A DNA stretch of 64,000 bases from Prosthecomicrobium pneumaticum. GTDB taxonomy: Bacteria; Pseudomonadota; Alphaproteobacteria; Rhizobiales; Kaistiaceae. Shown one piece after another: positions 1-64,000 of this stretch. Where the stretch lies: NCBI RefSeq assembly GCF_014199915.1, contig NZ_JACHOO010000012.1, positions 1 to 64,000 of the forward strand, given 5' to 3'. The notes under the pieces are model-generated. The model searched no databases. It had not been told where the DNA came from and saw only the letters and a program-made list of their open reading frames with translations. Both the position numbers and the translations under genes were made by a program. Numbering within the stretch: the first letter of the stretch is position 1; the number at the start of each line of letters is the position of its first letter.

Positions 1-12
1 GTCGGCACCGTC

Positions 13-426
13 GGTTCCGCCCCCTCTCCCGCTTGCGGGAGAGGGCTTCGCATCTTGGCGAGCGAAGCGAGGTTAGATGCGAAGGGTGAGGGTGCCTCTC
101 TCTTCATCGATGAAGGGAAGAGCCCTCACCCCGGCCCTCTCCCGCGGAGCGGGAGAGGGGGGAACCCGGCGGTCGGGCTGGTCCCTCGACACATCGTCGG
201 GCGCAGGTCCCGCGCAGCCGGTTCCGCCCCCTCTCCCGCCTGAGGGAGAGGGCTTCGCATCTTGGCGAGCGAAGCGAGGTTAGATGCGAAGGGTGAGGGT
301 GCGCCTCTCGTCATCGATGAAGGGAAGAACCCTCACCCCGACCCTCTCCCGCGGAGCGGGAGAGGGGGGAGCCCGGCAGTCGGGCTGGTCCCCTGACAGA
401 TCGTCGGTCGCAGGTCTCCCCCATCC
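13..426. repeat. Tandem duplication of a REP-like hairpin unit
   Basis: A unit of 207 bp starting GGTTCCGCCCCCTCTCCCGC at 13 is repeated at 220 with few differences. Each unit holds two hairpin cores (CCCTCTCCCGC / GCGGGAGAGGG) separated by an inner inverted repeat (CTTCGCATCT / AGATGCGAAG). The rest of 427-665 contains no reading frame I can support. Short ORFs across 55-768 are artefacts of the repeat. Confidence 0.8.
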
Positions 427-665
427 GCCCCGCGGCAGAGCGCTTCCGGCCCTGGCGTCGCCGGGCGTGCATGCGACGTGTGTCGCCTCTGATGCCCCTT
501 CCGCCGATCCGGCCGAAGCGCTCGGCCGCTGGTCGATGGACCGTCGAATTCGAACCCCGTAGCGTCCTGCCGGCGCCGCTTCGCCCAGGCCGAGTCCCAA
601 GAGGGCGCTGTCGGTCGCCGAGACGGCCACGGCATCGGGGCGGAGCCGGCGGACCCACGCCGAAC

Positions 666-1472
666 CTAACTCTTCAGCGCGCCCCGCTTGGCGATGTCGA
701 GGTCCGAGAGATAGCCGACGATGTCGTCCGAGGGCGCGCCGGTGGTGGTGACGAAGGCGTCGCGGCACGAACCGAGCGCGGTCGACCGCGCTTCCATCGC
801 CTTGCGGACGGCCGCGAGCGTGGTGTTGGGCGCGACGTAGATCGCGGTGTCGTCGAGGATCGGCGCGATGGCAGGATCGCCGAGCAGGTCGGACAGCTTG
901 ATGTCAGCCGCCTGCGCGCCGGTCGCGGTCTTGCCGAGAACGAAGCGGTTGACGGTCGAATCGTGAATGACGCCGAGCCCCTTCCTGCCTTTCAGCACGA
1001 TGACCCGGCTCAGCCCCTTGGCTTCGAACGTCTTGAGGATGTCGCCATAGAGCGGGCGGCCATCATCCTCGGGGGTCGACACGGTGAGCAATTTGTCGGC
1101 CGGGATCATCGCTTCTGCGGCCGCGATGCTGGTCAGGCGATCCGGCAGGGCCTCCTGAAGCAGAGCCTTGGTGTTCTGCGCCGCCGATTCGAAATTGTCG
1201 CGCGCGAAGTAAAACGCGATGACGGCACCGATCCAGGCACCGAGCAGAGGGAAAATCGCCGCAGAGAGCTTCTCGAGCTGTTCGAAGGCGGACTGGATGA
1301 CGATCGTGTCGCTGCTCGGCCGGACGATCAGCCAGATCGTCGGACAGACCACCGCGCCGATCAGGATCCCGATCGCGACATAGCCGCCCCAGATGATCCG
1401 GTCGGCCACGCGTCCGCGTTCCACGGCGAGCGTTGCCTGGAGCGCGGCACCCGTCTGTCCGTCCTCTGCCAT
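666..1472 (-). CDS. Membrane protein with CBS-like cytoplasmic domain
   Basis: 268 aa of unknown function. Two strong hydrophobic segments are visible, about residues 26-50 and 70-95. They are followed by a soluble region (about 120-265) with two repeats whose beta-strand pattern (VIVLKGRKGLGVI, then DAFVTTTGAPSDDIVGYLSD) resembles paired CBS nucleotide-binding motifs. CBS pairs usually bind adenosyl ligands, but that assignment is by eye. The start has a strong ribosome site (GGAGGAGG) about 7 bases upstream. It is divergent from fumC, with no partner gene on its own strand. It could equally be a lineage-specific membrane sensor. The reading frame is sure; the function is not. Confidence 0.7.
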   Translation of the reverse strand: MAEDGQTGAALQATLAVERGRVADRIIWGGYVAIGILIGAVVCPTIWLIVRPSSDTIVIQSAFEQLEKLSAAIFPLLGAWIGAVIAFYFARDNFESAAQNTKALLQEALPDRLTSIAAAEAMIPADKLLTVSTPEDDGRPLYGDILKTFEAKGLSRVIVLKGRKGLGVIHDSTVNRFVLGKTATGAQAADIKLSDLLGDPAIAPILDDTAIYVAPNTTLAAVRKAMEARSTALGSCRDAFVTTTGAPSDDIVGYLSDLDIAKRGALKS

Positions 1473-1616
1473 CGGCCCCTCCTCCGATGAGCGGAGGGTA
1501 TATCATTCGGTTGGATTATCAAGAGTTGCGCCGAGGTCCGGCGCGGCCATGGACGCTTGCCCCTCGCGCGGCCGTGGCTAGAGTGGCGCGGCCTTTGACC
1601 TGCTTCGAGAGAGACG

Positions 1617-3008
1617 ATGACGAAGACGCGCGTTGAAACGGACACGTTCGGCCCGATCGAGGTCGCGTCGGACCGCTATTGGGGCGCGCAGGCGCAGCGC
1701 TCGCTCGGCAATTTCAAGATCGGCTGGGAAAAGCAGCCGCTGCCCGTCGTCCGCGCGCTCGGCATCGTCAAGCGCGCCGCGGCCGAGGTCAATATGGCGC
1801 TCGGCCGGCTCGATCCGACGATCGGCGGCGCCATCGTCGCCGCGGCGCAGGAGGTGATCGAGGGCAAGCTCGACGATCATTTCCCGCTCGTCGTCTGGCA
1901 GACCGGCTCCGGCACCCAGTCGAACATGAACGCCAACGAGGTGATCTCGAACCGCGCGATCGAGATGCTCGGCGGCGCGATGGGCTCGAAGAAGCCGGTC
2001 CATCCGAACGACCACGTCAATATGAGCCAGTCGTCGAACGACACCTATCCGACCGCGATGCACGTCGCCTGCGCGGAGGAGATCGTCCACCGGCTGATCC
2101 CCGCCCTGCAGCAGCTGCGCAATGCGCTGAACGACAAGGCGCAGGCCTGGTCGACGATCATCAAGATCGGCCGCACCCACACCCAGGACGCCACGCCCCT
2201 GACGCTCGGCCAGGAGTTTTCCGGCTATACGCGGCAGGTCGAGAACGGCATCGCCCGCATCGAGCAGACCCTGCCGATGCTGATGCAGCTCGCCCAGGGC
2301 GGCACCGCGGTCGGCACCGGCCTCAACGCGCCGGTCGGCTTCGCCGAGATGGTGGCGGAGAAGATCGCCGCGATCACCGCGCTTCCCTTCACCTCCGCAC
2401 CGAACAAGTTCGAGGCGCTCGCCGCGCACGACGCGATGGTGTTCAGCCACGGCGCGATCAACACGGTCGCCGCCTCGCTGTTCAAGATCGCCAACGACAT
2501 CCGCTTCCTCGGCTCCGGCCCCCGTTCGGGCCTCGGCGAGCTCGCCCTGCCGGAGAACGAGCCCGGCTCCTCGATCATGCCGGGCAAGGTCAATCCGACC
2601 CAGTGCGAGGCACTCACGCAGGTCTGCGTGCAGATCTTCGGCAACCATGCCGCGCTCACCTTCGCCGGCAGCCAGGGCCATTTCGAACTCAACGTCTTCA
2701 ACCCGGTGATGGCCTACAATTTCCTGCAGTCGGTGCGGCTGATGGCGGATGCCGCGGTGTCCTTCACCGAGAACTGCGTCGTCGGCATCGTGCCGCGCGA
2801 GGACAACATCAAGGCCGCGCTCGACCGGTCGCTGATGCTCGTCACCGCGCTCGCCCCCAAGATCGGCTATGACGCGGCGGCGAAGATCGCCAAGACCGCG
2901 CACAAGAACGGCACCACGCTGCGCGAGGAGGCGGTCGGCGGCGGCTATGTCAGCGACGCCGAGTTCGACGCGGTGGTCCGGCCGGAGGACATGATCGGGC
3001 CGAAGTGA
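1617..3008 (+). CDS. fumC: Class II fumarate hydratase
   Basis: 463 aa, the usual length of class II (iron-independent, heat-stable) fumarase, which interconverts fumarate and malate in the TCA cycle in the cytoplasm. The sequence shows the superfamily signature [11 protein letters not shown] in the C-terminal half and the substrate-site block [14 protein letters not shown] near residue 100, both diagnostic of the aspartase/fumarase family. Argininosuccinate lyase and aspartase are excluded by the full fumarase-type context of these motifs. It is monocistronic; the next genes on the strand are a toxin-antitoxin pair beginning about 110 bases later. Confidence 0.97.
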
Positions 3009-3048
3009 ACCTCCGATCCGACCGAAGACCCGGGCTCCAGGATGACGG

Positions 3049-3063
3049 GCCGATCTGATCGGC
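3049..3063. promoter_or_regulatory. Palindrome between fumC and ccdAB
   Basis: Perfect inverted repeat GCCGATC-T-GATCGGC, 59 bases before the ccdA start. Toxin-antitoxin operons are normally repressed by the antitoxin at such a site, so it is a candidate ccdAB operator. It could also be a terminator stem of fumC, but no T-run follows. Confidence 0.35.
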
Positions 3064-3121
3064 GGCGGGCTGTCCTCTCGCCTCTCGCGTGTTATCCTCG
3101 CGTCCGGCAAGGAGGTCCGCC

Positions 3122-3343
3122 ATGACGGACATTCTCGACACCCGCGTCGACGAGCAACTGGTCGCCGAGGCGAAGCGCCTCGGCATCGATGTCGGCAGCG
3201 TGACCAATCGCGCGCTGCGGGACCAGATCGACAGGGTGCGCTTTCGCGAGGCGTGGCGCACGGCGAACCGCGAAGCGATCGCGGAGGCGAATGCCGAACT
3301 GGCGCGAAACGGCCTGTGGTCCGATGGGCTGCGGACGTTCTGA
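3122..3343 (+). CDS. ccdA: CcdA-family antitoxin
   Basis: 73 aa antitoxin of a type II module. It has an N-terminal ribbon-helix-helix-like DNA-binding part (DTRVDEQLVAEAKRLGIDVG) and an acidic C-terminal tail ending GLWSDGLRTF. This matches the CcdA family pattern of a C-terminal segment that wraps the toxin. I prefer the ATG at 3122, preceded by AAGGAGGT, over an upstream in-frame start at 3089. The stop overlaps the toxin start (TGATG), so the pair is translationally coupled. Confidence 0.85.
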   Translation: MTDILDTRVDEQLVAEAKRLGIDVGSVTNRALRDQIDRVRFREAWRTANREAIAEANAELARNGLWSDGLRTF

Positions 3344-3642
3344 TGCGGCAGTTCGACGTCTGCCGCCTGCGTCGAGACGACGAGACGCTCGTGGTGTTGT
3401 TGCAGCACGACGTGGCGGACGGACTGGACACGCGGATCGTCGCCCCGGTTTCCTTCCTGCCCTATCGGGACCTCGTTGGCGCGGTGCGGCTGGCGGTCGA
3501 TGTCGCAGGCCGCACCGGCGTCGTGCTGGTCGACCGGCTCGCCGCCATCGAGTGCCGGAGCCTCGGGCCGGCCGTCGCCTCGATCGCCCATGAGCAAGAC
3601 CGCCTGAAGCGGGCCATCGACCTGCTGTTCCTCGGTATCTGA
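3343..3642 (+). CDS. ccdB: CcdB-family gyrase-poison toxin
   Basis: 99 aa, matching the CcdB family length of about 100. It keeps the N-terminal MRQFDVCRL strand, a mid-region LVDRLAAIE, and the family C-terminus LKRAIDLLFLGI, where the terminal Trp-Gly-Ile of plasmid CcdB is replaced by Leu-Gly-Ile. CcdB poisons DNA gyrase in studied members. The altered tail matters because the last residues of F-plasmid CcdB are needed for toxicity, although chromosomal homologues vary. Its ATG overlaps the ccdA stop codon. Confidence 0.85.
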   Translation: MRQFDVCRLRRDDETLVVLLQHDVADGLDTRIVAPVSFLPYRDLVGAVRLAVDVAGRTGVVLVDRLAAIECRSLGPAVASIAHEQDRLKRAIDLLFLGI

Positions 3643-3661
3643 GGCCGGAGCCTGACCCGCC

Positions 3662-3865
3662 ATGACCGCCGACATCGTCAATCTGCGCGCCGCCCGCAAG
3701 GAGAAGGCGCGTGCGGCGCGGCGGGCCGAGGCGGCGCAGAACCGGGCGAAATTCGGCCGCTCGAAGGCGGAGCGCACGCTCGACGAGGCGCAACAGGAAC
3801 GGGCGGCGCGGCGGCTCGACGGCCATAGCCTCCGGCCGGACGACAAGGGGGATGGCGGGGTGTGA
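3662..3865 (+). CDS. DUF4169 family protein
   Basis: 67 aa, highly charged and probably helical (INLRAARKEKARAARRAEA, then NRAKFGRSKAE and a closing LDGHSLRP). This is the full pattern of DUF4169, a small alphaproteobacterial family of unknown function. The gene overlaps the next one by 4 bases (GTGA), which means translational coupling. The DUF4169/ribbon-helix-helix pair is commonly found together in Hyphomicrobiales (established as gene context only). Confidence 0.85.
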   Translation: MTADIVNLRAARKEKARAARRAEAAQNRAKFGRSKAERTLDEAQQERAARRLDGHSLRPDDKGDGGV

Positions 3866-4083
3866 CGAAACGCTCGCTCTCGATCGCCGGGCACCGCACC
3901 TCGATCTCGCTCGAGGCGCCGTTCTGGGACGCGGCGAAGGCGATCGCGGCCGGGCACGGCCAGTCGCTCGCCGCCTTCGTCGCCGCGATCGATGCGGCGC
4001 GCGATCCGGCGGTCAACCTCTCCTCGGCCATCCGCATCGCCGTACTCGCGCATTATCGCGATTGCGCGGCTCCGGACCGTTGA
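3862..4083 (+). CDS. Ribbon-helix-helix domain protein
   Basis: 73 aa with a GTG start overlapping the DUF4169 stop. The strand RSLSIAGHRTSISLEAPFWDA followed by two helices matches the ribbon-helix-helix fold of family PF13467 (RHH_4). It is likely a small DNA-binding regulator, and its target is unknown. It lies 116 bases upstream of hflK and could share a transcript with it. Confidence 0.8.
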   Translation: MTKRSLSIAGHRTSISLEAPFWDAAKAIAAGHGQSLAAFVAAIDAARDPAVNLSSAIRIAVLAHYRDCAAPDR

Positions 4084-4198
4084 TCCGGAGCCCTCCGGTT
4101 CCCACTTTCCCAAGGCCGCGCATGGGCGCGGCTTTCGCTTGCCTCGCGGGCGGGGGGCCGCTACGCCTTCCGGGTCGCGCAAAGAACAAGGACGACAG

Positions 4199-5332
4199 AT
4201 GCCCTGGAGCAACCAGACGGGCGGCGGTGGATGGAAGGGAGGCAATGGCGGCGGCCCATGGGGTCAAAGCCCGCGGGGCGGCGGAAGTTCCGGACCGCCC
4301 GACCTCGACGAAATCCTGCGCCGGAGCCAGGACCGTCTTCGCCGCGTGCTGCCGGGGGGCGGTGGCGGCACCAATCCCGCGCTCTTTGCGATCGTGGTGA
4401 TCGCGATCGCCGCCTTCCTCGGCTACTCCTTCTTCACCTTCCGCGTCGAACCCGATGAGGTCGGCGTCGTGCTGCGCTTCGGCAAGGTCGAGCGCGAGCA
4501 GCCGCCGGGCCTCAACTGGCGTCTGCCCTATCCGATCGAGACGGTCGAGACGCCGAAGGTCACCCGCACCAATTCGGTGTCGGTCGGCATCGTCATGGTC
4601 GACGGCGCCGGCGGCGCGCAGGGCCGCGACGTCGAGGCGGAGAGCCTGATGCTGACCGGCGACGAGAACATCGTCGACATCGACTTCACCGTGTTCTGGC
4701 AGATCAAGGACGCGCGCGACTATCTCTTCAACATCCAGAATCCGGACGGCACCGTGAAGGCCGCCGCCGAGAGCGCGATGCGTGAAGTCGTCGGCCGCTC
4801 CGATATCCAGCCGATCCTCACCCAGGCCCGCCAGATCACCGAGACGCAGGTGCAGGATCTCCTGCAGGAGACGCTCGACGAATACGGCGCCGGCATCCAG
4901 ATCAACCAGGTGCAGCTGCAGAAGGTCGATCCGCCCGCCGAGGTCATCGACGCCTTCCGCGACGTCCAGGCGGCCCGTGCCGACCAGGAACGCCTGCAGA
5001 ACGAGGCGCAGACCTATGCCAACCGGGTGATCCCCGAGGCGCGCGGCCAGGCGGCGCAGATCGTCCAGGCGGCCAACGCCTATCGCGACCAGACGATCGC
5101 CGAGGCGCGCGGCCAGGCCGACCGCTTCGTCAAGGTGTTCGAATCCTATCGGGCGGCGCCCGACGTCACCCGCCGCCGCATCTATATGGAGACGATGGAG
5201 AAGGTGCTCGGCACCACGGAGAACGTGCTGATCGACGAGCGCGGCGCGGCCGAGAACGTCGTGCCCTATCTGCCGCTCGAGCCGCTCAACCGGACGCCCG
5301 CCGCGGCGCCGGCCACCGGAGGGCAGCCGTGA
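4199..5332 (+). CDS. hflK: FtsH protease activity modulator HflK
   Basis: 377 aa. HflK and HflC form a large periplasm-facing SPFH (band 7) cage around the FtsH protease in the inner membrane and restrain its membrane-protein degradation. The N-terminus is Gly-rich (residues 8-57), as is typical. A single membrane anchor lies at about 60-81, followed by the SPFH domain starting FRVEPDEVGVVLRFG and a long Ala/Gln/Glu-rich helix (about 250-330). I chose ATG 4199 because the longer in-frame upstream region lies in a gap and overlaps the previous gene. Its stop overlaps the hflC start. Confidence 0.95.
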   Translation: MPWSNQTGGGGWKGGNGGGPWGQSPRGGGSSGPPDLDEILRRSQDRLRRVLPGGGGGTNPALFAIVVIAIAAFLGYSFFTFRVEPDEVGVVLRFGKVEREQPPGLNWRLPYPIETVETPKVTRTNSVSVGIVMVDGAGGAQGRDVEAESLMLTGDENIVDIDFTVFWQIKDARDYLFNIQNPDGTVKAAAESAMREVVGRSDIQPILTQARQITETQVQDLLQETLDEYGAGIQINQVQLQKVDPPAEVIDAFRDVQAARADQERLQNEAQTYANRVIPEARGQAAQIVQAANAYRDQTIAEARGQADRFVKVFESYRAAPDVTRRRIYMETMEKVLGTTENVLIDERGAAENVVPYLPLEPLNRTPAAAPATGGQP

Positions 5333-6411
5333 TGCGTACCGTCTTCGGAACCGTCGGCGCGATCGTCGCCGCGGCGATCCTCATCGTGCTCTACCTTTCC
5401 TTCTTCATCGTCGACGTGCGGCAGCAGGCACTCGTCCTGCGCTTCGGCAATCCGGTCCGGGTCGTCACCGAGCCGGGTCTCGCCTTCAAGGTGCCGCTGA
5501 TCGACAATGTCGTCTATATCGACAAGCGGGTGCTCGATCTCGACTCGCCGCCGCTCGAGGTGATCGCGTCGGATCAGAAGCGTCTCGTCGTCGACGCCTT
5601 CGGCCGCTTCCGCATCGTCGATCCGCTCTTGTTCTACCAGGCGGTCGGCACGGTGGACGTCGCCGAGACGCGGCTCTCCTCGGTGCTCAACTCCTCGGTC
5701 CGCCGGGTGCTCGGCGAGGTCACCTTCCAGGCCCTCGTGCGCGACCAGCGTGCGGCGCTGATGGACCGCATCACCCAGCAGGTGAATGGCGAGGCGCGCC
5801 GCTTCGGCATCTCGGTCGTCGACGTGAAGATCCGCCGCGCGGATCTGCCGGCGCAGAACAGCCAGGCGATCTTCCAGCGCATGCAGACCGAGCGTCAGCG
5901 CGAGGCGACGGAGATCCGCGCCGAAGGCGAGGAGGCGGCGCGCACCATCCGGGCGCAGGCCGACCGCCAGGCGACGGTGATCGTCGCCGAGGCGAACCGG
6001 CAGGCGGACGGGCTGCGCGGCGACGGCGAATCGCAGCGCAACACGATCTTCGCCGAGGCGTTCTCGCAGGACCCCGACTTCTTCGCCTTCTATCGTTCGA
6101 TGGAAGCCTATTCGAAGGGGATCGGCACCGCCAAGACGCGCCTCGTGATCTCGCCGAAGTCGGAGTTCTTCCGCTACTTCGACAATCCGGCGGGCGGCGC
6201 TGCCGCGCTCGACCGGCCGGCGACGACATCGCAGGTGCCCGCGCGCGCCGCGGCAGGGGCCGGTTCGCCCGCTCCCGCCGAGGCGCCGTCGCCACCCGAG
6301 GCGCCGTCGCCGCCCGAGGCGTCGCCCGCTCCGGCTGAGGCACCGCCGGCCGAGCCCGCGCCCGTCGCGCCGCCGGCCGAAGGGCAGGCGGTGCCTGCGC
6401 CGGCCCAGTGA
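5332..6411 (+). CDS. hflC: Protease modulator HflC
   Basis: 359 aa, partner of HflK in the FtsH-associated membrane complex. It has a membrane anchor at residues 5-25, an SPFH domain (QQALVLRFGNPVRVV onward), and a coiled-coil region with repeated RAEGEE/RAQADR blocks. After the conserved ISPKSEFFRYF block, the protein carries an unusual low-complexity tail of about 70 residues made of Pro/Ala/Glu repeats (EAPSPPEAPSPPEASPAPAE). GGAGGG lies 8 bases before ATG 5332; a GTG at 5329 is an alternative start. The stop overlaps the start of the next gene (GTGA). Confidence 0.94.
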   Translation: MRTVFGTVGAIVAAAILIVLYLSFFIVDVRQQALVLRFGNPVRVVTEPGLAFKVPLIDNVVYIDKRVLDLDSPPLEVIASDQKRLVVDAFGRFRIVDPLLFYQAVGTVDVAETRLSSVLNSSVRRVLGEVTFQALVRDQRAALMDRITQQVNGEARRFGISVVDVKIRRADLPAQNSQAIFQRMQTERQREATEIRAEGEEAARTIRAQADRQATVIVAEANRQADGLRGDGESQRNTIFAEAFSQDPDFFAFYRSMEAYSKGIGTAKTRLVISPKSEFFRYFDNPAGGAAALDRPATTSQVPARAAAGAGSPAPAEAPSPPEAPSPPEASPAPAEAPPAEPAPVAPPAEGQAVPAPAQ

Positions 6412-6593
6412 GCGAACTCGCCGTCGCGATCGGGCTGGTTCTGGCGATCGAGGGGACGCTCTATGCGGGCTTCCCCTCGGCCGCCAAGGCGATGATGCGC
6501 CAGGGCCTCGCGACGCCCGACGCGACCCTGCGCGCCGCCGGCCTCGCCGCGCTCGTTCTCGGCTTCGTCATCGTGCGGCTCGCCAAATGGTGA
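6408..6593 (+). CDS. DUF2065 family small membrane protein
   Basis: 61 aa with two hydrophobic segments (LAVAIGLVLAIEGTLYAGF and AAGLAALVLGFVIVRL), matching DUF2065. That family is routinely encoded between hflC and a DegP-like protease in alphaproteobacteria. It probably sits in the inner membrane with HflKC, but no function is established. The GTG start overlaps the hflC stop by four bases, so expression is coupled. Confidence 0.88.
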   Translation: MSELAVAIGLVLAIEGTLYAGFPSAAKAMMRQGLATPDATLRAAGLAALVLGFVIVRLAKW

Positions 6594-6670
6594 CCGCATT
6601 GTCGGGAGAAGCTCGTGCCAGCCTCGCCGGCCGCGCTGCGGCCGGCGAAACCCTTGCGGAGGATTGGCTG

Positions 6671-8146
6671 ATGGCCATGATGAAGACTGTGATCCGTCGG
6701 CTCGGGCTCGCCGCGGCGGCCGCCGGCGTGCTGGTGCTCGCCGCGCCGATCGCGCCGCCGGCGCTGGCGCGCGGTCCGGATTCCGTCGCCGACCTCGCCG
6801 AAGGGCTGATCGATTCGGTCGTCAACATCTCGACCTCGCAGACCGTCGCCGGCAGCCGCGGCGTGCCGCTGCCCGAGGTGCCGGACGGCTCGCCCTTCCA
6901 GGAATTCTTCGACGATTTCTTCAACCGGCAGCAGCAGCAGCCGGACAGCACGCCGCGCAAGGTCCAGTCGCTCGGTTCCGGCTTCGTCATCGACGCGTCG
7001 GGCATCATCATCACCAACAATCACGTGATCGAGGGCGCCGACGAGATCACCGCCAATTTCAACGACGGCACCAAGCTCAAGGCGACCGTGCTCGGCCATG
7101 ACAGCAAGACCGATCTCGCCGTGCTGAAGGTCGAGCCGGCAAAGCCGCTCAAGGCGCTGAAGTTCGGCGATTCGGAGAAGCTGCGCGTCGGCGACTGGGT
7201 GATGGCGATCGGCAATCCGTTCGGCCTCGGCGGCACGGTGACGGTCGGCATCGTCTCGGCCCGCAACCGCGACATCAATTCCGGGCCGTATGACAATTTC
7301 ATCCAGACCGACGCCGCGATCAATCGCGGCAATTCCGGCGGCCCGCTGTTCAACATGGACGGCGAGGTGATCGGCATCAACACGGCGATCATCTCGCCCT
7401 CCGGCGGCTCGATCGGCATCGGCTTCGCCGTGCCGTCCTCCTCGGCGATCAATGTCGTCGCGCAGCTGCGCGAATTCGGCGAGACGCGGCGCGGCTGGCT
7501 CGGCGTGCGCATCCAGCAGGTCACCGACGAGATCGCCGAGAGCCTCGGCCTCGGCCAGGCACGCGGCGCGCTCGTCGCCGGCGTCACCGAGGACGGCCCC
7601 GCGGCCGCCGCCGGCATCCAGCCGGGCGACGTCATCGTCTCCTTCGCCGGCCGGCCGGTCGTCCAGATGCGGGACCTGCCGCGCCTCGTCGCCGACGCCG
7701 AGATCGGCAAGGCGGTCGAGGTGGTGGTGGTGCGCAAGGGCGCCGAGGTGACGCTGAAGACGACGCCCGGGCGGCTCGAGGAGAATGACGAGGCCGCCGC
7801 AGCGGCGAGCTCGACGCCGCCGGCGGAGCCCGCCAAGCCGGCCGACCTCAAGGTGCTCGGCATGACCCTCGTCGACATGACGCCGGCGCTGCGCACCCAG
7901 TACGGCATCGCCCAGGCCGTGAACGGCGTCGTCGTCACGGCGGTCGAGCCGGGCTCGAGCGCCGCCGACAACGGCATCGAAGCCGGCAATGTGATCGTCG
8001 AGGTGGCGCAGGAGACCGTCGGCACGCTCGAGGACGTGCAGAAGCCGATCGAGGCGCGCCAGAAGGAGGGCGGCAAGCTCGTCCCGGTGCTCGTCGCCAA
8101 CAAGGACGGCGACTTCCGCTACGTGGCGCTGCGCCTCGGCAACTGA
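6671..8146 (+). CDS. degP: Do/DegP-family periplasmic serine endopeptidase
   Basis: 491 aa HtrA-type protease that degrades misfolded periplasmic proteins. After a signal peptide (residues 1-34, Ala-rich core), the trypsin-like domain has the full triad: His118 (TNNHVIEG), Asp148 (KTDLAVL) and Ser222 (RGNSGGPLFN). Two PDZ domains follow: about 275-370 (RGWLGVRIQQV...) and 395-485 (VLGMTLVDMTPAL...). ATG 6671 has GGAGG 8 bases upstream; the longer frame from 6587 would spoil the signal peptide. Last gene of the hflK-hflC-DUF2065 cluster, so the cluster looks like one envelope quality-control operon. Confidence 0.95.
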   Translation: MAMMKTVIRRLGLAAAAAGVLVLAAPIAPPALARGPDSVADLAEGLIDSVVNISTSQTVAGSRGVPLPEVPDGSPFQEFFDDFFNRQQQQPDSTPRKVQSLGSGFVIDASGIIITNNHVIEGADEITANFNDGTKLKATVLGHDSKTDLAVLKVEPAKPLKALKFGDSEKLRVGDWVMAIGNPFGLGGTVTVGIVSARNRDINSGPYDNFIQTDAAINRGNSGGPLFNMDGEVIGINTAIISPSGGSIGIGFAVPSSSAINVVAQLREFGETRRGWLGVRIQQVTDEIAESLGLGQARGALVAGVTEDGPAAAAGIQPGDVIVSFAGRPVVQMRDLPRLVADAEIGKAVEVVVVRKGAEVTLKTTPGRLEENDEAAAAASSTPPAEPAKPADLKVLGMTLVDMTPALRTQYGIAQAVNGVVVTAVEPGSSAADNGIEAGNVIVEVAQETVGTLEDVQKPIEARQKEGGKLVPVLVANKDGDFRYVALRLGN

Positions 8147-8156
8147 CCGGAACGGC

Positions 8157-8188
8157 GGCGCTGCGGCCTCATCCGAGGCTGCGGCGCC
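8157..8188 (+). terminator. Hairpin after degP
   Basis: A 14-bp stem (GGCGCTGCGGCCTC / GAGGCTGCGGCGCC, two G-U pairs) with loop ATCC lies 11 bases after the degP stop. No T-run follows, so it may act as a stabilising 3' hairpin or a weak terminator. A TTGACA box at 8208-8213 could start the next gene, but no good -10 box follows. Confidence 0.5.
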
Positions 8189-8266
8189 GCGCCGGCCCTC
8201 GTCGCGATTGACAAGGCGAGGCTTTCGCGCTGCACCATCCTTCCGGCTGAGAGAAGGACGGGCGGG

Positions 8267-9403
8267 ATGGCGCAGCTTCATGACGTGATCGTCGTCGGCG
8301 TCGGCGGCATGGGTTCCGCCGCCTGCTGGCAGCTCGCCCGGCGCGGGCTGCGCGTGCTCGGCATCGAGCGCTTCGATATCGGCCATGCGATGGGCTCCTC
8401 GCACGGGCTCAACCGGATCATCCGCCTCGCCTATTTCGAGCACCCCTCCTATGTGCCGCTGCTGCGCCGCGCCTATGAGCTGTGGCGCGAGACCGAGCGG
8501 CTGCTCAGCCAGCGGCTCCTCTACGTCACCGGTTCGATCGATTCCGGCCCGGCCGGCAGCCGGGTGATCGAGGGCTCGCTCGCCTCCTGCCGCGAACACG
8601 ACCTGCCGCACGAACTGCTCGATGCCGCCGAGACGGGGCGCCGTTTTCCCGGCTACCGCCTGCCCGAGGGTCATCTCGCCCTCCATCAGCCGGATGGCGG
8701 CTTCGTCGCTTCCGAGCGGGCGATTCTCGGCCATGTCGCGCTCGCGATCGGGGCGGGGGCGACCATTCACGGCCGCGAGAAGGTGCTCGCCGTCGAACCG
8801 AAATACGGCCGGGTGGAAGTCGTCACGGACCGCGCCCGCTACGAGGCGGGCCGCGTCGTCGTCGCGGCGGGCGGCTGGATCTCCGATCTGGTGCCGGAAC
8901 TGCGCGACGGCCGCGCGGTGGCCGAGCGGCAGGTGCTCGGCTGGTTCCTGCCGAAGCGCCCGAGCCTCTTCACCATGGACCGCTTCCCGGTCTCCAATCT
9001 CGAGACCGAACTCGGCCATTTCTACCAGTTCCCGATCTGGGGCGTGCCGGGCTTCAAGATCGGGCTCTATCACCATCGCCATGAGACGGGCCATGCCGAC
9101 GCGCTGTCGCGCGAGCCGACGCCGGCCGACGAGGCGCTGCTGCGCGCCGGGATCCGGCTCGCCTTCCCCGAGGCGGACGGCCCGACGCTGCGGCTTTCCG
9201 CCTGCCTCTTCACCAACACGCCGGACGAGCATTTCGTCGTCGACACGGCGCCCGGCGCACCGGAGATCGTCGTCGCCTCGCCCTGTTCGGGCCACGGCTT
9301 CAAATTCTCCTCGGTGATCGGCGAGATCATCGCCGACCTCGCCACCGGCCGCGACAGCCCGTTCGACCTGTCGCTGTTCCGGATGGGCCGGCTCGCGGCC
9401 TGA
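8267..9403 (+). CDS. solA: FAD-dependent N-methyl amino acid oxidase (SolA/sarcosine oxidase family)
   Basis: 378 aa, the length of monomeric sarcosine oxidase and N-methyl-L-tryptophan oxidase, which oxidatively demethylate N-methyl amino acids to give formaldehyde and hydrogen peroxide. The N-terminal Rossmann motif VGVGGMGSAACWQLA binds FAD. The family block GSSHGLNRIIRLAYFEHPSY is intact. The motif SACLFTNTPDEHFVVD places the cysteine that carries covalent FAD, and SGHGFKFS is conserved near the end. Substrate preference within the family cannot be read from sequence. Single gene, flanked by hairpin regions. Confidence 0.85.
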   Translation: MAQLHDVIVVGVGGMGSAACWQLARRGLRVLGIERFDIGHAMGSSHGLNRIIRLAYFEHPSYVPLLRRAYELWRETERLLSQRLLYVTGSIDSGPAGSRVIEGSLASCREHDLPHELLDAAETGRRFPGYRLPEGHLALHQPDGGFVASERAILGHVALAIGAGATIHGREKVLAVEPKYGRVEVVTDRARYEAGRVVVAAGGWISDLVPELRDGRAVAERQVLGWFLPKRPSLFTMDRFPVSNLETELGHFYQFPIWGVPGFKIGLYHHRHETGHADALSREPTPADEALLRAGIRLAFPEADGPTLRLSACLFTNTPDEHFVVDTAPGAPEIVVASPCSGHGFKFSSVIGEIIADLATGRDSPFDLSLFRMGRLAA

Positions 9404-9418
9404 GGGCGCTCTTCGGGG

Positions 9419-9866
9419 GGAAGAAGAGCCCTCACCTTGGCGAAGGAAGGAAAGACCCTCACCCCGGCCCTCTCCCGCGGGGCGGGAGAGGGGGAACCCC
9501 AGCGTTGCGCTCGTTCTCCCCGCGCATGCTCGGTCGCAGGTCCGCGCAGCCGGCGCCGCTTCCCTCTCCCGCGGGGCGGGGAGAGGGGATCCCAAGCGTG
9601 GACCTCGCCTTTTCGACGCGTCTCGGCGTCAGGTCCGCGCAGCCGGCGCCGCCCCCTCTCCCGCTCGCGGGAGAGGGCTTCGCTTCTCGGCGAGCGAAGC
9701 GAGCCTAGACGCGAAGGGTGAGGGTCCTTTGGCTGGCCGGTTAAAGGCGGGAAGAAAGACCCTCACCCTACCCTCTCCCCACTCGGCTCGGCTGTTGCCG
9801 AGCCGAGCGCGGAAAAGGCGAAGTCGGCAACAGCCGACTTCGCCCGCGGGAGAGGGGATCCCGACC
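9419..9866. repeat. Cluster of REP-like hairpin elements
   Basis: The 470-base gap between solA and serB is filled with repeats. There are at least four cores of type CCCTCTCCCGC/GCGGGAGAGGG, an inner CTTCGC/GCGAAG type hairpin (about 9668-9716), and a pair of long palindromes: CTCGGCTCGGC-TGTTG-CCGAGCCGAG near 9780 and GAAGTCGGC-AACA-GCCGACTTC near 9819. No gene is supported here. Confidence 0.85.
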
Positions 9867-9876
9867 GTCGCATCGT

Positions 9877-10786
<910 letters not shown>

Positions 10787-10788
<2 letters not shown>

Positions 10789-11689
10789 GAACTCGATCGA
10801 CCTCGATGCGGCGCGGAGGGCGCGCGCGGTCCTGATAGCGGGGCCGACCGCGAGCGGCAAGTCGGCGCTGGCGCTCGAACTCGCCGAGCGGCTGGGCGGC
10901 ACGGTGGTGAACGCCGATTCGATGCAGGTCTATGACGGCCTGCGCATCCTGACCGCGCGTCCGGGCCGAGAGGAGGAGGCGCGGGTGCCGCACGCGCTCT
11001 ATGGCCATGTCGATCCGGCGCGCCGCTATTCGGTCGCGCAGTGGCGGGAGGACCTCGCCGCGCTGCTGCAGAGCCTTCGGACGGAGGGACGGCCCCCCGT
11101 CGTCGTCGGCGGCACCGGCCTCTATTTCATGGCGCTGACCGAGGGGCTCGCCGCCGTGCCGCCGATCGACCCGGCGATCCGCGATGCGGTCGCGGCGCGG
11201 GCGGCGGAGGAGCCGCTCGCCGCGCTCCATGCCGCGCTCGCCGCGCGGGATCCGGAGGGCGCGGCGCGCATCCGGCCGACCGACCGGACCCGTGTGCTGC
11301 GCGCCCTCGAAGTGGTCGAGGCGACCGGCCGGCCGCTCGCCGCCTGGCACGCCGAAGCCGGCGCGGCGCCGCTCGTCGCGCCGGCCGAGGCCTTCCGCCT
11401 CGTTCTCGATCCGCCGCGCGACCTCCTCTACCGCCGGATCGGCGACCGCTTCGCGGCGATGCTCGAGGCCGGCGCGCTCGGCGAGGTGGAGGCGTTCCTG
11501 GCGCGCGGGCTCGATGCCGAGCTGCCGGCGATGAAGGCCGTGGGCTTGCGCGAACTGGGGCTCGCGCTCGCCGGCGGGATCGGAATCGAGGAGGCGGCGG
11601 CGCGCGCCGCGATGGAAACCCGCCGCTATGCCAAGCGTCAGGGCACCTGGCTGCGCAATCGGATGGCGGATTGGCCGCGACTTCGGTAA
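10787..11689 (+). CDS. miaA: tRNA dimethylallyltransferase
   Basis: 300 aa, family length. MiaA transfers a dimethylallyl group to the N6 of adenosine 37 of tRNAs that read codons starting with U. The P-loop is GPTASGKS (residues 19-26). It is followed by the conserved DSMQVYDGLRILTARP, the VVVGGTGLYFMAL block, and the C-terminal RYAKRQGTWLRNR. The ATG at 10787 is the only good start: it overlaps the divergent serB start codon by two bases, and the open frame further upstream is antisense to serB. Confidence 0.96.
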
Positions 11690-11811
11690 AGATGACAGGG
11701 CTACGACGCGGCATCACCATCCCGAATCAGCAGAGTTGACGAGAGTCGGCGCGCTCGGGTGCGGGACGGCGAGGCCGCGGACGTCCCCGTCTGTCGCCCT
11801 CGAGTATCGCG

Positions 11812-13320
11812 ATGCCCATGCTGCGGAGCCCGGAGAAGGCCCTGTACGTCGATCCCCCCGCCGCACCCGGTCTCGCGATCTTCGATCTCGCGCCGATGTC
11901 GCTCTGGCTGGAAGACTATAGCGGCGTCAAGGCCTTGCTCGATTTCTGGCGGGATGGCGGGGTGACCGATCTCGCCGCGCATCTGCGCGCCGACCCGGAA
12001 CGGGTGAAGAGCTCCGCCCGCGAAATCCGGGTCGTCGACGTCAACCGGGCGACGCTCGAGCTCTATGAGGCGCCGGATCGCGACACGCTGGTGGCCCGGC
12101 TCGGCGACGTGCTGCGCGACGACATGCTCGGGACGCATGCCGAGGAGCTCGTGCAGCTCTGGAACGGCCGGCTCGATTTTATGAGCAACGCCGTCAACTA
12201 TACATTGTCGGGCCGGCGGCTCGATACGCAGCTGAAGGGCCGCATTCTTCCGGGTTATGAGCACGACTGGAGCCGTGTTCTGGTGGCGATCGACGACGTT
12301 TCGGAGCGCGAGCGTTCCCGGCGCCGGCTGGCGGCGAGCGAGGCCTATGCGCGCGGCCTGTTCAGCCATTCGCCGGTCTCGCTCTGGGTCGAGGATTTTT
12401 CGGCCGTCAAGCGGCTGCTCGACGATGCCCGGGCGCGCGGCATCAGCGATCTGCGCGTCTTCACGGACGTCCATCCGGAATTCATCCAGCGCTGCATGAG
12501 CGAGATCCGTGTGCTCGACGTCAACCGGCACACGCTCGAGCTGTTCCGCGCGCCGGACCTGCAGACGCTCCTCTTGCGCCAGCGCGACATCTTCCGCGAC
12601 GGCATGGAACAGCCCTTCCGCGAGCAGCTGATCGACCTGTGGAACGGCAAGCTGTTCCAGAGCCGCGAGGTGGTGAACTATTCGCTCGAGGGCGACGAAC
12701 TCTATCTCCACCTGCAGTTCTCCGTCCTGCCGGACCATGAGACGGACTGGTCGCTCGTCCAGGTCGCGCTGACCGACATCACGGCGCGCAAGAAGGCGGA
12801 GGCCTATCTCGAATTCCTCGGCAAGCACGACGTGCTGACGAAGCTCCACAACCGCTCCTTCTATGTCGACGAACTGTCGCGGCTGGAGCGGAAGGGGCCT
12901 TGGCCGATCTCGGTGATCATCGCCGACCTCAACGGGCTCAAGGACACCAATGACCGGTTCGGCCACGCGTTCGGCGACGATCTGCTGCGGCGGGCGGGCG
13001 AGGTGCTCGGCAAGCTCGTCGAGGCGCCGCGCTATGCCGCGCGCATCGGCGGCGACGAGTTCGCCATCCTTCTGCCCGGTGCGGACGAGGCGGAGACGCG
13101 CAAGGTGATCGAGGATTTCGACCGGCTCCTCGATCTCAACAATCACTTCTATTCGGCGATCCCGCTCTCCTTCGCGGTCGGCGCGGCGACCGCGCACGGC
13201 CGCGGCGAGCGGCTCGAGGAGATCGTCAAGCGGGCCGACGCGCTGATGTACGAAAGGAAGCGGCTCCATCATGCGGAGCGCGAGCAGGGGGCGGCGCGGC
13301 GCGCTTCGACCCTCGACTAA
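11812..13320 (+). CDS. GGDEF-domain diguanylate cyclase with duplicated sensor domains
   Basis: 502 aa, probably making cyclic di-GMP. Residues about 20-170 and 180-330 are two related PAS-like units; both contain the pattern SLWxEDxSxVKxLLD ... EIRVxDVNRxTLEL ... WNGxL..., so they arose by duplication. The GGDEF domain (about 340-490) has its active signature GGDEF at residues 413-417. The RxxD inhibitory site expected just before it reads EAPR instead, so product inhibition is probably missing. No EAL domain or membrane segment is present, so the protein is cytoplasmic. It follows miaA by 122 bases; the gap shows nothing clear. The signal sensed is unknown. Confidence 0.88.
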   Translation: MPMLRSPEKALYVDPPAAPGLAIFDLAPMSLWLEDYSGVKALLDFWRDGGVTDLAAHLRADPERVKSSAREIRVVDVNRATLELYEAPDRDTLVARLGDVLRDDMLGTHAEELVQLWNGRLDFMSNAVNYTLSGRRLDTQLKGRILPGYEHDWSRVLVAIDDVSERERSRRRLAASEAYARGLFSHSPVSLWVEDFSAVKRLLDDARARGISDLRVFTDVHPEFIQRCMSEIRVLDVNRHTLELFRAPDLQTLLLRQRDIFRDGMEQPFREQLIDLWNGKLFQSREVVNYSLEGDELYLHLQFSVLPDHETDWSLVQVALTDITARKKAEAYLEFLGKHDVLTKLHNRSFYVDELSRLERKGPWPISVIIADLNGLKDTNDRFGHAFGDDLLRRAGEVLGKLVEAPRYAARIGGDEFAILLPGADEAETRKVIEDFDRLLDLNNHFYSAIPLSFAVGAATAHGRGERLEEIVKRADALMYERKRLHHAEREQGAARRASTLD

Positions 13321-13367
13321 TTTCCGCAAATATGGGCTTTCCTTCGCGCAATTTTCTTCCCCGGGGC

Positions 13368-13396
13368 TTGACCCGGTGAAGGGCGTGGGACTATGG
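13368..13396 (+). promoter_or_regulatory. Sigma-70-type promoter of the ilv leader
   Basis: TTGACC (13368-13373), a 17-base spacer and CTATGG (13391-13396). This fits the alphaproteobacterial consensus CTTGAC-N17-CTATAT; the base before the -35 box is C. Transcription from here would cover the leader peptide, the hairpins and ilvI. Confidence 0.6.
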
Positions 13397-13426
13397 TCCC
13401 GCCAGTTCCAGAACAGAGGGCCGGAC

Positions 13427-13480
13427 ATGATCCGCCGCTTCATTCTCGTACTTAGAAGGCGCACGAACGCGATGGCATGA
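13427..13480 (+). CDS. Branched-chain attenuator leader peptide
   Basis: 17-codon frame encoding MIRRFILVLRRRTNAMA, 111 bases before ilvI, with the run Ile-Leu-Val-Leu at codons 6-9. It starts about 30 bases after a good promoter. It is followed by one hairpin (GCGCACGA 13459-13466 / TCGTGCGC 13494-13501), which the ribosome would open, and then by a terminator. Stalling at Ile/Leu/Val codons when these amino acids are short would allow read-through. This is an inference from the layout. Confidence 0.75.
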   Translation: MIRRFILVLRRRTNAMA

Positions 13481-13508
13481 GCCGTCGACCCGATCGTGCG
13501 CTGAAATG

Positions 13509-13530
13509 GGCCCTTCGAGGGCCTTTTTTA
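13509..13530 (+). terminator. Attenuator terminator before ilvI
   Basis: Stem GGCCCT / AGGGCC with loop TCG, followed directly by six T residues. It lies between the leader peptide and ilvI, so it cannot be a gene-end terminator. It is the expected termination hairpin of a leader-peptide attenuator. Confidence 0.8.
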
Positions 13531-13591
13531 TTGGCCGTTTCAAAGGATTGCGGCGCGACCGGCAAGCCGGCCGCCGCGTGGAGTGAAGGCG

Positions 13592-15358
13592 ATGACGCGA
13601 CAGATGACGGGCGCGGAGATGGTCGTCCAGGCTCTGATCGATCAGGGCGTCGAGCATATTTTCGGCTATCCGGGCGGCGCCGTGCTGCCGATCTATGACG
13701 AGATCTTCCAGCAGGAGAAGGTCCAGCACATCCTCGTCCGCCACGAGCAGGGTGCCGGCCATGCGGCCGAGGGCTATGCCCGCTCGACCGGCAAGGTCGG
13801 CGTCGCGCTCGTCACCTCGGGGCCGGGGGCGACCAATATGGTGACCCCGCTCACCGACGCGCTGATGGATTCGATCCCGATGGTCTGCATCACCGGCCAG
13901 GTGGCGACCCATCTGATCGGTTCGGACGCCTTCCAGGAATGCGACACCGTCGGCATCACCCGGCCCTCGACCAAGCACAACTGGCTGGTCAAGGACGTCA
14001 ACGATCTCGGCCGCATCCTGCACGAGGCCTTCTATGTCGCGCGGTCCGGCCGGCCCGGCCCGGTCGTCGTCGACATTCCGAAGGACGTCCAGTTCGCCAC
14101 CGGCACCTATCACGGGCCGCAGAATGTCGAGCACAAGACCTATCATCCGCAGGTCCGCGGCGACATCGGCCGGATCCGCGCCGCGGTCGAACTGATGGCG
14201 CGCGCGAAGAAGCCGGTCTTCTATACCGGCGGCGGCGTCGTCAATTCCGGTCCCGAGGCGACGCGGCTGCTGCGCGAGCTGGTCGCCGCGACGGGCTTCC
14301 CGGTGACCTCGACGCTGATGGGGCTCGGCGCCTATCCGGCTTCGGGCGAGAACTGGCTCGGCATGCTCGGCATGCACGGCACCTATGAAGCGAACAACGC
14401 GATGCACGATTGCGACGTGATGATCGCGATCGGCGCGCGCTTCGACGACCGCATCACCGGCCGGCTCGACGCCTTCTCGCCGGGCTCGAAGAAGATCCAC
14501 ATCGACATCGACCCGTCCTCGATCAACAAGAACGTCCGTGTCGACATCGGCATTCTGGGCGATGTCGCCCATGTGCTCGAGGACATGCTGGCGATCTGGA
14601 AGGAGAGCGGCCACAAGGCGGACGAGAAGGCGCTCGCCGGCTGGTGGGGCGAGATCGACCGATGGCGCGCCCGCCGGAGCCTCGCCTACCGCCAGTCGGG
14701 CGAGACGATCATGCCGCAATACGCGATCCAGCGGCTCTACGAGAAGACCAGGGACCGCAAGACCTTCATCACCACGGAGGTCGGCCAGCACCAGATGTGG
14801 GCGGCGCAGTTCTACGGCTTCGAGGAGCCGAACCGCTGGATGACCTCGGGCGGCCTCGGCACGATGGGCTATGGCCTGCCGGCGGCGATCGGGGCGCAGA
14901 CCGCGCATCGCGACGCGCTCGTCATCGACATCGCCGGCGATGCCTCGATCCTGATGAACATGCAGGAGATGTCGACCGCCGTGCAGCACGAGCTGCCGGT
15001 CAAGGTCTTCATCCTCAACAACCAGTATATGGGCATGGTCCGGCAGTGGCAGCAGCTCCTGCACGGCAACCGGCTGTCGCATTCCTATACCGAGGCGCTG
15101 CCCGACTTCGTCAAGCTCGCCGAGGCCTATGGCGGCATCGGCATCCGGGCGGAGAAGGCCTCCGAGCTCGACGACGCGATCGATGCGATGATCGCGGCGA
15201 AGGGGCCGGTGCTGTTCGACTGCCGCGTCGCCAATCTCGCCAACTGCTTCCCGATGATCCCCTCGGGCAAGGCGCACAACGAGATGCTGCTGCCGGAAGA
15301 CGCGACCGACGCGGCGATCGCCGAGGCGATCGACGCGGAAGGCCGCGCCCTGGTGTAG
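13592..15358 (+). CDS. ilvI: Acetolactate synthase large (catalytic) subunit
   Basis: 588 aa. The thiamine-diphosphate, Mg and FAD-dependent enzyme condenses pyruvate with pyruvate or 2-ketobutyrate in the first common step of valine, leucine and isoleucine synthesis. Visible features are the catalytic Glu in RHEQGAGHAAEGYAR, the substrate block KHNWLV, and the ThDP motif GDASILMNMQEMSTAVQHELPVK (GD...NN with ILNNQYMGMVRQWQ). ATG 13592 with GGAG 8 bases upstream is preferred over GTG 13583. ilvH follows after a REP-filled gap. Expression is probably controlled by the upstream leader peptide. Confidence 0.97.
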   Translation: MTRQMTGAEMVVQALIDQGVEHIFGYPGGAVLPIYDEIFQQEKVQHILVRHEQGAGHAAEGYARSTGKVGVALVTSGPGATNMVTPLTDALMDSIPMVCITGQVATHLIGSDAFQECDTVGITRPSTKHNWLVKDVNDLGRILHEAFYVARSGRPGPVVVDIPKDVQFATGTYHGPQNVEHKTYHPQVRGDIGRIRAAVELMARAKKPVFYTGGGVVNSGPEATRLLRELVAATGFPVTSTLMGLGAYPASGENWLGMLGMHGTYEANNAMHDCDVMIAIGARFDDRITGRLDAFSPGSKKIHIDIDPSSINKNVRVDIGILGDVAHVLEDMLAIWKESGHKADEKALAGWWGEIDRWRARRSLAYRQSGETIMPQYAIQRLYEKTRDRKTFITTEVGQHQMWAAQFYGFEEPNRWMTSGGLGTMGYGLPAAIGAQTAHRDALVIDIAGDASILMNMQEMSTAVQHELPVKVFILNNQYMGMVRQWQQLLHGNRLSHSYTEALPDFVKLAEAYGGIGIRAEKASELDDAIDAMIAAKGPVLFDCRVANLANCFPMIPSGKAHNEMLLPEDATDAAIAEAIDAEGRALV

Positions 15359-15371
15359 GGAAAGGAAGGCG

Positions 15372-15514
15372 AGGCCCTCACCCCCGAGCGGGGGAGGCCC
15401 TCACCCTAACCCTCTCCCGCAAGCGGGAGAGGGGATTATGGTGCTCTGGTTCCGAGGCCCCGCGAAAGCGAAGAGCCTCCCTCTCCCGCTCGCGGGAGAG
15501 GGCCGGGGTGAGGG
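15372..15514. repeat. REP-like hairpins between ilvI and ilvH
   Basis: Two hairpin cores (CCCTCTCCCGCAAGCGGGAGAGGG near 15410 and CCCTCTCCCGCTCGCGGGAGAGGG near 15478) with adjoining CCCTCACCC/GGGTGAGGG arms. They sit inside an operon, so they may influence mRNA stability or the ratio of the two subunits. Confidence 0.8.
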
Positions 15515-15554
15515 CCCGGAACGAAACGAACGGGAAGCTGGAGACGGAAAGACG

Positions 15555-16094
15555 ATGCAGCCGGGGTCGGTCTACGCGATCAAGGAGGGCAAGGATCGAA
15601 CCGAGCAGCACACGCTGTCGATCCTCGTCGACAATGAGCCCGGCATTCTCGCCCGGGTGATCGGCCTCTTCTCGGGCCGGGGCTACAATATCGAGAGCCT
15701 GACGGTTTCCGAGACCGAGCACGAGAAGCACCGCTCGCGCATCACCGTGGTGACGAACGGCTCGCCGGCGGTGATCGAGCAGATCAAGGCGCAGCTCGAG
15801 CGCATGGTCCTCGTCCACCGCGTCACCGATCTCACCGTGACCGGCCGCTCGATCGAGCGGGAACTCGCGCTCATCAAGGTGCGCGGCTCCGGCGACGCGC
15901 GCGTCGAGGCGCTGCGGCTCGCCGACGCCTTCCGTGCCCGGGTGATCGACGCGACGACCGAGAGCTTCGTCTTCGAACTGACCGGCCGGACCGACAAGAT
16001 CGACCAGTTCCTCCTCCTGATGCAGCCGCTCGGCCTCGTCGAGGTGTCGCGCACCGGCGTCGCGGCGATCGCCCGCGGCCCGGAGGCGATGTAG
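15555..16094 (+). CDS. ilvH: Acetolactate synthase small (regulatory) subunit
   Basis: 179 aa regulatory subunit, with the N-terminal ACT domain that binds valine for feedback control (HTLSILVDNEPGILARVIGLFSGRGYNIESLTV) and a C-terminal ALS-type domain (VRGSGDARVEALRLADAFRARVIDATTES). Both domains are at their usual places for the family. ATG 15555 gives the expected N-terminus; the in-frame upstream part is repeat sequence. It works with ilvI on the same strand. Confidence 0.96.
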   Translation: MQPGSVYAIKEGKDRTEQHTLSILVDNEPGILARVIGLFSGRGYNIESLTVSETEHEKHRSRITVVTNGSPAVIEQIKAQLERMVLVHRVTDLTVTGRSIERELALIKVRGSGDARVEALRLADAFRARVIDATTESFVFELTGRTDKIDQFLLLMQPLGLVEVSRTGVAAIARGPEAM

Positions 16095-16113
16095 CTGGCG
16101 GGGGAACCGCCCC

Positions 16114-16132
16114 GGATATACATCGTCTATCC
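16114..16132. promoter_or_regulatory. Inverted repeat before mazE
   Basis: GGATA-N9-TATCC just upstream of the ribosome site of the antitoxin gene. AbrB/MazE antitoxins usually repress their own operon at such sites, so it is a candidate autoregulatory operator; the arms are short. Confidence 0.3.
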
Positions 16133-16457
16133 GAAGGAGGGCCGATCATGCGCGTCAAGCTGGCGAAATGGGGCAACAGCCTCGCCGTGCGCATTCCGAA
16201 GAAGCTCGCCGAGCGGCTGGACCTGAAGGAAGGGACCGAGCTCGACGTCGACGTCGCGGGCCTGCGCGGCCTGCGGATGGCGGCGGTGGGCGGCGCGGCT
16301 CCGAAGACGCTCGACGAATTGTTCGCCGAGGCCGAGCGGACCGGGCCGCTCGAGCCCCCGGCGCTCGTCGACTGGGGTCCCGACCGGGGCAATGAGCGAT
16401 GGCCGGACGAGGACTGGAGCGACATCGCGCCCACGGATGAGGAAATGAGAAGCCTCC

Positions 16458-17938
<1,481 letters not shown>

Positions 17939-17950
17939 GGTCTGCGCGCG

Positions 17951-18028
17951 GCCGGCTCCTGCGAACGGAGCCGGCTGCCGAAGGCCGATCGAAAAAAGCC
18001 CCGCGGGAGCGATCCCGCGGGGCTTTTT
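17951..18028. terminator. Bidirectional terminator after ilvC
   Basis: A perfect 12-bp stem AGCCCCGCGGGA (17997-18008) / TCCCGCGGGGCT with loop GCGA is followed by TTTTT on this strand and preceded by AAAAAA, so it works for ilvC and for the BA14K gene on the other strand. A second hairpin (GCCGGCTCC / GGAGCCGGC, 17951-17975) lies just before it. Confidence 0.9.
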
Positions 18029-18048
18029 GCCGGCTTGCGTCGTGCCGA

Positions 18049-18435
18049 TCAATCGTAGGGGCTGATGCAGCGCCGCTCGTAACCGTCATAGCCGATGAAG
18101 GTGTCGCTGCGCGGATCGTAGCTGCGGTAGCGGTCGAGGCACCAGTCCACATGGTCCCGCCAGGCGGCGCGCGCATAACGCGGCGGCGGATAATCGCGGG
18201 CGTAGCGGGGCGGCGGCACCTCGCGGTCATAGCCGGGCGATGCGGCGAGGGCGCCGATGCCGAGGCCGAGAATGGCGCCGGCGGCGAGGCCGGCCGCGAG
18301 ATCGCCGCCGCCATGGTGGCGATGATGATGGCGGTCGTGGCGCCAGTAGGGATCGGCCGAGGCCGAACCCGCCGTCGCGGCGATGGCGGACACTCCGATG
18401 AGGGCGGCGAGGGCCGCTGTGGCGATCTTCTTCAT
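18049..18435 (-). CDS. BA14K-family secreted protein
   Basis: 128 aa with a clear signal peptide (MKKIATAALAALIGVSAIAATAGSASA). A His-rich linker (HDRHHHRHHGG), a Gly/Ala hydrophobic stretch and the C-terminal BA14K motif follow: W-x-DHVDWCLDRYRSYDPRSDTFIGYDGYERRC. BA14K proteins are lectin-like alphaproteobacterial proteins first described in Brucella as immunogenic; they are envelope-associated. ATG 18435 has AGGAGAGG upstream. Divergent from the PhzF gene. The two conserved Cys could form a disulfide. Confidence 0.9.
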   Translation of the reverse strand: MKKIATAALAALIGVSAIAATAGSASADPYWRHDRHHHRHHGGGDLAAGLAAGAILGLGIGALAASPGYDREVPPPRYARDYPPPRYARAAWRDHVDWCLDRYRSYDPRSDTFIGYDGYERRCISPYD

Positions 18436-18608
18436 TTGCCTCTCCTGCGGGAGAACGAATGCTGATCTTTTACGTCCCGGAAGCTGAACGGCGGCTGAAT
18501 GCATCCTGGCGCAGGCGTGGCGAAAACGCGGCGCCGGGTCGGGGGTGCCCTCGTGATCCCGCGCGGACGGCGTGTTAGAGGGAGGCCTTCAGCAATCCCG
18601 GAGGATCC

Positions 18609-19514
18609 ATGAGCCGCCGCCGCTATGTCGTTCTCGACGTGTTCACCGACCGGCCGCTCGCCGGCAACGGCCTCGCCGTCGTGCTCGATGCGGAGGATCT
18701 CGACACGGCGCGCATGCAGGCGATCGCCGCCGAGTTCAACCTCGCCGAGACCGTCTTCGTCCTGCCGCCGGAACGGCCGCCGGTGCACGCCGCCAAGGTG
18801 CGGATCTTCACGCCGCAGCACGAAATGCCCTTTGCCGGGCATCCGACGGTCGGCACCGCCGTGCTCCTCGCGCTCGACGCCGCGCGGCCGGAGGCTGCGA
18901 CCGGAGCGGCGGTGATCGTGCTCGAGGAGCCGGTCGGGCCGATCCGCTCGGCCGTCGCCGTCGAGGGGCAGGGGATCGGCTATGCCGTCTTCGACGTGCC
19001 GCGCGTGCCGGAACCGGTCGGCGCGGCGCTCGACCGCGAGGCGGTCGCCGCGGCGCTCGGCCTGCTGCCGGCCGAGATCGGCTTCGAGAACCACCGCCTG
19101 TCGTCGTTTTCGGCCGGCGCGCCCTATGTCTTCGTGCCGGTTCGCGACCGCGCGGCGCTGTCGCGCGCCATGCCGATCGGGCCGGCCTGGAAGCGCGCCT
19201 TCCCGACGGTTTCCTCCGCCTATCTCTACACCCGCGACACCGTCTCGGCGGAGAGCGCTTTCCACGCCCGCATGTTCTGGGGCGGCACGACCGAGGACCC
19301 GGCGACCGGCTCGGCGGCCGCGGCGCTCGCCGGTGTCGTCCACGCCTTCGACCGGCCGCCGGCGGGCACCCACCGCTATGTCATCGAGCAGGGCTTCGCG
19401 ATGGGCCGGCCGAGCCTGATCACGCTCGAGATCGACATCGAGGGCGGCGCGATCGATGCGGCGCGGATCGGCGGGCGGGCGATCGTCGTGGCGCGGGGCG
19501 AACTGCTCCTTTGA
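18609..19514 (+). CDS. PhzF-family isomerase/epimerase
   Basis: 301 aa, typical PhzF length, a diaminopimelate-epimerase-like fold. It has VLDVFTDRPLAGNGLAVVLDA at the N-terminus, the catalytic-site block AETVFVLPP, the FAGHPTVGTA motif and GGTTEDPATGSAAAALAG near the C-terminus. The family includes the phenazine enzyme PhzF, but most members, like this one outside any phenazine cluster, have unknown substrates. GGAGG lies 6 bases before ATG. A membrane protein gene follows 40 bases after. Confidence 0.88.
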   Translation: MSRRRYVVLDVFTDRPLAGNGLAVVLDAEDLDTARMQAIAAEFNLAETVFVLPPERPPVHAAKVRIFTPQHEMPFAGHPTVGTAVLLALDAARPEAATGAAVIVLEEPVGPIRSAVAVEGQGIGYAVFDVPRVPEPVGAALDREAVAAALGLLPAEIGFENHRLSSFSAGAPYVFVPVRDRAALSRAMPIGPAWKRAFPTVSSAYLYTRDTVSAESAFHARMFWGGTTEDPATGSAAAALAGVVHAFDRPPAGTHRYVIEQGFAMGRPSLITLEIDIEGGAIDAARIGGRAIVVARGELLL

Positions 19515-19554
19515 ACTCTTCCATGCTAGGGTCTCCTTGCGCACGGAGGGGGCC

Positions 19555-19980
19555 ATGGCCGACGACATCCTGCTGATCCTGCATTTCGTCGGGCTCGCGC
19601 TCGGCTTCGCCGGCGGCATCGCCTCGGGCCTCTCGATGCGGCTCGCCCGCGCGGCGGAGCCGGAGGGTGCCGCGGCGCTCCGGCAGATCCCGCCGATCGC
19701 CGCGAAGATCTCGGCGGCCGGCCTCGTCCTCCTCTGGCTGACCGGGGTCATTCTGGTCTTCACGCGGTGGAACGGCTTCGGCGCGCTGCCGGTGCTGTTC
19801 TGGGTCAAGTTCGCCTTCGTGCTGGCGCTCACCGCGCTCGTCGGCGTCGTCGAGGCGACGCATGCGCGGCTGAAGCGGACGGGCGACGCGGCGCTGCGCG
19901 GTCGGCTCGCCAAGCTCGGGCCGCTCTCCGGCCTCGCAGCGCTCGGGGCGCTGATCTTCGCCGTCCTCGCCTTTCACTAG
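19555..19980 (+). CDS. Four-helix integral membrane protein
   Basis: 141 aa; four hydrophobic helices can be placed (about 5-27, 47-67, 80-100, 118-140), with a short polar C-terminus. I do not recognise a family with certainty; the layout resembles small DUF2269/CopD-like membrane proteins. The start ATG 19555 has GGAGGGGG upstream. It sits 40 bases after the PhzF gene and may be co-transcribed. No function is claimed. Confidence 0.7.
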   Translation: MADDILLILHFVGLALGFAGGIASGLSMRLARAAEPEGAAALRQIPPIAAKISAAGLVLLWLTGVILVFTRWNGFGALPVLFWVKFAFVLALTALVGVVEATHARLKRTGDAALRGRLAKLGPLSGLAALGALIFAVLAFH

Positions 19981-20039
19981 CGAGCGACTTCTCACGAGCG
20001 AGCGACTTCGCCTTTCGCGAGCGGCGTCGCACGAGCGGC

Positions 20040-20068
20040 TTGCGCCCGCGCCGCGCCTTCGCTTAAAA
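20040..20068 (+). promoter_or_regulatory. Candidate promoter of leuA leader
   Basis: TTGCGC (20040-20045), a 17-base spacer and TTAAAA (20063-20068), about 70 bases before the leader peptide start. The -35 box is a moderate match. The gap before it (19981-20039) holds short direct repeats of GAGCGACTTC and no gene. Confidence 0.4.
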
Positions 20069-20134
20069 GATTTCCCGTCCGGCCTTTCGCGCCGGGCCAG
20101 TCAGTTCTCCGGCGGGTCTTCCGCCGATCCGACG

Positions 20135-20251
20135 ATGCCGATGACCAGGACGGAACGCCCCTTCGCCGCCGCCGCCACGCCGACCCCGGTCGGCGCGCCG
20201 GCGTGCGCCTGCGTTCTCCTTTCCGGCCTTCTTCTCCTTACGAGCCCCTGA
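20135..20251 (+). CDS. Leucine-rich leader peptide upstream of leuA
   Basis: A 38-codon frame ending CVLLSGLLLLTSP-stop, with six Leu codons among the last twelve. An internal ATG at 20141 is an alternative start, and the ribosome site is weak. Just after the Leu run comes a long hairpin: CCCCTGAGCGCC (20245-20256) pairs with GGGCGTTCAGGGG ending about 20290, with a smaller inner hairpin. The stop codon lies in its 5' arm. The layout fits leucine-dependent attenuation. No T-run follows, so control may act on translation or Rho-dependent termination. Confidence 0.6.
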   Translation: MPMTRTERPFAAAATPTPVGAPACACVLLSGLLLLTSP

Positions 20252-20290
20252 GCGCCGGCCGGCCGCATCTGCGGACGGGCGTTCAGGGGA
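20245..20290 (+). promoter_or_regulatory. RNA hairpin of the leuA leader
   Basis: A 12-bp stem with one G-U pair, formed by CCCCTGAGCGCC and GGGCGTTCAGGGG, enclosing CCGC-ATCT-GCGG. It overlaps the stop codon of the Leu-rich frame and ends about 75 bases before leuA. Confidence 0.6.
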
Positions 20291-20363
20291 GCGACGACGA
20301 CGAACCCAGAGCTGCACGCCCGCGCTGAGCGACTCGCGACCGGGCGACCCGAGAGGAAGACCG

Positions 20364-21941
20364 ATGACCACCGAAGCCGGCTCCGCCGAAACCTCGTCCG
20401 CGCGCGAGCGCATCTACATCTTCGACACCACGCTGCGCGACGGCGAACAGTGCCCCGGCGCCTCGATGACCTTCGAGGAGAAGCTCGAGGTCGCCGAACT
20501 GCTCGAGGAGATGGGCGTCGACATCATCGAGGCGGGTTTCCCGATCGCGAGCCAGGGCGATTTCGAGAGCGTGCTCGAGATCGCGAGGCGGGCCGGGGAC
20601 GTGACGATCGCCGGCCTCGCCCGCGCCATTCCGGCCGATATCGCGCGCGCCGGCGAGGCGGTGAAGCCCGCCCGGCGCGGCCGCATCCACACCTTCGTCT
20701 CGACCTCGCCGATCCATCTGGCGCATCAGATGAAGAAGTCGGAGAGCGAGGTGCTCGAGATCATCGCCCGCACGGTGGCGCAGGCGCGCAACCTCGTCGA
20801 GGACGTCGAGTGGTCGGCGATGGACGCCACCCGCACGCCGGTCGAGTATCTGGTGCGCTGCGTCGACACCGCGATCCGCGCCGGCGCGACGACGATCAAC
20901 CTGCCCGATACGGTCGGCTATGCCGTGCCGGAGGAATATGCCGCGATGTTCCGCGAGGTGCGCGAGCGCGTGGCCGATTCCGACAAGGCGATCTTCTCGG
21001 TGCACTGCCACGACGATCTGGGCCTCGCGGTCGCCAATTCGCTCGCCGGCATCGCCGGCGGCGCGCGGCAGGTCGAATGCACCATCAACGGCCTCGGCGA
21101 GCGCGCCGGCAATGCGGCGCTCGAGGAAGTGGTGATGGCGATCCGCACCCGCGGCGACGTGATGCCCTACGAGACCCGCGTCGAGACCCGCATGCTGACC
21201 CGCGCCTCGAAGCTCGTCTCGAACGTCTCCGCCTTCCCGGTCCAGTACAACAAGGCGATCGTCGGCCGGAACGCCTTCGCGCACGAGAGCGGCATCCACC
21301 AGGACGGCATGCTGAAGAACGCCTCGACCTACGAGATCATGACGCCCGAAACGGTCGGCGTGAAGGCGACCTCGCTCGTCATGGGCAAGCATTCCGGCCG
21401 CCACGCCTTCCGCGAGAAGCTGAAGGAGCTGGGTTACGAACTGGGCGACAACCAGCTCGAAGACGCCTTCAAGCGGTTCAAGGATCTCGCCGACCGCAAG
21501 AAGCACGTCTATGACGAGGACATCGAGGCGCTGGTCGGCGACGAGGTGGCGGTCGCGGCCGAGCGCGTCCGGGTGCTCGCGCTGACGGTCATCGCCGGCA
21601 CGGGCGGACCGCAGAAGGCGATCATCACCCTCGACATCGAGGGCAACCACGTCACCAAGGAGGCGACCGGCAACGGCCCGGTCGACGCCACCTTCAACGC
21701 CATCAAGGCGATCGTGCCGCACGAGGCGAGGATGTCGCTCTATCAGGTGCACGCCGTCACCGAAGGCACGGACGCGCAGGCCGAGGTCTCGGTCCGGCTC
21801 GAGGAAGGCGACAAGGCGGTGACCGGCCGCGGCGCCGACCCCGACACCATGGTGTCCTCGGCGAAGGCCTATATCTCGGCGCTCAACAAGCTGACCGCCA
21901 AGCGCGGCCGCCAGCACGCCCAGGCCGCTGCGAGCGCCTGA
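20364..21941 (+). CDS. leuA: 2-isopropylmalate synthase
   Basis: 525 aa. Condenses acetyl-CoA with 2-ketoisovalerate, the committed step of leucine synthesis. The DRE-TIM barrel catalytic motif is [16 protein letters not shown], and the metal site [16 protein letters not shown] is intact, as is the [20 protein letters not shown] block. The C-terminal LeuA allosteric domain (about 390-515), where leucine binds, is present in full. Homocitrate synthase is less likely given length and motifs. GAGAGGAAG precedes ATG 20364. Probably regulated by the upstream leader peptide. Confidence 0.96.
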
Positions 21942-21949
21942 GCGCCCTC

Positions 21950-22330
21950 AACCCAACCCTCTCCCCACTCGGCTCGGCTGTTGCCGAGCCGAGTGGGGAA
22001 AAGGCGAAGTCGGCAACAGCCGACTTCGCCGGCGGGAGAGGGGGCGGGTCGCTCTCCTGGGGCGCGCGTCGCTCTCCTTTCGCCGCTGATGAGTCACGGT
22101 CAGACGGCCGGGTTCCCCTCTCCCGCTTGCGGGAAAGGGCTTTCGGACTCGGCGCCGCAGGGCGCGCAAGCGGCCGAGATGCCTAGGGTGAGGGCCGCTC
22201 ATTTCGCCCGGCGAAGGAAGGGCCCTCACCCCGACCCTCTCCCGCGGGGCGGGAGAGGGGGCGGGTCGCTCTCTTGGGGGCTCGTCGCTCTCCTAGGGGG
22301 CGCGTCGCTCTCCTTGGGGGCTTGCCGCTC
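21950..22330. repeat. REP-like cluster with 20-bp tandem repeats
   Basis: The gap after leuA holds the long double palindrome of this repeat family (about 21960-22030), two hairpin cores (about 22118 and 22233) and a tandem array of a 19-20 bp unit GTCGCTCTCCTNGGGGGC at 22265, 22284 and 22304, with a decayed fourth copy near 22324. Two further copies lie near 22049-22080. No gene is supported. Confidence 0.8.
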
Positions 22331-22349
22331 TTGCCGCCACACTGCAAGA

Positions 22350-23072
22350 ATGCCAGCGGGGGTTGCGATCCCTCTCCCGCTCCGCGGGAGAGGGCAGGGT
22401 GAGGGCTCTTCCTTGGACGCTGCGACGGAGCGGGCGAGGCGGTTGCGGAGGGATCAGACAGAGGCCGAGCGCCGGCTCTGGTACCGGCTGCGCGATCGGC
22501 GTCTGGGCGGCTGGAAGTTCCGGCGCCAGATCCCGGTCGACCGCTACATCCTCGACTTTCTCTGCAAGGAAGCGGCGCTTGCGGTCGAACTCGACGGCGG
22601 CCAGCATTCGGAATTTCGCGCGGCCTACGACCGGGAACGAACGGAGCGGCTCGAACGGCTCGGCCTTCGCGTCATGCGGTTCTGGAACGTCGATGTGCTC
22701 ACCAACATGGACGGCGTGCTCGACGTGATCCTCATTGCCTGCGAGGAGGGTGCCCGGACCCTCGAGCGAAGCACGGAGGAGGGGGGAAGGAAGAGCCCTC
22801 ACCCCCGCCCTCTCCCCACTCGGCTCGGCAACAGCCGAGCCGAGTGGGAAGAGGGTAGGGTGAGGACCCTCAGCCCATCCGGCGCTTCGCCGCCGCGCTC
22901 GGGGGCAGATCGGTCGGGTCGGGGTGGAACTGGAACAGCCAGGTCTCGCTCAGCGCCTGGTCGCCACGGCGCAGATACATGCGCAGGTCGACCGGCTGCG
23001 CGTCCTCCGGCTTCAGATCGAAGATCACCCGCCAGCGCGGCGTGCCGACGACCGGCAGGGCGTAGGTGTTGA
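22350..23072 (+). CDS. DUF559 (VSR-like fold) protein, ends altered by repeats
   Basis: The conserved part (about 22420-22745) is a complete DUF559 domain: RARRLRRDQTEAERRLWYRL, then GGWKFRRQIPVDRYILDFLC, AVELDGGQHSE and LRVMRFWNVDVL. The family is related to very-short-patch-repair endonucleases and carries D and QH active-site residues; its role is unknown. From ATG 22350 the first 20 codons read through a REP hairpin; a TTG at 22413 may be the true start. The frame continues past the domain through another REP element and about 200 bases antisense to the next gene, so the last 100 residues are unlike the family. Confidence 0.6.
   Translation: MPAGVAIPLPLRGRGQGEGSSLDAATERARRLRRDQTEAERRLWYRLRDRRLGGWKFRRQIPVDRYILDFLCKEAALAVELDGGQHSEFRAAYDRERTERLERLGLRVMRFWNVDVLTNMDGVLDVILIACEEGARTLERSTEEGGRKSPHPRPLPTRLGNSRAEWEEGRVRTLSPSGASPPRSGADRSGRGGTGTARSRSAPGRHGADTCAGRPAARPPASDRRSPASAACRRPAGRRC
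22792..22866. repeat. REP-like element with long palindrome
   Basis: CCCTCACCCCCGCCCTCTCC, then ACTCGGCTCGGC-AACA-GCCGAGCCGAGT, then GGAAGAGGGTAGGGTGAGG. It lies inside the 3' part of the DUF559 frame and just after the stop of the convergent glucan gene. Confidence 0.8.
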
Positions 23073-24477
23073 TGATGGTGCCCGAGCTCGCGCTCACCGA
23101 GGCGTCGACGCCGTCCTTCTGGCCGAGCGCGGCGATGCCGCCGCCTTCGAAATCGACGGCGAACTTCGTCACCCCCTTCGGACGGGGCTGGCCCGGAACG
23201 CCGCCCATGCCGGTGCGGGTGGCGACGACGCGCGCGGCCGTGGGCGGGAAGGGCTCCTCCGCCACCCAGTGCAGACGATAGTCGATCGCGAGCGCATCGC
23301 CCTTCTCGACCGGCTTCGCCGGCACCCAATAGGCGACGATGTTGTCGTGGATCTCGTCATCGGTCGGGATCTCGACGAGTTGCACGGCACCGGCACCCCA
23401 GCCGCCGCGCGGCTCGATCCACACCGAGGGGCGCTTGTCGTAGAACACGCCGTCGTCCTGGTAATGGTCGAAATTGCGGTCCCGCTGCAGGAGGCCGAAG
23501 CCGCGCGGATCGGAATCGACGAAGCTCGAGGTCATCACCCGCGGCGGATTGTTGAGCGGGCGCCACAGCCGCTCGCCGGCGCCGGTCCAGATCGCGAGGC
23601 CGTCGGCGTCGTGGATCTCCGGCCGCCAGTCCGGCGCCTTCTCCTTGTCGGTCTCGGAATACCAGAACATGCTCGTCAGCGCCGCGAGGCCGACCCGCGC
23701 GATCGCCCGCCGGGCGAAGAAGCGGGCGCTGATGTCCATCACCACCTTCTTGTCGCGCGACATGTCCATGCGCAGCGCCCCGGTGATGCTCTCGCCGTCC
23801 ATCAGGCAGTAGACGACGAGCGTGCCGGTCTCCGAAGGCGCGAAGAAGAAGTCGGTGAAGCGGGGGAATTCCTCCGGCTGCGGCATGGCGCAGTTGATCG
23901 CCACCGCCCGGGCGGAGAGGCCGTACTGATCGAGCTCGCCCGAGGAGCGGAAATAGGCCGCGCCGAGGAAGGCGACCCAGTCGCGCTCCGGCTCGGCATC
24001 CGGATCCATGACGCGGAAGCCGGCAAAGCCGATATCGCCGGGAAGGAGCCGGGCCGGACTGTCCTTCGGGATGTCGAAGAAGTCCGGCCGATAGAGCAGG
24101 CTGCGGGACTCGCCGGCATCGACGAGATGGATGCCGACCGGCTGCTTGAAGAACTTGCCGAGGTGGAAGAAGCGGATCGGCGCCTTGCCGCCGGCGATCG
24201 TCAGCGTGTGATCGTTGCGGAAGCGGATCTTCCAGTGGTCTTCATAGTCGATCTTCTCGAGCACCGCCCCGTCGCGGACCGGCGTCGGCGCGTAGGGCGC
24301 GGCGGCCATGGTGCGGGCGCGTTCGACGAGCCCATCGAAGCTGAAGGGGGCCGCCGGTCCGAAGGTGAGCGGCGAGGCCGCGGCGCTGGCCTCGGCGGCA
24401 TGGGCGACGAGCGGCAGTTCGAGGCCGAGCGCCGCGAGGCCGGCGAGGACGGTGCGGCGAGAGATGTCAGGCGTCAT
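22870..24477 (-). CDS. Periplasmic glucan biosynthesis protein (OpgG/OpgD family)
   Basis: 535 aa, the family length. Such proteins act in the periplasm in making osmoregulated glucans. The N-terminus SRRTVLAGLAALGLELPL with a twin-arginine suggests Tat export, which is typical of OpgD rather than Sec-exported OpgG. The mature domain starts FSFDGLVERARTMAAAPY. Family blocks such as GKFFKQPVGIHLVD, AAYFRSSGELDQYGLSARA and RPSVWIEPRGGWGAGAVQLVEIPT follow, and the C-terminal beta domain ends PRWRVIFDL. OpgG versus OpgD cannot be decided, and no opgH is nearby. Confidence 0.88.
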   Translation of the reverse strand: MTPDISRRTVLAGLAALGLELPLVAHAAEASAAASPLTFGPAAPFSFDGLVERARTMAAAPYAPTPVRDGAVLEKIDYEDHWKIRFRNDHTLTIAGGKAPIRFFHLGKFFKQPVGIHLVDAGESRSLLYRPDFFDIPKDSPARLLPGDIGFAGFRVMDPDAEPERDWVAFLGAAYFRSSGELDQYGLSARAVAINCAMPQPEEFPRFTDFFFAPSETGTLVVYCLMDGESITGALRMDMSRDKKVVMDISARFFARRAIARVGLAALTSMFWYSETDKEKAPDWRPEIHDADGLAIWTGAGERLWRPLNNPPRVMTSSFVDSDPRGFGLLQRDRNFDHYQDDGVFYDKRPSVWIEPRGGWGAGAVQLVEIPTDDEIHDNIVAYWVPAKPVEKGDALAIDYRLHWVAEEPFPPTAARVVATRTGMGGVPGQPRPKGVTKFAVDFEGGGIAALGQKDGVDASVSASSGTIINTYALPVVGTPRWRVIFDLKPEDAQPVDLRMYLRRGDQALSETWLFQFHPDPTDLPPSAAAKRRMG

Positions 24478-24679
24478 GAGACGGGATCCGAAGCATTCGT
24501 CGGTGAATTCGCGCAGAAGCGGATGTCAGCTAGCGGAAGACGCGACGTGACGCCAGATCGTCGTGATCGTCTCCCCTGCGTCACGAGGCGCCTTCGTCTG
24601 CGGCGGCCCCGTCCCTCGCGCGCCGGAGAATCCCCGGCACTTTCCGCGGCGCCCGCGGCGCCGCTCCGGCCAAGAAAAA

Positions 24680-24700
24680 GGCCGCACAGACAGTGCGGCC
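24680..24700 (-). terminator. Terminator of the phytase-like esterase gene
   Basis: Stem GGCCGCAC / GTGCGGCC with loop AGACA; on the minus strand it is followed by TTTTT. It lies 44 bases after the stop of the esterase gene. The remaining gap to the glucan gene (24478-24679) shows no gene. Confidence 0.85.
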
Positions 24701-24743
24701 TCGTCTCCCGGGCGTCGCGCGGGGAACGTCCCCCGCACGAGGA

Positions 24744-26957
24744 TCACATCGGCAGGGCGAGCTTGCCGAGCCGGATGAACTGCGTCTCGCCGGAATGGTC
24801 GTCGACGCCGTCATTGTCGGTGATGGCGAAGGCCTCGCCGGCCGCGTCGATCGCGAAACTCTCGAGCTTGTCGAGGACATAGCCGTTCGGCGCCTTCAGC
24901 TCCGGCAGGACGTCGTGGACGAGCTTCTTCTCGACCACCGGCAGCGTACCGCCGAGCGGAGCCGGGGTGACGCCTTCGAGCGACACGAAGGTCAGCTTCT
25001 TGACCTTCGCGGCCGCACCGATCTGGTTGTCGCGCTCGATCACCACGAGGCCGCCCGGGACCGCAGTGATCTCGGACAGGCCGATCCAGCCCTTCTCGAC
25101 CTTGTCGAGCGGATAGTGCACCGCGCCCCATTCCTTGCTCGCCGGCTTGTAGGCGAGGAGCTTGGTCATGCCCTTCGGATCGTCCTTCCACTCGCGCTGG
25201 ACGGCGAGCCAGACGGTCTCGTCCGCACCCGTGCCGGTGACCGCGACACCCTCGAAGCCGAAGCGGGTGGCGTTGGCGGCGAGCGCCTCGGGGAGGGCGA
25301 TCTCCTCGAGGATCCCGCCCTCGGCGTCGACCTTGACGAGCGTCGACTGCGTCTTGTTCTTCTCGCGCTCCGGATTGCCCTCGGAGGCGAGCCAGAAGCC
25401 GCCGCCCCCGGCGAGCGCAATGCCCTCGAGGTCGAGGAGCTTCGCCGGTGCGCCGTCCTTCGTCACGGTCACGGCGCCGGTGATCACCGCCGGGCTCTTC
25501 GTCGCATCGATCGTCAGGATGCGGGCCTGCGAGAAGGCGCTGTCGGTGACGGCGTAGAGCTTGCCGGCGACGGTGGCGTCCGCCGCCGCGCCGGACAGCG
25601 CCGCCCAGGGCAGCGGCCGGCCGTCGGCATCATCGGCCGAGACGATGGTCGGATAGGCCGGCGCGCTCTCGGTCCGCGCGTAGATCGTCACGACGGAGCC
25701 GATCAGGCCGTCCTCGCGCAGGTCGGTCTCGCTCGCCGTGACGAACAGATTGCGCTGCGGGATGGCGAGCAGTCCCTCCGGACCGATGCCGCCGGGCAGC
25801 GCCTGCAGGAAGGTCGGTGCCTTGCCGGCACCCTCGTCCTTGAAGACGCCGACGAGCGAGGCGCGCTCGGAGGCGACGAAGATCAGGTGGTCGGAGCCGA
25901 AGGTCGCGACTTCCGCGCCTTCCGGCTCGTTGCCCTTCTTGTTGCGCTTCTCGGGATAGTGGCCGAGGCGGACGGTCTCATATTCGAAGCTGGTGCCGGA
26001 ATCGTAGTCGACCGTGCCGTCCTTCCTGAAGATCGTGAAGCCGCGGCTGCCGCCCTTCCAGTCGCCTTCGTTCGCCGTGACGAAGCGCTCGTCGTCGATC
26101 CACTGGATGGTATCGGGCTCGCGGGCGACGCCCTTCATCGAGCCGGTCAGCGAAATCACTCCGTCCTTCTCGGTGTCGATGCCGTCGAGATCGACCGCGC
26201 CGGCGGAGAACTGGCTCTTGACGGTGCCGGTGGCGAGATCGACCACGACGATGTGGTTGTTCTCCTGCAGCGTCACCGCGACCTCGTCGAGGCCGTTGAT
26301 GTCGACATATTCGGGTTCCGGATCGTCGCCGGCGACCGAGGCGATGCCGGTGAGGTCGATCACCGTCTTCGAGGCGCAATCGACCGCGCCGTCGGCGCCG
26401 AGCGTGAAGCTCGTCAGATTGCCGGCCGGCATCTGCGGGATGACGCCGTCGTTCACCTCCTCGTCGCGCTCGTTCTCGATCGCGATGGCGAGGAACTTGC
26501 CGTCCCGGCTCTTGATCACCGAATCGGGCTGGCCGCCGAGATCGCAGCTCGAAACGAGCGTCTTCTCGGCGAGGTCGACCACGCCGAGGAAGCCCGACGG
26601 ATTGCTCTTCGATTCGGAGGTGTTGACCGCGACGAGGGCGAAGCCCTTCGACACGGTGACCGAGGTCGGCTCGCCTTCGAGGGCGACGGTGCCGGCGGCC
26701 TTCGGGGCGTGCGGATCCGTGATGTCGATCATCCCGATCCGCCGGCCGGGGCTGTCGGAATAGACGAGCGTCATGCCGTCATCGGTGACGGCGACGATCT
26801 CGGCCGCGGTGCTCTTCGCCGGATCGGCGCCTTCCGGCAGATTGTCGACGACGTTGAACGTGGCGGTGCGGTTGAAGTTGTCCGCCGCAGCAGCGGTCAG
26901 GGCGGTTCCGGCGAGGAAGGCTGCGGCAAGCGCTCCGGCAGCGATCGGATGTCTCAT
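24744..26957 (-). CDS. Secreted esterase-like (phytase family) beta-propeller protein
   Basis: 737 aa. A signal peptide (AAGALAAAFLAGTALTAAAA) is followed by about 350 residues resembling the choice-of-anchor I propeller domain, then the esterase-like activity of phytase family domain (PF13449), seen in LLDLEGIALAGGGGFWLASEGN, TRFGFEGVAVTG and VLDKLESFAIDAAGEAFAITDND. The family is thought to hydrolyse phosphate or carboxylate esters, but few members are characterised. ATG 26957 has GGGGGACGAG upstream; the frame reaches 26972 with weaker starts. A Pho box lies 69 bases upstream, which suggests induction by phosphate starvation. Confidence 0.85.
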   Translation of the reverse strand: MRHPIAAGALAAAFLAGTALTAAAADNFNRTATFNVVDNLPEGADPAKSTAAEIVAVTDDGMTLVYSDSPGRRIGMIDITDPHAPKAAGTVALEGEPTSVTVSKGFALVAVNTSESKSNPSGFLGVVDLAEKTLVSSCDLGGQPDSVIKSRDGKFLAIAIENERDEEVNDGVIPQMPAGNLTSFTLGADGAVDCASKTVIDLTGIASVAGDDPEPEYVDINGLDEVAVTLQENNHIVVVDLATGTVKSQFSAGAVDLDGIDTEKDGVISLTGSMKGVAREPDTIQWIDDERFVTANEGDWKGGSRGFTIFRKDGTVDYDSGTSFEYETVRLGHYPEKRNKKGNEPEGAEVATFGSDHLIFVASERASLVGVFKDEGAGKAPTFLQALPGGIGPEGLLAIPQRNLFVTASETDLREDGLIGSVVTIYARTESAPAYPTIVSADDADGRPLPWAALSGAAADATVAGKLYAVTDSAFSQARILTIDATKSPAVITGAVTVTKDGAPAKLLDLEGIALAGGGGFWLASEGNPEREKNKTQSTLVKVDAEGGILEEIALPEALAANATRFGFEGVAVTGTGADETVWLAVQREWKDDPKGMTKLLAYKPASKEWGAVHYPLDKVEKGWIGLSEITAVPGGLVVIERDNQIGAAAKVKKLTFVSLEGVTPAPLGGTLPVVEKKLVHDVLPELKAPNGYVLDKLESFAIDAAGEAFAITDNDGVDDHSGETQFIRLGKLALPM

Positions 26958-27025
26958 CTCGTCCCCCAACAAATGCGCCCGCGACGGGCTGCTTCCAGAT
27001 ATGAGGGGCGAGGTAACGATCGGCG

Positions 27026-27043
27026 ATGACGGTGGAATGACAC
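27026..27043 (-). promoter_or_regulatory. Pho box upstream of the phytase-like gene
   Basis: Reading the minus strand: GTGTCAT-TCCA-CCGTCAT, two 7-base direct repeats separated by 4 bases, 12 of 14 matches to the PhoB consensus CTGTCAT-N4-CTGTCAT. It lies 69 bases before the start of the esterase gene, the normal place for a PhoB site overlapping the -35 region. Confidence 0.65.
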
Positions 27044-27104
27044 GAAACGGGCGCGGCTCTCGCCACGCCCGTTACAAAGATCACAATCTGCAGATTTTCT
27101 TCGA

Positions 27105-27188
27105 TCAGCTCAGGACGCCGAACAGCCAGAGCAACAGAATGATCGGGAGCGGGATGCCGATCAGCCAGAGCAGCGCGCCACGGAACAT
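27105..27188 (-). CDS. Short hydrophobic membrane peptide
   Basis: 27 aa: MFRGALLWLIGIPLP followed by IILLLWLFGVLS, with one strong transmembrane span. GGAG lies about 8 bases upstream. It precedes the esterase gene on the same strand but is separated from it by the Pho box region. No family is named with certainty. Confidence 0.55.
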   Translation of the reverse strand: MFRGALLWLIGIPLPIILLLWLFGVLS

Positions 27189-27344
27189 GAGGTGTTCTCC
27201 ACATTTCGAATTGTCGTCAAGAAATGCGCGGAAGGGTCGGTCGGTTCCGCAGCGCACGATTTCCGTCGCGCGGGACCGGGGAGCAACCAAATGCCGTGGC
27301 CGGCGTTGAGCGGGCGTTCTACTCGGATGAAAGGGCGGGCACTC

Positions 27345-27497
27345 ATGAGCACCATTCTCCTCATCGTCATCGTCGTTCTGGTCATCGCGGCGCTGCCGAC
27401 CTGGCCGTATTCGAGCGGCTGGGGCTATTATCCGTCCGGCGGTCTGGGTCTGATCCTCATCATTCTGCTGATCCTCCTGCTGATGGGGCGCCTCTAG
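27345..27497 (+). CDS. DUF3309 family small membrane protein
   Basis: 50 aa: hydrophobic ILLIVIVVLVIAALPTWPYS, then GWGYYPSGGLGLILIILLILLLMGRL, matching the DUF3309 pattern LPTWPYSxxWGYxPSGGLG. The function is unknown. The ribosome site is weak. It is divergent from the 27-aa peptide. Confidence 0.88.
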   Translation: MSTILLIVIVVLVIAALPTWPYSSGWGYYPSGGLGLILIILLILLLMGRL

Positions 27498-27612
27498 CGC
27501 TTCGTCGGCCCATGGGGTCGAGACAGGCGGCTGCGCTCCGGCGCAGCCGCCTTCGTCCGTTGCGTGATGTCCGGAAGGCGGGGGTGGCGTGAGAAGAAGC
27601 AAGGGGCGTCCG

Positions 27613-29094
27613 ATGAGCGGCTGGCTCAACCGGCCCAGCGGCCCGGTGGTGCTCGTCGGCCTCGGCCTCGTCGCCCTCGTCATGATGGGGGTGATCTCGG
27701 TTCTGCTCGTCCGCGCTTCCGAGCGGGCCGGCACCGCCGTCACCGAGACGCTCGAGGTTCAGAACCAGATCCTCACGCTGCAGCTGACGCTGCGCCGCGC
27801 GGAGAGCGGCCAGCGTGGCTATCTGCTGACGAGCGATCCGGACTATCTCGACACCTATGCCGCCGCGATCGACCTCGTCATGCCCCGCCTCGAGCGGCTG
27901 CGCATCCTGGTCTCGGGCAATGCCGTGCAGGCGCCGCTCGTCGAGAGACTGGGCCCCTTCGTCGAAGACAAGGTCCGCGAGCTGCGCGAGGTGGTGGCGC
28001 TCCATCAGGCCGGCCGGACCGACGATGCGCTCGCCGTCGTGCGCTCCGATCTCGGCCAGAACCTGATGACCAGTATCAGCGAGCTCGCCGGCCAGATCCG
28101 CAGCAACGAGGAGGCTGGTCTCGTCCGGCAGAACCAGCAGGCCGCGGGCACCAACCGGCTGCTGCTCTTCGTCAATCTCGCCGGCGCCGTCGCCATCGCC
28201 GTGCTCGCCGCGCTGTCGATCCTGCTCATCCGCCGGTTCGAGAAGCAGACCCTCGAGGCGCAGGCGGCGCTGCGGGAGGCGAACCTGCAGCTCGAGGAGA
28301 AGGTCGAGGAGCGCACGGCGGATCTCAGCGAGGCGAATGACGAGATCCAGCGCTTCGCCTATATCGTCAGCCACGACCTGCGCTCGCCGCTCGTCAACAT
28401 CATGGGCTTCACGAGCGAGCTCGAGGCGATCCGCAACGACATGGCCGACCGCCTGCCGCCGCCGCCGCAGGGCGAGATCGATCCCTCCATCGAGGAGTTC
28501 GACGAGGCGCTCCGCTTCATCAAATCCTCGATCCGCAAGATGGACGGCCTGATCAACGCCATCCTCAACCTGTCGCGGGCCGGCCGCCGCGAGTTCGATC
28601 CGCAATGGCTGCCGCTCGGCGAGCTCGTCACCGGGCTCACCGGCGCGATGGCGCATCAGCTGCTCGAGGCCGATGCCCGCATCGAGGTCGAGCCGCTGCC
28701 GCAGGTCGAGACCGACCGGCTCGCGATCGGCCAGATCTTCTCGAATCTGCTCGACAATGCCGTGAAATATCTTCGTCCCGGCGTGCCGGGGCTGATAAGA
28801 GTCTCGGCTGTCGAGAAGGGGCGCTTCGTGCTGATCCGGGTCGAGGATAACGGCCGCGGCATCGAGGAGAAGGACCGCGAGCGCGTGTTCGAGCTGTTCC
28901 GCCGGGCGGGTCCGCAGGACCGGCCGGGCGAAGGGATCGGCCTCGCCCATGTCCGCACGCTGGTCCGCCGGCTCGGCGGGACCATCCGGCTCGAAAGCGA
29001 GGCCGGAAAAGGGTCGACTTTCACCGTCATTCTGCCCAAGGCTTGGCGGCCGCGTGAGGTGGAGAGGACGCGATCAACCGAGCGTGCCGCGTAG
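27613..29094 (+). CDS. CHASE3-domain sensor histidine kinase
   Basis: 493 aa. A transmembrane helix (about 13-37) is followed by a periplasmic CHASE3 sensor region (about 40-180: LTLRRAESGQRGYLLTSDPDYL is diagnostic), a second helix (about 185-210), a coiled coil (LREANLQLEEKVEERTADL), the HisKA box with His254 (YIVSHDLRSPLVNIMGF) and an HATPase_c domain (N-box FSNLLDNAVKY, DNGRGI, GIGLAHVRTLVRRLGG). ATG 27613 is preferred over GTG 27589. It is followed within 12 bases by two receiver genes, so the three genes form one operon. Confidence 0.93.
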   Translation: MSGWLNRPSGPVVLVGLGLVALVMMGVISVLLVRASERAGTAVTETLEVQNQILTLQLTLRRAESGQRGYLLTSDPDYLDTYAAAIDLVMPRLERLRILVSGNAVQAPLVERLGPFVEDKVRELREVVALHQAGRTDDALAVVRSDLGQNLMTSISELAGQIRSNEEAGLVRQNQQAAGTNRLLLFVNLAGAVAIAVLAALSILLIRRFEKQTLEAQAALREANLQLEEKVEERTADLSEANDEIQRFAYIVSHDLRSPLVNIMGFTSELEAIRNDMADRLPPPPQGEIDPSIEEFDEALRFIKSSIRKMDGLINAILNLSRAGRREFDPQWLPLGELVTGLTGAMAHQLLEADARIEVEPLPQVETDRLAIGQIFSNLLDNAVKYLRPGVPGLIRVSAVEKGRFVLIRVEDNGRGIEEKDRERVFELFRRAGPQDRPGEGIGLAHVRTLVRRLGGTIRLESEAGKGSTFTVILPKAWRPREVERTRSTERAA

Positions 29095-29105
29095 AGGACA
29101 GGACG

Positions 29106-29549
29106 ATGCACAATCCCAATCCGGTCACCATCGTGATGATCGAGGACGATGAAGGGCACGCCCGCCTCATCGAGAAGAACATACGCCGCGCCGGGGTGAC
29201 GAACGAGATCGTCGCCTTCCCGAACGGCACGGGCGGTCTCGACTATCTGCTGGGTCCGGATCGCTCAGGCCTGGTCAATCGCGGCCGGGCGCTGCTCGTG
29301 CTGCTCGACCTCAACCTGCCGGACATGACGGGCGTCGACATCCTCAAGCTCGTCAAGTCGAACGAGCATCTGAAGAATGCGCCGGTCGTGGTGCTCACCA
29401 CCACCGACGACAAGGTCGAGATCCAGCGCTGCTACGAGCTCGGCTGCAATGTCTACATCACCAAGCCGGTCAATTATGAGAGCTTCGCGCATGCGATCCG
29501 CCAGCTCGGCCTGTTCTTCTCCGTGATCCAGGTGCCGGAGGCGGTCTGA
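29106..29549 (+). CDS. Single-domain response regulator (Rcp1-like)
   Basis: 147 aa receiver domain only: acidic pair EDDEGHARLIEKN, phospho-acceptor Asp68 (VLLDLNLPDMTGVDIL), Thr in VVVLTTT and Lys in NVYITKPVNYESF. The sequence with DDEGHA and the insertion GLDYLLG resembles Rcp1/CheY-like partners of phytochrome-type kinases. It has no output domain, so it likely relays phosphate between the kinase before it and the fused kinase after it. The stop abuts the next start. Confidence 0.93.
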   Translation: MHNPNPVTIVMIEDDEGHARLIEKNIRRAGVTNEIVAFPNGTGGLDYLLGPDRSGLVNRGRALLVLLDLNLPDMTGVDILKLVKSNEHLKNAPVVVLTTTDDKVEIQRCYELGCNVYITKPVNYESFAHAIRQLGLFFSVIQVPEAV

Positions 29550-30626
29550 ATGGAGGAGCCCGCAGCGACCGTCCTTTATATCGACGACGATCCGGCGCTC
29601 GCCCGTCTCGTCGAGAAGGATCTGTCGCGCCACGGCTATCGCGTCGAGAAGGCGCTCGCCGGCGCCGAGGGGCTCGTCCGGCTGCGCGCCGGCGGTATCG
29701 ACGTCGTCGCGCTCGACCACAACATGCCGGGCGAAACGGGCCTCGATCTCCTGCCGGCCATCCTCGCCGTGCCGGACCCGCCGCCGGTCGTCTATGTGAC
29801 GGGCGAGCGCGAGAGCCGGATCGCCGTCGCCGCCCTCAAGGCGGGCGCCGTCGACTATGTGGTCAAGGAGGCCTATGAGGACTTCTACCCGTTGCTCCGG
29901 GCCGCGATCGCCGGGGCGCTCGAGGCGCGGGCGCTCAGGCGGGCGCGGGAGCGCGCCGAGGCGGAACTGCGCGCCTCGCGCGACCGGTTCCAGGCGCTCG
30001 CCGACGAGCGCGCGCTGCTCATTCACGAGATGAACCATCGCGTCGGCAATTCGCTGCAGCTCGTCGCCTCCCTCCTCAACATGCAGGCCTCGGCGAGCGA
30101 AGACCCCAAGGTGCGCACCGCGCTCGGCGAGGCGACCAGCCGGGTGATGGCGATCGCGCAGCTCCACCGCCGGCTGCACAGCCATGACGATGTGCGGCTG
30201 ATCGCGCTCGATCAGTATCTCGCCTCGCTGATGGACGATCTCGCCCGCACCTTCGACAATGGCGCCGCCGCCGACCGGCTCGCCTTCGTCTCCGAGGCGG
30301 TGGAGGTGCGGGCCGACGAGGCGGTGTCGCTCGGCGTCATCGTGACGGAACTCGTCATCAACGCGCTCAAATACGCCTATCCGGGCGACCTCGGTCCGGT
30401 CCGCGTGTTCTGCCGCGCCCGGCCCGGCACGGTCGAGATCGTCGTCGAGGACGACGGCATCGGCGCCGATGTGACGGGCGGCAAGAAGGGCGGGCTCGGG
30501 CGCCGCATCATCGGCGCGCTGGCGGCGAAGCTCGGCGCCAATGTCGAGCAGGATCCCGCCCATGCCGGCACCCGCGTGATGATCCGCGTCGCCCGGACGA
30601 GCGAGCCCGCGGCCGACGCCGCCTGA
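29550..30626 (+). CDS. Receiver-histidine kinase fusion (REC + HisKA_2)
   Basis: 358 aa. An N-terminal receiver domain (Asp56 in VALDHNMPGETGLDLL; Lys in AVDYVVKEA) is followed by a coiled coil, a HisKA_2 dimerisation box (LLIHEMNHRVGNSLQLVASLLNMQ, His163 the likely acceptor) and an ATPase domain (VTELVINALKYAYP, EDDGIG, GGLGRRIIGALAAKLGANVE). This kinase class is common in alphaproteobacteria, where related proteins feed the PhyR general stress pathway, but phyR is not in this window. No membrane segment. Confidence 0.92.
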   Translation: MEEPAATVLYIDDDPALARLVEKDLSRHGYRVEKALAGAEGLVRLRAGGIDVVALDHNMPGETGLDLLPAILAVPDPPPVVYVTGERESRIAVAALKAGAVDYVVKEAYEDFYPLLRAAIAGALEARALRRARERAEAELRASRDRFQALADERALLIHEMNHRVGNSLQLVASLLNMQASASEDPKVRTALGEATSRVMAIAQLHRRLHSHDDVRLIALDQYLASLMDDLARTFDNGAAADRLAFVSEAVEVRADEAVSLGVIVTELVINALKYAYPGDLGPVRVFCRARPGTVEIVVEDDGIGADVTGGKKGGLGRRIIGALAAKLGANVEQDPAHAGTRVMIRVARTSEPAADAA

Positions 30627-30704
30627 GGTTCGAAGGCCCTCGGCCGGTGAACCGCGCGGGCGCCCGCGCGTTGGAGCGCGCCGGATCAATCGGGGCGATA
30701 GGTG

Positions 30705-31763
30705 ATGAAACTCTTCGAATGCGGCGCCTGCGGCGCCTGGCTCGATTTCGAGAGCCGCGTCTGCGAGAATTGCGGCCGCTCGGTCGGCTATGCCGCCGAG
30801 CGCGGCCGGATGGTGGCGCTCGACACCACGGGCGAGGACGGCGTCTTCGCCGAACAGGGCGGGGAGGGGCGCTACCGCTTCTGCGCCAATGACGCGCACG
30901 GGGCGTGCAACTGGCTGATCGCGACGGACGAGCCGGACGTGCTCTGCCGTTGCTGCCGGACCAATCTGGTGATCCCCGATCTCGGCGATCCGGTTCACGT
31001 CGCGCGCTGGCAGGCGATCGAGCTCGCCAAGCATCGGCTCTTCTACAGCCTGATCCGTCTCGACCTGCCGGTGAAGACGAAGATCGAGGACGCGCAGGAG
31101 GGGCTCGGCTTCAAATTCCTCGCCGACTGGGCGGATGCCCGCGTGATGACCGGCCATGAGGACGGGCTGATCACCATCAACATCGCGGAAGCGGACGATG
31201 TGGAGCGCGAGATCGCCCGCAACGCCATGCAGGAGCCCTACCGGACGCTGCTCGGGCACTTCCGGCACGAGATCGGACACTACTACTGGGACCGGCTGGT
31301 CGACCATACCGACCGGCTCGACGGTTTCCGCACGCTGTTCGGCGACGAACGGGCCGATTATGCCGGCGCGCTCTCCACCCATTACGCGCAGGGCGCGCCG
31401 CCCGACTGGCGCGACCGTTTCGTCTCGGCCTATGCGAGCAGCCATGCCTGGGAGGATTTCGCCGAGACCTTCGCGCACTACCTGCACATGGTCGACACGC
31501 TCGAGACGGCCTATGCCTTCGGCCTGAGGCTCAGGCCGAAGACGCGGGAGACGCCGGTCGAGGTGACGACGATCGATTTCGACCCCTATCGGCCGACCGA
31601 CTTCCATACGCTGCTCGACGCCTGGAAGCCGCTGACGCGGTCGATGAACGCGATCAACCGGTCGATGGGCCAGCAGGACGTCTATCCGTTCCAGATCGTC
31701 CCGGCGGTGGCGGAGAAGCTCGCCTTCATCGACGGCGTCGTGCGCGCCCCGCACGCGGCCTGA
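30705..31763 (+). CDS. Zinc-ribbon putative metallopeptidase
   Basis: 352 aa. The N-terminus carries zinc-binding Cys pairs (CGACGAWLDFESRVCENCG and later CRCCRTN). The metal-binding HEXXH is HEIGH at residues 188-192, with a downstream WEDFAETFAHYLH supplying a third ligand. This is the pattern of the putative zinc-binding metallopeptidase family (PF15887/DUF2248). Substrate is unknown. GTG 30702 and ATG 30705 are adjacent starts; I chose ATG. It follows the kinase operon by 78 bases. Confidence 0.85.
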   Translation: MKLFECGACGAWLDFESRVCENCGRSVGYAAERGRMVALDTTGEDGVFAEQGGEGRYRFCANDAHGACNWLIATDEPDVLCRCCRTNLVIPDLGDPVHVARWQAIELAKHRLFYSLIRLDLPVKTKIEDAQEGLGFKFLADWADARVMTGHEDGLITINIAEADDVEREIARNAMQEPYRTLLGHFRHEIGHYYWDRLVDHTDRLDGFRTLFGDERADYAGALSTHYAQGAPPDWRDRFVSAYASSHAWEDFAETFAHYLHMVDTLETAYAFGLRLRPKTRETPVEVTTIDFDPYRPTDFHTLLDAWKPLTRSMNAINRSMGQQDVYPFQIVPAVAEKLAFIDGVVRAPHAA

Positions 31764-31828
31764 CGGACAACGCGCTGTCGATCGCCCTTCGCGGCGGCGC
31801 GGCGCCGAAGCGACATCCGGCAAAAGAA

Positions 31829-31853
31829 AAGCCCGCCGCGGCTGCGGCGGGCT
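31829..31853. terminator. Bidirectional terminator
   Basis: AGCCCGCCGC / GCGGCGGGCT stem with loop GGCT; CTTTC follows on the plus strand and a T-rich stretch (TTTTCTTTTG) on the minus strand. It serves the metallopeptidase and the convergent small secreted protein gene. Confidence 0.85.
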
Positions 31854-31877
31854 CTTTCGCGATCCGTGATCGAGCGA

Positions 31878-32141
31878 TCAGTTGTCGCTCTGGACGCAGT
31901 GCGGAATACCATCCGGGCTCGGATTCCAGGTGCCGTTGGTGCCCGGAGCGCAGCCGCGGTCGTTGGTGTTGTAGCCGTAACGGTCGTCATAGCCGCGATG
32001 CTCGGGGCCGACATACCGGCCGTGGCGATAGTCGTCGCGGGGGCCATAGCCGTAGTCGTCGGCATATTGCGCGGCCGCGAACGAGGTGGCGCCGGCAAGG
32101 GTCGCGAGCGAGAGGGTGGCCATCTTGAGGAACGTGTTCAT
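31878..32141 (-). CDS. Small secreted protein of unknown function
   Basis: 87 aa. Signal peptide (MNTFLKMATLSLATLAGATSFAAA), then a Tyr/Asp/Arg-rich region (YADDYGYGPRDDYRHGRY) and a C-terminus with two Cys (RGCAPGTNGTWNPSPDGIPHC) that could make a disulfide. AAGGAGAC precedes ATG. I do not recognise a named family; similar short proteins are common in Hyphomicrobiales. Confidence 0.8.
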   Translation of the reverse strand: MNTFLKMATLSLATLAGATSFAAAQYADDYGYGPRDDYRHGRYVGPEHRGYDDRYGYNTNDRGCAPGTNGTWNPSPDGIPHCVQSDN

Positions 32142-32267
32142 GGGTCGTCTCCTTCACAGGTTGGACGACGACCAATCATTCGGCAACCATACGGTTCCGT
32201 CCGCGCGACGGCGGATTCGCTCACAATCGATCACGCTGCCTTGAGCGTCTCCGATGCGTCGCCGGCG

Positions 32268-32483
32268 TCAGCAGCCCGCGGCGTTTCGATCGCAGCCGAG
32301 ATGCAGGCCGGCCTTTTCGGTCACGCCCGCGCTGATCAGAAGGGCGACGATCTCGCGCATTTCCGGCGCATCGGCATAAAGATCGCCGATCCAGCGCGCC
32401 TCGCGCACGACATCGATGACACGGCCGTCCCGCTTCGCGCGGGACACGACGTGACGGGCACCAGCCTCCCAATATCTCTGCAT
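32268..32483 (-). CDS. Hypothetical small protein
   Basis: 71 aa: MQRYWEAGARHVVSRAKRD, then a moderately hydrophobic helix (REIVALLISAGVTEKAGLHLG). GGAGAG lies upstream of the ATG at 32483; the frame extends to 32552 with weaker starts. Codon use is similar to neighbours. Its family is not recognised, and it may be non-coding. The next 370 bases (32484-32854) contain a few short direct repeats (two copies of GCCTGTTCCTC near 32660) but no gene I can support. Confidence 0.4.
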   Translation of the reverse strand: MQRYWEAGARHVVSRAKRDGRVIDVVREARWIGDLYADAPEMREIVALLISAGVTEKAGLHLGCDRNAAGC

Positions 32484-32831
32484 CGCCGGCTCTCCAAGTC
32501 CGCCCCCGGCCAGAGCACACTCTACTGCGCAATTGTGACGGTGCGACTGCAAAGTGAAGGCGGCAGAGACTTTTTATAGCCGGGGGCACCGGCAAGCAGA
32601 GGCGGCGCTTGGAGAGACGTGCACCAAGGGGCCGCACGGCGCCCGACCGGCATTTCCGCGCCTGTTCCTCGCCTGTTCCTCGCACCTGCAGAACGAGACC
32701 GCCGGAGCGAGACGGGGGGGCGAGCGCAATGTCGGAGCTCGGGCCGGCACGGTCATCGGGAGGACGCGCATGTCGCGCCGCCGGGGTGCGCGGCAACATC
32801 CATCGGGATCGTGGCGATGAGAAGCGCCGGC

Positions 32832-32861
32832 CGAGCCGTCTATGTGCGAGCCGTCTATGTA
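32832..32861. repeat. 15-bp tandem duplication at the glycosyltransferase 3' end
   Basis: CGAGCCGTCTATGTG is repeated once immediately (32832-32846 and 32847-32861, last base different). The second copy contains the stop codon of the glycosyltransferase gene. Confidence 0.7.
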
Positions 32862-35800
32862 AACGGCGATGCGTAGCTCGACTCGCTGATGATCTTCCGG
32901 TAGGCGCGCACCATGTATTCGTAGGAGGGCAAGGATCGGAGTTGCCGCCTGGAATAAGCGCGCATGTGCGAAACCTTCTCGCGGTTTCCGACCAGATCGC
33001 TCAGGTGGCCGTGCAGCGTTGCGGTGTCGCCGGGTTCAAAGAACACGGCATTCTTTCCTTCGCGCACCTGTTCGACGATGCCGAAGACGGGGGTGGTGAC
33101 GATGGCGAGGCCCGCGCCCATGGCCTCGAGAATGACGGTCGGATAGCTCTCCATTCGCGACGCGCACACGAAGACATCGGCGGCCGTGAAGTAGGGCGCG
33201 ACATCGCCCGTTTCACCGACCACGACGACTCGTTCTCGCAAGGGCGCCGGCAAGGCGGCGACCGCTGCGGCGAGCGCCTCGCTGTAAGGCCCCGGGCGAT
33301 CGCCGACGATGTAGATCCGGAAAGGCAGCGCCGCCACCTCGTCGTCGGAAAAGCCGTACAGGGCCGAGATGATGTCGAGCTGCGATTTGCGCGCGCACAC
33401 CGTGCCGACCGAGAGAAACACCAGAGCATCGTCGTCGATGCCAAGTCGAGCACGCGCCTCGGCACGGCTCAGTTGCGTCCCGCCCGGCGCGACATAACCA
33501 TTCTTGATCGTCATCGTGACATTGTTGCGATCCAGGGTCGCGTAGGTCCGCGCGGTCGCATGCGCCACGAAGACGAGGCGGTAGACTTTGGAGAAACAGC
33601 TGCGCACCACATCCTTAAGAGTGTCGCTCCAGTCCGCGAAGTAGCTTTCGCCTTCGCCTTCATGGATATTCCAGATGCTGCCAAGGCCGATATTTCTGGC
33701 GGCGTCCACAGCAAAGAAGCAATGCAGTGTATTGGCGAATACGGTCGACAAACGCCGCGCGGAAAACTCCGCTTCAACGAGACGCAGCCAGCCCTGGTAG
33801 ATCTCCCGCGTGCAGTTCCAGCCCGGCAGGGGAGGGAGAATCCTGACCATGATGCCATGGCTGGCAAGGGCCGTTGCCAGCGGGCCGCCGGCCAGCGAGA
33901 AGACCACCGGCTTGATCGCAGCGGAGCGGGAGAACTCGATGACCAGGTTGTAAAGATGACGCGATGCGCCTTCCCAGTTCATGTTGTGGGAGACGAATCC
34001 AACGATCAACGGCTCTGCGGACGGCGGTGCGACGACGGTGGGAATTGATTTGAAGGCGACGCCGGCGCGCGTGAAACCCGGATTGAAGTAAGGGTCTTGC
34101 CGCTCCCCGTGGCGCGCCAGATAGGCCGCGACCTCATCGGGATCGTCGCCAAAGCCGCGGGTGAAGCCTTCATGATGGATCAGTTCGGCATTGGGCGTGT
34201 AAACGCTGCGGAAGCCGCCGTCCTGCAGGCGAAAGCAAAAATCGGGATCGTTGAAGGCGACGGCGAAATTCTTCTCGTCCAGGCCGTCGAACCGAAGATA
34301 GAGACTACGCGCGACGAGCATACAGGCCGCGGTCACGGCAGAGCAGTTCCTGGCCGCCGCGATCAGGCTGCAATAGCCGAGGTCGTCGGGTCGGGCGAGC
34401 TTGAAGGCGTGATCGCACGCCCCCCCTTCCAGGCCCGACAGCACGCCCGCGTGCTGGACGCGGCCATCGGCATAACGCAGCAGCGCGCCGACCGGGCCGA
34501 CGCCCGGCAGCAGGGCATAGCCGACCATGCTGCTCAGCCATCGGGGATTGATCACCTCGGTATCGTCGTTGAGCAGGAGAATAAAGGGGCTGTCGACCTG
34601 TGCCGCGGCCCAGTTCATTTTTCTCGAGAAACTGAAGGTCTTGTCTTGCGGATCCCACCAGATCACCCTCGCCCCGAGCGCGCCGAGCTCTGCCTCGACC
34701 TCCTCGCGAATCCATCCATCGCCGACAATGACGACTTCATAGTTTCGATAGGTGGTCTTCTTCAGTGAGGCCACGCAATTGCGCAGCACGGAGAGCGAGG
34801 CGTGGGTCGGAATGAGGATGCTGACGCGCGGACCGTCATCCGGAAAATCGATATGATAGAAGGCGTTGCCGCCGCGGACGGCGAAGTCCGGCCGGATGGC
34901 GACACCTGCCGAGCCGCGGCGCCCGAGCGCGTCCTGCACGGCCTTGCGTCCGGCCTCGAAGCTATAGGATTTCTGGGCGCCGCCTTCCGTCGGGGATGCG
35001 GTGGAGCCGGCATGCGAACGCCAGTGATACAGAATGCGGGGAATATGATGGACCTTCCGCGCGATCTCCGTCGCCCGCAATGCGAAGTCATGGTCCTGCG
35101 AGCCCTCATATCCAACCCGCAATCCGCCCAGGGCTTCCCAGATTCCCCGTCGCACGCTCAGGCACTGGCCGGCATACATATAGGTCAGAAGCAGTTCGGG
35201 AGACCAGTCCGGCTTGAAATGCGGATCGAATCGCTGCCCGTTCTCGTGCATCTTGTCGGAGTCGGAATAGACATAATCGACGGCTTCGTCTGTTGCGAAG
35301 GCCAGGGCGATCTCGGCGAGAGCGTCCCATGACAGCTCGTCGTCGGCGTCGAGCAGGACGATGACCTCCCCCGCGCTGAGCGCAAAGGCGTCATTGGTGT
35401 TGCGGCTGATATGACCGTTGTCGCGGCGGTAATGCGTCTTGATGCGGCGATCGCGCGCTCCGTAGGAGCGAAGGATATCGTGGACGCTCCCATCGGTCGA
35501 CGCATCGTCCGAAATGCAGATCTCGAAATTCTGGTAGAGCTGAGAATAAAGAGATTCGATCGCCCTGATCAGGAAGGGGGCGGGCGTATTGTAAACCGGG
35601 ATCAGCACAGAGATGAACGGCAACTGCGCCTGCGCCGTTTCGAGCCGCCGTCTCAGGGATGTTTCCTGCCTGAGGTTCCAGCGCGTCGCCTGGAGATAGG
35701 CTTCGTAACGATCGCCGCTGTTGGCGCTGCGCCAGGCGATCAGTCCTTCCTTCCGCCCGTGGGTGATGTAATGCCCGCAAGGTTCCATTCCTGACGCGGC

Positions 35801-36376
35801 AACATCCGGATTGTACTCGAGATAATGTCTGACGCTGAACGCGGGGCTCGGATCACGAAGTTCTTTCCAGCCGAACTGAATATAATGCTCCAATGGATTG
35901 ACATTCGCTGATTTTACATCATTATAAGTGTCTAGGTACCAATTGACATCGAAGTGCGGGCTCGGATTGCGCCCTTCCTTCCAGCCGTGCTCCATGAAAT
36001 GCAAATAGGGGTCCAATCCCGCATTTTGTAGGTCGGGATTTGTGGCGCGATACCAGTCCTCGTCGAAGAGTGGACCGGACCGGAGAGGGGGTTCCGCCGG
36101 AGGAGCCGGGTCCGGAACGACGAGATGCTCGGCGGCCGGGTCAAGGCCGGAGCCTGGACCGGGCGCGGCGGCGAACGCCGTCGCGGCGGGAGAGGAGGGA
36201 GGTGATGGCGCGGCGTCGTCCTCCCCCGATATCGGCCGTTTCATGCGGTGCTTGTTGCGGTAGTTGCGCCGCTTGGCGTGGTTGAGGGGGTGTCGGAAGG
36301 CGGCGCGGATCGCGAGCCGCGCGCCATCGGCCGAAACGAGGCGTCGCAGGGGATGGGTCGGCTCGAGCGTACCCAC
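32855..36376 (-). CDS. Large GT2-GT2-GT4 glycosyltransferase with N-terminal repeats
   Basis: About 1173 aa, probably building a surface polysaccharide. Residues about 102-212 hold three copies of a short repeat (pattern D-x-x-WY...P-x-x-H/Y-x-x-x-GW-K-E-G/R). Two GT2 (A-type) domains follow: about 255-400 (FISVLIPVYNT, LLDADDE) and 520-740 (VSILIPTHASLSVLR, LLLNDDTE). A GT4 domain (about 800-1160) ends with ESYPTVILEAMGAGLAIVTT, where two Glu act on the donor. I chose GTG 36376 (GGAGCAGGAG upstream) because the upstream segment with RRLVSADGARLAIRAAFRHP looks coding; ATG 36244 is the alternative. The gene is poorer in G+C than its neighbours (for example around 35900), suggesting transfer. 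Confidence 0.85.
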   Translation of the reverse strand: MGTLEPTHPLRRLVSADGARLAIRAAFRHPLNHAKRRNYRNKHRMKRPISGEDDAAPSPPSSPAATAFAAAPGPGSGLDPAAEHLVVPDPAPPAEPPLRSGPLFDEDWYRATNPDLQNAGLDPYLHFMEHGWKEGRNPSPHFDVNWYLDTYNDVKSANVNPLEHYIQFGWKELRDPSPAFSVRHYLEYNPDVAASGMEPCGHYITHGRKEGLIAWRSANSGDRYEAYLQATRWNLRQETSLRRRLETAQAQLPFISVLIPVYNTPAPFLIRAIESLYSQLYQNFEICISDDASTDGSVHDILRSYGARDRRIKTHYRRDNGHISRNTNDAFALSAGEVIVLLDADDELSWDALAEIALAFATDEAVDYVYSDSDKMHENGQRFDPHFKPDWSPELLLTYMYAGQCLSVRRGIWEALGGLRVGYEGSQDHDFALRATEIARKVHHIPRILYHWRSHAGSTASPTEGGAQKSYSFEAGRKAVQDALGRRGSAGVAIRPDFAVRGGNAFYHIDFPDDGPRVSILIPTHASLSVLRNCVASLKKTTYRNYEVVIVGDGWIREEVEAELGALGARVIWWDPQDKTFSFSRKMNWAAAQVDSPFILLLNDDTEVINPRWLSSMVGYALLPGVGPVGALLRYADGRVQHAGVLSGLEGGACDHAFKLARPDDLGYCSLIAAARNCSAVTAACMLVARSLYLRFDGLDEKNFAVAFNDPDFCFRLQDGGFRSVYTPNAELIHHEGFTRGFGDDPDEVAAYLARHGERQDPYFNPGFTRAGVAFKSIPTVVAPPSAEPLIVGFVSHNMNWEGASRHLYNLVIEFSRSAAIKPVVFSLAGGPLATALASHGIMVRILPPLPGWNCTREIYQGWLRLVEAEFSARRLSTVFANTLHCFFAVDAARNIGLGSIWNIHEGEGESYFADWSDTLKDVVRSCFSKVYRLVFVAHATARTYATLDRNNVTMTIKNGYVAPGGTQLSRAEARARLGIDDDALVFLSVGTVCARKSQLDIISALYGFSDDEVAALPFRIYIVGDRPGPYSEALAAAVAALPAPLRERVVVVGETGDVAPYFTAADVFVCASRMESYPTVILEAMGAGLAIVTTPVFGIVEQVREGKNAVFFEPGDTATLHGHLSDLVGNREKVSHMRAYSRRQLRSLPSYEYMVRAYRKIISESSYASPFT

Positions 36377-36516
36377 CTCCTGCTCCGTCGCGCCAACCGC
36401 TCTTTCAGCGTCCGGCCCCGTGCCGTCCCGGTCATGCTGCCCTTGCGCGATATCGCCGATGGAGCGGGCCAATTCTGCTCTCTCGTCCTTCGTCGCGTGC
36501 GATCCGCCGATTTCGA

Positions 36517-36750
36517 TCAGCAAGAGGGGGTTTCCGCAGCTTCTTCGGCTGGCGGGCGGCGGCCGCTTCGGCTCCTGATCGCAGGCCCTATGGAGGGCGG
36601 CGAAAGTACAGAGCCACAAGCGGCTTCGGATATGCTGCGGGCATAGGCCTCGATGCCCTCAACGCAAGGGAGGCCGGGCAAGGCCCGATCCTCCCAGAAC
36701 GCATCCCGACGTTCATCCGCACAGCGAATGGCCTCGAAACGATCGACCAT
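36517..36750 (-). CDS. Candidate small ORF before the glycosyltransferase
   Basis: 77 aa: MVDRFEAIRCADERRDAFWE, then a Pro/Ser/Arg-rich tail. GAGGGGG lies 9 bases before the ATG. The first 50 residues look protein-like; the tail less so. It ends just before a possible TTG in the glycosyltransferase frame (36523). It might be a remnant of a gene broken by a frameshift. The rest of 36377-37067 shows nothing clear. Confidence 0.35.
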   Translation of the reverse strand: MVDRFEAIRCADERRDAFWEDRALPGLPCVEGIEAYARSISEAACGSVLSPPSIGPAIRSRSGRRPPAEEAAETPSC

Positions 36751-37067
36751 GATGAATCGCCCCCTCGTGAGACGATCGTAGCGAGAGGCCTGGCGCGTCG
36801 CCAGCGTCAGGCAGCCGCGGCCGTGGCGGTCGCGTCGCCGGCCCGCATTGCCGTCGGGCCGGGGCGGCACCCGGGGGCCGCCCGCTCGATGACGGCGGAG
36901 CGTGGCAGCAGGTCGGCGACGCGACGCCTCGGCGCTCATCGGGCGGCGGCATCCAGAAGGGAGCGCCGACCAAGGCTCGACTGTGCAGCGTGAACGGGGG
37001 AGCGGGCAGGCTATGGCAGCCTGGCCGCAGTAGAGACGAAACGGGACGGCCCGTCAGCAAAGCCAGC

Positions 37068-37099
37068 GGCTCTGGTGTCAGAGCATCGACACCAGAGCC
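37068..37099 (-). terminator. Hairpin downstream of tRNA-Lys
   Basis: Perfect 12-bp stem GGCTCTGGTGTC / GACACCAGAGCC with an 8-base loop, 21 bases beyond the 3' end of the tRNA on the minus strand. The T-run after it is poor (GGCTTTGC), so termination is likely but not certain. Confidence 0.6.
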
Positions 37100-37119
37100 T
37101 GCCAAGCCCTTGAAAGGTT

Positions 37120-37195
<76 letters not shown>

Positions 37196-37301
37196 GCCGG
37201 CACCGGCGCGGCCGGTGCGGAACGGGCGGGTAATTAGCAAAGGCCTTCCGGTCTGTCCACCCCTTCGCGGTGCCGCATCACCGCTTTTACGAAACGGCGT
37301 T

Positions 37302-40300
37302 TCAGGCCCGTTCCGCCGCGGGTGCCGCCGCCTCGGCGAGAACCTGCTCCGAGAGCGCCCGGTGGTCGATCTTGCCGGTGCCGAGGAGGGGCAGCGCATC
37401 GACCGTGAGGATCGTGCGCGGCATAGCGAGTTCAGGCAGGCCGCGGGTTCGCGCGAGCCGGCGGAAGGTTTCCGCGTCGGTGCCCGGCCGTTCCGTGACG
37501 AGCACCACCTCTTCGCCTTTCCGCGCATGCGGCACGGCGAGGGCGGCGTGGCCGTGTTCCGGCCAGAGCTCGGCCGCCACCGCCTCGACCGCGGCGAGCG
37601 ACACCATCTCGCCGCCGACCTTGGCGAATCGCCGCGCCCGGCCGGCGATGGTGACGAAGCCGTCCGAATCGATCGTCACGATGTCGCCGGTATCGTGGAA
37701 GCCGTCGGCCGGCGGCTCGAGCACGCCCGGCGCCGCGGCGCGCAGATAGCCGCGCATGACGTTCGGTCCGCGCACCATCAGCCTTCCGCCCTCGGCGAGC
37801 CCGTCCACCGGCGCGAGCCGCGCCTCGATGCCGGGCAGCAGCCGGCCGACCGAGCCGGGGCGATTCGCCATCGGCGTGTTGATGGCGATCACCGGCGCGG
37901 TCTCGGTCGTGCCGTAGCCCTCGAGAATGCGCAGGCCGAAGCGCTCCGACCACACGCGGCGGGTCTCGGGCCGGACCCGCTCGGCGCCGGCGAAGACATA
38001 GCGGATCGAATAGAAATCATAGGCGTGCGCCATCCGCGCATAGCCCGTCAGGAAGGTGTCGGTGCCGAGCAGGATGGTGGCGTTCACGCCATAGGCGATC
38101 TCCGGCACGATCCGGTAGTGCAGCGGCGAGGGGTAGAGCACCGTCTTCACCCCGGCGAAGAGCGGCAGCAGCGTGCCGATCGACAGGCCGAAGGCATGGA
38201 AGAGGGGAAGGGCGTTGAGGACGACATCCTCGCCGCCGAAATCGATCACCGCGCTCGCCTGAAAGCGGTTCGCCTGGATCGCCCGGTGCGACAGCGACAC
38301 GCCCTTCGGCACGCCCTCCGAGCCGGAGGTGAAGAGCACCACCGCCTCGTCCCCGGCGTCGCGGCTCGCCCCGGCCCGCCGGGCGAAGAAGAGCGGCGCG
38401 CGGGCCGCGAGCGCCGCGGCGAGCCGGGCGCGCCGGCCGATCGCGTCGCGCAGGTCCTCGAGATAGACGACCCGCGCATCCCGTTCGAGCGCCGCCAGCA
38501 GCGTGCCGAGCCGCGCCTGTTCGACGAAGCGGCGCGAGGTGACGACGGTGCGGATCTCGGCCGCCGCGAGCGCCGCGGCAATGCCCGCCGCGCCGGCCGT
38601 GAAGTTGAGCATGGCCGGAACCCGGCCGGTCGCCTGCAGGGCGAAGAAGGCGACGACGGTCGGGATGGCGTTCGGCAGCAGGAGGCCGATCCGCTCGCCC
38701 CGCCGCGACAGGGCGGCGAGCGGCCGGCCGAGCGCGAAGGCGCCGGCGATCAGCCGTCGGTAGCCGACCGGCGCCGCGGCGATGTCATCGAGCACGGCGC
38801 GGCTGCCGGCGCGCTTCGCCGCGGCGACGAGCGAATCGAAGAGCGGCGTGTCGATCGGGCTGGTCGCGAACACCATCTCGACCATCAGCGCCTGCAGGCG
38901 ACGGCCCGCTTCGGCGCGGCGGCGGCGGCCGACCAGCCCCTCGGCGAGCGCCATCGGCCGCGGCGGCAGCACGGTCAGCCGGATCGACGGAAAGAGCCGG
39001 CGGCGCACCTTGCCCTTCAGCCGCGAGACGATCGAATATTGCGCGCCCTCGATGCGGATGGGGATCACCGGCACGTCGGCGAGCGCGGCGATCAGCGCCG
39101 GGCCGTCATAGACCTTCATCAGCGCGCCGGTGACGGTGATCCGGCCCTCGGGGAAGATGACGAGGCGCTGGCCGGCCTGGACCCGTTTCACCATCGCGCG
39201 GATGGCGAAGGGGCTCGTCGGATCGACCGGCACGAGATCGAAGAACAGGAAGGCCGGGCGGACCCACCAGCGCTTCGCGATGTGGGTGTTGATGGCGAAG
39301 ACGGGCCGGCCGGGCAGCAGGCAGCCGATCAGCACGGCGTCGAGGAAGGAGGTGTGGTTGGCGACGACGACGGCCGGGCCGTCGCCCTCGCCGTAATGCG
39401 CGAGGCCCTCCACCCGGGCGCGGAAGAGGAGCTTCAGGAGCCGCGCGCCGAGCCCCTTGATCGCCTCCTGCGGCATCAGCCGGAGGCAGATCAGCGCGAC
39501 GATCACATTGGCGAGGCCGAGCAGGACGAGGAGCGCCGGCGTCGACAGCCCGACCGCGAGGCCGACCGCGGCGAGGATGGTGCCGCCGACCATCAGCGCG
39601 GCATTGAGGATGTTGTTGCCGGCGATCGCCGCGGAGAGTTCGTGTCGCTCGGCGCGGGTCTGCAGCAGCGCATAGAGCGGCACGGTGAAGAGGCCGCCGC
39701 CGAAGGCGACGAGCATCAGGTCGACGACGACGCGCCAGCCGGCGAGATGGCCGAGAAAGGCCGCCGCGCCGATCGGCCCGCCGGCGGAGAGGCCCGGAAC
39801 ATGACCGGCGGCGACCGCGAGATCGACCATGCCGATCGCCATCAGGAGCGCGCCGACGGGCGTGTGGCGGCCGGAGATCCGCCCGGCGAGGAGCTTTGCC
39901 GCGCCGGCCGAGCCCGCGCCGATGCCCACCACGAAGGCGCCGACGAGGATGTTGGCGACGATCTCGTCGACCTCGAGCGTCGTGCGGGCGAATTCCGGGA
40001 ACACGCTCATCACGATCAGCCCGACCATCCAGAACCAGGAGATGCCGAGCGTGGCGAGGAAGGTAGTGCGGTTGCGGCGGACCGCGGCGAGCGCCGCGCC
40101 GCTCGTCTCGACGAAGGAGAAGGAGAGCGGCGGGGCGTCGGCGGCGGGCGGGGCCGGTGGCACGAGGAAGGCGGCGACCGTGCCGATCACGGCGACGACG
40201 ATCAGGCCGGCGACGGCGACCGCCTCGCCGCCGAGCCCGATCGCGAGGCCGCCGAACAGCGTGCCGCAGAGCACGGCGACGAAGGTCGAACCTTCGAAGA

Positions 40301-40772
40301 GGGCGTTCGCGGCAATCAGCCGGTCCGGTCCGACGAGCCGCGGCAGCAGGGCGTATTTCGCCGGGCCGAAGAGGGTCGACTGCGTCGCATAGAGGAACAG
40401 GCCGAGCAAAGCGAGCGGCGCCGAGCCGATCAGCAGCGCCGTGCCCGAAAGGAGCGCGAGGCCGACCTCCGCGACGCGCGTCCAGCGCACCACCTTCGCC
40501 TTGTCGACCGCGTCGTTGAGCCGGCCGGAGAAGCCGGAGAACAGGAAATAGGGCAACATGAACACCGCGCCCGACAGCGTCACGCTCACCTGCGGCGAGA
40601 GGCCGAACAGGCTCGCGCCGCGATAGGCGACCATGAAGCCGAGCGCGCTCTTCAGAACGTTGTCGGCGAAGGCGCCGAAGAACTGCACGACGAACAGCGC
40701 GAGGAAGCCCGGCAGGCGGATCAGCGGGACGTCGGAGGGCGGCGAGGAGGCATCTGCGGCGATGTCGGCCAT
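37302..40772 (-). CDS. aas: Fused lysophospholipid transporter/acyltransferase/acyl-ACP synthetase (LplT-Aas type)
   Basis: About 1156 aa with three parts. The N-terminal half of about 400 residues is an MFS transporter (12 hydrophobic helices, starting LPGFLALFVVQFFGAFADN), the LplT-like flippase of lysophospholipids. About 440-640 is a PlsC acyltransferase with NHTSFLD (HX4D) and FPEGRIT. About 650-1150 is an AMP-binding acyl-ACP synthetase (LFTSGSEGVPKGV, YGTTETAP). Together they import and re-acylate lysophosphatidylethanolamine in the inner membrane. The frame opens at TTG 40850, but that lies inside a palindromic operator, so I favour ATG 40772. Divergent from a TetR gene. Confidence 0.93.
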   Translation of the reverse strand: MADIAADASSPPSDVPLIRLPGFLALFVVQFFGAFADNVLKSALGFMVAYRGASLFGLSPQVSVTLSGAVFMLPYFLFSGFSGRLNDAVDKAKVVRWTRVAEVGLALLSGTALLIGSAPLALLGLFLYATQSTLFGPAKYALLPRLVGPDRLIAANALFEGSTFVAVLCGTLFGGLAIGLGGEAVAVAGLIVVAVIGTVAAFLVPPAPPAADAPPLSFSFVETSGAALAAVRRNRTTFLATLGISWFWMVGLIVMSVFPEFARTTLEVDEIVANILVGAFVVGIGAGSAGAAKLLAGRISGRHTPVGALLMAIGMVDLAVAAGHVPGLSAGGPIGAAAFLGHLAGWRVVVDLMLVAFGGGLFTVPLYALLQTRAERHELSAAIAGNNILNAALMVGGTILAAVGLAVGLSTPALLVLLGLANVIVALICLRLMPQEAIKGLGARLLKLLFRARVEGLAHYGEGDGPAVVVANHTSFLDAVLIGCLLPGRPVFAINTHIAKRWWVRPAFLFFDLVPVDPTSPFAIRAMVKRVQAGQRLVIFPEGRITVTGALMKVYDGPALIAALADVPVIPIRIEGAQYSIVSRLKGKVRRRLFPSIRLTVLPPRPMALAEGLVGRRRRAEAGRRLQALMVEMVFATSPIDTPLFDSLVAAAKRAGSRAVLDDIAAAPVGYRRLIAGAFALGRPLAALSRRGERIGLLLPNAIPTVVAFFALQATGRVPAMLNFTAGAAGIAAALAAAEIRTVVTSRRFVEQARLGTLLAALERDARVVYLEDLRDAIGRRARLAAALAARAPLFFARRAGASRDAGDEAVVLFTSGSEGVPKGVSLSHRAIQANRFQASAVIDFGGEDVVLNALPLFHAFGLSIGTLLPLFAGVKTVLYPSPLHYRIVPEIAYGVNATILLGTDTFLTGYARMAHAYDFYSIRYVFAGAERVRPETRRVWSERFGLRILEGYGTTETAPVIAINTPMANRPGSVGRLLPGIEARLAPVDGLAEGGRLMVRGPNVMRGYLRAAAPGVLEPPADGFHDTGDIVTIDSDGFVTIAGRARRFAKVGGEMVSLAAVEAVAAELWPEHGHAALAVPHARKGEEVVLVTERPGTDAETFRRLARTRGLPELAMPRTILTVDALPLLGTGKIDHRALSEQVLAEAAAPAAERA

Positions 40773-40835
40773 GGCGGATCCCGGGAGAGACCGGAAGCGT
40801 CGCGCCATTGCGGGGCGGAAGCAAGCCGGTGACAA

Positions 40836-40850
40836 TTGATCGATGTTCAA
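40836..40850. promoter_or_regulatory. TetR operator copy 1
   Basis: TTGATC-GAT-GTTCAA, a near-perfect palindrome extending outwards to AATTGA...TCAATT. It lies 64 bases before the aas start and 34 bp (centre to centre) from copy 2. Confidence 0.65.
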
Positions 40851-40869
40851 TTTCTCTCCTAGCAGAGTT

Positions 40870-40884
40870 TTGAACGGCGTTCAA
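40870..40884. promoter_or_regulatory. TetR operator copy 2
   Basis: Perfect palindrome TTGAAC-GGC-GTTCAA, same arms as copy 1. It lies 48 bases before the divergent TetR-family gene. The pair suits autoregulated control of both genes. Confidence 0.7.
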
Positions 40885-40931
40885 TATGTGCTACGACGCG
40901 CGTCGGGGCGCATTGCGGGGCGGGAGAGAGC

Positions 40932-41525
40932 ATGGCGCGACGCAACGATCATTCGCCGGACGAGCTGCGCCGGCTGGCGCTCGATGCGGCACGCCGCCTC
41001 GTCGCCGAGGAGGGGCTGCGCGGCCTCACGGTACGCCGTGTCGCGGAGCGCATCGGCTATGCCCCCGGCACGCTCTACAATCTTTTCGCCAATCTCGACG
41101 AACTGGTGCTGCGGCTGAACGCCGAGACCCTCGACCGCATGGCCGAAGCGCTCGCCGCGGCTGCGGCCTGTCCACCCATGGAGCGGGCGGCGGCACTGGT
41201 CGAGGCCTATTTCGACCGGATCGAGGCCGAGCCCTTCGCCTGGGGGGTGCTCTTCGAGCACCGGCTGCCGGCCGGCACGGCGCTGCCGGACTGGTACGGC
41301 GCGCGGCTCGACCGGCTGATCGGCATCGCGGTCGCCGCGCTCGAGCCCTTGATGACGGCCTGGCCGGTGCTCGAGCGGCGCCGTGCCATCGTCGCCATGT
41401 GGGCCGGGCTGCACGGCATCTCGACGCTCGCCGTCGGCTCGAAGCTCGCGCTCGTCGGTCCCGGCGATCCGCGCGCGCTCGGCCGCCTGCTCGTGTCGCG
41501 CGTCATCGCCGCGGGGCCGCCCTGA
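40932..41525 (+). CDS. TetR-family transcriptional regulator
   Basis: 197 aa. The N-terminal helix-turn-helix (LALDAARRLVAEEGLRGLTVRRVAERIGYAPGTLYNLFANLDEL) is a clear TetR DNA-binding domain. The C-terminal ligand domain matches the WHG-type subfamily (AIVAMWAGLHGISTLAVGSKL). It is divergent from aas, with two identical palindromes between them, so it most likely represses aas and itself in response to a lipid-like ligand (inference). Confidence 0.92.
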   Translation: MARRNDHSPDELRRLALDAARRLVAEEGLRGLTVRRVAERIGYAPGTLYNLFANLDELVLRLNAETLDRMAEALAAAAACPPMERAAALVEAYFDRIEAEPFAWGVLFEHRLPAGTALPDWYGARLDRLIGIAVAALEPLMTAWPVLERRRAIVAMWAGLHGISTLAVGSKLALVGPGDPRALGRLLVSRVIAAGPP

Positions 41526-41608
41526 GGCGCGCCGCCGTCTTTGCGCCGCCGTCTTGCGTCGTGCCGGCGCTTGGCGCAGGGTCGCGCCGGGCCGGCGGAG
41601 CGACGGGC

Positions 41609-42715
41609 ATGGCGGCGGATCGGGCGATGCAAGGGGCGACGGGCGGGGCGACGGCCGAGAGCGCCGCCACCTTGCCGCGATCGCGCTTTCTGCAGCTGGC
41701 GCGGCTCGCCGATCCGGCCGTTCCCGCCGGTGGCGGCGTGCTGGCGCCGCTCGGACCGGATGATCTCGCCGATCTGCTCGCCCGGGCCGATGCGCATGGC
41801 GTTGCGCCCCTGGTGCTGCGCCATCTCGCGGCGCGCCGTGAGCCGGAGGTCGTCGCCCTCTGCGCGCCGTTGCGGGCGCAGGCGGCCGAAGCGGCGGAGC
41901 GTGCGGCACGGCTGCGCAAGCACGCCGGCATCCTCGTCGCGCGCCTGCGCGCCCACCGGCTGCCGGCCGTGCCGGTCGGCGGCACGGTGTTCGCCCGCCG
42001 CCTCTATGCGGACCCGGTGCTGCGGCCGCACGACGAAATCCGCCTTCTCCTGCCGAAGGGCGTGATCAAGGCGGTCGAGCACGAGCTCTCCGATCTCGGC
42101 TTCGGCATCGCGCCCTATCAGAAGGGATGGGAGCGGCTCGATCGCTTCTGGACGCACGCGGCCGAACCCTCGGTCGGCGTCCGCCTGCTCGGCGACCTGG
42201 TGCCCTCGCCGCGGCTGCGCCGGCACGTGACGCTCGACTATGCGGCGATCGCCGGCGAGGAGGGGCCGACCGCGGCGGAACGGCCGGCGCGCCTGCTCGC
42301 GGTCGCGGCGGTGACCGCGACCGTCGATGGTCCGTTCGGGCGGCTGATCCAGCTCGTCGACGTGCTGCAGGCCGCCCGCGGCGTGCGCAGCGCCCTCGAG
42401 GAACTGGCGCTCGACCGGCTCGCCGAGAAGACGGGCGCCCGCACCGCGATCGTCGCCGCGCTCGACCTTTCGGCCCGCGTCTTCGGCGATCGCCAGCCCG
42501 CCGCGCTCGCCGCGGCGCTCGGCCACAGCCGCTACACCCAGCTCGCGCGGCGGCTGCTCGATCCCGGCGCGATCGCCGAGCCGGCGGCCGAGGATGCCGC
42601 GGCGCCCGGCTGGCGGCGCGCGGCGTTCCGCTTCCTGCTGACGCGCACGCCGCGCCGCCCTGCCGTCTCGCCTTCGAGCCCCGGCAATGCTATCGCTTCG
42701 AAGCGGACAGTCTGA
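41609..42715 (+). CDS. Nucleotidyltransferase-fold protein (NTP_transf_5) with altered active site
   Basis: 368 aa of the nucleotidyltransferase_5 family (PF14907), often found beside PqqD-like and polysaccharide genes. The fold signature is present: LVARLRAHRLPAVPVGGTVFARRLYADPVLRPHDEIRLLL. The usual metal-binding D-x-D (RDIDLLV) reads D-E-I-R here, so catalysis is doubtful. ATG 41609 has GGAG upstream. It sits between the TetR gene and a Crp/Fnr gene on the same strand; a function is not known. Confidence 0.7.
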   Translation: MAADRAMQGATGGATAESAATLPRSRFLQLARLADPAVPAGGGVLAPLGPDDLADLLARADAHGVAPLVLRHLAARREPEVVALCAPLRAQAAEAAERAARLRKHAGILVARLRAHRLPAVPVGGTVFARRLYADPVLRPHDEIRLLLPKGVIKAVEHELSDLGFGIAPYQKGWERLDRFWTHAAEPSVGVRLLGDLVPSPRLRRHVTLDYAAIAGEEGPTAAERPARLLAVAAVTATVDGPFGRLIQLVDVLQAARGVRSALEELALDRLAEKTGARTAIVAALDLSARVFGDRQPAALAAALGHSRYTQLARRLLDPGAIAEPAAEDAAAPGWRRAAFRFLLTRTPRRPAVSPSSPGNAIASKRTV

Positions 42716-42729
42716 ACGAGGGGCGCGGC

Positions 42730-43410
42730 GTGCAGACGGCGGATATCGCGGCGGCGCTCGCGCGGACGAGTTTCTTCGGCGGGCTCGACAAGGCGGACCT
42801 TCATCGGCTCGCGCAGATCACGCGCGTCTCGAGCTATCCGGCCGAGCACATCCTGTTCCATCAGGGTGACGAGTCGGACGGGCTCTATTGCGTCGTCGAC
42901 GGCATCATCCGCATCTTCCTCACCGCCGATGACGGCCGGGAGATCACCATCCAGCTGTTCGAGGAGGGCGAGATCATCGGCGAGATCGCGCTGCTCGACG
43001 GGCTGCCGCGCAGCGCCGGCGCCGCCACATTGACCGCCGCGACGGTCGTCTTCGTGCCGCGCCAGCCCTTCCTCAACCTGCTCGATTCCTCCTCCGGCAT
43101 CCAGATGGAGATCATCCTCAGCCTCTGCGAGCGACTGCGGCAGACCAATGAGCAGGTCAACCGCGCGGTGTTCCAGGATCTGCGGCAGCGGTTGCTCGTG
43201 CTGCTGCGCCAGCTCGCGCTGATCCATGGCCGGATCGAGAAGGACATGGCGGTGGTCGAGCTCGATCTGACCCAGGGCACGCTGGCGCAGTTGCTCGGCG
43301 CCAGCCGCGAGGCGGTCAACAAGCAGATCCGCGCCCTCATCAAGGAGGGCAAGCTGTCGGTCGACGGCCATCGCCTGCTCGTCCACCGCTCGGCGGTCCG
43401 CGAGGCCTGA
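42730..43410 (+). CDS. Crp/Fnr-family transcriptional regulator
   Basis: 226 aa. It has a cyclic-nucleotide-binding-like domain (FFGGLDKADLHRLAQITRVSSYPAEHILFHQGDESDGLYCVVDGIIRIF ... GEIALLDGLPRSAGAATLT) and a winged helix (TLAQLLGASREAVNKQIRALIKEGKLSVDG). The Cys residues of Fnr that bind an iron-sulfur cluster are absent, so it is not an oxygen sensor of that type. GTG start with GAGGGG upstream. It follows the nucleotidyltransferase gene by 14 bases, so they are probably co-transcribed. Ligand unknown. Confidence 0.9.
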   Translation: MQTADIAAALARTSFFGGLDKADLHRLAQITRVSSYPAEHILFHQGDESDGLYCVVDGIIRIFLTADDGREITIQLFEEGEIIGEIALLDGLPRSAGAATLTAATVVFVPRQPFLNLLDSSSGIQMEIILSLCERLRQTNEQVNRAVFQDLRQRLLVLLRQLALIHGRIEKDMAVVELDLTQGTLAQLLGASREAVNKQIRALIKEGKLSVDGHRLLVHRSAVREA

Positions 43411-43417
43411 GCCGGCC

Positions 43418-44020
43418 TCACAGCGTCTTGTTGAGCGCGACGAGGTCGATCGTCGTGCCCTGGCCGAGATCGACCGGCGTGACGATGCCGCTCCGCCATC
43501 CGGCCTTCTGGAACAGCCGCGCCGCGTCGCGGGGCGCGAAGGCGGCGAGCGAGCCGACCGCGGCGTGATGCGCCGTCGCCTCGGCGACGGCGAGGAGGCT
43601 GCGGCCGAAGCCGCGCTTCTGCTGCTCCGGCGCGACGAAGAAGCCGACCGCGCAGGGCAGCGCGCCGGTGCCGACCCGCGTCCAGCCGCCCGAGGCGACG
43701 AGCCGCTCGCCGATCTCGGCGACGAAGAAATTGCGCTGCCGGCAGAGCGCGAAGGTCTGCCGCAGATAGCGCTCGACATAGCGCTTGATGGTGAGCGCCC
43801 CGAGCGTCTCGCGGCTCGCGCCGAGCAGGGCGCGCACCTGCAGCGTCGCGAGTTCGGGAAAATCGGCGGGCGTCACGTTGCGGATGCGGGCCTCGGGAAG
43901 GCCGTAATAGACGAGGACGGTCCGGCTGTAGTGGACGGGGTCGAAATCGTCCGACCAGTCGCCGTCATAGCGGGTGCCCGGCATGGCGGTCCTGAAGATC
44001 GAGGCGGCGACGGTGGTCAT
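43418..44020 (-). CDS. GNAT-family N-acetyltransferase
   Basis: 200 aa. The acetyl-CoA-binding core is visible: VGFFVAPEQQKRGFGRSLLAVAEATA (motif A, Q/RxxGxG/A variant) followed by SLAAFAPRDAARLFQKAGW. The substrate is not predictable. GGAGG lies 8 bases before ATG 44020. The start overlaps the stop of a possible 46-aa membrane ORF (ATGA). Confidence 0.87.
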   Translation of the reverse strand: MTTVAASIFRTAMPGTRYDGDWSDDFDPVHYSRTVLVYYGLPEARIRNVTPADFPELATLQVRALLGASRETLGALTIKRYVERYLRQTFALCRQRNFFVAEIGERLVASGGWTRVGTGALPCAVGFFVAPEQQKRGFGRSLLAVAEATAHHAAVGSLAAFAPRDAARLFQKAGWRSGIVTPVDLGQGTTIDLVALNKTL

Positions 44021-44157
44021 CGGCGGCCTCCATGGCGGGGAAGACGGGTGAGTGCGGGCCGGCCGGTCCGAATGCCGGCGGCGCCGAAGAGAAGAAGCGC
44101 GCACAGGGCCGCGCCGGCGGCGAAGGCGACGAGATGAGCGAGGGCGGCGAGGGTCAT
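44017..44157 (-). CDS. Candidate 46-aa membrane protein
   Basis: A frame beginning MTLAALAHLVAFAAGAALCA, with one hydrophobic helix and an Arg-rich tail, ends exactly in an ATGA overlap with the GNAT start, which suggests translational coupling. The ribosome site is poor, so the call is tentative. Confidence 0.4.
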   Translation of the reverse strand: MTLAALAHLVAFAAGAALCALLLFGAAGIRTGRPALTRLPRHGGRR

Positions 44158-44327
44158 CGGGGGGATCCGGGCTCGTTGCGGATCGAGCTTAGGCCGCCCC
44201 GCCGGGCCGGGCAGTGAACGGCGTCACAGCGGCGACCGCACACGCGCCTCCGGCTCCGCCTTTCCGGCGCCGGAATCGCGTGTTAGACAGCGCCATCCTG
44301 CCTTCCGGGGAATACCAGCGGTTCGAG

Positions 44328-44741
44328 ATGAAGTTTGCGAAACGCCTGCGGCTCGTCGGGGCCGCCGCGACGGCGGTCCTCGCCGCCGCCCTCTCGCCGG
44401 CTGCCGCCGAGCGGATCGCCAATCCGGTCGCCGTCTTCGCCGGCCTCGACAAGATCACCGGCCGGATCATCACCTTCGACGTCTATATCGACGAGACGGT
44501 GCAGTTCGGCGCGCTGCAGGTGACGCCGCGGGTCTGCTATTCGCGCCCGCCTTCCGAGCCGCCGCGCACCGACGCCTTCGTCGAGGTCGACGAGATCACG
44601 CTCAACCGCAAGGTCAGGCAGATCTTCAACGGCTGGATGTTCGCCGACAGCCCCGGCCTCAACGCCGTCGACCATCCCGTCTATGACGTGTGGCTGACCA
44701 ACTGCAAGAGCTCGTCGACGGTCGCACCGCCCAAGCGGTAG
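44328..44741 (+). CDS. DUF2155 family secreted protein
   Basis: 137 aa. It has a signal peptide ([20 protein letters not shown]) and then the family body: [47 protein letters not shown] ... [29 protein letters not shown], with two Cys. This is typical of alphaproteobacterial DUF2155, a periplasmic protein of unknown function that lies next to aat and acc genes in many Hyphomicrobiales. The 3' end overlaps aat by 61 bases. Confidence 0.93.
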
Positions 44742-45349
44742 AAGTCGCCCTCGACCCGCAGCGCCTGGTCGAGCCGGCGCTGATATTCCCGCCGGGACAG
44801 GTCGATCGCGCCGAATCGCTTCAGATGCTCGGTGGTGAACTGGGTGTCGAGGAGGCGGAAGCCGCCTGCCTTCAGCCGGGCGACGAGATGGACGAGCGCC
44901 ACCTTCGAGGCATCGCGGGCGGTCGAGAACATGCTCTCGCCGAAGAACGCCCCGCCGAGCCGCACGCCATAGAGACCGCCGACCAGGCGGCCGTCCTGCC
45001 AGCATTCGACCGTGTGGCAGTGGCCGAGCGCGAAGAGCTCGCCATAGACCTTGCGGATGCGGGCGTTGATCCAGGTCTTCGGCCGCTCCGGGCCGCCGCC
45101 GGCGCAGCCGTCGATGACGCCCGCGAAATCGCTGTCGATGCGGATCTCGAAGGGTTCCGCGCGTACCGTGCGGGCGAGCCGGCGCGGCAGGTGGAACTGA
45201 TCGAGCGGCAGCACGCCCCGGCTCTCCGGCTCGATCCAGTAGAGCCCCGGATCCTCGGCCGATTCGGCCATGGGGAAGATGCCCACCGCATAGGCCTTGA
45301 GGAGAACCTGCGGGGTGATGTCGAAATCGCGTTCGTCGCGGCGGCCCAT
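44681..45349 (-). CDS. aat: Leucyl/phenylalanyl-tRNA-protein transferase
   Basis: 222 aa. It adds Leu or Phe from charged tRNA to N-terminal Arg or Lys, marking proteins for ClpAP through the N-degron pathway. Blocks [43 protein letters not shown]-like [20 protein letters not shown] and [18 protein letters not shown] are characteristic. ATG 45349 gives the expected N-terminus; the frame extends upstream into a repeat-rich gap. Its 3' end overlaps DUF2155. Confidence 0.95.
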
Positions 45350-45409
45350 GCCCGACGATGGCACGCCCGCTTCCGCCGGGGAAGAGGGCGCGCGGCCGCG
45401 GTAGCACGC

Positions 45410-45785
45410 CGGCCGGGACCCTCTCCCGCGCCGCGGGAGAGGGTGCGGCGCCGGCTGTGCGCCGTTGCCAGGCGGAAGGCGGTCGGTGGAAGAACCCGGC
45501 GCCACGGACGGCGTTCCCCCTCTCCCGCGCCGCGGGAGAGGGCCGGGGTGAGGGCCTTCTCTTGGTTGCCGCAGAGCACCCTCACCCTTCCGGCCTACGC
45601 GTCTCGGACGTCTTCGGCGTCCTGCGACGCCAAGGCCGGAAGCCCTCTCCCGCCAGCGGGAGAGGGAGGGGGCGGCGCCGTCTGTGCGCCGTTGCCAGGC
45701 GGAAGGCGGTCGGTGGAAGAACCCGGCACGCCGGCCGGGACCCTCTCCCGCGCCGCGGGAGAGGGCAGGGTGAGGGCTCTTTCTT
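45410..45785. repeat. REP-like cluster with duplicated module
   Basis: The gap between aat and accC holds four hairpin cores (three of CCCTCTCCCGCGCCGCGGGAGAGGG type) and a direct duplication: the 44-base segment starting GTGCGCCGTTGCCAGGCGG near 45458 recurs near 45689, and CACGCCGGCCGGGACCCTCTCC near 45408 recurs near 45733. No gene is supported in 45350-45788. Confidence 0.85.
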
Positions 45786-45788
45786 CCC

Positions 45789-47132
45789 TCACGCCGGGGC
45801 GGCGAGCTTCTTTTCCAGCCAGTGGATGTCGTAGCGGCCGTCGGCGATGTCGGGGTCGTCGACGAGCTGGCGGAACAGCGGAATCGTCGTCTTGATGCCG
45901 TCGACGATGAACTCGTCGAGCGCGCGGCGCAGCCGCATCATGCATTCGACGCGGTTGCGGCCGTGCACGATCAGCTTGCCGATCAGGCTGTCGTAATAGG
46001 GCGGGATCCGATAGCCCTGATAGACGCCGGAATCGATCCGCACGCCGAGGCCGCCCGGCGGATGGTAATAGGAAATGGTGCCCGGCGAGGGCGCGAAGGT
46101 GCGCGGGTCCTCGGCATTGATGCGGCACTCGATGGCGTGGCCCTGGAAGCGGACGTCCTTCTGGGTGAAGGAGAGGCCGCTGCCGGCGGCGACGCGGATC
46201 TGCTCGTTGACGAGATCGATGCCGGTGATCGCCTCGGTCACCGGATGCTCGACCTGCAGGCGGGTGTTCATCTCGATGAAGTAGAACTCGCCGTTCTCGT
46301 AGAGGAACTCGATCGTCCCCGCGCCCGAATAGCCCATCTCCGCCATCGCCTTGGCGACCACGCCGCCGATCCGGTCGCGCTCCTCGGCGTTGAGGGCGGG
46401 CGAGCCCGCCTCCTCCCAGACCTTCTGGTGGCGGCGCTGCAGCGAGCAGTCGCGCTCGCCGAGATGGACGGCATTGCCCTTGCCGTCGCCGAGCACCTGG
46501 ATCTCGATATGGCGCGGCTTCTGCAGGTATTTCTCGATATAGACGGCGTCGTCGCCGAAGGCGGCCTTCGCCTCGGAGCGAGCGGTGGCGAGCGCCACCG
46601 ACAGCTCGTCGCCGTTCCGCGCCACCTTCATGCCACGGCCGCCGCCGCCGGCGGAGGCCTTGATGATCACCGGGAAGCCGATCTCCGCGGCGATCCGGTG
46701 CGCGTCCGCATCGTTCGAGACACCGCCTTCCGAGCCCGGCACGACCGGGATGCCGAGCCGCTGCGCGGTGCGCTTCGCCTCGATCTTGTCGCCCATGGTG
46801 CGGATATGCTCGGCCTTCGGGCCGATGAAGGTCACGCCGTGCGCTTCGAGGATTTCGGCGAAGCGGGCGTTCTCCGACAGGAAGCCATAGCCCGGATGGA
46901 CGGCCTCGGCGCCGGTGATCTCGCAGGCGGCGAGGAGCTGCGGGATGTTGAGATAGCTGTCGCGTGCCGGCGGCGGGCCGATGCAGACGCTCTCGTCGGC
47001 GAGCCGGACGTGCATGGCGTCGGCGTCCGCCGTCGAATGCACCGCGACGGTCTGGATGCCGAGCTCCTTGCAGGCCCGCAGCACCCGCAGCGCGATCTCG
47101 CCGCGATTGGCGATCAGGATCTTGTTGAACAT
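45789..47132 (-). CDS. accC: Acetyl-CoA carboxylase biotin carboxylase subunit
   Basis: 447 aa, family length. It carboxylates the biotin of AccB with bicarbonate and ATP, the first half of malonyl-CoA synthesis. N-terminal [25 protein letters not shown], the ATP-grasp blocks ([17 protein letters not shown], the Gly-rich loop), [26 protein letters not shown] and the C-terminal [23 protein letters not shown] are intact. ATG 47132 fits the conserved start; GTG 47150 overlaps the accB stop and is the alternative. Confidence 0.97.
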
Positions 47133-47146
47133 CGGCGCCGGACCGC

Positions 47147-47635
47147 TCACTCGACGATGGCGAGCGTCTCGCCATATTCGACCGGCTGGCCGTCCTCGAT
47201 CAGCAGCGCCTTCACCGTGCCGGCGCGCGGCGAGGGAATCTGGTTCATCGTCTTCATCGCCTCGACGATGAGGAGGGTCTGCCCCTCGCGCACCACCTGG
47301 CCGATCTCGACGAAGGGCCGTGCGCCGGGCTCGGGGGCGCGATAGGCGGTGCCGACCATCGGCGAGGGGACGGCGCCCGGATGGCCGGCGCCATAGGCGG
47401 GAGCGGCGGGAGGGGCCGGGGCGGCGGCGGCCGCTGCCACCGGTGCGGCGGCGGCGACCGGCGCCGCGACATGGACGGCGGCCGGGGCGATGGTGACGTT
47501 GCGCGCTACGCGGATGCGCAGATCCTGGTGTTCGACCTCGATTTCGGTGAGATCGGTCTCGGCGAGAAGCAGCGCGAGCTCCCGGATCAGCTCCTGGTCG
47601 ATCGAGGATTTCTCACCGTTCTTCTTGGTCGTCAT
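47147..47635 (-). CDS. accB: Acetyl-CoA carboxylase biotin carboxyl carrier protein
   Basis: 162 aa. A C-terminal biotinyl domain holds the lysine in the sequence [10 protein letters not shown], the typical alphaproteobacterial form of the biotinylation motif. A long Ala/Pro linker (about 52-85) and an N-terminal helix follow the usual order of AccB. It is immediately upstream of accC, with stop and start codons close to overlapping, so both are produced in a fixed ratio. Confidence 0.96.
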
Positions 47636-47671
47636 TCGGTCCGTTCTTTCCTGTCGTCCGCTCCGGCGCCG

Positions 47672-48112
47672 TCAGGACGCGACGAGCGGGCGGATCGCCT
47701 CGAGCGCGAGGACATAGCCGCGCGGCCCGAAGCCGCAGATGACGCCCGTCGCCGCCGGCGACACGTAGGAATGGTGCCGGAAGGCTTCGCGGGCAAATAC
47801 GTTCGAAAGATGGAGTTCGATCGTCGGCAGCGCCACGGCGCGCAGCGCGTCGTGCAGCGCGATCGAGGTGTGGGTGTAGGCGCCGGGATTGATCACGATG
47901 CCCTTCGCCGCCTCGAAGGCCTCGTGGATCCAGTCGACCAGCTGGCCCTCGTGATTCGACTGCCGGAAGTCGACCGAAAGGCCGAGCCGCTCGCCCGCCT
48001 CGCGCGCCTGCGCACCGATCTCGGCGAGCGTGCTGGTGCCATAGATGCCCGGCTCGCGGCGGCCGAGCATGTTGAGATTGGGACCGTTGAGGACGAAGAC
48101 CGGGATCGACAT
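47672..48112 (-). CDS. aroQ: Type II 3-dehydroquinate dehydratase
   Basis: 146 aa. It catalyses dehydration of 3-dehydroquinate in the shikimate pathway. The start [22 protein letters not shown] has the catalytic Tyr, [15 protein letters not shown] and [16 protein letters not shown] match the active-site loops, and [18 protein letters not shown] supplies the catalytic His. It is upstream of accB on the same strand, the usual order in Hyphomicrobiales. Confidence 0.96.
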
Positions 48113-48184
48113 GCGTAAGGCCGGCTCTGGCTCCGGAGAGCGCTGCGACGATCGAAAAAGTCGGCCGGTTATAAGTGCTCGCCC

Positions 48185-48228
48185 CGGAAAGGGGAAGCCC
48201 CGCGGCGCGGGCGCGGCTTCCCTTCGGG
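48185..48228 (-). terminator. Hairpin between DsbA-like and aroQ genes
   Basis: GGAAGCC...CGCG / CGCG-GGCTTCC bulged stem, GC-rich, between the DsbA-like gene end and aroQ start. No T-run follows on the minus strand; weak terminator or processing site. Confidence 0.35.
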
Positions 48229-48238
48229 AATCTCCGCC

Positions 48239-48997
48239 TCAGCAGGTGGTGGAGCCGCAGGCCCGCACGGAGTCGATCCGCTTCTTCAACTGGTCGTAGC
48301 CGACGGCGCCGACCACCACCTCGTCGCCCACCACATAGGAGGGCGTGCCGTTGATGCCGAGCCGCTCGGCGAGGCCGTAGACCTCGGTGAGCGTGTCGTT
48401 GACGAGGGCGGTCTGCATCGCCTTGCGGACGTCCGCCTCGTCGAGGCCGACGCTCTTCGCGGCCGCCAGCGCCCGGGCACCGTCGGCCTGACCACGGCCG
48501 GTGATCAGCGCATCGTGGAACGCGCCGTATTTCTCCGGCGCGATCTCGTTGACGGCCACGGCGACCTGCGCCGCCTCGCCCGAGCCCGGTCCGAGCACCG
48601 GGAATTCCTTGAGCACGACGCGCAGCTTCGGATCCTCGTCCATCAGCCGGCGCAGGTCGGAATAGGCGTGGCGGCAATAGCCGCAATTGTAGTCGAAGAA
48701 CTCGACCAGCGTGACGTCGCCCTTCGGGTTGCCGAGCACGACCTGGCGCGGCGAGTCGAAGATCGCCTTGGCGTTCTGGTCGATGCCGGACTTGCGCTCG
48801 GCCTGCTCGGCCGCGACGCGGCGCTTGTCGAGCTCGGCCATCGCCTGCTGGATGATCTCCGGGTTCTGCAGGATGTAGTCGCGGACGATCGCCTCGACCT
48901 CCTGCTTGTCGGTCCCGCTCAGCGCAAGGGAGGGCGCGGCGGCGAGCGCGAGCGGAACGAAGGCGGCGAGGGCCGCCACAAAGCGCAGTCTCGACAT
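48239..48997 (-). CDS. DsbA-family thiol-disulfide oxidoreductase
   Basis: 252 aa. Signal peptide (LRFVAALAAFVPLALAAAPSLALS), an N-terminal helical extension (IVRDYILQNPEIIQQAMAEL), then a thioredoxin fold with active site CGYC (EFFDYNCGYCRHAYSDL) and cis-Pro GTPSYVVGDEV. The extension and CGYC pattern resemble the ScsC/Com1-type family. Periplasmic; probably oxidises or isomerises disulfides. The C-terminus has two further Cys (RACGSTTC). Between aroQ and an M48 peptidase gene, on one strand. Confidence 0.9.
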   Translation of the reverse strand: MSRLRFVAALAAFVPLALAAAPSLALSGTDKQEVEAIVRDYILQNPEIIQQAMAELDKRRVAAEQAERKSGIDQNAKAIFDSPRQVVLGNPKGDVTLVEFFDYNCGYCRHAYSDLRRLMDEDPKLRVVLKEFPVLGPGSGEAAQVAVAVNEIAPEKYGAFHDALITGRGQADGARALAAAKSVGLDEADVRKAMQTALVNDTLTEVYGLAERLGINGTPSYVVGDEVVVGAVGYDQLKKRIDSVRACGSTTC

Positions 48998-49044
48998 GGC
49001 GGGTTCGGGCTCCTTCGTTCGTCCGGCGGCGTTGAGTCGGGCGC

Positions 49045-50436
49045 CTACCGGGTCTTCGGCGGCGGCTGATAGGTCAGGATGTCGTCGGCACGCAACCAGC
49101 CGGGCGAACCGCGCTTCAGGCCGTTCTGGGCGCGCTGGGCGTGCATCTTGGCGTCCTTGATCTCGCCCTCGACGAAATCGCCCTGCGCGGTGGCGAGCTC
49201 GGCGAGCGCCGTGTCGCCGCGCATCGCATAGGCCCGCGCCAGCTGGCGATAGCCGATCGAGAAATTCGGATCCGCCTGCAGGCCGACGGTGAGGTTCTTC
49301 ACCGCCTCGTCGACATTCTTCGGGTCGCCGGTCTCGACGAGGGCGTGGCCGAGCAGGACCTTGAGCAGGCCGGAGGAGGAGGCGAGCGAGACGGCCTTGC
49401 GCAGCGGCGGCACGGCCTCGCGCGGCCGGCCGGTCTCGAGCAGGATCTGGCCCTTCAGCTCGTGGAAATAGGGGAAGTTCGGCGAGGCCTTGATCAGCCC
49501 GTCGACCTGGCGCAGCGCATCCGCCGCATTGCCGAGCCGATAGGCGACGACGGCGCGGGCGTAGCGGGCGGGCAGGCTGCGGTCGGTCATCGGATAGCGC
49601 CGCATGGCGAGCTGCGGCTGCTCGGTGAAGCCGACGAGCTTTGCCCGCACGAGATCGTGGCGGGCGATCAGCTGCGCCGAATCCCTGGCGCCCCAGCTCG
49701 GGCTCGCCTTAGCGGCCGCCTCGATCTGGTCGATGCGCTCGGTCGGCATCGGATGGCTCTGCGCATAGGGGTCGACCCGCCGCGACAGGAACATCGTGTC
49801 CTCGGCGAAGCGGCGGAAGGTGGTGAGCATGCCGGCGGCGGACTGGCCCGTGGCGGCGAGATACTGGAGCGCCGACTGGTCGGCGGCATATTCCTCGGAG
49901 CGGGCATAGGCGAGGAGATTGCGCCGGGCGATCTCGCCGACGCCGGCGCCGAGCCCCATGCCGGCACGCGCCGTGTCGGCCGAGCCGCCGATCGCCCCGC
50001 CGACCGACACCGCCATGCCGGCGAGCCCGCCGATGAGGGCGAGCGTCTTCGCCCGCTCGAGCTGTTCGCGCAGCCGGGCGAGATGGCCGCCGGCGAGATG
50101 GCCGGTTTCGTGCGCGAGCACGCCGATCAGCTCGTTCGGCACCTTCGAATCGATGATCGCGCCGGTATTGACGAACATCTGGCGGCCGTTCGCCACGAAG
50201 GCGTTGAAGGACGGGTCGGGGATCAGGAGCACCTCGACCGAGCCGGAGCGGATGCCGGCGGCCTTGAAGATCGGCCGCAGGTAATCCTGCAGCAGCGCCT
50301 CGGTCTCGGCGTCGCGCACGATCGAGCGGCCGGCCTGCTGGGCGAGCGCGGCCGTCCCGGCCGAGGCGGCGAGCGCCCCGGCGACGAGCGCCGTCAGCGC
50401 GGCGCGGCCGATCCTTCGACAGGCGGAACGGAGCAA
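49045..50436 (-). CDS. M48-family periplasmic metalloprotease with TPR tail
   Basis: 463 aa if it starts at TTG 50436, which has AGGGGGAGAGG just upstream and gives a signal peptide (IGRAALTALVAGALAASAGTAALA). The M48 domain has HEXXH as GVLAHETGHLAGGHLAR and a third ligand in SEEYAADQSALQYL. A C-terminal half of TPR-like helices (AVVAYRLGNAADALRQVDGLIKASPNF and following) matches the BepA/YfgC family, which maintains outer-membrane protein assembly. The frame extends to 50679 with no good start before the signal peptide. Confidence 0.88.
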   Translation of the reverse strand: MLRSACRRIGRAALTALVAGALAASAGTAALAQQAGRSIVRDAETEALLQDYLRPIFKAAGIRSGSVEVLLIPDPSFNAFVANGRQMFVNTGAIIDSKVPNELIGVLAHETGHLAGGHLARLREQLERAKTLALIGGLAGMAVSVGGAIGGSADTARAGMGLGAGVGEIARRNLLAYARSEEYAADQSALQYLAATGQSAAGMLTTFRRFAEDTMFLSRRVDPYAQSHPMPTERIDQIEAAAKASPSWGARDSAQLIARHDLVRAKLVGFTEQPQLAMRRYPMTDRSLPARYARAVVAYRLGNAADALRQVDGLIKASPNFPYFHELKGQILLETGRPREAVPPLRKAVSLASSSGLLKVLLGHALVETGDPKNVDEAVKNLTVGLQADPNFSIGYRQLARAYAMRGDTALAELATAQGDFVEGEIKDAKMHAQRAQNGLKRGSPGWLRADDILTYQPPPKTR

Positions 50437-50569
50437 ACCTCTCCCCCTCGCACTTCCCGCCGGCTCCCCTCGCGGGTAGAAGCGGCGGCACGTTCCCGCG
50501 CTTCCTTGCCGGGGAATTGGGGCGGCCGCAAGACCGGCCGCGGTCACAACTCGCTGAAGGGACAAGGTC

Positions 50570-51727
50570 ATGGTGAAGCCCGGAGCCTCGCGGCGGAGCG
50601 CGATCGACCCCTTCATCGTGATGGACGTGATGACCGCCGCGGCGGATCGCGAGGCGGCCGGCGCCCGCGTCGTGCACATGGAAGTGGGCGAGCCGGGTGC
50701 GGCGCCGCCGTTCGCGGTGCGCGAGGCGGCACGGGCGGCGCTCGGGGGCGGCCGGATCGGCTATACCGAGGCGCTCGGCGCGCGGCCGCTGCGGCAGCGG
50801 ATCGCCCGCTATTATGCGGAAACGCACGGCGTCGAGGTGCCGATCGGCCGGATCGCGGTGACGACCGGCTCGTCGGGCGCCTTCAACCTCTCCTTCCTCG
50901 CCGCCTTCGATGCGGGCGACCGCGTCGCGCTCACCGCGCCCGGCTATCCCGCCTATCGCAACATCCTGAAGGCGCTCGGCCTCGTGCCGGTCGAGATCGA
51001 GACCCATGCGGCGGACCGGCACGCGCTGACGCCCGAGATGCTCGCCGCGGCGCATCGCGCGGCGCCGCTCGCCGGCGTGATCATCGCGAGCCCGGCCAAT
51101 CCGACCGGGACGATGATGACGCCGGAGGCGCTCGCCGCGCTCGTCGCCGCGGCCGACGATCTCGGCATCCGCTTCGTCTCGGACGAGATCTATCACGGCC
51201 TCGTCTATGACGGCGTGGCGGAGACGGCCCTGAAGCTGTCGCCGCAGGCGATCGTCATCAACTCGTTCTCGAAATATTACTGCATGACCGGCTGGCGCGT
51301 CGGCTGGATGGTGCTGCCCGACGATCTGGTGCGGCCGGTCGAGCGGCTCGCCCAGAACTTCTACATCTCCGCGCCCGACCTCTCGCAGCGTGCGGCGATC
51401 GCCGCCTTCGACGCCACCGAGGAACTGGAGGCGATCAAGGCGAGCTACGCCGCCAACCGGCTGGTGCTGATCGACCGGCTGCCCTCGATCGGCTTCGAGG
51501 ACATCTTCCCGGTCGACGGCGCCTTCTATGTCTACGCCTCGGTGCGGCGCTTCTCGAACGATTCGGCCGAATTCGCCCGCCGCATGCTCGCGGAAGCCGG
51601 CGTCGCCGCGACGCCGGGGCTCGATTTCGACCAGAAGCGCGGCCATGCCTTCATCCGCTTCTCCTTCGCCGGCACCACCGCCGACATGGTCGAGGCGATG
51701 GACCGGATCGAGACCTGGCTGCGCTGA
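50570..51727 (+). CDS. PLP-dependent class I/II aminotransferase
   Basis: 385 aa. Fold type I aminotransferase: MEVGEPGAAPPFAVREAA, GYTEALGARPLRQRIARYY, ITASPANPTGTMM-like IIASPANPTGTMM and DEIYHGLVYDG. The PLP lysine lies in INSFSKYYCMTGWRVGW. It belongs to the AspC/alanine transaminase-like branch; the amino acid substrate is not clear from sequence. It is divergent from the M48 gene. Confidence 0.88.
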   Translation: MVKPGASRRSAIDPFIVMDVMTAAADREAAGARVVHMEVGEPGAAPPFAVREAARAALGGGRIGYTEALGARPLRQRIARYYAETHGVEVPIGRIAVTTGSSGAFNLSFLAAFDAGDRVALTAPGYPAYRNILKALGLVPVEIETHAADRHALTPEMLAAAHRAAPLAGVIIASPANPTGTMMTPEALAALVAAADDLGIRFVSDEIYHGLVYDGVAETALKLSPQAIVINSFSKYYCMTGWRVGWMVLPDDLVRPVERLAQNFYISAPDLSQRAAIAAFDATEELEAIKASYAANRLVLIDRLPSIGFEDIFPVDGAFYVYASVRRFSNDSAEFARRMLAEAGVAATPGLDFDQKRGHAFIRFSFAGTTADMVEAMDRIETWLR

Positions 51728-51737
51728 AGGGCGCGGC

Positions 51738-53033
51738 TCAGCGGCCGACCAGCGTCGGCGCGGCGGGCCGCAGCGGCCAGCCGCTCCGGCGCGACGGTTT
51801 CGGCACCGGCCGGTGGTCCGAGGCGGCGAACACCTCGCGGTCGAGCCGCTGCAGCGCGCTCGCCAGAATCCCGACATCGACGAGATCGAAATCGGCCGGC
51901 ATCATCTCGATCCGCGTCAGCCGGCGCAGATCCGGCACGAGGCCCTCCTCGAGGCCGACATTGAAGCCGTCTTCCATCAGCCCGAAGGCGCCGAGGCCGC
52001 TGCCGGTCAACACCACCCGCTCCGGATTGATGATCGCGATCAGCCGCGCGAGACCGTAGCCGAGCGCGAGGCCCGCCTGGCGGTAGGCGAGGCGGGCGCG
52101 CTCGTCGCCGGCCTTGGCCCGCTCCTCGAAGCGGCGCATCGCCTCCGGCTCCGGATTGATCTCGGTCGGCGGCAGGTCGGGCGGCAGGTTCTCGAGCGTG
52201 CGGTAGATCGCATAGTCGGCGACATAGGCCTCGAGACAGCCGTGCCGGCCGCAGCGGCAGAGCGCGCCGCCGGGGATGTGGTTGACATGGCCGAACTCGG
52301 CGCCGGCGCCGAACGCGCCGCCGAACGGCTTGCCCTCGATGAACATGCCCATGCCGACGCCGTGCGCGATGAAGATCACCGCGAAGGTGCCGCCGAATCG
52401 CTTCGGGTCCTGCCAGTTGAGCGCCTGCGCGACCCGGTCGACATCGTTCGATATGGTCGAGGGGATGCCGAGCGCCTCGCTCACCGGGCCGGAGACCGGC
52501 ACGTCGCCCTGCGCGAAGGCGGGGCTCCACAGGATCCGGCCGGTGCTCGCATCGATCACGCCCTGGGCGGCGATCGAGACCTCGGCGATCCGCTCGCGCT
52601 CGACGCCCTGGACGGCGAGATAGCTGCGCAGCGCCTCGCCGAGCGTCGGGCCGAACGCCTCGCGGTCGGCGTGATAGGTGTCGATCGTCAGCTGGGTGCG
52701 GTCGCGGGCGCGGCCGGCGAAATCGGCGAGCACGAGCGTGACGTGGTTGTGCACGATGTTGACGCCGAGCACATAGGCGGCCTCGGGATTGAGCGCGAGC
52801 GCGACGCGAGGCCGGCCGCGGCCGGCGCTCCGCGGACTGCGCTCCTCGCCTTCGGCGGTGACGACGACGTGCTCGGCGATCAGGTCGCCGGTGATCGCCG
52901 AGATCGTCGCCGGGCTGAGCCCGGTCTCCTCGCCGAGTTCGACGCGCGCGAGCGGTCCCGAGCGGCGCAGTGCGGCGAGCACCAACCCCCGATTCTGCCG
53001 GCGTACGAGCTCGGTGTCGGCTTTGTTCTGCAC
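51738..53033 (-). CDS. ROK-family (NagC/XylR-like) transcriptional regulator
   Basis: 431 aa. An N-terminal winged helix (NRGLVLAALRRSGPLARVELGEETGLSPATISAITGDL) is fused to a ROK sugar-kinase-like domain. The ROK zinc motif CRCGRHGCLEAYV and the GVGMGMFIEGKPF block are intact. The domain usually binds a phosphorylated or free sugar as an inducer. It is convergent to the aminotransferase gene and divergent from pgi, so regulation of sugar phosphate metabolism, perhaps including pgi, is plausible (inference). Confidence 0.92.
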   Translation of the reverse strand: MQNKADTELVRRQNRGLVLAALRRSGPLARVELGEETGLSPATISAITGDLIAEHVVVTAEGEERSPRSAGRGRPRVALALNPEAAYVLGVNIVHNHVTLVLADFAGRARDRTQLTIDTYHADREAFGPTLGEALRSYLAVQGVERERIAEVSIAAQGVIDASTGRILWSPAFAQGDVPVSGPVSEALGIPSTISNDVDRVAQALNWQDPKRFGGTFAVIFIAHGVGMGMFIEGKPFGGAFGAGAEFGHVNHIPGGALCRCGRHGCLEAYVADYAIYRTLENLPPDLPPTEINPEPEAMRRFEERAKAGDERARLAYRQAGLALGYGLARLIAIINPERVVLTGSGLGAFGLMEDGFNVGLEEGLVPDLRRLTRIEMMPADFDLVDVGILASALQRLDREVFAASDHRPVPKPSRRSGWPLRPAAPTLVGR

Positions 53034-53239
53034 GCGGTTCTCTCCCTTGCAGCACGCTTAGCAAGGGGCGGCCCGCTTCCCAAGACATTTCATCGGACTA
53101 AACGGTAAGCGGTTGCATCCGTAAGGCGTTTTCGCCCGTTGGCCGGGCCTTGCGGGCGGCCCCGCCCTTGTCTCGCCGGCCGCGGCGGCGTATCGCTGAC
53201 GGGATCCGGCCGATCTCGATGAGAAGCGAGGAAAGCGTC

Positions 53240-54895
53240 ATGACCGTCGCCAGGACCGCCGAGCGCGCGATCGCCGTCGCGGCCGCCTTCGAAAAGCTCG
53301 CCGCGCATCGGACCCGGCTCGAGGCCGAGACGATGCGGGCGATGTTCGCGGCCGATCCCGGCCGCTTCGGCCGCTTCTCCGTGTCCTTCGAGGACCTCAT
53401 CTTCGACTATTCGAAGAACCGCATCGACGCCGCCGCGCTCGTCGCGCTGCTCGATCTCGCCCGCGTCGCCGGCGTCGAGGAGCGGCGCGCCGCGATGTTC
53501 GCCGGCGAGCGGATCAACGTCACCGAGAACCGCCCCGTGCTGCACGTCGCGCTTCGTGCCGCGGCGGACGAGACCTATCTCGTCGACGGAAAGAACGTCG
53601 TCGAGGATGTCGCGGCCGTGCTCGCCGCGATGAGCGACTTCGCCGAGGGGGTCCGCTCCGGAGCGATCGCCGGCACCGGCGGGCGCTTCACCGACGTGGT
53701 CAATATCGGCATCGGCGGCTCCGATCTCGGCCCGGCCATGGTCACGCGGGCGCTGAGCCCCTATCGCGACGGGCCGCGGCTGCATTTCGTCTCGAATGTC
53801 GACGGCGCCCATATCGCCGACACGCTCGCCGGGCTCGATCCGGCCCGCACGCTGTTCCTCGTCGCCTCGAAGACCTTCACCACGATCGAGACGATGACGA
53901 ACGCCCGCACCGCGCGGGCCTGGATCGTCGAGGCGGTCGGCGAGGCGGCGGTCGGCGATCATTTCGCGGCGATGTCGACGGCGCTCGACAAGGTCGCCGC
54001 CTTCGGCATCGACACCCGCCGCGCCTTCGGCTTCTGGGACTGGGTGGGGGGGCGCTATTCGGTCTGGTCGGCGATCGGCCTGCCGGTGATGATCGCGATC
54101 GGCGCCGAGCGCTTCCGGTCCTTCCTCGCCGGCGCCCGCGCGATCGACCATCATTTCCGTGACGCCCCGCTCGACCGCAACATCCCGGTCCTGATGGCGC
54201 TCGTCGGGATCTGGTACCGCAACGTGCTCGGCTTCCCCGCCCATGCGGTGCTGCCCTACGACCAGAGGCTCGAGCGCTTCGCGGCCTATCTGCAGCAGCT
54301 CGACATGGAATCGAACGGCAAGCGGGTGACGCTCGACGGCCGTCCGGTTCCGACCGCCACCGGGCCGCTCGTCTGGGGCGAGCCGGGGACCAATGGCCAG
54401 CACGCTTTCTACCAGCTCCTGCATCAGGGCACCGACGTCATCCCGGCCGATTTCCTCGTCGCCGCGCACGGCCACGAGGCCGATCCGACCCATCACGACC
54501 TGCTCGTCGCCAACTGCCTCGCGCAGGCCGAGGCGCTGATGCGCGGCCGCACCACCGAGGAGGCGCGCGCCCAGCTCGCCTCGAGCGGCAAGGCGCCCGG
54601 CGAGGTCGAGCGGCTGGCGCTGCACAAGACCTTCCCCGGCAACCGGCCGTCCAATCTCTTCCTCTACGACAGGCTGGACCCCTATGCGCTCGGCCGGCTG
54701 ATCGCGCTCTACGAACATAAAGTGCTCGTCCAGGGCGCGATCTGGGGCGTCAATTCCTACGATCAGTGGGGCGTCGAGCTCGGCAAGGAGCTCGCCATCG
54801 AATTGCTGCCGATGGTGGAGGGGAAGGCCGATGCGGCCGGCCGCGACGCCTCGACCGCCGGTCTCGTCGCCGCGATCCGCGCGCGGAAGGGCTGA
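53240..54895 (+). CDS. pgi: Glucose-6-phosphate isomerase
   Basis: 551 aa, the family length. It interconverts glucose 6-phosphate and fructose 6-phosphate. Blocks [16 protein letters not shown]-like region, [42 protein letters not shown] (signature) and [17 protein letters not shown] (second signature) are all present, with active-site Glu and His in the expected motifs (NGKRVT...; [12 protein letters not shown]). GAGGAAA precedes ATG 53240. Divergent from the ROK regulator. Confidence 0.97.
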
Positions 54896-55049
54896 CAACC
54901 CGCCGGATGCGGTTGCCGAGGCATCCTTTAGCGCCCTATAATCGTTTCAATTCCGCTTTCGGCGCCTCCCGACCCGCCTTTCGCGCGGTCCCGGCGCCGC
55001 CCCATACCGTCATCCGATCGAGGAGGCGGCCCGCAAGGGCCGGACCGGC

Positions 55050-57371
55050 ATGAACGACATGACCCCGCTTCGCGAGAACGCTCCGCGGAAATACGGCCTC
55101 GGGGCCAGCGTCAAGCGCAAGGAAGACCTGCCGCTGATCACCGGTCACGGCTTCTATACCGGCGACTACACCCCCGCCGGCACGCTGCACGCCTTCGTGC
55201 TCCGCTCCTCGATGGCGCATGCCCGGATCGCGCTCTCCGGGCTCGACGAGGCCCGTGCGGCGGAAGGCGTCCGCCTCGTGCTGACCGGCGCGGATGTCGC
55301 CGACTATGCCGGCCCGCCGGCGAAGGTGGTGCCGACGAGCGCCGACGGCACGCCGGCCAGGGTGCCGGCCCGTCCGCTCCTCTGCCGCGACACGGTCCGC
55401 CATGTCGGCGATCCGATCGCCTTCATCGTCGCCGAGACGCTCGATGCCGCGAAGGCCGCCGCCGAGCTGATCGGCGTCGATTACGACGCGCTGCCGGCGG
55501 TCACCGATGGCCGGGCCGCGCTCGGCCCCGATGCGCCGATCGTCCATCCCGAACTCGGCACCAATCTCGCCTTCACCCACAAGCTCGGCGATGCCGCCGC
55601 GACCGACGCCGCCTTCGCGCGCGCCGCGCGCGTGGTGTCGATCGACATCGTCAACCAACGCCTCGTCGCCAATTACATGGAGACGCGCGGCGTCGTGGCG
55701 GAATACGACGCCGGCACGGGCCGCTGGACGCTCACCATGGGCACGCAGGGCGGCCATGGCATGCGCGACATCATCGCGAAGAGCATCCTGAAGGTCGATC
55801 CGAAGCGGATCCGCGTCGTGACGCCGGAAGTGGGCGGCGGCTTCGGCACCAAGGCCTTCGTCTACCAGGAGTATCCGCTCGCCGCGATCGCCGCGGAGAA
55901 GATCGGCGCGCCGGTGAAATGGCTCGCCGACCGCTCCGAGCACTATCAGGTCGACGCGCACGGCCGCGACAATCTGACGAAGGCGGAGATCGCCCTCGAT
56001 GCCGACGGCCGCTTCCTCGCCATCCGCGTCGATCTCGTCTCCAATCTCGGCGCCTACATGTCGCAGTTCGGCGGCGACATCGCGATCGGCGGCGTCACCA
56101 TGACGACCGGCCTCTACGACATCCCGGCGATGGATGTGACGGTGCGCGGCGTCTATACGACGACGGTTCCCGTCGACGCCTATCGCGGCGCCGGCCGGCC
56201 GGAGGCCGCCTATCTGATCGAGCGGCTGGCCGACAAATGCGGCCGCGAGACCGGCCTCGGCCCGGTCGAGATCCGCAAGCGCAACTTCATCCGCCCCGAG
56301 CAGCTGCCCTACACGACGCAGGGCGGCCGGATGTACGACACCGGCGACTTCGCCGGCCATCTCGCGCGCAATCTCGAGAAGGTCGATTATGACGGCTTCC
56401 CGGCCCGCTTCGAGGCGGCGCGCGCCGCCGGCAAGATCCGCGGCCTCGGCATCGCCACCTATGTCGAGGCCTGCGCCTTCCCGGGCTCGGAGCCGGCGAC
56501 CGTCACGCTCAACGCGAACGGCTCGGTGACGCTGCTGATCGGCACGCAGACCAACGGCCAGGGCCACGCGACCGCCTATTCGCAGTTCATCGCCGGCACG
56601 CTCGGCATCGAGATCGAGCAGATCGAGGTGATCCAGGGCGACACCGACAAGGTGCCGACCGGCGAGGGCACCGGCGGCTCGCGCTCGATCCCGCTCGGCG
56701 CCGTCTCGGTCGACCGGGCGGCGAAGACGCTCGCCGAGCAGCTGAAGGAGCTCGCGTCCGAGGAGCTCGAGGCGGCGATCGCCGATCTCGAACTGTCGGG
56801 CGGCGCGGTCCGCGTCGCCGGCACGGATCAGTCGGTCCCGCTCGCCGCGCTCGCCGAGAAGGCGGCCGACAAGGCGAAGCTGACGGCGGTCGGCGAGTTC
56901 GTGCAGGACGAGTGCACCTATCCGAACGGCACCCACATCGCCGAGATCGAGATCGATCCCGAGACCGGCGAGACGAAGATTGTCGACTATTCGGTGGTCG
57001 ACGATTTCGGCGTCACGGTGAACCCGATCCTGCTCGCCGGCCAGCTGCATGGCGGCGTGGCGCAGGGCATCGGCCAGGCGCTGCTCGAGGAGACGGTCTA
57101 CGATCCGGACGGCCAGCTCCTGACGGCGACCTTCCTCGACTATTGCGTGCCGCGCGCCGACAACCTGCCGCCCTTCCGCTTCGAGACCCGCAACGTGCCC
57201 TCGACGACCAATGCGATGGGCATCAAGGGCGCGGGCGAGGCGGGCACGATCGGCGCCACGCCGGCGGTGATGAACGCCGTCGTCGACGCTCTGATCCGCG
57301 CCGGCTATACCGGCCACTTCGACATGCCGGCGACGCCGCAGAAGGTCTGGGCGGCGCTCAACGGGGCCTGA
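55050..57371 (+). CDS. Orphan molybdopterin-binding large subunit (xanthine dehydrogenase/CoxL family)
   Basis: 773 aa. It has an N-terminal aldehyde oxidase/xanthine dehydrogenase a/b hammerhead and then the Mo-binding domain: PEVGGGFGTKAFVYQEYP, AYRGAGRPEA, NGQGHATAYSQF and GIKGAGEAGTIGATPAVMNA, with the catalytic Glu in GAGEAG. The AYRGAGR loop is of form II type, lacking the Cys of true CO dehydrogenase (AYRCSFR). Usually a CoxM (FAD) and CoxS (2Fe-2S) subunit are encoded alongside; neither is here. Substrate unknown. Confidence 0.9.
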   Translation: MNDMTPLRENAPRKYGLGASVKRKEDLPLITGHGFYTGDYTPAGTLHAFVLRSSMAHARIALSGLDEARAAEGVRLVLTGADVADYAGPPAKVVPTSADGTPARVPARPLLCRDTVRHVGDPIAFIVAETLDAAKAAAELIGVDYDALPAVTDGRAALGPDAPIVHPELGTNLAFTHKLGDAAATDAAFARAARVVSIDIVNQRLVANYMETRGVVAEYDAGTGRWTLTMGTQGGHGMRDIIAKSILKVDPKRIRVVTPEVGGGFGTKAFVYQEYPLAAIAAEKIGAPVKWLADRSEHYQVDAHGRDNLTKAEIALDADGRFLAIRVDLVSNLGAYMSQFGGDIAIGGVTMTTGLYDIPAMDVTVRGVYTTTVPVDAYRGAGRPEAAYLIERLADKCGRETGLGPVEIRKRNFIRPEQLPYTTQGGRMYDTGDFAGHLARNLEKVDYDGFPARFEAARAAGKIRGLGIATYVEACAFPGSEPATVTLNANGSVTLLIGTQTNGQGHATAYSQFIAGTLGIEIEQIEVIQGDTDKVPTGEGTGGSRSIPLGAVSVDRAAKTLAEQLKELASEELEAAIADLELSGGAVRVAGTDQSVPLAALAEKAADKAKLTAVGEFVQDECTYPNGTHIAEIEIDPETGETKIVDYSVVDDFGVTVNPILLAGQLHGGVAQGIGQALLEETVYDPDGQLLTATFLDYCVPRADNLPPFRFETRNVPSTTNAMGIKGAGEAGTIGATPAVMNAVVDALIRAGYTGHFDMPATPQKVWAALNGA

Positions 57372-57444
57372 GGCGGCTGCCGCCCGGCGGCCGCGCACGA
57401 CAAGCGAGCGAAGACGCCGGACGTCGCGATGCGTCCGGCGAGAC

Positions 57445-58398
57445 ATGATGGACATGACCGTGAGCGGCCGGCCCTTCACCGGGGTCGCGCTGAAGATCAT
57501 CTCGACCGTCGCCTTCGCCGGCATGGCGACGCTCATCAAATATGTGGCCGACCGCTATCCGGCGGGTGAGGTCGCCTTCTTCCGCTCCGCCTTCGCGCTC
57601 ATTCCCGTCCTGATCTGGGCCGCCTGGCTCGGCGATTTCCCGACCGTCTTCCGCACCCCCCGGCTCGGCGGCCATCTCTTGCGCTCGATCGCCGGCGGCG
57701 CGTCGATGTTCTTCGGCTTCACAGCGCTCGCGCTGCTGCCGCTCTCCGACGCCACGGCGATCGGCTATGCCTCGCCGCTGCTCACCGTCGTCTTCGCCGC
57801 CCTGCTGCTCGGCGAGCGGATCTGGATCTATCGCTGGTCGGCGGTGATCGTCGGCCTCCTCGGCGTGATGGTCATCCTCTCCGACTATATCGCGCCGACG
57901 CCCGGCGCCCCGCCGCGCAGCCTCGTCGGCGCCGGCGCCTCGCTCGTCGGGGCTCTCCTCGGCGCGCTCGCCGCGACGCAGACCCGGCGGCTGACCCGGA
58001 TCGAGCCGACCGATACGATCGTCGTCTATTTCTCGCTCTTCACCGCGCTCTTCATGCTCGCCACCAGCCCCTTCGGCTGGGTGATGCCGGCGCCGGTCGA
58101 CTGGCTGTTCCTCGTCGGCTGCGGCATATGCGGCGGGCTCGGCCAGGTGCTCCTCACGCTCAGCTATCGCTATGGCGACGCCTCGCTGATCGCCCCCTTC
58201 GAATATGTCTCGATGATCTGGGCGGTGATCATCAGCGTCTTCCTCTTCGATTACGTGCCGACGCTCACCGTGCTGATCGGCTCGGCGATCGTCATTGCCG
58301 CGGGCCTGTTCGTGATCTATCGCGAACACAGGCTCGGCATCGAGCGGCGCAAGTCGAAGCAGGCGCAGACGCCGACGAGCGGCCTCGGCCCGCAATAG
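57445..58398 (+). CDS. DMT-family (EamA) membrane transporter
   Basis: 317 aa with ten hydrophobic helices in two EamA repeats (first about 12-145, second about 155-300). Typical EamA pattern: VALKIISTVAFAGMATLIKYVAD ... FFRSAFALIPVLIWAAWL; and the second repeat's GQVLLTLSYRYGDASLIAPFEYVSMIWAV. Export of a metabolite is likely; the substrate is unknown. The gene ends 10 bases before thiD. Confidence 0.9.
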   Translation: MMDMTVSGRPFTGVALKIISTVAFAGMATLIKYVADRYPAGEVAFFRSAFALIPVLIWAAWLGDFPTVFRTPRLGGHLLRSIAGGASMFFGFTALALLPLSDATAIGYASPLLTVVFAALLLGERIWIYRWSAVIVGLLGVMVILSDYIAPTPGAPPRSLVGAGASLVGALLGALAATQTRRLTRIEPTDTIVVYFSLFTALFMLATSPFGWVMPAPVDWLFLVGCGICGGLGQVLLTLSYRYGDASLIAPFEYVSMIWAVIISVFLFDYVPTLTVLIGSAIVIAAGLFVIYREHRLGIERRKSKQAQTPTSGLGPQ

Positions 58399-58408
58399 GA
58401 GGGTTCCC

Positions 58409-59206
58409 GTGACGCCCATCGCCCTCACCATCGCCGGCACCGACCCCTCGGGCGGCGCCGGCATCCAGGCGGACCTGAAGACCTTCGCCGCGCTCGGCGT
58501 CTACGGCGCCTCGGTGATCACCGCGCTCGTCGCGCAGAACACGCGAGGCGTGCGCGCCATCCACGACGTGCCGCCCGATTTCATCGCCGCCGAGATCGAT
58601 TCGGTGTTCGACGATCTGACCGTCGCCGCGGTGAAGATCGGCATGCTGTCGCGTCCCGCGGTGATCGCCACCGTGGTCGACGGCCTCGCCCGGCACGGTG
58701 CGACGAAGATCGTCGTCGATCCGGTGATGGTGGCGCAGTCGGGCGACCGGCTGCTGGTGCCCGAGGCGGTCGAGGCGCTCCGCACGCTCCTGCTGCCGCG
58801 GGCGACGGTGATCACGCCGAACCTCCCCGAGGCGGCGGTGTTGCTCGATGCGGCGCCGGCCGAGAGCGAGGCGGAGATGCGGGCGCAGGGCGAGCGGCTG
58901 CTCGCGCTCGGGCCGCAGGCCGTGCTCGTCAAGGGCGGCCACGGCACGGGCGCGGAGAGCGTCGACCTCCTCGTCACGGCGTCGGGCGTGCACCGCTTCA
59001 CGGCGCCCCGCATCGCGACGAGAAACACGCACGGCACCGGCTGCACGCTCTCCTCGGCGATCGCCGCCGGCCTCGCGCGGGGCCTCGATCTCGACACGGC
59101 GGTCGGCGCGGCGAAGGACTATCTGACGGCCGCCCTTTCTGCCGCCGACCGCCTGACGATCGGCAAGGGCCACGGCCCGGTGCACCACAATTTCGCGCAG
59201 TGGTGA
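58409..59206 (+). CDS. thiD: Hydroxymethylpyrimidine (phosphate) kinase
   Basis: 265 aa. It phosphorylates HMP and HMP phosphate in thiamine synthesis. Motifs are LTIAGTDPSGGAGIQADLKTF, KIGMLS, VVDPVMVAQSGDRLL, the ATP-binding KGGHGTG and NTHGTGCTLSSAIAAGLARG, with the catalytic Cys/Asp region intact. GTG start with AGGAGGG 8 bases upstream. It probably shares a transcript with the DMT transporter before it. Confidence 0.95.
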   Translation: MTPIALTIAGTDPSGGAGIQADLKTFAALGVYGASVITALVAQNTRGVRAIHDVPPDFIAAEIDSVFDDLTVAAVKIGMLSRPAVIATVVDGLARHGATKIVVDPVMVAQSGDRLLVPEAVEALRTLLLPRATVITPNLPEAAVLLDAAPAESEAEMRAQGERLLALGPQAVLVKGGHGTGAESVDLLVTASGVHRFTAPRIATRNTHGTGCTLSSAIAAGLARGLDLDTAVGAAKDYLTAALSAADRLTIGKGHGPVHHNFAQW

Positions 59207-59208
59207 GG

Positions 59209-59770
59209 CCCCCTCTCCCGCCATGCGGGAGAGGGCTTCCGGCCTTGGCGTCGCAGGGAGCGCAAGCGACCGAGACGGTTAGGCCGGAAGGGTGAGGGTG
59301 CTCTGCGGCAACCAAGAGAAGGCCCTCACCCCGACCCTCTCCCGCGGAGCGGGAGAGGGGGAACCCTGCCGTGGCGCTGGCTCCTTCCGCCGTCCGCCGT
59401 CCGCGCGACGGCTGGGAGCGCCGGCCACCTTCCGTCGACCAACTTCCGCCCAACGGCGCCGCCCCCTCTCCCGCTCGCGGGAGAGGGCTTCCGGCCTTGG
59501 CGTCGCAGGGAGCGCAAGCGACCGAGACGGTTAGGCCGGAAGGGTGAGGGTGCTCTTCTGCGGCGACCAAGAGAAGGCCCTCACCCCGGCCCTCTCCCGC
59601 GGGGCGGGAGAGGGGGAGCCCCGGCGGTGCGCTCGTTCTCCCCGCGCATGCTCGGTCGCAGGTCTGCGCGGCGGGTGCCGCCCCCCTCTCCCGCGAGCGA
59701 AGTCGGCTGTTGCCGACTTCGCCTTTGCCGCAATCGGCTCGGCAACAGCCGAGCCGAGGCGGGAGAGGGG
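59209..59770. repeat. REP-like hairpin cluster between thiD and the FAH-family gene
   Basis: At least five cores: several CCCTCTCCCGC/GCGGGAGAGGG hairpins, two copies of an inner hairpin TTCCGGCCT / AGGCCGGAA with the sequence GGCGTCGCAGGGAGCGCAAGCGACCGAGACGG between, and the long palindrome pair GAAGTCGGC-TGTTG-CCGACTTC plus GGCTCGGC-AACA-GCCGAGCC. The segment TTCTCCCCGCGCATGCTCGGT (59636) matches one at 9513. No gene in 59207-59869. Confidence 0.85.
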
Positions 59771-59869
59771 GAACCCGGCCGTCGCGCTCCTCGCGCGCAC
59801 CGGCTCCCCCCGAAAACAAACGGCGGAGCCAGGAGGCCCCGCCGTGAGAAACCCCGCGGCCGTGACGGC

Positions 59870-60718
59870 TCAGCCGCTATAGGCGACGAAGTTCTGCTGC
59901 TGGTCGCCGAGGCCGGCGATGCCGAGCTTCACGACCTCGCCGCCCTTCAGATAGCGCGGCGGCTTCATGCCCATGCCGACGCCCGGCGGCGTGCCGGTGG
60001 TGATCACGTCGCCCGGATCGAGCCGCATGAAATGGCTCGTATAGGAGACGAGCTGCGCCACGTCGAAGATCATCGTCTTCGTATTGCCGGTCTGGCAGCG
60101 GACGCCGTCGACATCGAGATACATGTCGAGGTTCTGCACGTCGGCGATCTCGTCGCGGGTGACGAGCCAGGGGCCGAGCGGGCCGAAGGTCGGGCAGCCC
60201 TTGCCCTTCGTCCACTGGCCGCCGCGCTCGGTCTGGAAATGCCGCTCGGAGACGTCGTTGCAGACCGCATAGCCGGCGACATAGTCGAGCGCCTCGTGCG
60301 CCGCGACATAGCTCGCCGGCTTGCCGATGACGACGGCGAGCTCGACTTCCCAGTCCGTCTTCGCCGAGCCCTTCGGGATGACCACGGTGTCATAGGGGCC
60401 GTGCAGGCAGTTCGGCGCCTTGTTGAAGATGATCGGCTCGGCCGGGATCGGCGAGCCGGTCTCGTGCGCGTGGTCGACATAATTGAGGCCGATGGCGATG
60501 AAATTGCCGACGCGCTTCAGGATCGGGCCGATGCGCACGCCGGCCTCGACCGCCGGCAGGCTCGACGGGTCGATGCCGGCGACGGTCTCGATCGCCCCGG
60601 CGGCGAGCGTCTCGGGCGTGAAATCGGCGATGACGCCGGAGAGATCGCGGATCGTGCCGTCCTTGTCGAGCATGCCCGGCTTCTCGGCGCCCGGCGCGCC
60701 GAAGCGCAAGAGCTTCAT
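59870..60718 (-). CDS. Fumarylacetoacetate hydrolase-family protein
   Basis: 282 aa. It matches the FAH family with the conserved metal site (GLNYVDHAHETG, FNKAPNCLHGP, DWEVELAVVIGK with E-x-E, GYAVCNDVSERHFQTERGGQWTKGKG, DPGDVITTGTPPGVGMG). Members cleave carbon-carbon bonds of 2,4-diketo acids and related sugar acids; the substrate here is unknown. ATG 60718 with CGGGAGAC upstream. Next on the same strand is an SDR gene 700 bases upstream, with a toxin-antitoxin pair between. Confidence 0.88.
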   Translation of the reverse strand: MKLLRFGAPGAEKPGMLDKDGTIRDLSGVIADFTPETLAAGAIETVAGIDPSSLPAVEAGVRIGPILKRVGNFIAIGLNYVDHAHETGSPIPAEPIIFNKAPNCLHGPYDTVVIPKGSAKTDWEVELAVVIGKPASYVAAHEALDYVAGYAVCNDVSERHFQTERGGQWTKGKGCPTFGPLGPWLVTRDEIADVQNLDMYLDVDGVRCQTGNTKTMIFDVAQLVSYTSHFMRLDPGDVITTGTPPGVGMGMKPPRYLKGGEVVKLGIAGLGDQQQNFVAYSG

Positions 60719-60855
60719 TATAATAGTCTCCCGTTATTGGCCGGCGGATATTGGTCGAGCGACCGCGCCTTCGCAAGCACGGACCGCCGCCGACTTTCGC
60801 CGGTCCGGCAACGCTGTCGTGCGATCGCCGAGGCGGTGGCCGGATTGCGCCGGAT

Positions 60856-60872
60856 GGGCTACATTGTAGCCC
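60856..60872. promoter_or_regulatory. Operator of the RelB/YafQ pair
   Basis: Perfect 17-bp palindrome GGGCTACA-T-TGTAGCCC, ending 16 bases before the antitoxin ATG and adjacent to its ribosome site AAAAGGAG. Such sites bind antitoxin/toxin complexes to repress the operon. Confidence 0.7.
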
Positions 60873-60887
60873 AAAAGGAGAAGTCCT

Positions 60888-61151
60888 ATGGCTGCCAACG
60901 CCGTGGTGCGCGCGCGGGTGAACGAACAGATCCGGGATGACGCCGCCGCCATTCTCGAGGCGGCGGGTCTGACCGTGTCGGACGCCGTGCGGATGATGCT
61001 CGTCCGGACGGTCGCGGAAGGGGCGTTGCCGTTCGATCCGCTGGTGCCGAACAAGGAGACGGTCGAAGCGATGAAGGCGGCGCGGCGGGGCGACGTGAAG
61101 ACCGTCGGCGGGCCCGCTGGGCTGCTGGCCGACCTCGATGCGGACGATTAG
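60888..61151 (+). CDS. RelB/DinJ-family antitoxin
   Basis: 87 aa. Ribbon-helix-helix N-terminus (VVRARVNEQIRDDAAAILEAAGLTVSDAVRMMLVRTVAEGALPFDPLVPN) matching RelB/DinJ; the C-terminus is acidic and would bind the toxin. The strong ribosome site AAAAGGAGAAG and an adjoining palindromic operator suggest self-repression. Overlaps the toxin gene by 14 bases. Confidence 0.9.
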   Translation: MAANAVVRARVNEQIRDDAAAILEAAGLTVSDAVRMMLVRTVAEGALPFDPLVPNKETVEAMKAARRGDVKTVGGPAGLLADLDADD

Positions 61152-61419
61152 GCGCACCGCGCGCTTCAAGAAGGACTACCGGCGCGAGCGCCGCGGCCGT
61201 TACGCCGCGACGCTCGATGAAGACCTCGTTGCCGTCGTCACGATTCTCGTGTCGGATCAGCCCCTGCCGGCGCGTTGTCGCGACCACGCGCTCTCGGGGG
61301 AGTGGCGCGATCACCGCGACTGCCACATCCATCCCGACCTCGTGCTGATCTACCGGAAGCCCGATTCCGAGTTTCTCGATCTCGTCCGGCTGGGCTCGCA
61401 CAGCGCCCTCAGCCTTTGA
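61138..61419 (+). CDS. YafQ/RelE-family mRNA interferase toxin
   Basis: 93 aa. Fold family RelE/YafQ: RTIRRTARFKKDYRRERRGRY at the start, then LPARCRDHALSGEWRDHRDCHIHPDLVLIYRKPDSEFLDLVRLGSHSAL. The His residues and the LIYRK-type strand match YafQ, which cleaves mRNA on ribosomes. Overlaps the antitoxin gene by 14 bases. Confidence 0.9.
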   Translation: MRTIRRTARFKKDYRRERRGRYAATLDEDLVAVVTILVSDQPLPARCRDHALSGEWRDHRDCHIHPDLVLIYRKPDSEFLDLVRLGSHSALSL

Positions 61420-61422
61420 GCC

Positions 61423-62202
61423 TCAGAAATTGGTCCGGATCAGGCCGCCGTCGAGCAGGAAGGACTGGCCGGTGATGTAGGCTGCGTGGACCGAGCAGAG
61501 GAAGGCGCAGACCTTGCCGAACTCCTCGGGCGTGCCGAGCCGGCCGGCCGGGATCGCCGCGATCTCGCGCCGCTTCGCTTCCTCGACCGAGACGCCGGCC
61601 TCCTTGGCGGCGCGGGCGAAGCCGCCCACCAGCCGGTCGGTGTCGAACTTGCCGGGCAGCAGATGGTTGATCGTCACGCCCTTCTGCGCGACGTCGCGGG
61701 CGACGCCGCCGAGAAAGGCGGTGAGGCCGGCGCGGGCGCCCGAGGAGAGGTCGAGGCCCGAGATCGGCGCCTTCACCGAGCTCGACGTGATGTTGACGAT
61801 GCGGCCGAAGCCCCGTTCGCTCATCGGCCCGATCACCTTCTGGATCAGCTCGATCGGCGTGATCATGTTGCCGACGACGCCGGCGATCATCGCGGCGCGG
61901 TCGAGCTGGTCGTAGTCCTTGCGCGGCGGCCCGCCATTGTTGTTGACGAGGATGTCGGGGTCGGGGCAGGCGGCGAGGAGCGTCGCCTGGCCTTCCGGGG
62001 TCGAGACGTCGGCGACCACCGGCGTCACCGTGACGCCGAACCGCCTGGCGAGATCGGCCGCCGTCGCCTCGAGCACGTGCACGTCGCGGCCATTGATCAC
62101 CAGATCGCAGCCGGCTTCGGCGAGCGCCTCGGCACAGCCCCTGCCGAGCCCGCGGCTCGACGCGCAGATGATGGCCTTGCGGCCGGCGATCCCGAGATCC
62201 AT
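61423..62202 (-). CDS. SDR-family oxidoreductase with replaced catalytic residues
   Basis: 259 aa. The Rossmann fold with CASSRGLGRG and VTPVVADVS/NNNGGPP is clear, and the C-terminus has the SGAR...FLLDGGLIRTNF pattern. In classical SDRs the active site is Y-x3-K; here the matching segment is [16 protein letters not shown], so Tyr is Leu and Lys is Arg. A known branch annotated as 3-oxoacyl-ACP reductase-like shares this change. Function therefore uncertain. Confidence 0.87.
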   Translation of the reverse strand: MDLGIAGRKAIICASSRGLGRGCAEALAEAGCDLVINGRDVHVLEATAADLARRFGVTVTPVVADVSTPEGQATLLAACPDPDILVNNNGGPPRKDYDQLDRAAMIAGVVGNMITPIELIQKVIGPMSERGFGRIVNITSSSVKAPISGLDLSSGARAGLTAFLGGVARDVAQKGVTINHLLPGKFDTDRLVGGFARAAKEAGVSVEEAKRREIAAIPAGRLGTPEEFGKVCAFLCSVHAAYITGQSFLLDGGLIRTNF

Positions 62203-62305
62203 GCGACTCTCCTCGAAGGGGGGAGCGCGACCCTAGCGCCCGCCCGCCCGGCTGAGAACCCGTCGAGGGCGATTCGTTTCCGCGGCGGGTCCGCCGAAAA
62301 ATTAC

Positions 62306-62344
62306 GTCAACCTCATTGACCTATTCATCGGTTGCGCCATGATG
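62306..62344 (+). promoter_or_regulatory. Inverted repeat and -35 box before the LysE gene
   Basis: GTCAA-CCTCA-TTGAC (62306-62320); TTGACC within it has a 17-base spacer to ATGATG, a weak -10 candidate. A regulator site overlapping the promoter is possible. Confidence 0.3.
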
Positions 62345-62367
62345 CGGCCGTCTCACCGGAGGCGGCC

Positions 62368-62961
62368 ATGGAAACCTTCCTGTCGATGCTCGGCTTCGCC
62401 CTCGTGACGACGGCCACGCCCGGCCCGAACAACATGATGGTGATGATCTCGGGAGCCAATTTCGGTCTCCGGCGATCGGTGCCGCACATTCTCGGCATCG
62501 CGGTCGGCTTTCCCGTGATGCTGCTCGGCGTCGGGCTCGGGCTCGGCGCGGTGTTCACGGCCTTTCCGCTGCTCCATGCCGTGCTCAAATATGTCGCCTT
62601 CGCCTGGCTGCTCTACCTCGCCTGGAAGCTCGCCCGTGCCGGCCGGCCGGACGTTTCCGGCGCCGCGGCGGCGAAGCCGCTCTCCTTCCTCGCGGCGGCC
62701 GGTTTCCAATGGGTCAACCCGAAGGCCTGGATGATGGGCCTTTCCGCCGCGACGCTCTATCTGCCGGAAGGGCAGGACCCGCTGCTGCCGCTCGCCGTCC
62801 TCGTCGGCCTCTTCATCCTCGCGACCGCGCCGATCTGCACCGTGTGGTGTCTGTTCGGCACGGCGATCGCCCGCCTGCTCGGAACGCCCGGCCGCATCGC
62901 GGCGTTCAACTGGACGATGGCGGCGCTCCTCGTCGTCTCGATGATCCCGACGCTCTTCTGA
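62368..62961 (+). CDS. LysE-family translocator
   Basis: 197 aa with about five hydrophobic helices. The family signature TATPGPNNMMVMISGANFG is near the N-terminus, as in RhtB-type amino acid exporters. ATG 62368 with GGAGG 6 bases upstream; the frame is open to 62332. Substrate is an amino acid or related compound by family. Confidence 0.9.
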   Translation: METFLSMLGFALVTTATPGPNNMMVMISGANFGLRRSVPHILGIAVGFPVMLLGVGLGLGAVFTAFPLLHAVLKYVAFAWLLYLAWKLARAGRPDVSGAAAAKPLSFLAAAGFQWVNPKAWMMGLSAATLYLPEGQDPLLPLAVLVGLFILATAPICTVWCLFGTAIARLLGTPGRIAAFNWTMAALLVVSMIPTLF

Positions 62962-63052
62962 GCCGTTCGCCCGGCGCCTGTCCGCGCCCGGCCACCTGCC
63001 GCTGCTGTCACAAATCCGTTGCGCGGCTCAGTTAAGCGAGAGTTCCATCGAA

Positions 63053-63889
63053 ATGCGGGCCTCGCGAATCAAGCCCATGTCCAGCGACAGTGAATCTCGC
63101 CACGTCCGCACGCTTTTCCTGTCGGACATCCATCTCGGAACACGCGGCTCGCAGGCCGAGCTGCTGCTCGACTTCCTGCGCGTCTATGATTGCGAGACGA
63201 TCTATCTGGTCGGAGACATTGTCGACGGCTGGCGGCTGAAGCGCGGCTGGTACTGGCCGCAGGCCCATAACGACGTCGTCCAGAAGCTGCTCCGCAAGGC
63301 GCGCAAGGGCGCGCACGTCTATTACATCCCCGGCAATCACGACGAGTTCCTGCGCGATTTCCTCGGCACCCATCTCGGCGGCATCGAGGTGCTCGACCGG
63401 GTCGTGCATACCACGGCCGACGGCAAGCGCATGCTGGTCATCCATGGCGACCAGTTCGACGTCGTGGTGCGCCATGCCCGCTGGCTCGCCTTCCTCGGCG
63501 ACTGGGCCTACAATCTCGCCCTCGCGCTCAACACGCTGGTCAGCCGGGTCCGCCGCCGGCTGGGCTTCGAATACTGGTCGCTGTCGGCCTGGGCGAAGAT
63601 GAAGGTGAAGAACGCCGTCAATTTCATCGGCGCCTTCGAACAGGCGCTCGCCACCGAGGCGAAGCGCGTCGGCGCCGACGGGGTGATCTGCGGCCACATC
63701 CACCATGCGGCGATGCACGACATGCACGGCATCCGCTACGTCAATACGGGCGACTGGGTCGAGAGCTGCACCGCGCTCGTCGAGCATCATGACGGCCGGC
63801 TGGAGATCGTCCGCTGGGCCGAGCTGAAGCGCGCCCGGGCGCTCAAGGCCTCGCTGCCGCCGCCGGCGGCCGACCAGGTCGCGGCATGA
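63053..63889 (+). CDS. Calcineurin-like phosphoesterase, LpxH-type
   Basis: 278 aa. Metal-binding motifs are DIHLG, GDIVDGW, GNHDEFLRD, HGDQFD, and GHIHHAAM with a following HGIRYVNTGDW. It matches proteins annotated as UDP-2,3-diacylglucosamine diphosphatase in Hyphomicrobiales, which would act in lipid A synthesis, but several alphaproteobacteria use the unrelated LpxI, so the role is not certain. The stop overlaps the start of the next gene (ATGA). ATG 63077 is an alternative start. Confidence 0.9.
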   Translation: MRASRIKPMSSDSESRHVRTLFLSDIHLGTRGSQAELLLDFLRVYDCETIYLVGDIVDGWRLKRGWYWPQAHNDVVQKLLRKARKGAHVYYIPGNHDEFLRDFLGTHLGGIEVLDRVVHTTADGKRMLVIHGDQFDVVVRHARWLAFLGDWAYNLALALNTLVSRVRRRLGFEYWSLSAWAKMKVKNAVNFIGAFEQALATEAKRVGADGVICGHIHHAAMHDMHGIRYVNTGDWVESCTALVEHHDGRLEIVRWAELKRARALKASLPPPAADQVAA

Positions 63890-64000
63890 CGCGGCTCCTG
63901 ATCGCGACCGACGCCTGGCATCCGCAGATCAACGGCGTCGTCCGCACCCTCGAGACGCTCGCCCAGAACCTGCCGGCCTTCGGCATAGAGCCGTCCTTCG
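63886..64000 (+). CDS. GT4-family glycosyltransferase, cut by window end
   Basis: Only the first 38 residues are in the window: MTRLLIATDAWHPQINGVVR, then TLETLAQNLPAFGIEPSF. This is the N-terminus of a GT4 (GT-B fold) glycosyltransferase with the donor-site loop. Overlaps the phosphoesterase stop by four bases, so they are co-translated; the pair is likely in lipid or polysaccharide synthesis. Confidence 0.85.
   Translation, partial: MTRLLIATDAWHPQINGVVRTLETLAQNLPAFGIEPSF

Follow-up and report, generated by a model that had tools for sequence, protein, structure and literature searches.

A candidate attenuator upstream of the acetolactate synthase operon of Prosthecomicrobium pneumaticum

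We analysed a 64,000-nt stretch of the Prosthecomicrobium pneumaticum genome (hereafter, the window) around the genes of the large (ilvB/ilvI) and small (ilvN/ilvH) subunits of acetolactate synthase. Upstream of ilvB, which is presumed to be the regulated gene, ends a frame (last position 13320) that we take to be a GGDEF-type gene, and downstream of ilvN lies what is presumably ilvC. An initial annotation had placed a leader-peptide attenuator in front of ilvI. The features of this region are the following:

13368–13373, + strand: −35 box TTGACC (read directly and found by a promoter scan; box and spacing are the same in Kaistia hirudinis, L009)
13391–13397, + strand: −10 box, either CTATGG (13391–13396, 17-nt spacer) or TATGGT (13392–13397, 18-nt spacer)
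13416–13420, + strand: Shine-Dalgarno-like GAGGG of the leader frame
13427–13480, + strand: leader peptide frame MIRRFILVLRRRTNAMA, ATG at 13427, 17 sense codons, stop codon TGA at 13478–13480
13442–13453, + strand: Ile-Leu-Val-Leu run of putative regulatory codons (ATT CTC GTA CTT), three of which are rare in genes of the window
13458–13466, + strand: 5′ arm of the outer hairpin (A; fold and covariation)
13468–13492, + strand: inner hairpin (B), loop 13477–13480 containing the leader stop codon (fold, covariation and stop placement)
13494–13502, + strand: 3′ arm of the outer hairpin (C; fold and covariation)
13508–13529, + strand: intrinsic terminator, stem 13508–13514/13518–13524, loop 13515–13517, T-run 13524–13529 (scan and covariation)
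13592–15358, + strand: acetolactate synthase large subunit, ilvB/ilvI (NF006581, 1171 bits; TIGR00118, 787.5 bits)
15555–16094, + strand: acetolactate synthase small subunit, ilvN/ilvH (TIGR00119, 172.4 bits)

The ATG at 13592 suits the relatives of ilvB better as a start codon than the GTG at 13583, since their alignments begin at residues 1–5. Among the best 80 of at least 592 named ilvB loci, the closest relative was that of Kaistia hirudinis (Hyphomicrobiales), with 87% protein identity.

The promoter-like site TTGACC-N17-CTATGG of the initial annotation can be read directly at 13368–13396, and so can the 17-codon frame with Ile, Leu, Val and Leu in a row at 13427–13480. The promoter scan, whose choice for the −10 box was TATGGT at 13392–13397 with the 18-nt spacer, found one promoter-like site in 2 kb where 0.1 were expected. 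In a sample of eight genes of the window, two of them read from an internal in-frame base, ATT accounted for 4.2% of the Ile codons, CTT for 2.7% of the Leu codons and GTA for none of the 254 Val codons. In the runs of 73 distinct leaders, that of the window included, 35% of the Val codons were GTA and 62% of the Ile codons were ATT. The window element thus carries, as expected of an attenuator, a run of codons for the amino acids of the pathway in a short frame before the biosynthetic gene, and an intrinsic terminator between frame and gene.

The proposed 8-bp hairpin, formed by GCGCACGA (13459–13466) and its complement TCGTGCGC (13494–13501), is present and has nine pairs in the minimum-energy fold, where the outer stem (13458–13466/13494–13502) surrounds an inner hairpin whose loop, ATGA, carries the stop codon of the leader. 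The 128-nt RNA from 13403 to 13530 folded with −55.2 kcal/mol, compared with −39.1 kcal/mol (sd 3.8) in 200 shuffles, none of which was as stable (z −4.3). The terminator stem with its six T residues was found as described, and was one of two terminator-like sites in 2 kb, where 1.0 were expected. Therefore, the terminator scan on its own is weak and conservation carries the case. We also considered whether a ribosome at the Ile-Leu-Val-Leu codons reaches the hairpin. If the edge of the ribosome is assumed to lie 13 nt beyond the first base of the codon in the A site, this arithmetic holds for Val8 and Leu9 and fails for Ile6 and Leu7, where the hairpin arm would be left free.

The leader element is conserved before ilvB

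We compared the best 80 of the at least 592 named ilvB loci. A leader frame with an Ile/Leu/Val run preceded the gene in 78 of them and was accompanied by a terminator in 77, the hairpin being judged by eye in these, while two loci (L074 and L088) showed no leader element before ilvB. In a short contig of a metagenome-assembled genome (L071, 1539–1689) the leader runs directly into the 3′ arm of the terminator, so that the hairpin lacks its 3′ half and the terminator its 5′ arm; this gap may have arisen by deletion or through faulty assembly. L071 was left out of the resulting set of 78 sequences (73 distinct, the window included), and L037 and L040 were re-anchored by hand on a downstream start. 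An alignment of 43 of the 73 leaders, again with the window (A1), was used to build a covariance model, R1. RNAalifold misplaced the terminator of A1 by one column, and for this reason a hand-made structure was used in R1.

R1 matched in 27 of the 28 genomes of the window's family, its own genome included; the only one with no match was G315, an assembly of 720 contigs. Because the window is part of the model and G313 is seemingly a Kaistia genome already contained in it, the independent count is 25 of 26. Matches were also found in 13 of 33 genomes from the other families of the order. All 30 R1 loci that were fetched (L096–L125, the window being L099) lead into ilvB. A search of 385 genomes across the class, with stricter filters that lose weak matches, returned five matches, of which three lie before ilvB (G000, G189 and G252) and one, in G107, is linked to an efflux pump gene; a match in G092 (L129) was dismissed as spurious by eye. 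The element was absent before the own ilvB of G107 (L135). As L074, L088 and L135 lack it, the element is not required for every ilvB.

Conservation in relatives was one of the points on which the initial annotation had staked its reading in advance. Frame, hairpins, T-run and promoter boxes were all conserved, and the leader-peptide attenuator before ilvI is supported by this comparison.

Covariation supports both hairpins and the terminator

In A1, aligned with MAFFT, 89.8% of the cells were able to pair and 10 of the 21 base pairs showed two-sided changes. None of 500 shuffles reached the observed values in three measures, and 12 and 6 of the 500 did so in the other two. We then used a model-fitted alignment, A2, containing the 87 matches to R1 obtained from 90 loci (L074, L088 and L135 were unmatched). 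In this alignment, which leans towards the structure, 94.2% of the cells paired, 17 of the 21 pairs showed two-sided changes, no shuffle scored as high on any of the five measures and versions of the structure slid along the alignment scored far lower. The first two pairs of the outer stem were invariant in all 87 sequences. When all pairs of columns were scanned, the top eight corresponded to the outer stem, its extension (44:115), the inner stem and the terminator.

In 75 of 86 sequences, among them that of the window, the leader stop codon fell inside the inner loop. It lay in the 5′ arm of the inner stem in eight (L009, L107, L109, L111, L113, L124 and L125, Kaistia-type, and L128) and in or at the 3′ arm in three (L101, L108 and L120). 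The position of the stop codon relative to the hairpin is consequently not fixed.

Two spacings between promoter and leader frame

The promoter-like boxes upstream of the frame are conserved in relatives: a match to the −35 box was found in 71 of the 73 distinct sequences, the exceptions being L011 and L015. In 69 of these 71, the leader ATG follows the end of the −10 box after 5–10 nt, and only two of the 69 have a Shine-Dalgarno-like word. This arrangement suggests that the leader frame of most relatives (69 of 71) is leaderless. In the window and in the Kaistia locus L009, the distance from −10 box to ATG is 29 nt and a Shine-Dalgarno-like word is present, which would leave room for a 5′-UTR. 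Seventeen further loci of the window's family showed distances of 24–31 nt in 15 cases, 13 of them with a Shine-Dalgarno-like word, and of 5–6 nt in L100 and L101.

Search for an antiterminator

In a classical attenuator, an alternative pairing must capture the 5′ arm of the terminator when the ribosome stalls. Here, the outer hairpin sits between the codons and the terminator and does not overlap the latter. Duplexes between the terminator 5′ arm (D) and upstream sequence showed no excess over shuffles in the 73 sequences (mean z +0.40 to +1.06), and in a column scan with an effective number of 38 sequences, D covaried in a pair-like manner only with the terminator's own 3′ arm. We also compared the duplexes that D forms with its own upstream sequence and with swapped ones in 44 non-redundant sequences. 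The six tests gave p values of 0.75 to 0.997, compared with p below 1e-6 for the three positive controls (outer stem, inner stem and terminator); no-pair values distort two of the swapped means, namely the inner-stem control and the pairing of B5 with the terminator arm. In the same kind of test, own sequences did better for the C arm with the terminator 3′ arm (36 of 44, p 3e-4, −6.4 kcal/mol) and for the leader codons with the C arm (34 of 44, p 4e-5, −8.1 kcal/mol). Because these energies are weak and the p values are uncorrected for relatedness, we did not build upon either pairing, and the first is taken as a weak hint from the duplex model.

We next calculated a capture energy, that is, the free energy gained if D pairs before its 3′ arm is made. 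For the E. coli leaders trpL, leuL, ivbL, thrL and ilvL, it amounted to −4 to −15 kcal/mol with the ribosome at the regulatory codons, compared with 0 to −1 kcal/mol at the stop codon, in five of five cases. The family was represented by 86 of the 87 sequences of A2, with the pump-linked and second-synthase copies described below included and L020 excluded, as the script picked no frame in it. Mean capture was −1.15 kcal/mol at the first and −2.54 kcal/mol at the last regulatory codon, compared with −2.67 kcal/mol at the stop, so that stalling conferred no advantage across these 86 sequences. In the window, capture was −1.1, −0.4, −2.3 and −4.2 kcal/mol at the four regulatory codons and strongest, −5.5 kcal/mol, at the stop. 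Neither the window nor the family means thus display the mutually exclusive antiterminator that defines a trp-type attenuator. Seventeen of the 86 sequences lean towards the classical behaviour, with capture that reaches −2 kcal/mol or stronger at the last codon and falls off by 1 kcal/mol or more at the stop. The capture and duplex models assume equilibrium and a fixed ribosome edge and exclude pseudoknots, and hence they only make a hidden antiterminator less likely.

The weakest ilvB-linked match (L128, 1501–1604; 35 bits) has an E. coli-like capture profile, −5.3 to −5.6 kcal/mol at four codons compared with −0.9 kcal/mol at the stop, and may represent an older, classical form of the leader. 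Two other read-outs were discarded on the E. coli controls: the equilibrium probability of the terminator barely moved with the ribosome (0.96–1.00 in trpL, leuL and thrL, 0.84–0.92 in ilvL and 0.66–0.76 in ivbL), and an energy comparison with the terminator pairs forbidden did not separate them.

The initial annotation had held that the spacing of the elements gives a working attenuation model. According to both covariation and capture energy this model is incomplete: the 8-bp hairpin and the terminator share no sequence, and no conserved antiterminator was found, which leaves the link from stalling to read-through missing.

The Rfam family Atu_C8 corresponds to the ilvB leader

In the accessible part of their article (PMC1273637), Corbino et al. 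(2005) list an ilvB leader peptide with the ‘previously described’ elements of alpha-proteobacteria and credit it to Vitreschak et al. (2004), and the portion available of a Caulobacter genome map (PMC4117421) describes an ilv operon under attenuation, its leader containing Ile and Val codons in tandem. This kind of mechanism has therefore been in print since at least 2005, and the window provides a further example. Going by these partial descriptions, the published leaders and the present one share the branched-chain frame and the Rho-independent terminator before acetolactate synthase; they differ in that no conserved antiterminator is found here and that the frame of the window has a Shine-Dalgarno-like word.

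The window was matched by the full model of Rfam family RF02502 (Atu_C8, ‘Rhizobiales sRNA’) with 46.8 bits (E 9.6e-9), below the gathering score of 50. The same model gave 118–121 bits on the ilvB leaders of Agrobacterium (L027, 1801–1920; L033, 1801–1920; L086, 1802–1921) and 100.9–121.2 bits on six ilvB leaders of other families, and did not score above the cut-off in Kaistia L009 and L098. The Agrobacterium members of Atu_C8 share with the leader of the window their place before ilvB and the three helices. We conclude that Atu_C8 is the ilvB attenuator leader RNA, the same RNA having been filed in Rfam as an sRNA gene rather than as an attenuator, and we suggest that the family be read accordingly. 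In L027, L033, L086 and L022 the match starts at the third base of the leader ATG, which fits transcripts that start at the AUG, the first position of a model not being the same as a measured 5′ end. Over 289 genomes of the class, RF02502 yielded six matches, one of them in G275; G092, matched on both strands, looks spurious.

Other attenuators offer partial parallels. The five E. coli leaders likewise combine a leader peptide with regulatory codons, hairpins and a terminator, and differ from the window and the family means in their capture, which engages the terminator 5′ arm while the ribosome is at the regulatory codons and leaves it almost free once the stop is reached. In Sinorhizobium meliloti trpL (rnTrpL), as presented in the accessible part of PMC7298713, the transcript has its start at the AUG and is terminated through attenuation, matching what the spacing in most relatives suggests for the ilvB leader; it differs in its Trp codons and in the antiterminator and trans functions reported for it. 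The uORFC-8-2 motif before cysS in Rhodobacterales, as far as it is described in the available part of PMC8632094, shares a leader frame with regulatory codons, two prominent stems and a terminator U-run, and differs in carrying Cys codons, placed within the first stem, and in belonging to another gene and order. Our literature search, which covered few subscription papers, retrieved no publication equating Atu_C8 with the ilvB leader or describing pump-linked copies. An element like that of the window is not mentioned in the accessible parts of PMC10117765 and PMC2965389, nor in that of PMC3927594 when searched for the terms ilv and leader peptides.

How the leader may control the operon

Taken as a whole, the element of the window probably attenuates transcription of the acetolactate synthase operon ilvB-ilvN in a ribosome-dependent manner; the observation is real, well supported as an attenuator and a further case of a mechanism already described. 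Sequence comparison supports the promoter boxes, the frame, its rare codons, both hairpins, the terminator and the place before ilvB, and we infer the transcription start, the translation of the leader, read-through upon starvation and the amino acids sensed. RNA polymerase would start near 13404, and a ribosome would translate the 17-codon leader from 13427, its progress over Ile-Leu-Val-Leu reporting the supply of charged branched-chain tRNAs. With ample supply, transcription would end at the T-run (13524–13529) and release an RNA of ∼125 nt, presumably the RNA known as Atu_C8 in Agrobacterium; under shortage, more polymerases would read through into ilvB-ilvN. We favour the possibility that the outer hairpin might serve both as a polymerase pause hairpin and as a sensor of the ribosome's position; by simple arithmetic, the point 10–12 nt past its end falls inside the terminator 5′ arm. 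Timing and ribosome distance, rather than a stable alternative stem, would then decide whether the terminator works.

A textbook attenuator of the 1:2/2:3/3:4 type, in which ribosome stalling would release an upstream segment for antiterminator pairing with the terminator 5′ arm (13508–13514), agrees with the general architecture, and the accessible part of PMC7298713 describes an antiterminator in S. meliloti trpE(G). Capture reached −2 kcal/mol or stronger at the last regulatory codon in 49 of the 86 sequences (in the window, at Leu9), the 17 that lean classical include L126 (−5.0 compared with −1.7 kcal/mol at the stop) as well as the E. coli-like L128, and the window itself offers a weak complementarity between GAAGG (13455–13459) and CCUUC (13512–13516). 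We nevertheless consider this explanation improbable, as capture in the window is greater at the stop than at any regulatory codon, the family means are undifferentiated, the six swapped-partner tests failed where their three positive controls succeeded, and the terminator 5′ arm has no covarying partner upstream. It is about equally improbable that the terminated leader RNA, its peptide or both act in trans, as an sRNA or in the manner of rnTrpL/peTrpL, alone or alongside attenuation. Such a role would be in keeping with the filing of Atu_C8 as an sRNA gene, with the listing of RF02502 among the sRNA families of GLASSgo in the accessible part of PMC5913331, with the trans activity of both RNA and peptide of the S. 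meliloti trp attenuator (PMC7298713, same part) and with a conserved peptide C-terminus (of the 73 distinct leaders, 66 have Gly at codon −8 and 69 have Arg at codon −6). The conserved stretch, however, encodes the 5′ arm of the hairpin, so that RNA pairing can explain the conservation of the peptide; moreover, the lineage of the window changes the peptide and keeps the hairpin, and a role in cis fits the position of the element ahead of ilvB in all 30 loci L096–L125 and in 30 of 30 first-copy loci of a Rhizobium-type genus (see below). Finally, the terminator does lie between the upstream frame and ilvB, and one such site per 2 kb is expected by chance, which could be read as a fortuitous frame beside the ordinary terminator of the presumed GGDEF-type gene. 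With the promoter boxes after that gene, the frame, the codon bias and the covarying hairpins all conserved, this explanation is rejected as extremely improbable.

The attenuator described above thus offers a likely explanation for the control of ilvB in the window, and places it in a large covarying family in which the textbook antiterminator was not found. This work adds the identification of Atu_C8, the failure to find a conserved antiterminator, the occurrence of two spacings between promoter and frame, and the copies linked to pump genes.

Copies of the element before other genes

Around G107, R1 matched in 6 of 81 genomes with 69.9–99.9 bits. All six matches (L126 and L130–L134) precede a gene that matches one Bcr/CflA-type protein at 73–100% identity; the protein of L126, the only one of the six that was scanned, scored 212.8 bits against TIGR00710 (cut-off 200.9). 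When this protein was searched with tblastn in plasmid records, all best places among the matches listed were below 60% identity.

In the Rhizobium-type genus, every one of the 48 genomes searched had at least one R1 match and 36 had two or more. The 30 best-scoring copies all lead into ilvB. Of 37 further copies, 20 were fetched, from 19 genomes. Twelve of these (L169, L171, L174, L176, L178, L180–L183 and L186–L188) precede a gene that tblastn aligned to the L126 protein with 47–52% identity; for L181, the pump-like match is not the longest frame after the leader. The other eight (L170, L172, L173, L175, L177, L179, L184 and L185) precede an acetolactate synthase-like gene 61–67% identical to that of the window, with leaders such as MKIAMVLVVVISRMGRTV, and in three of the eight genomes concerned (G337, G490 and G502) another copy lies before an ilvB of 75–76% identity. 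The leaders of the further copies are rich in Met, Leu, Val and Ile, L174 having only Val-Val (MKAATFFQVVSARMGRMA).

The placement of these copies suggests that the pump and second-synthase genes may be tied in their regulation to branched-chain supply or to ribosome stalling. We tentatively raise the possibility, itself rather doubtful, of a portable ribosome-sensing cassette working as a non-classical switch, in which one conserved hairpin-terminator module with changing leaders rich in branched-chain codons would be set before ilvB, second synthase-like and Bcr/CflA-like efflux genes, and stalling, caused by amino-acid shortage or perhaps by a translation inhibitor, would open the exporter gene without a stable antiterminator stem. 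The copies before efflux genes make the dependence of pump expression on ribosome stalling directly testable.

Other features around the operon

Two overlapping small frames lie at 16148–16820 of the window, between ilvN and the presumed ilvC. The first begins with the AbrB-like MRVKLAKWGNSLAVRIPKKL and the second appears to us PemK/MazF-like, so that we take the two to resemble a MazE/MazF-type toxin-antitoxin pair. In addition, the gap between ilvB and ilvN (∼15370–15470) translates to stretches like LTLTLSRKRERG and like a second word of 11 residues, which by eye resemble dispersed palindromic repeats, and similar stretches were seen by eye near 9500–9700 of the window.
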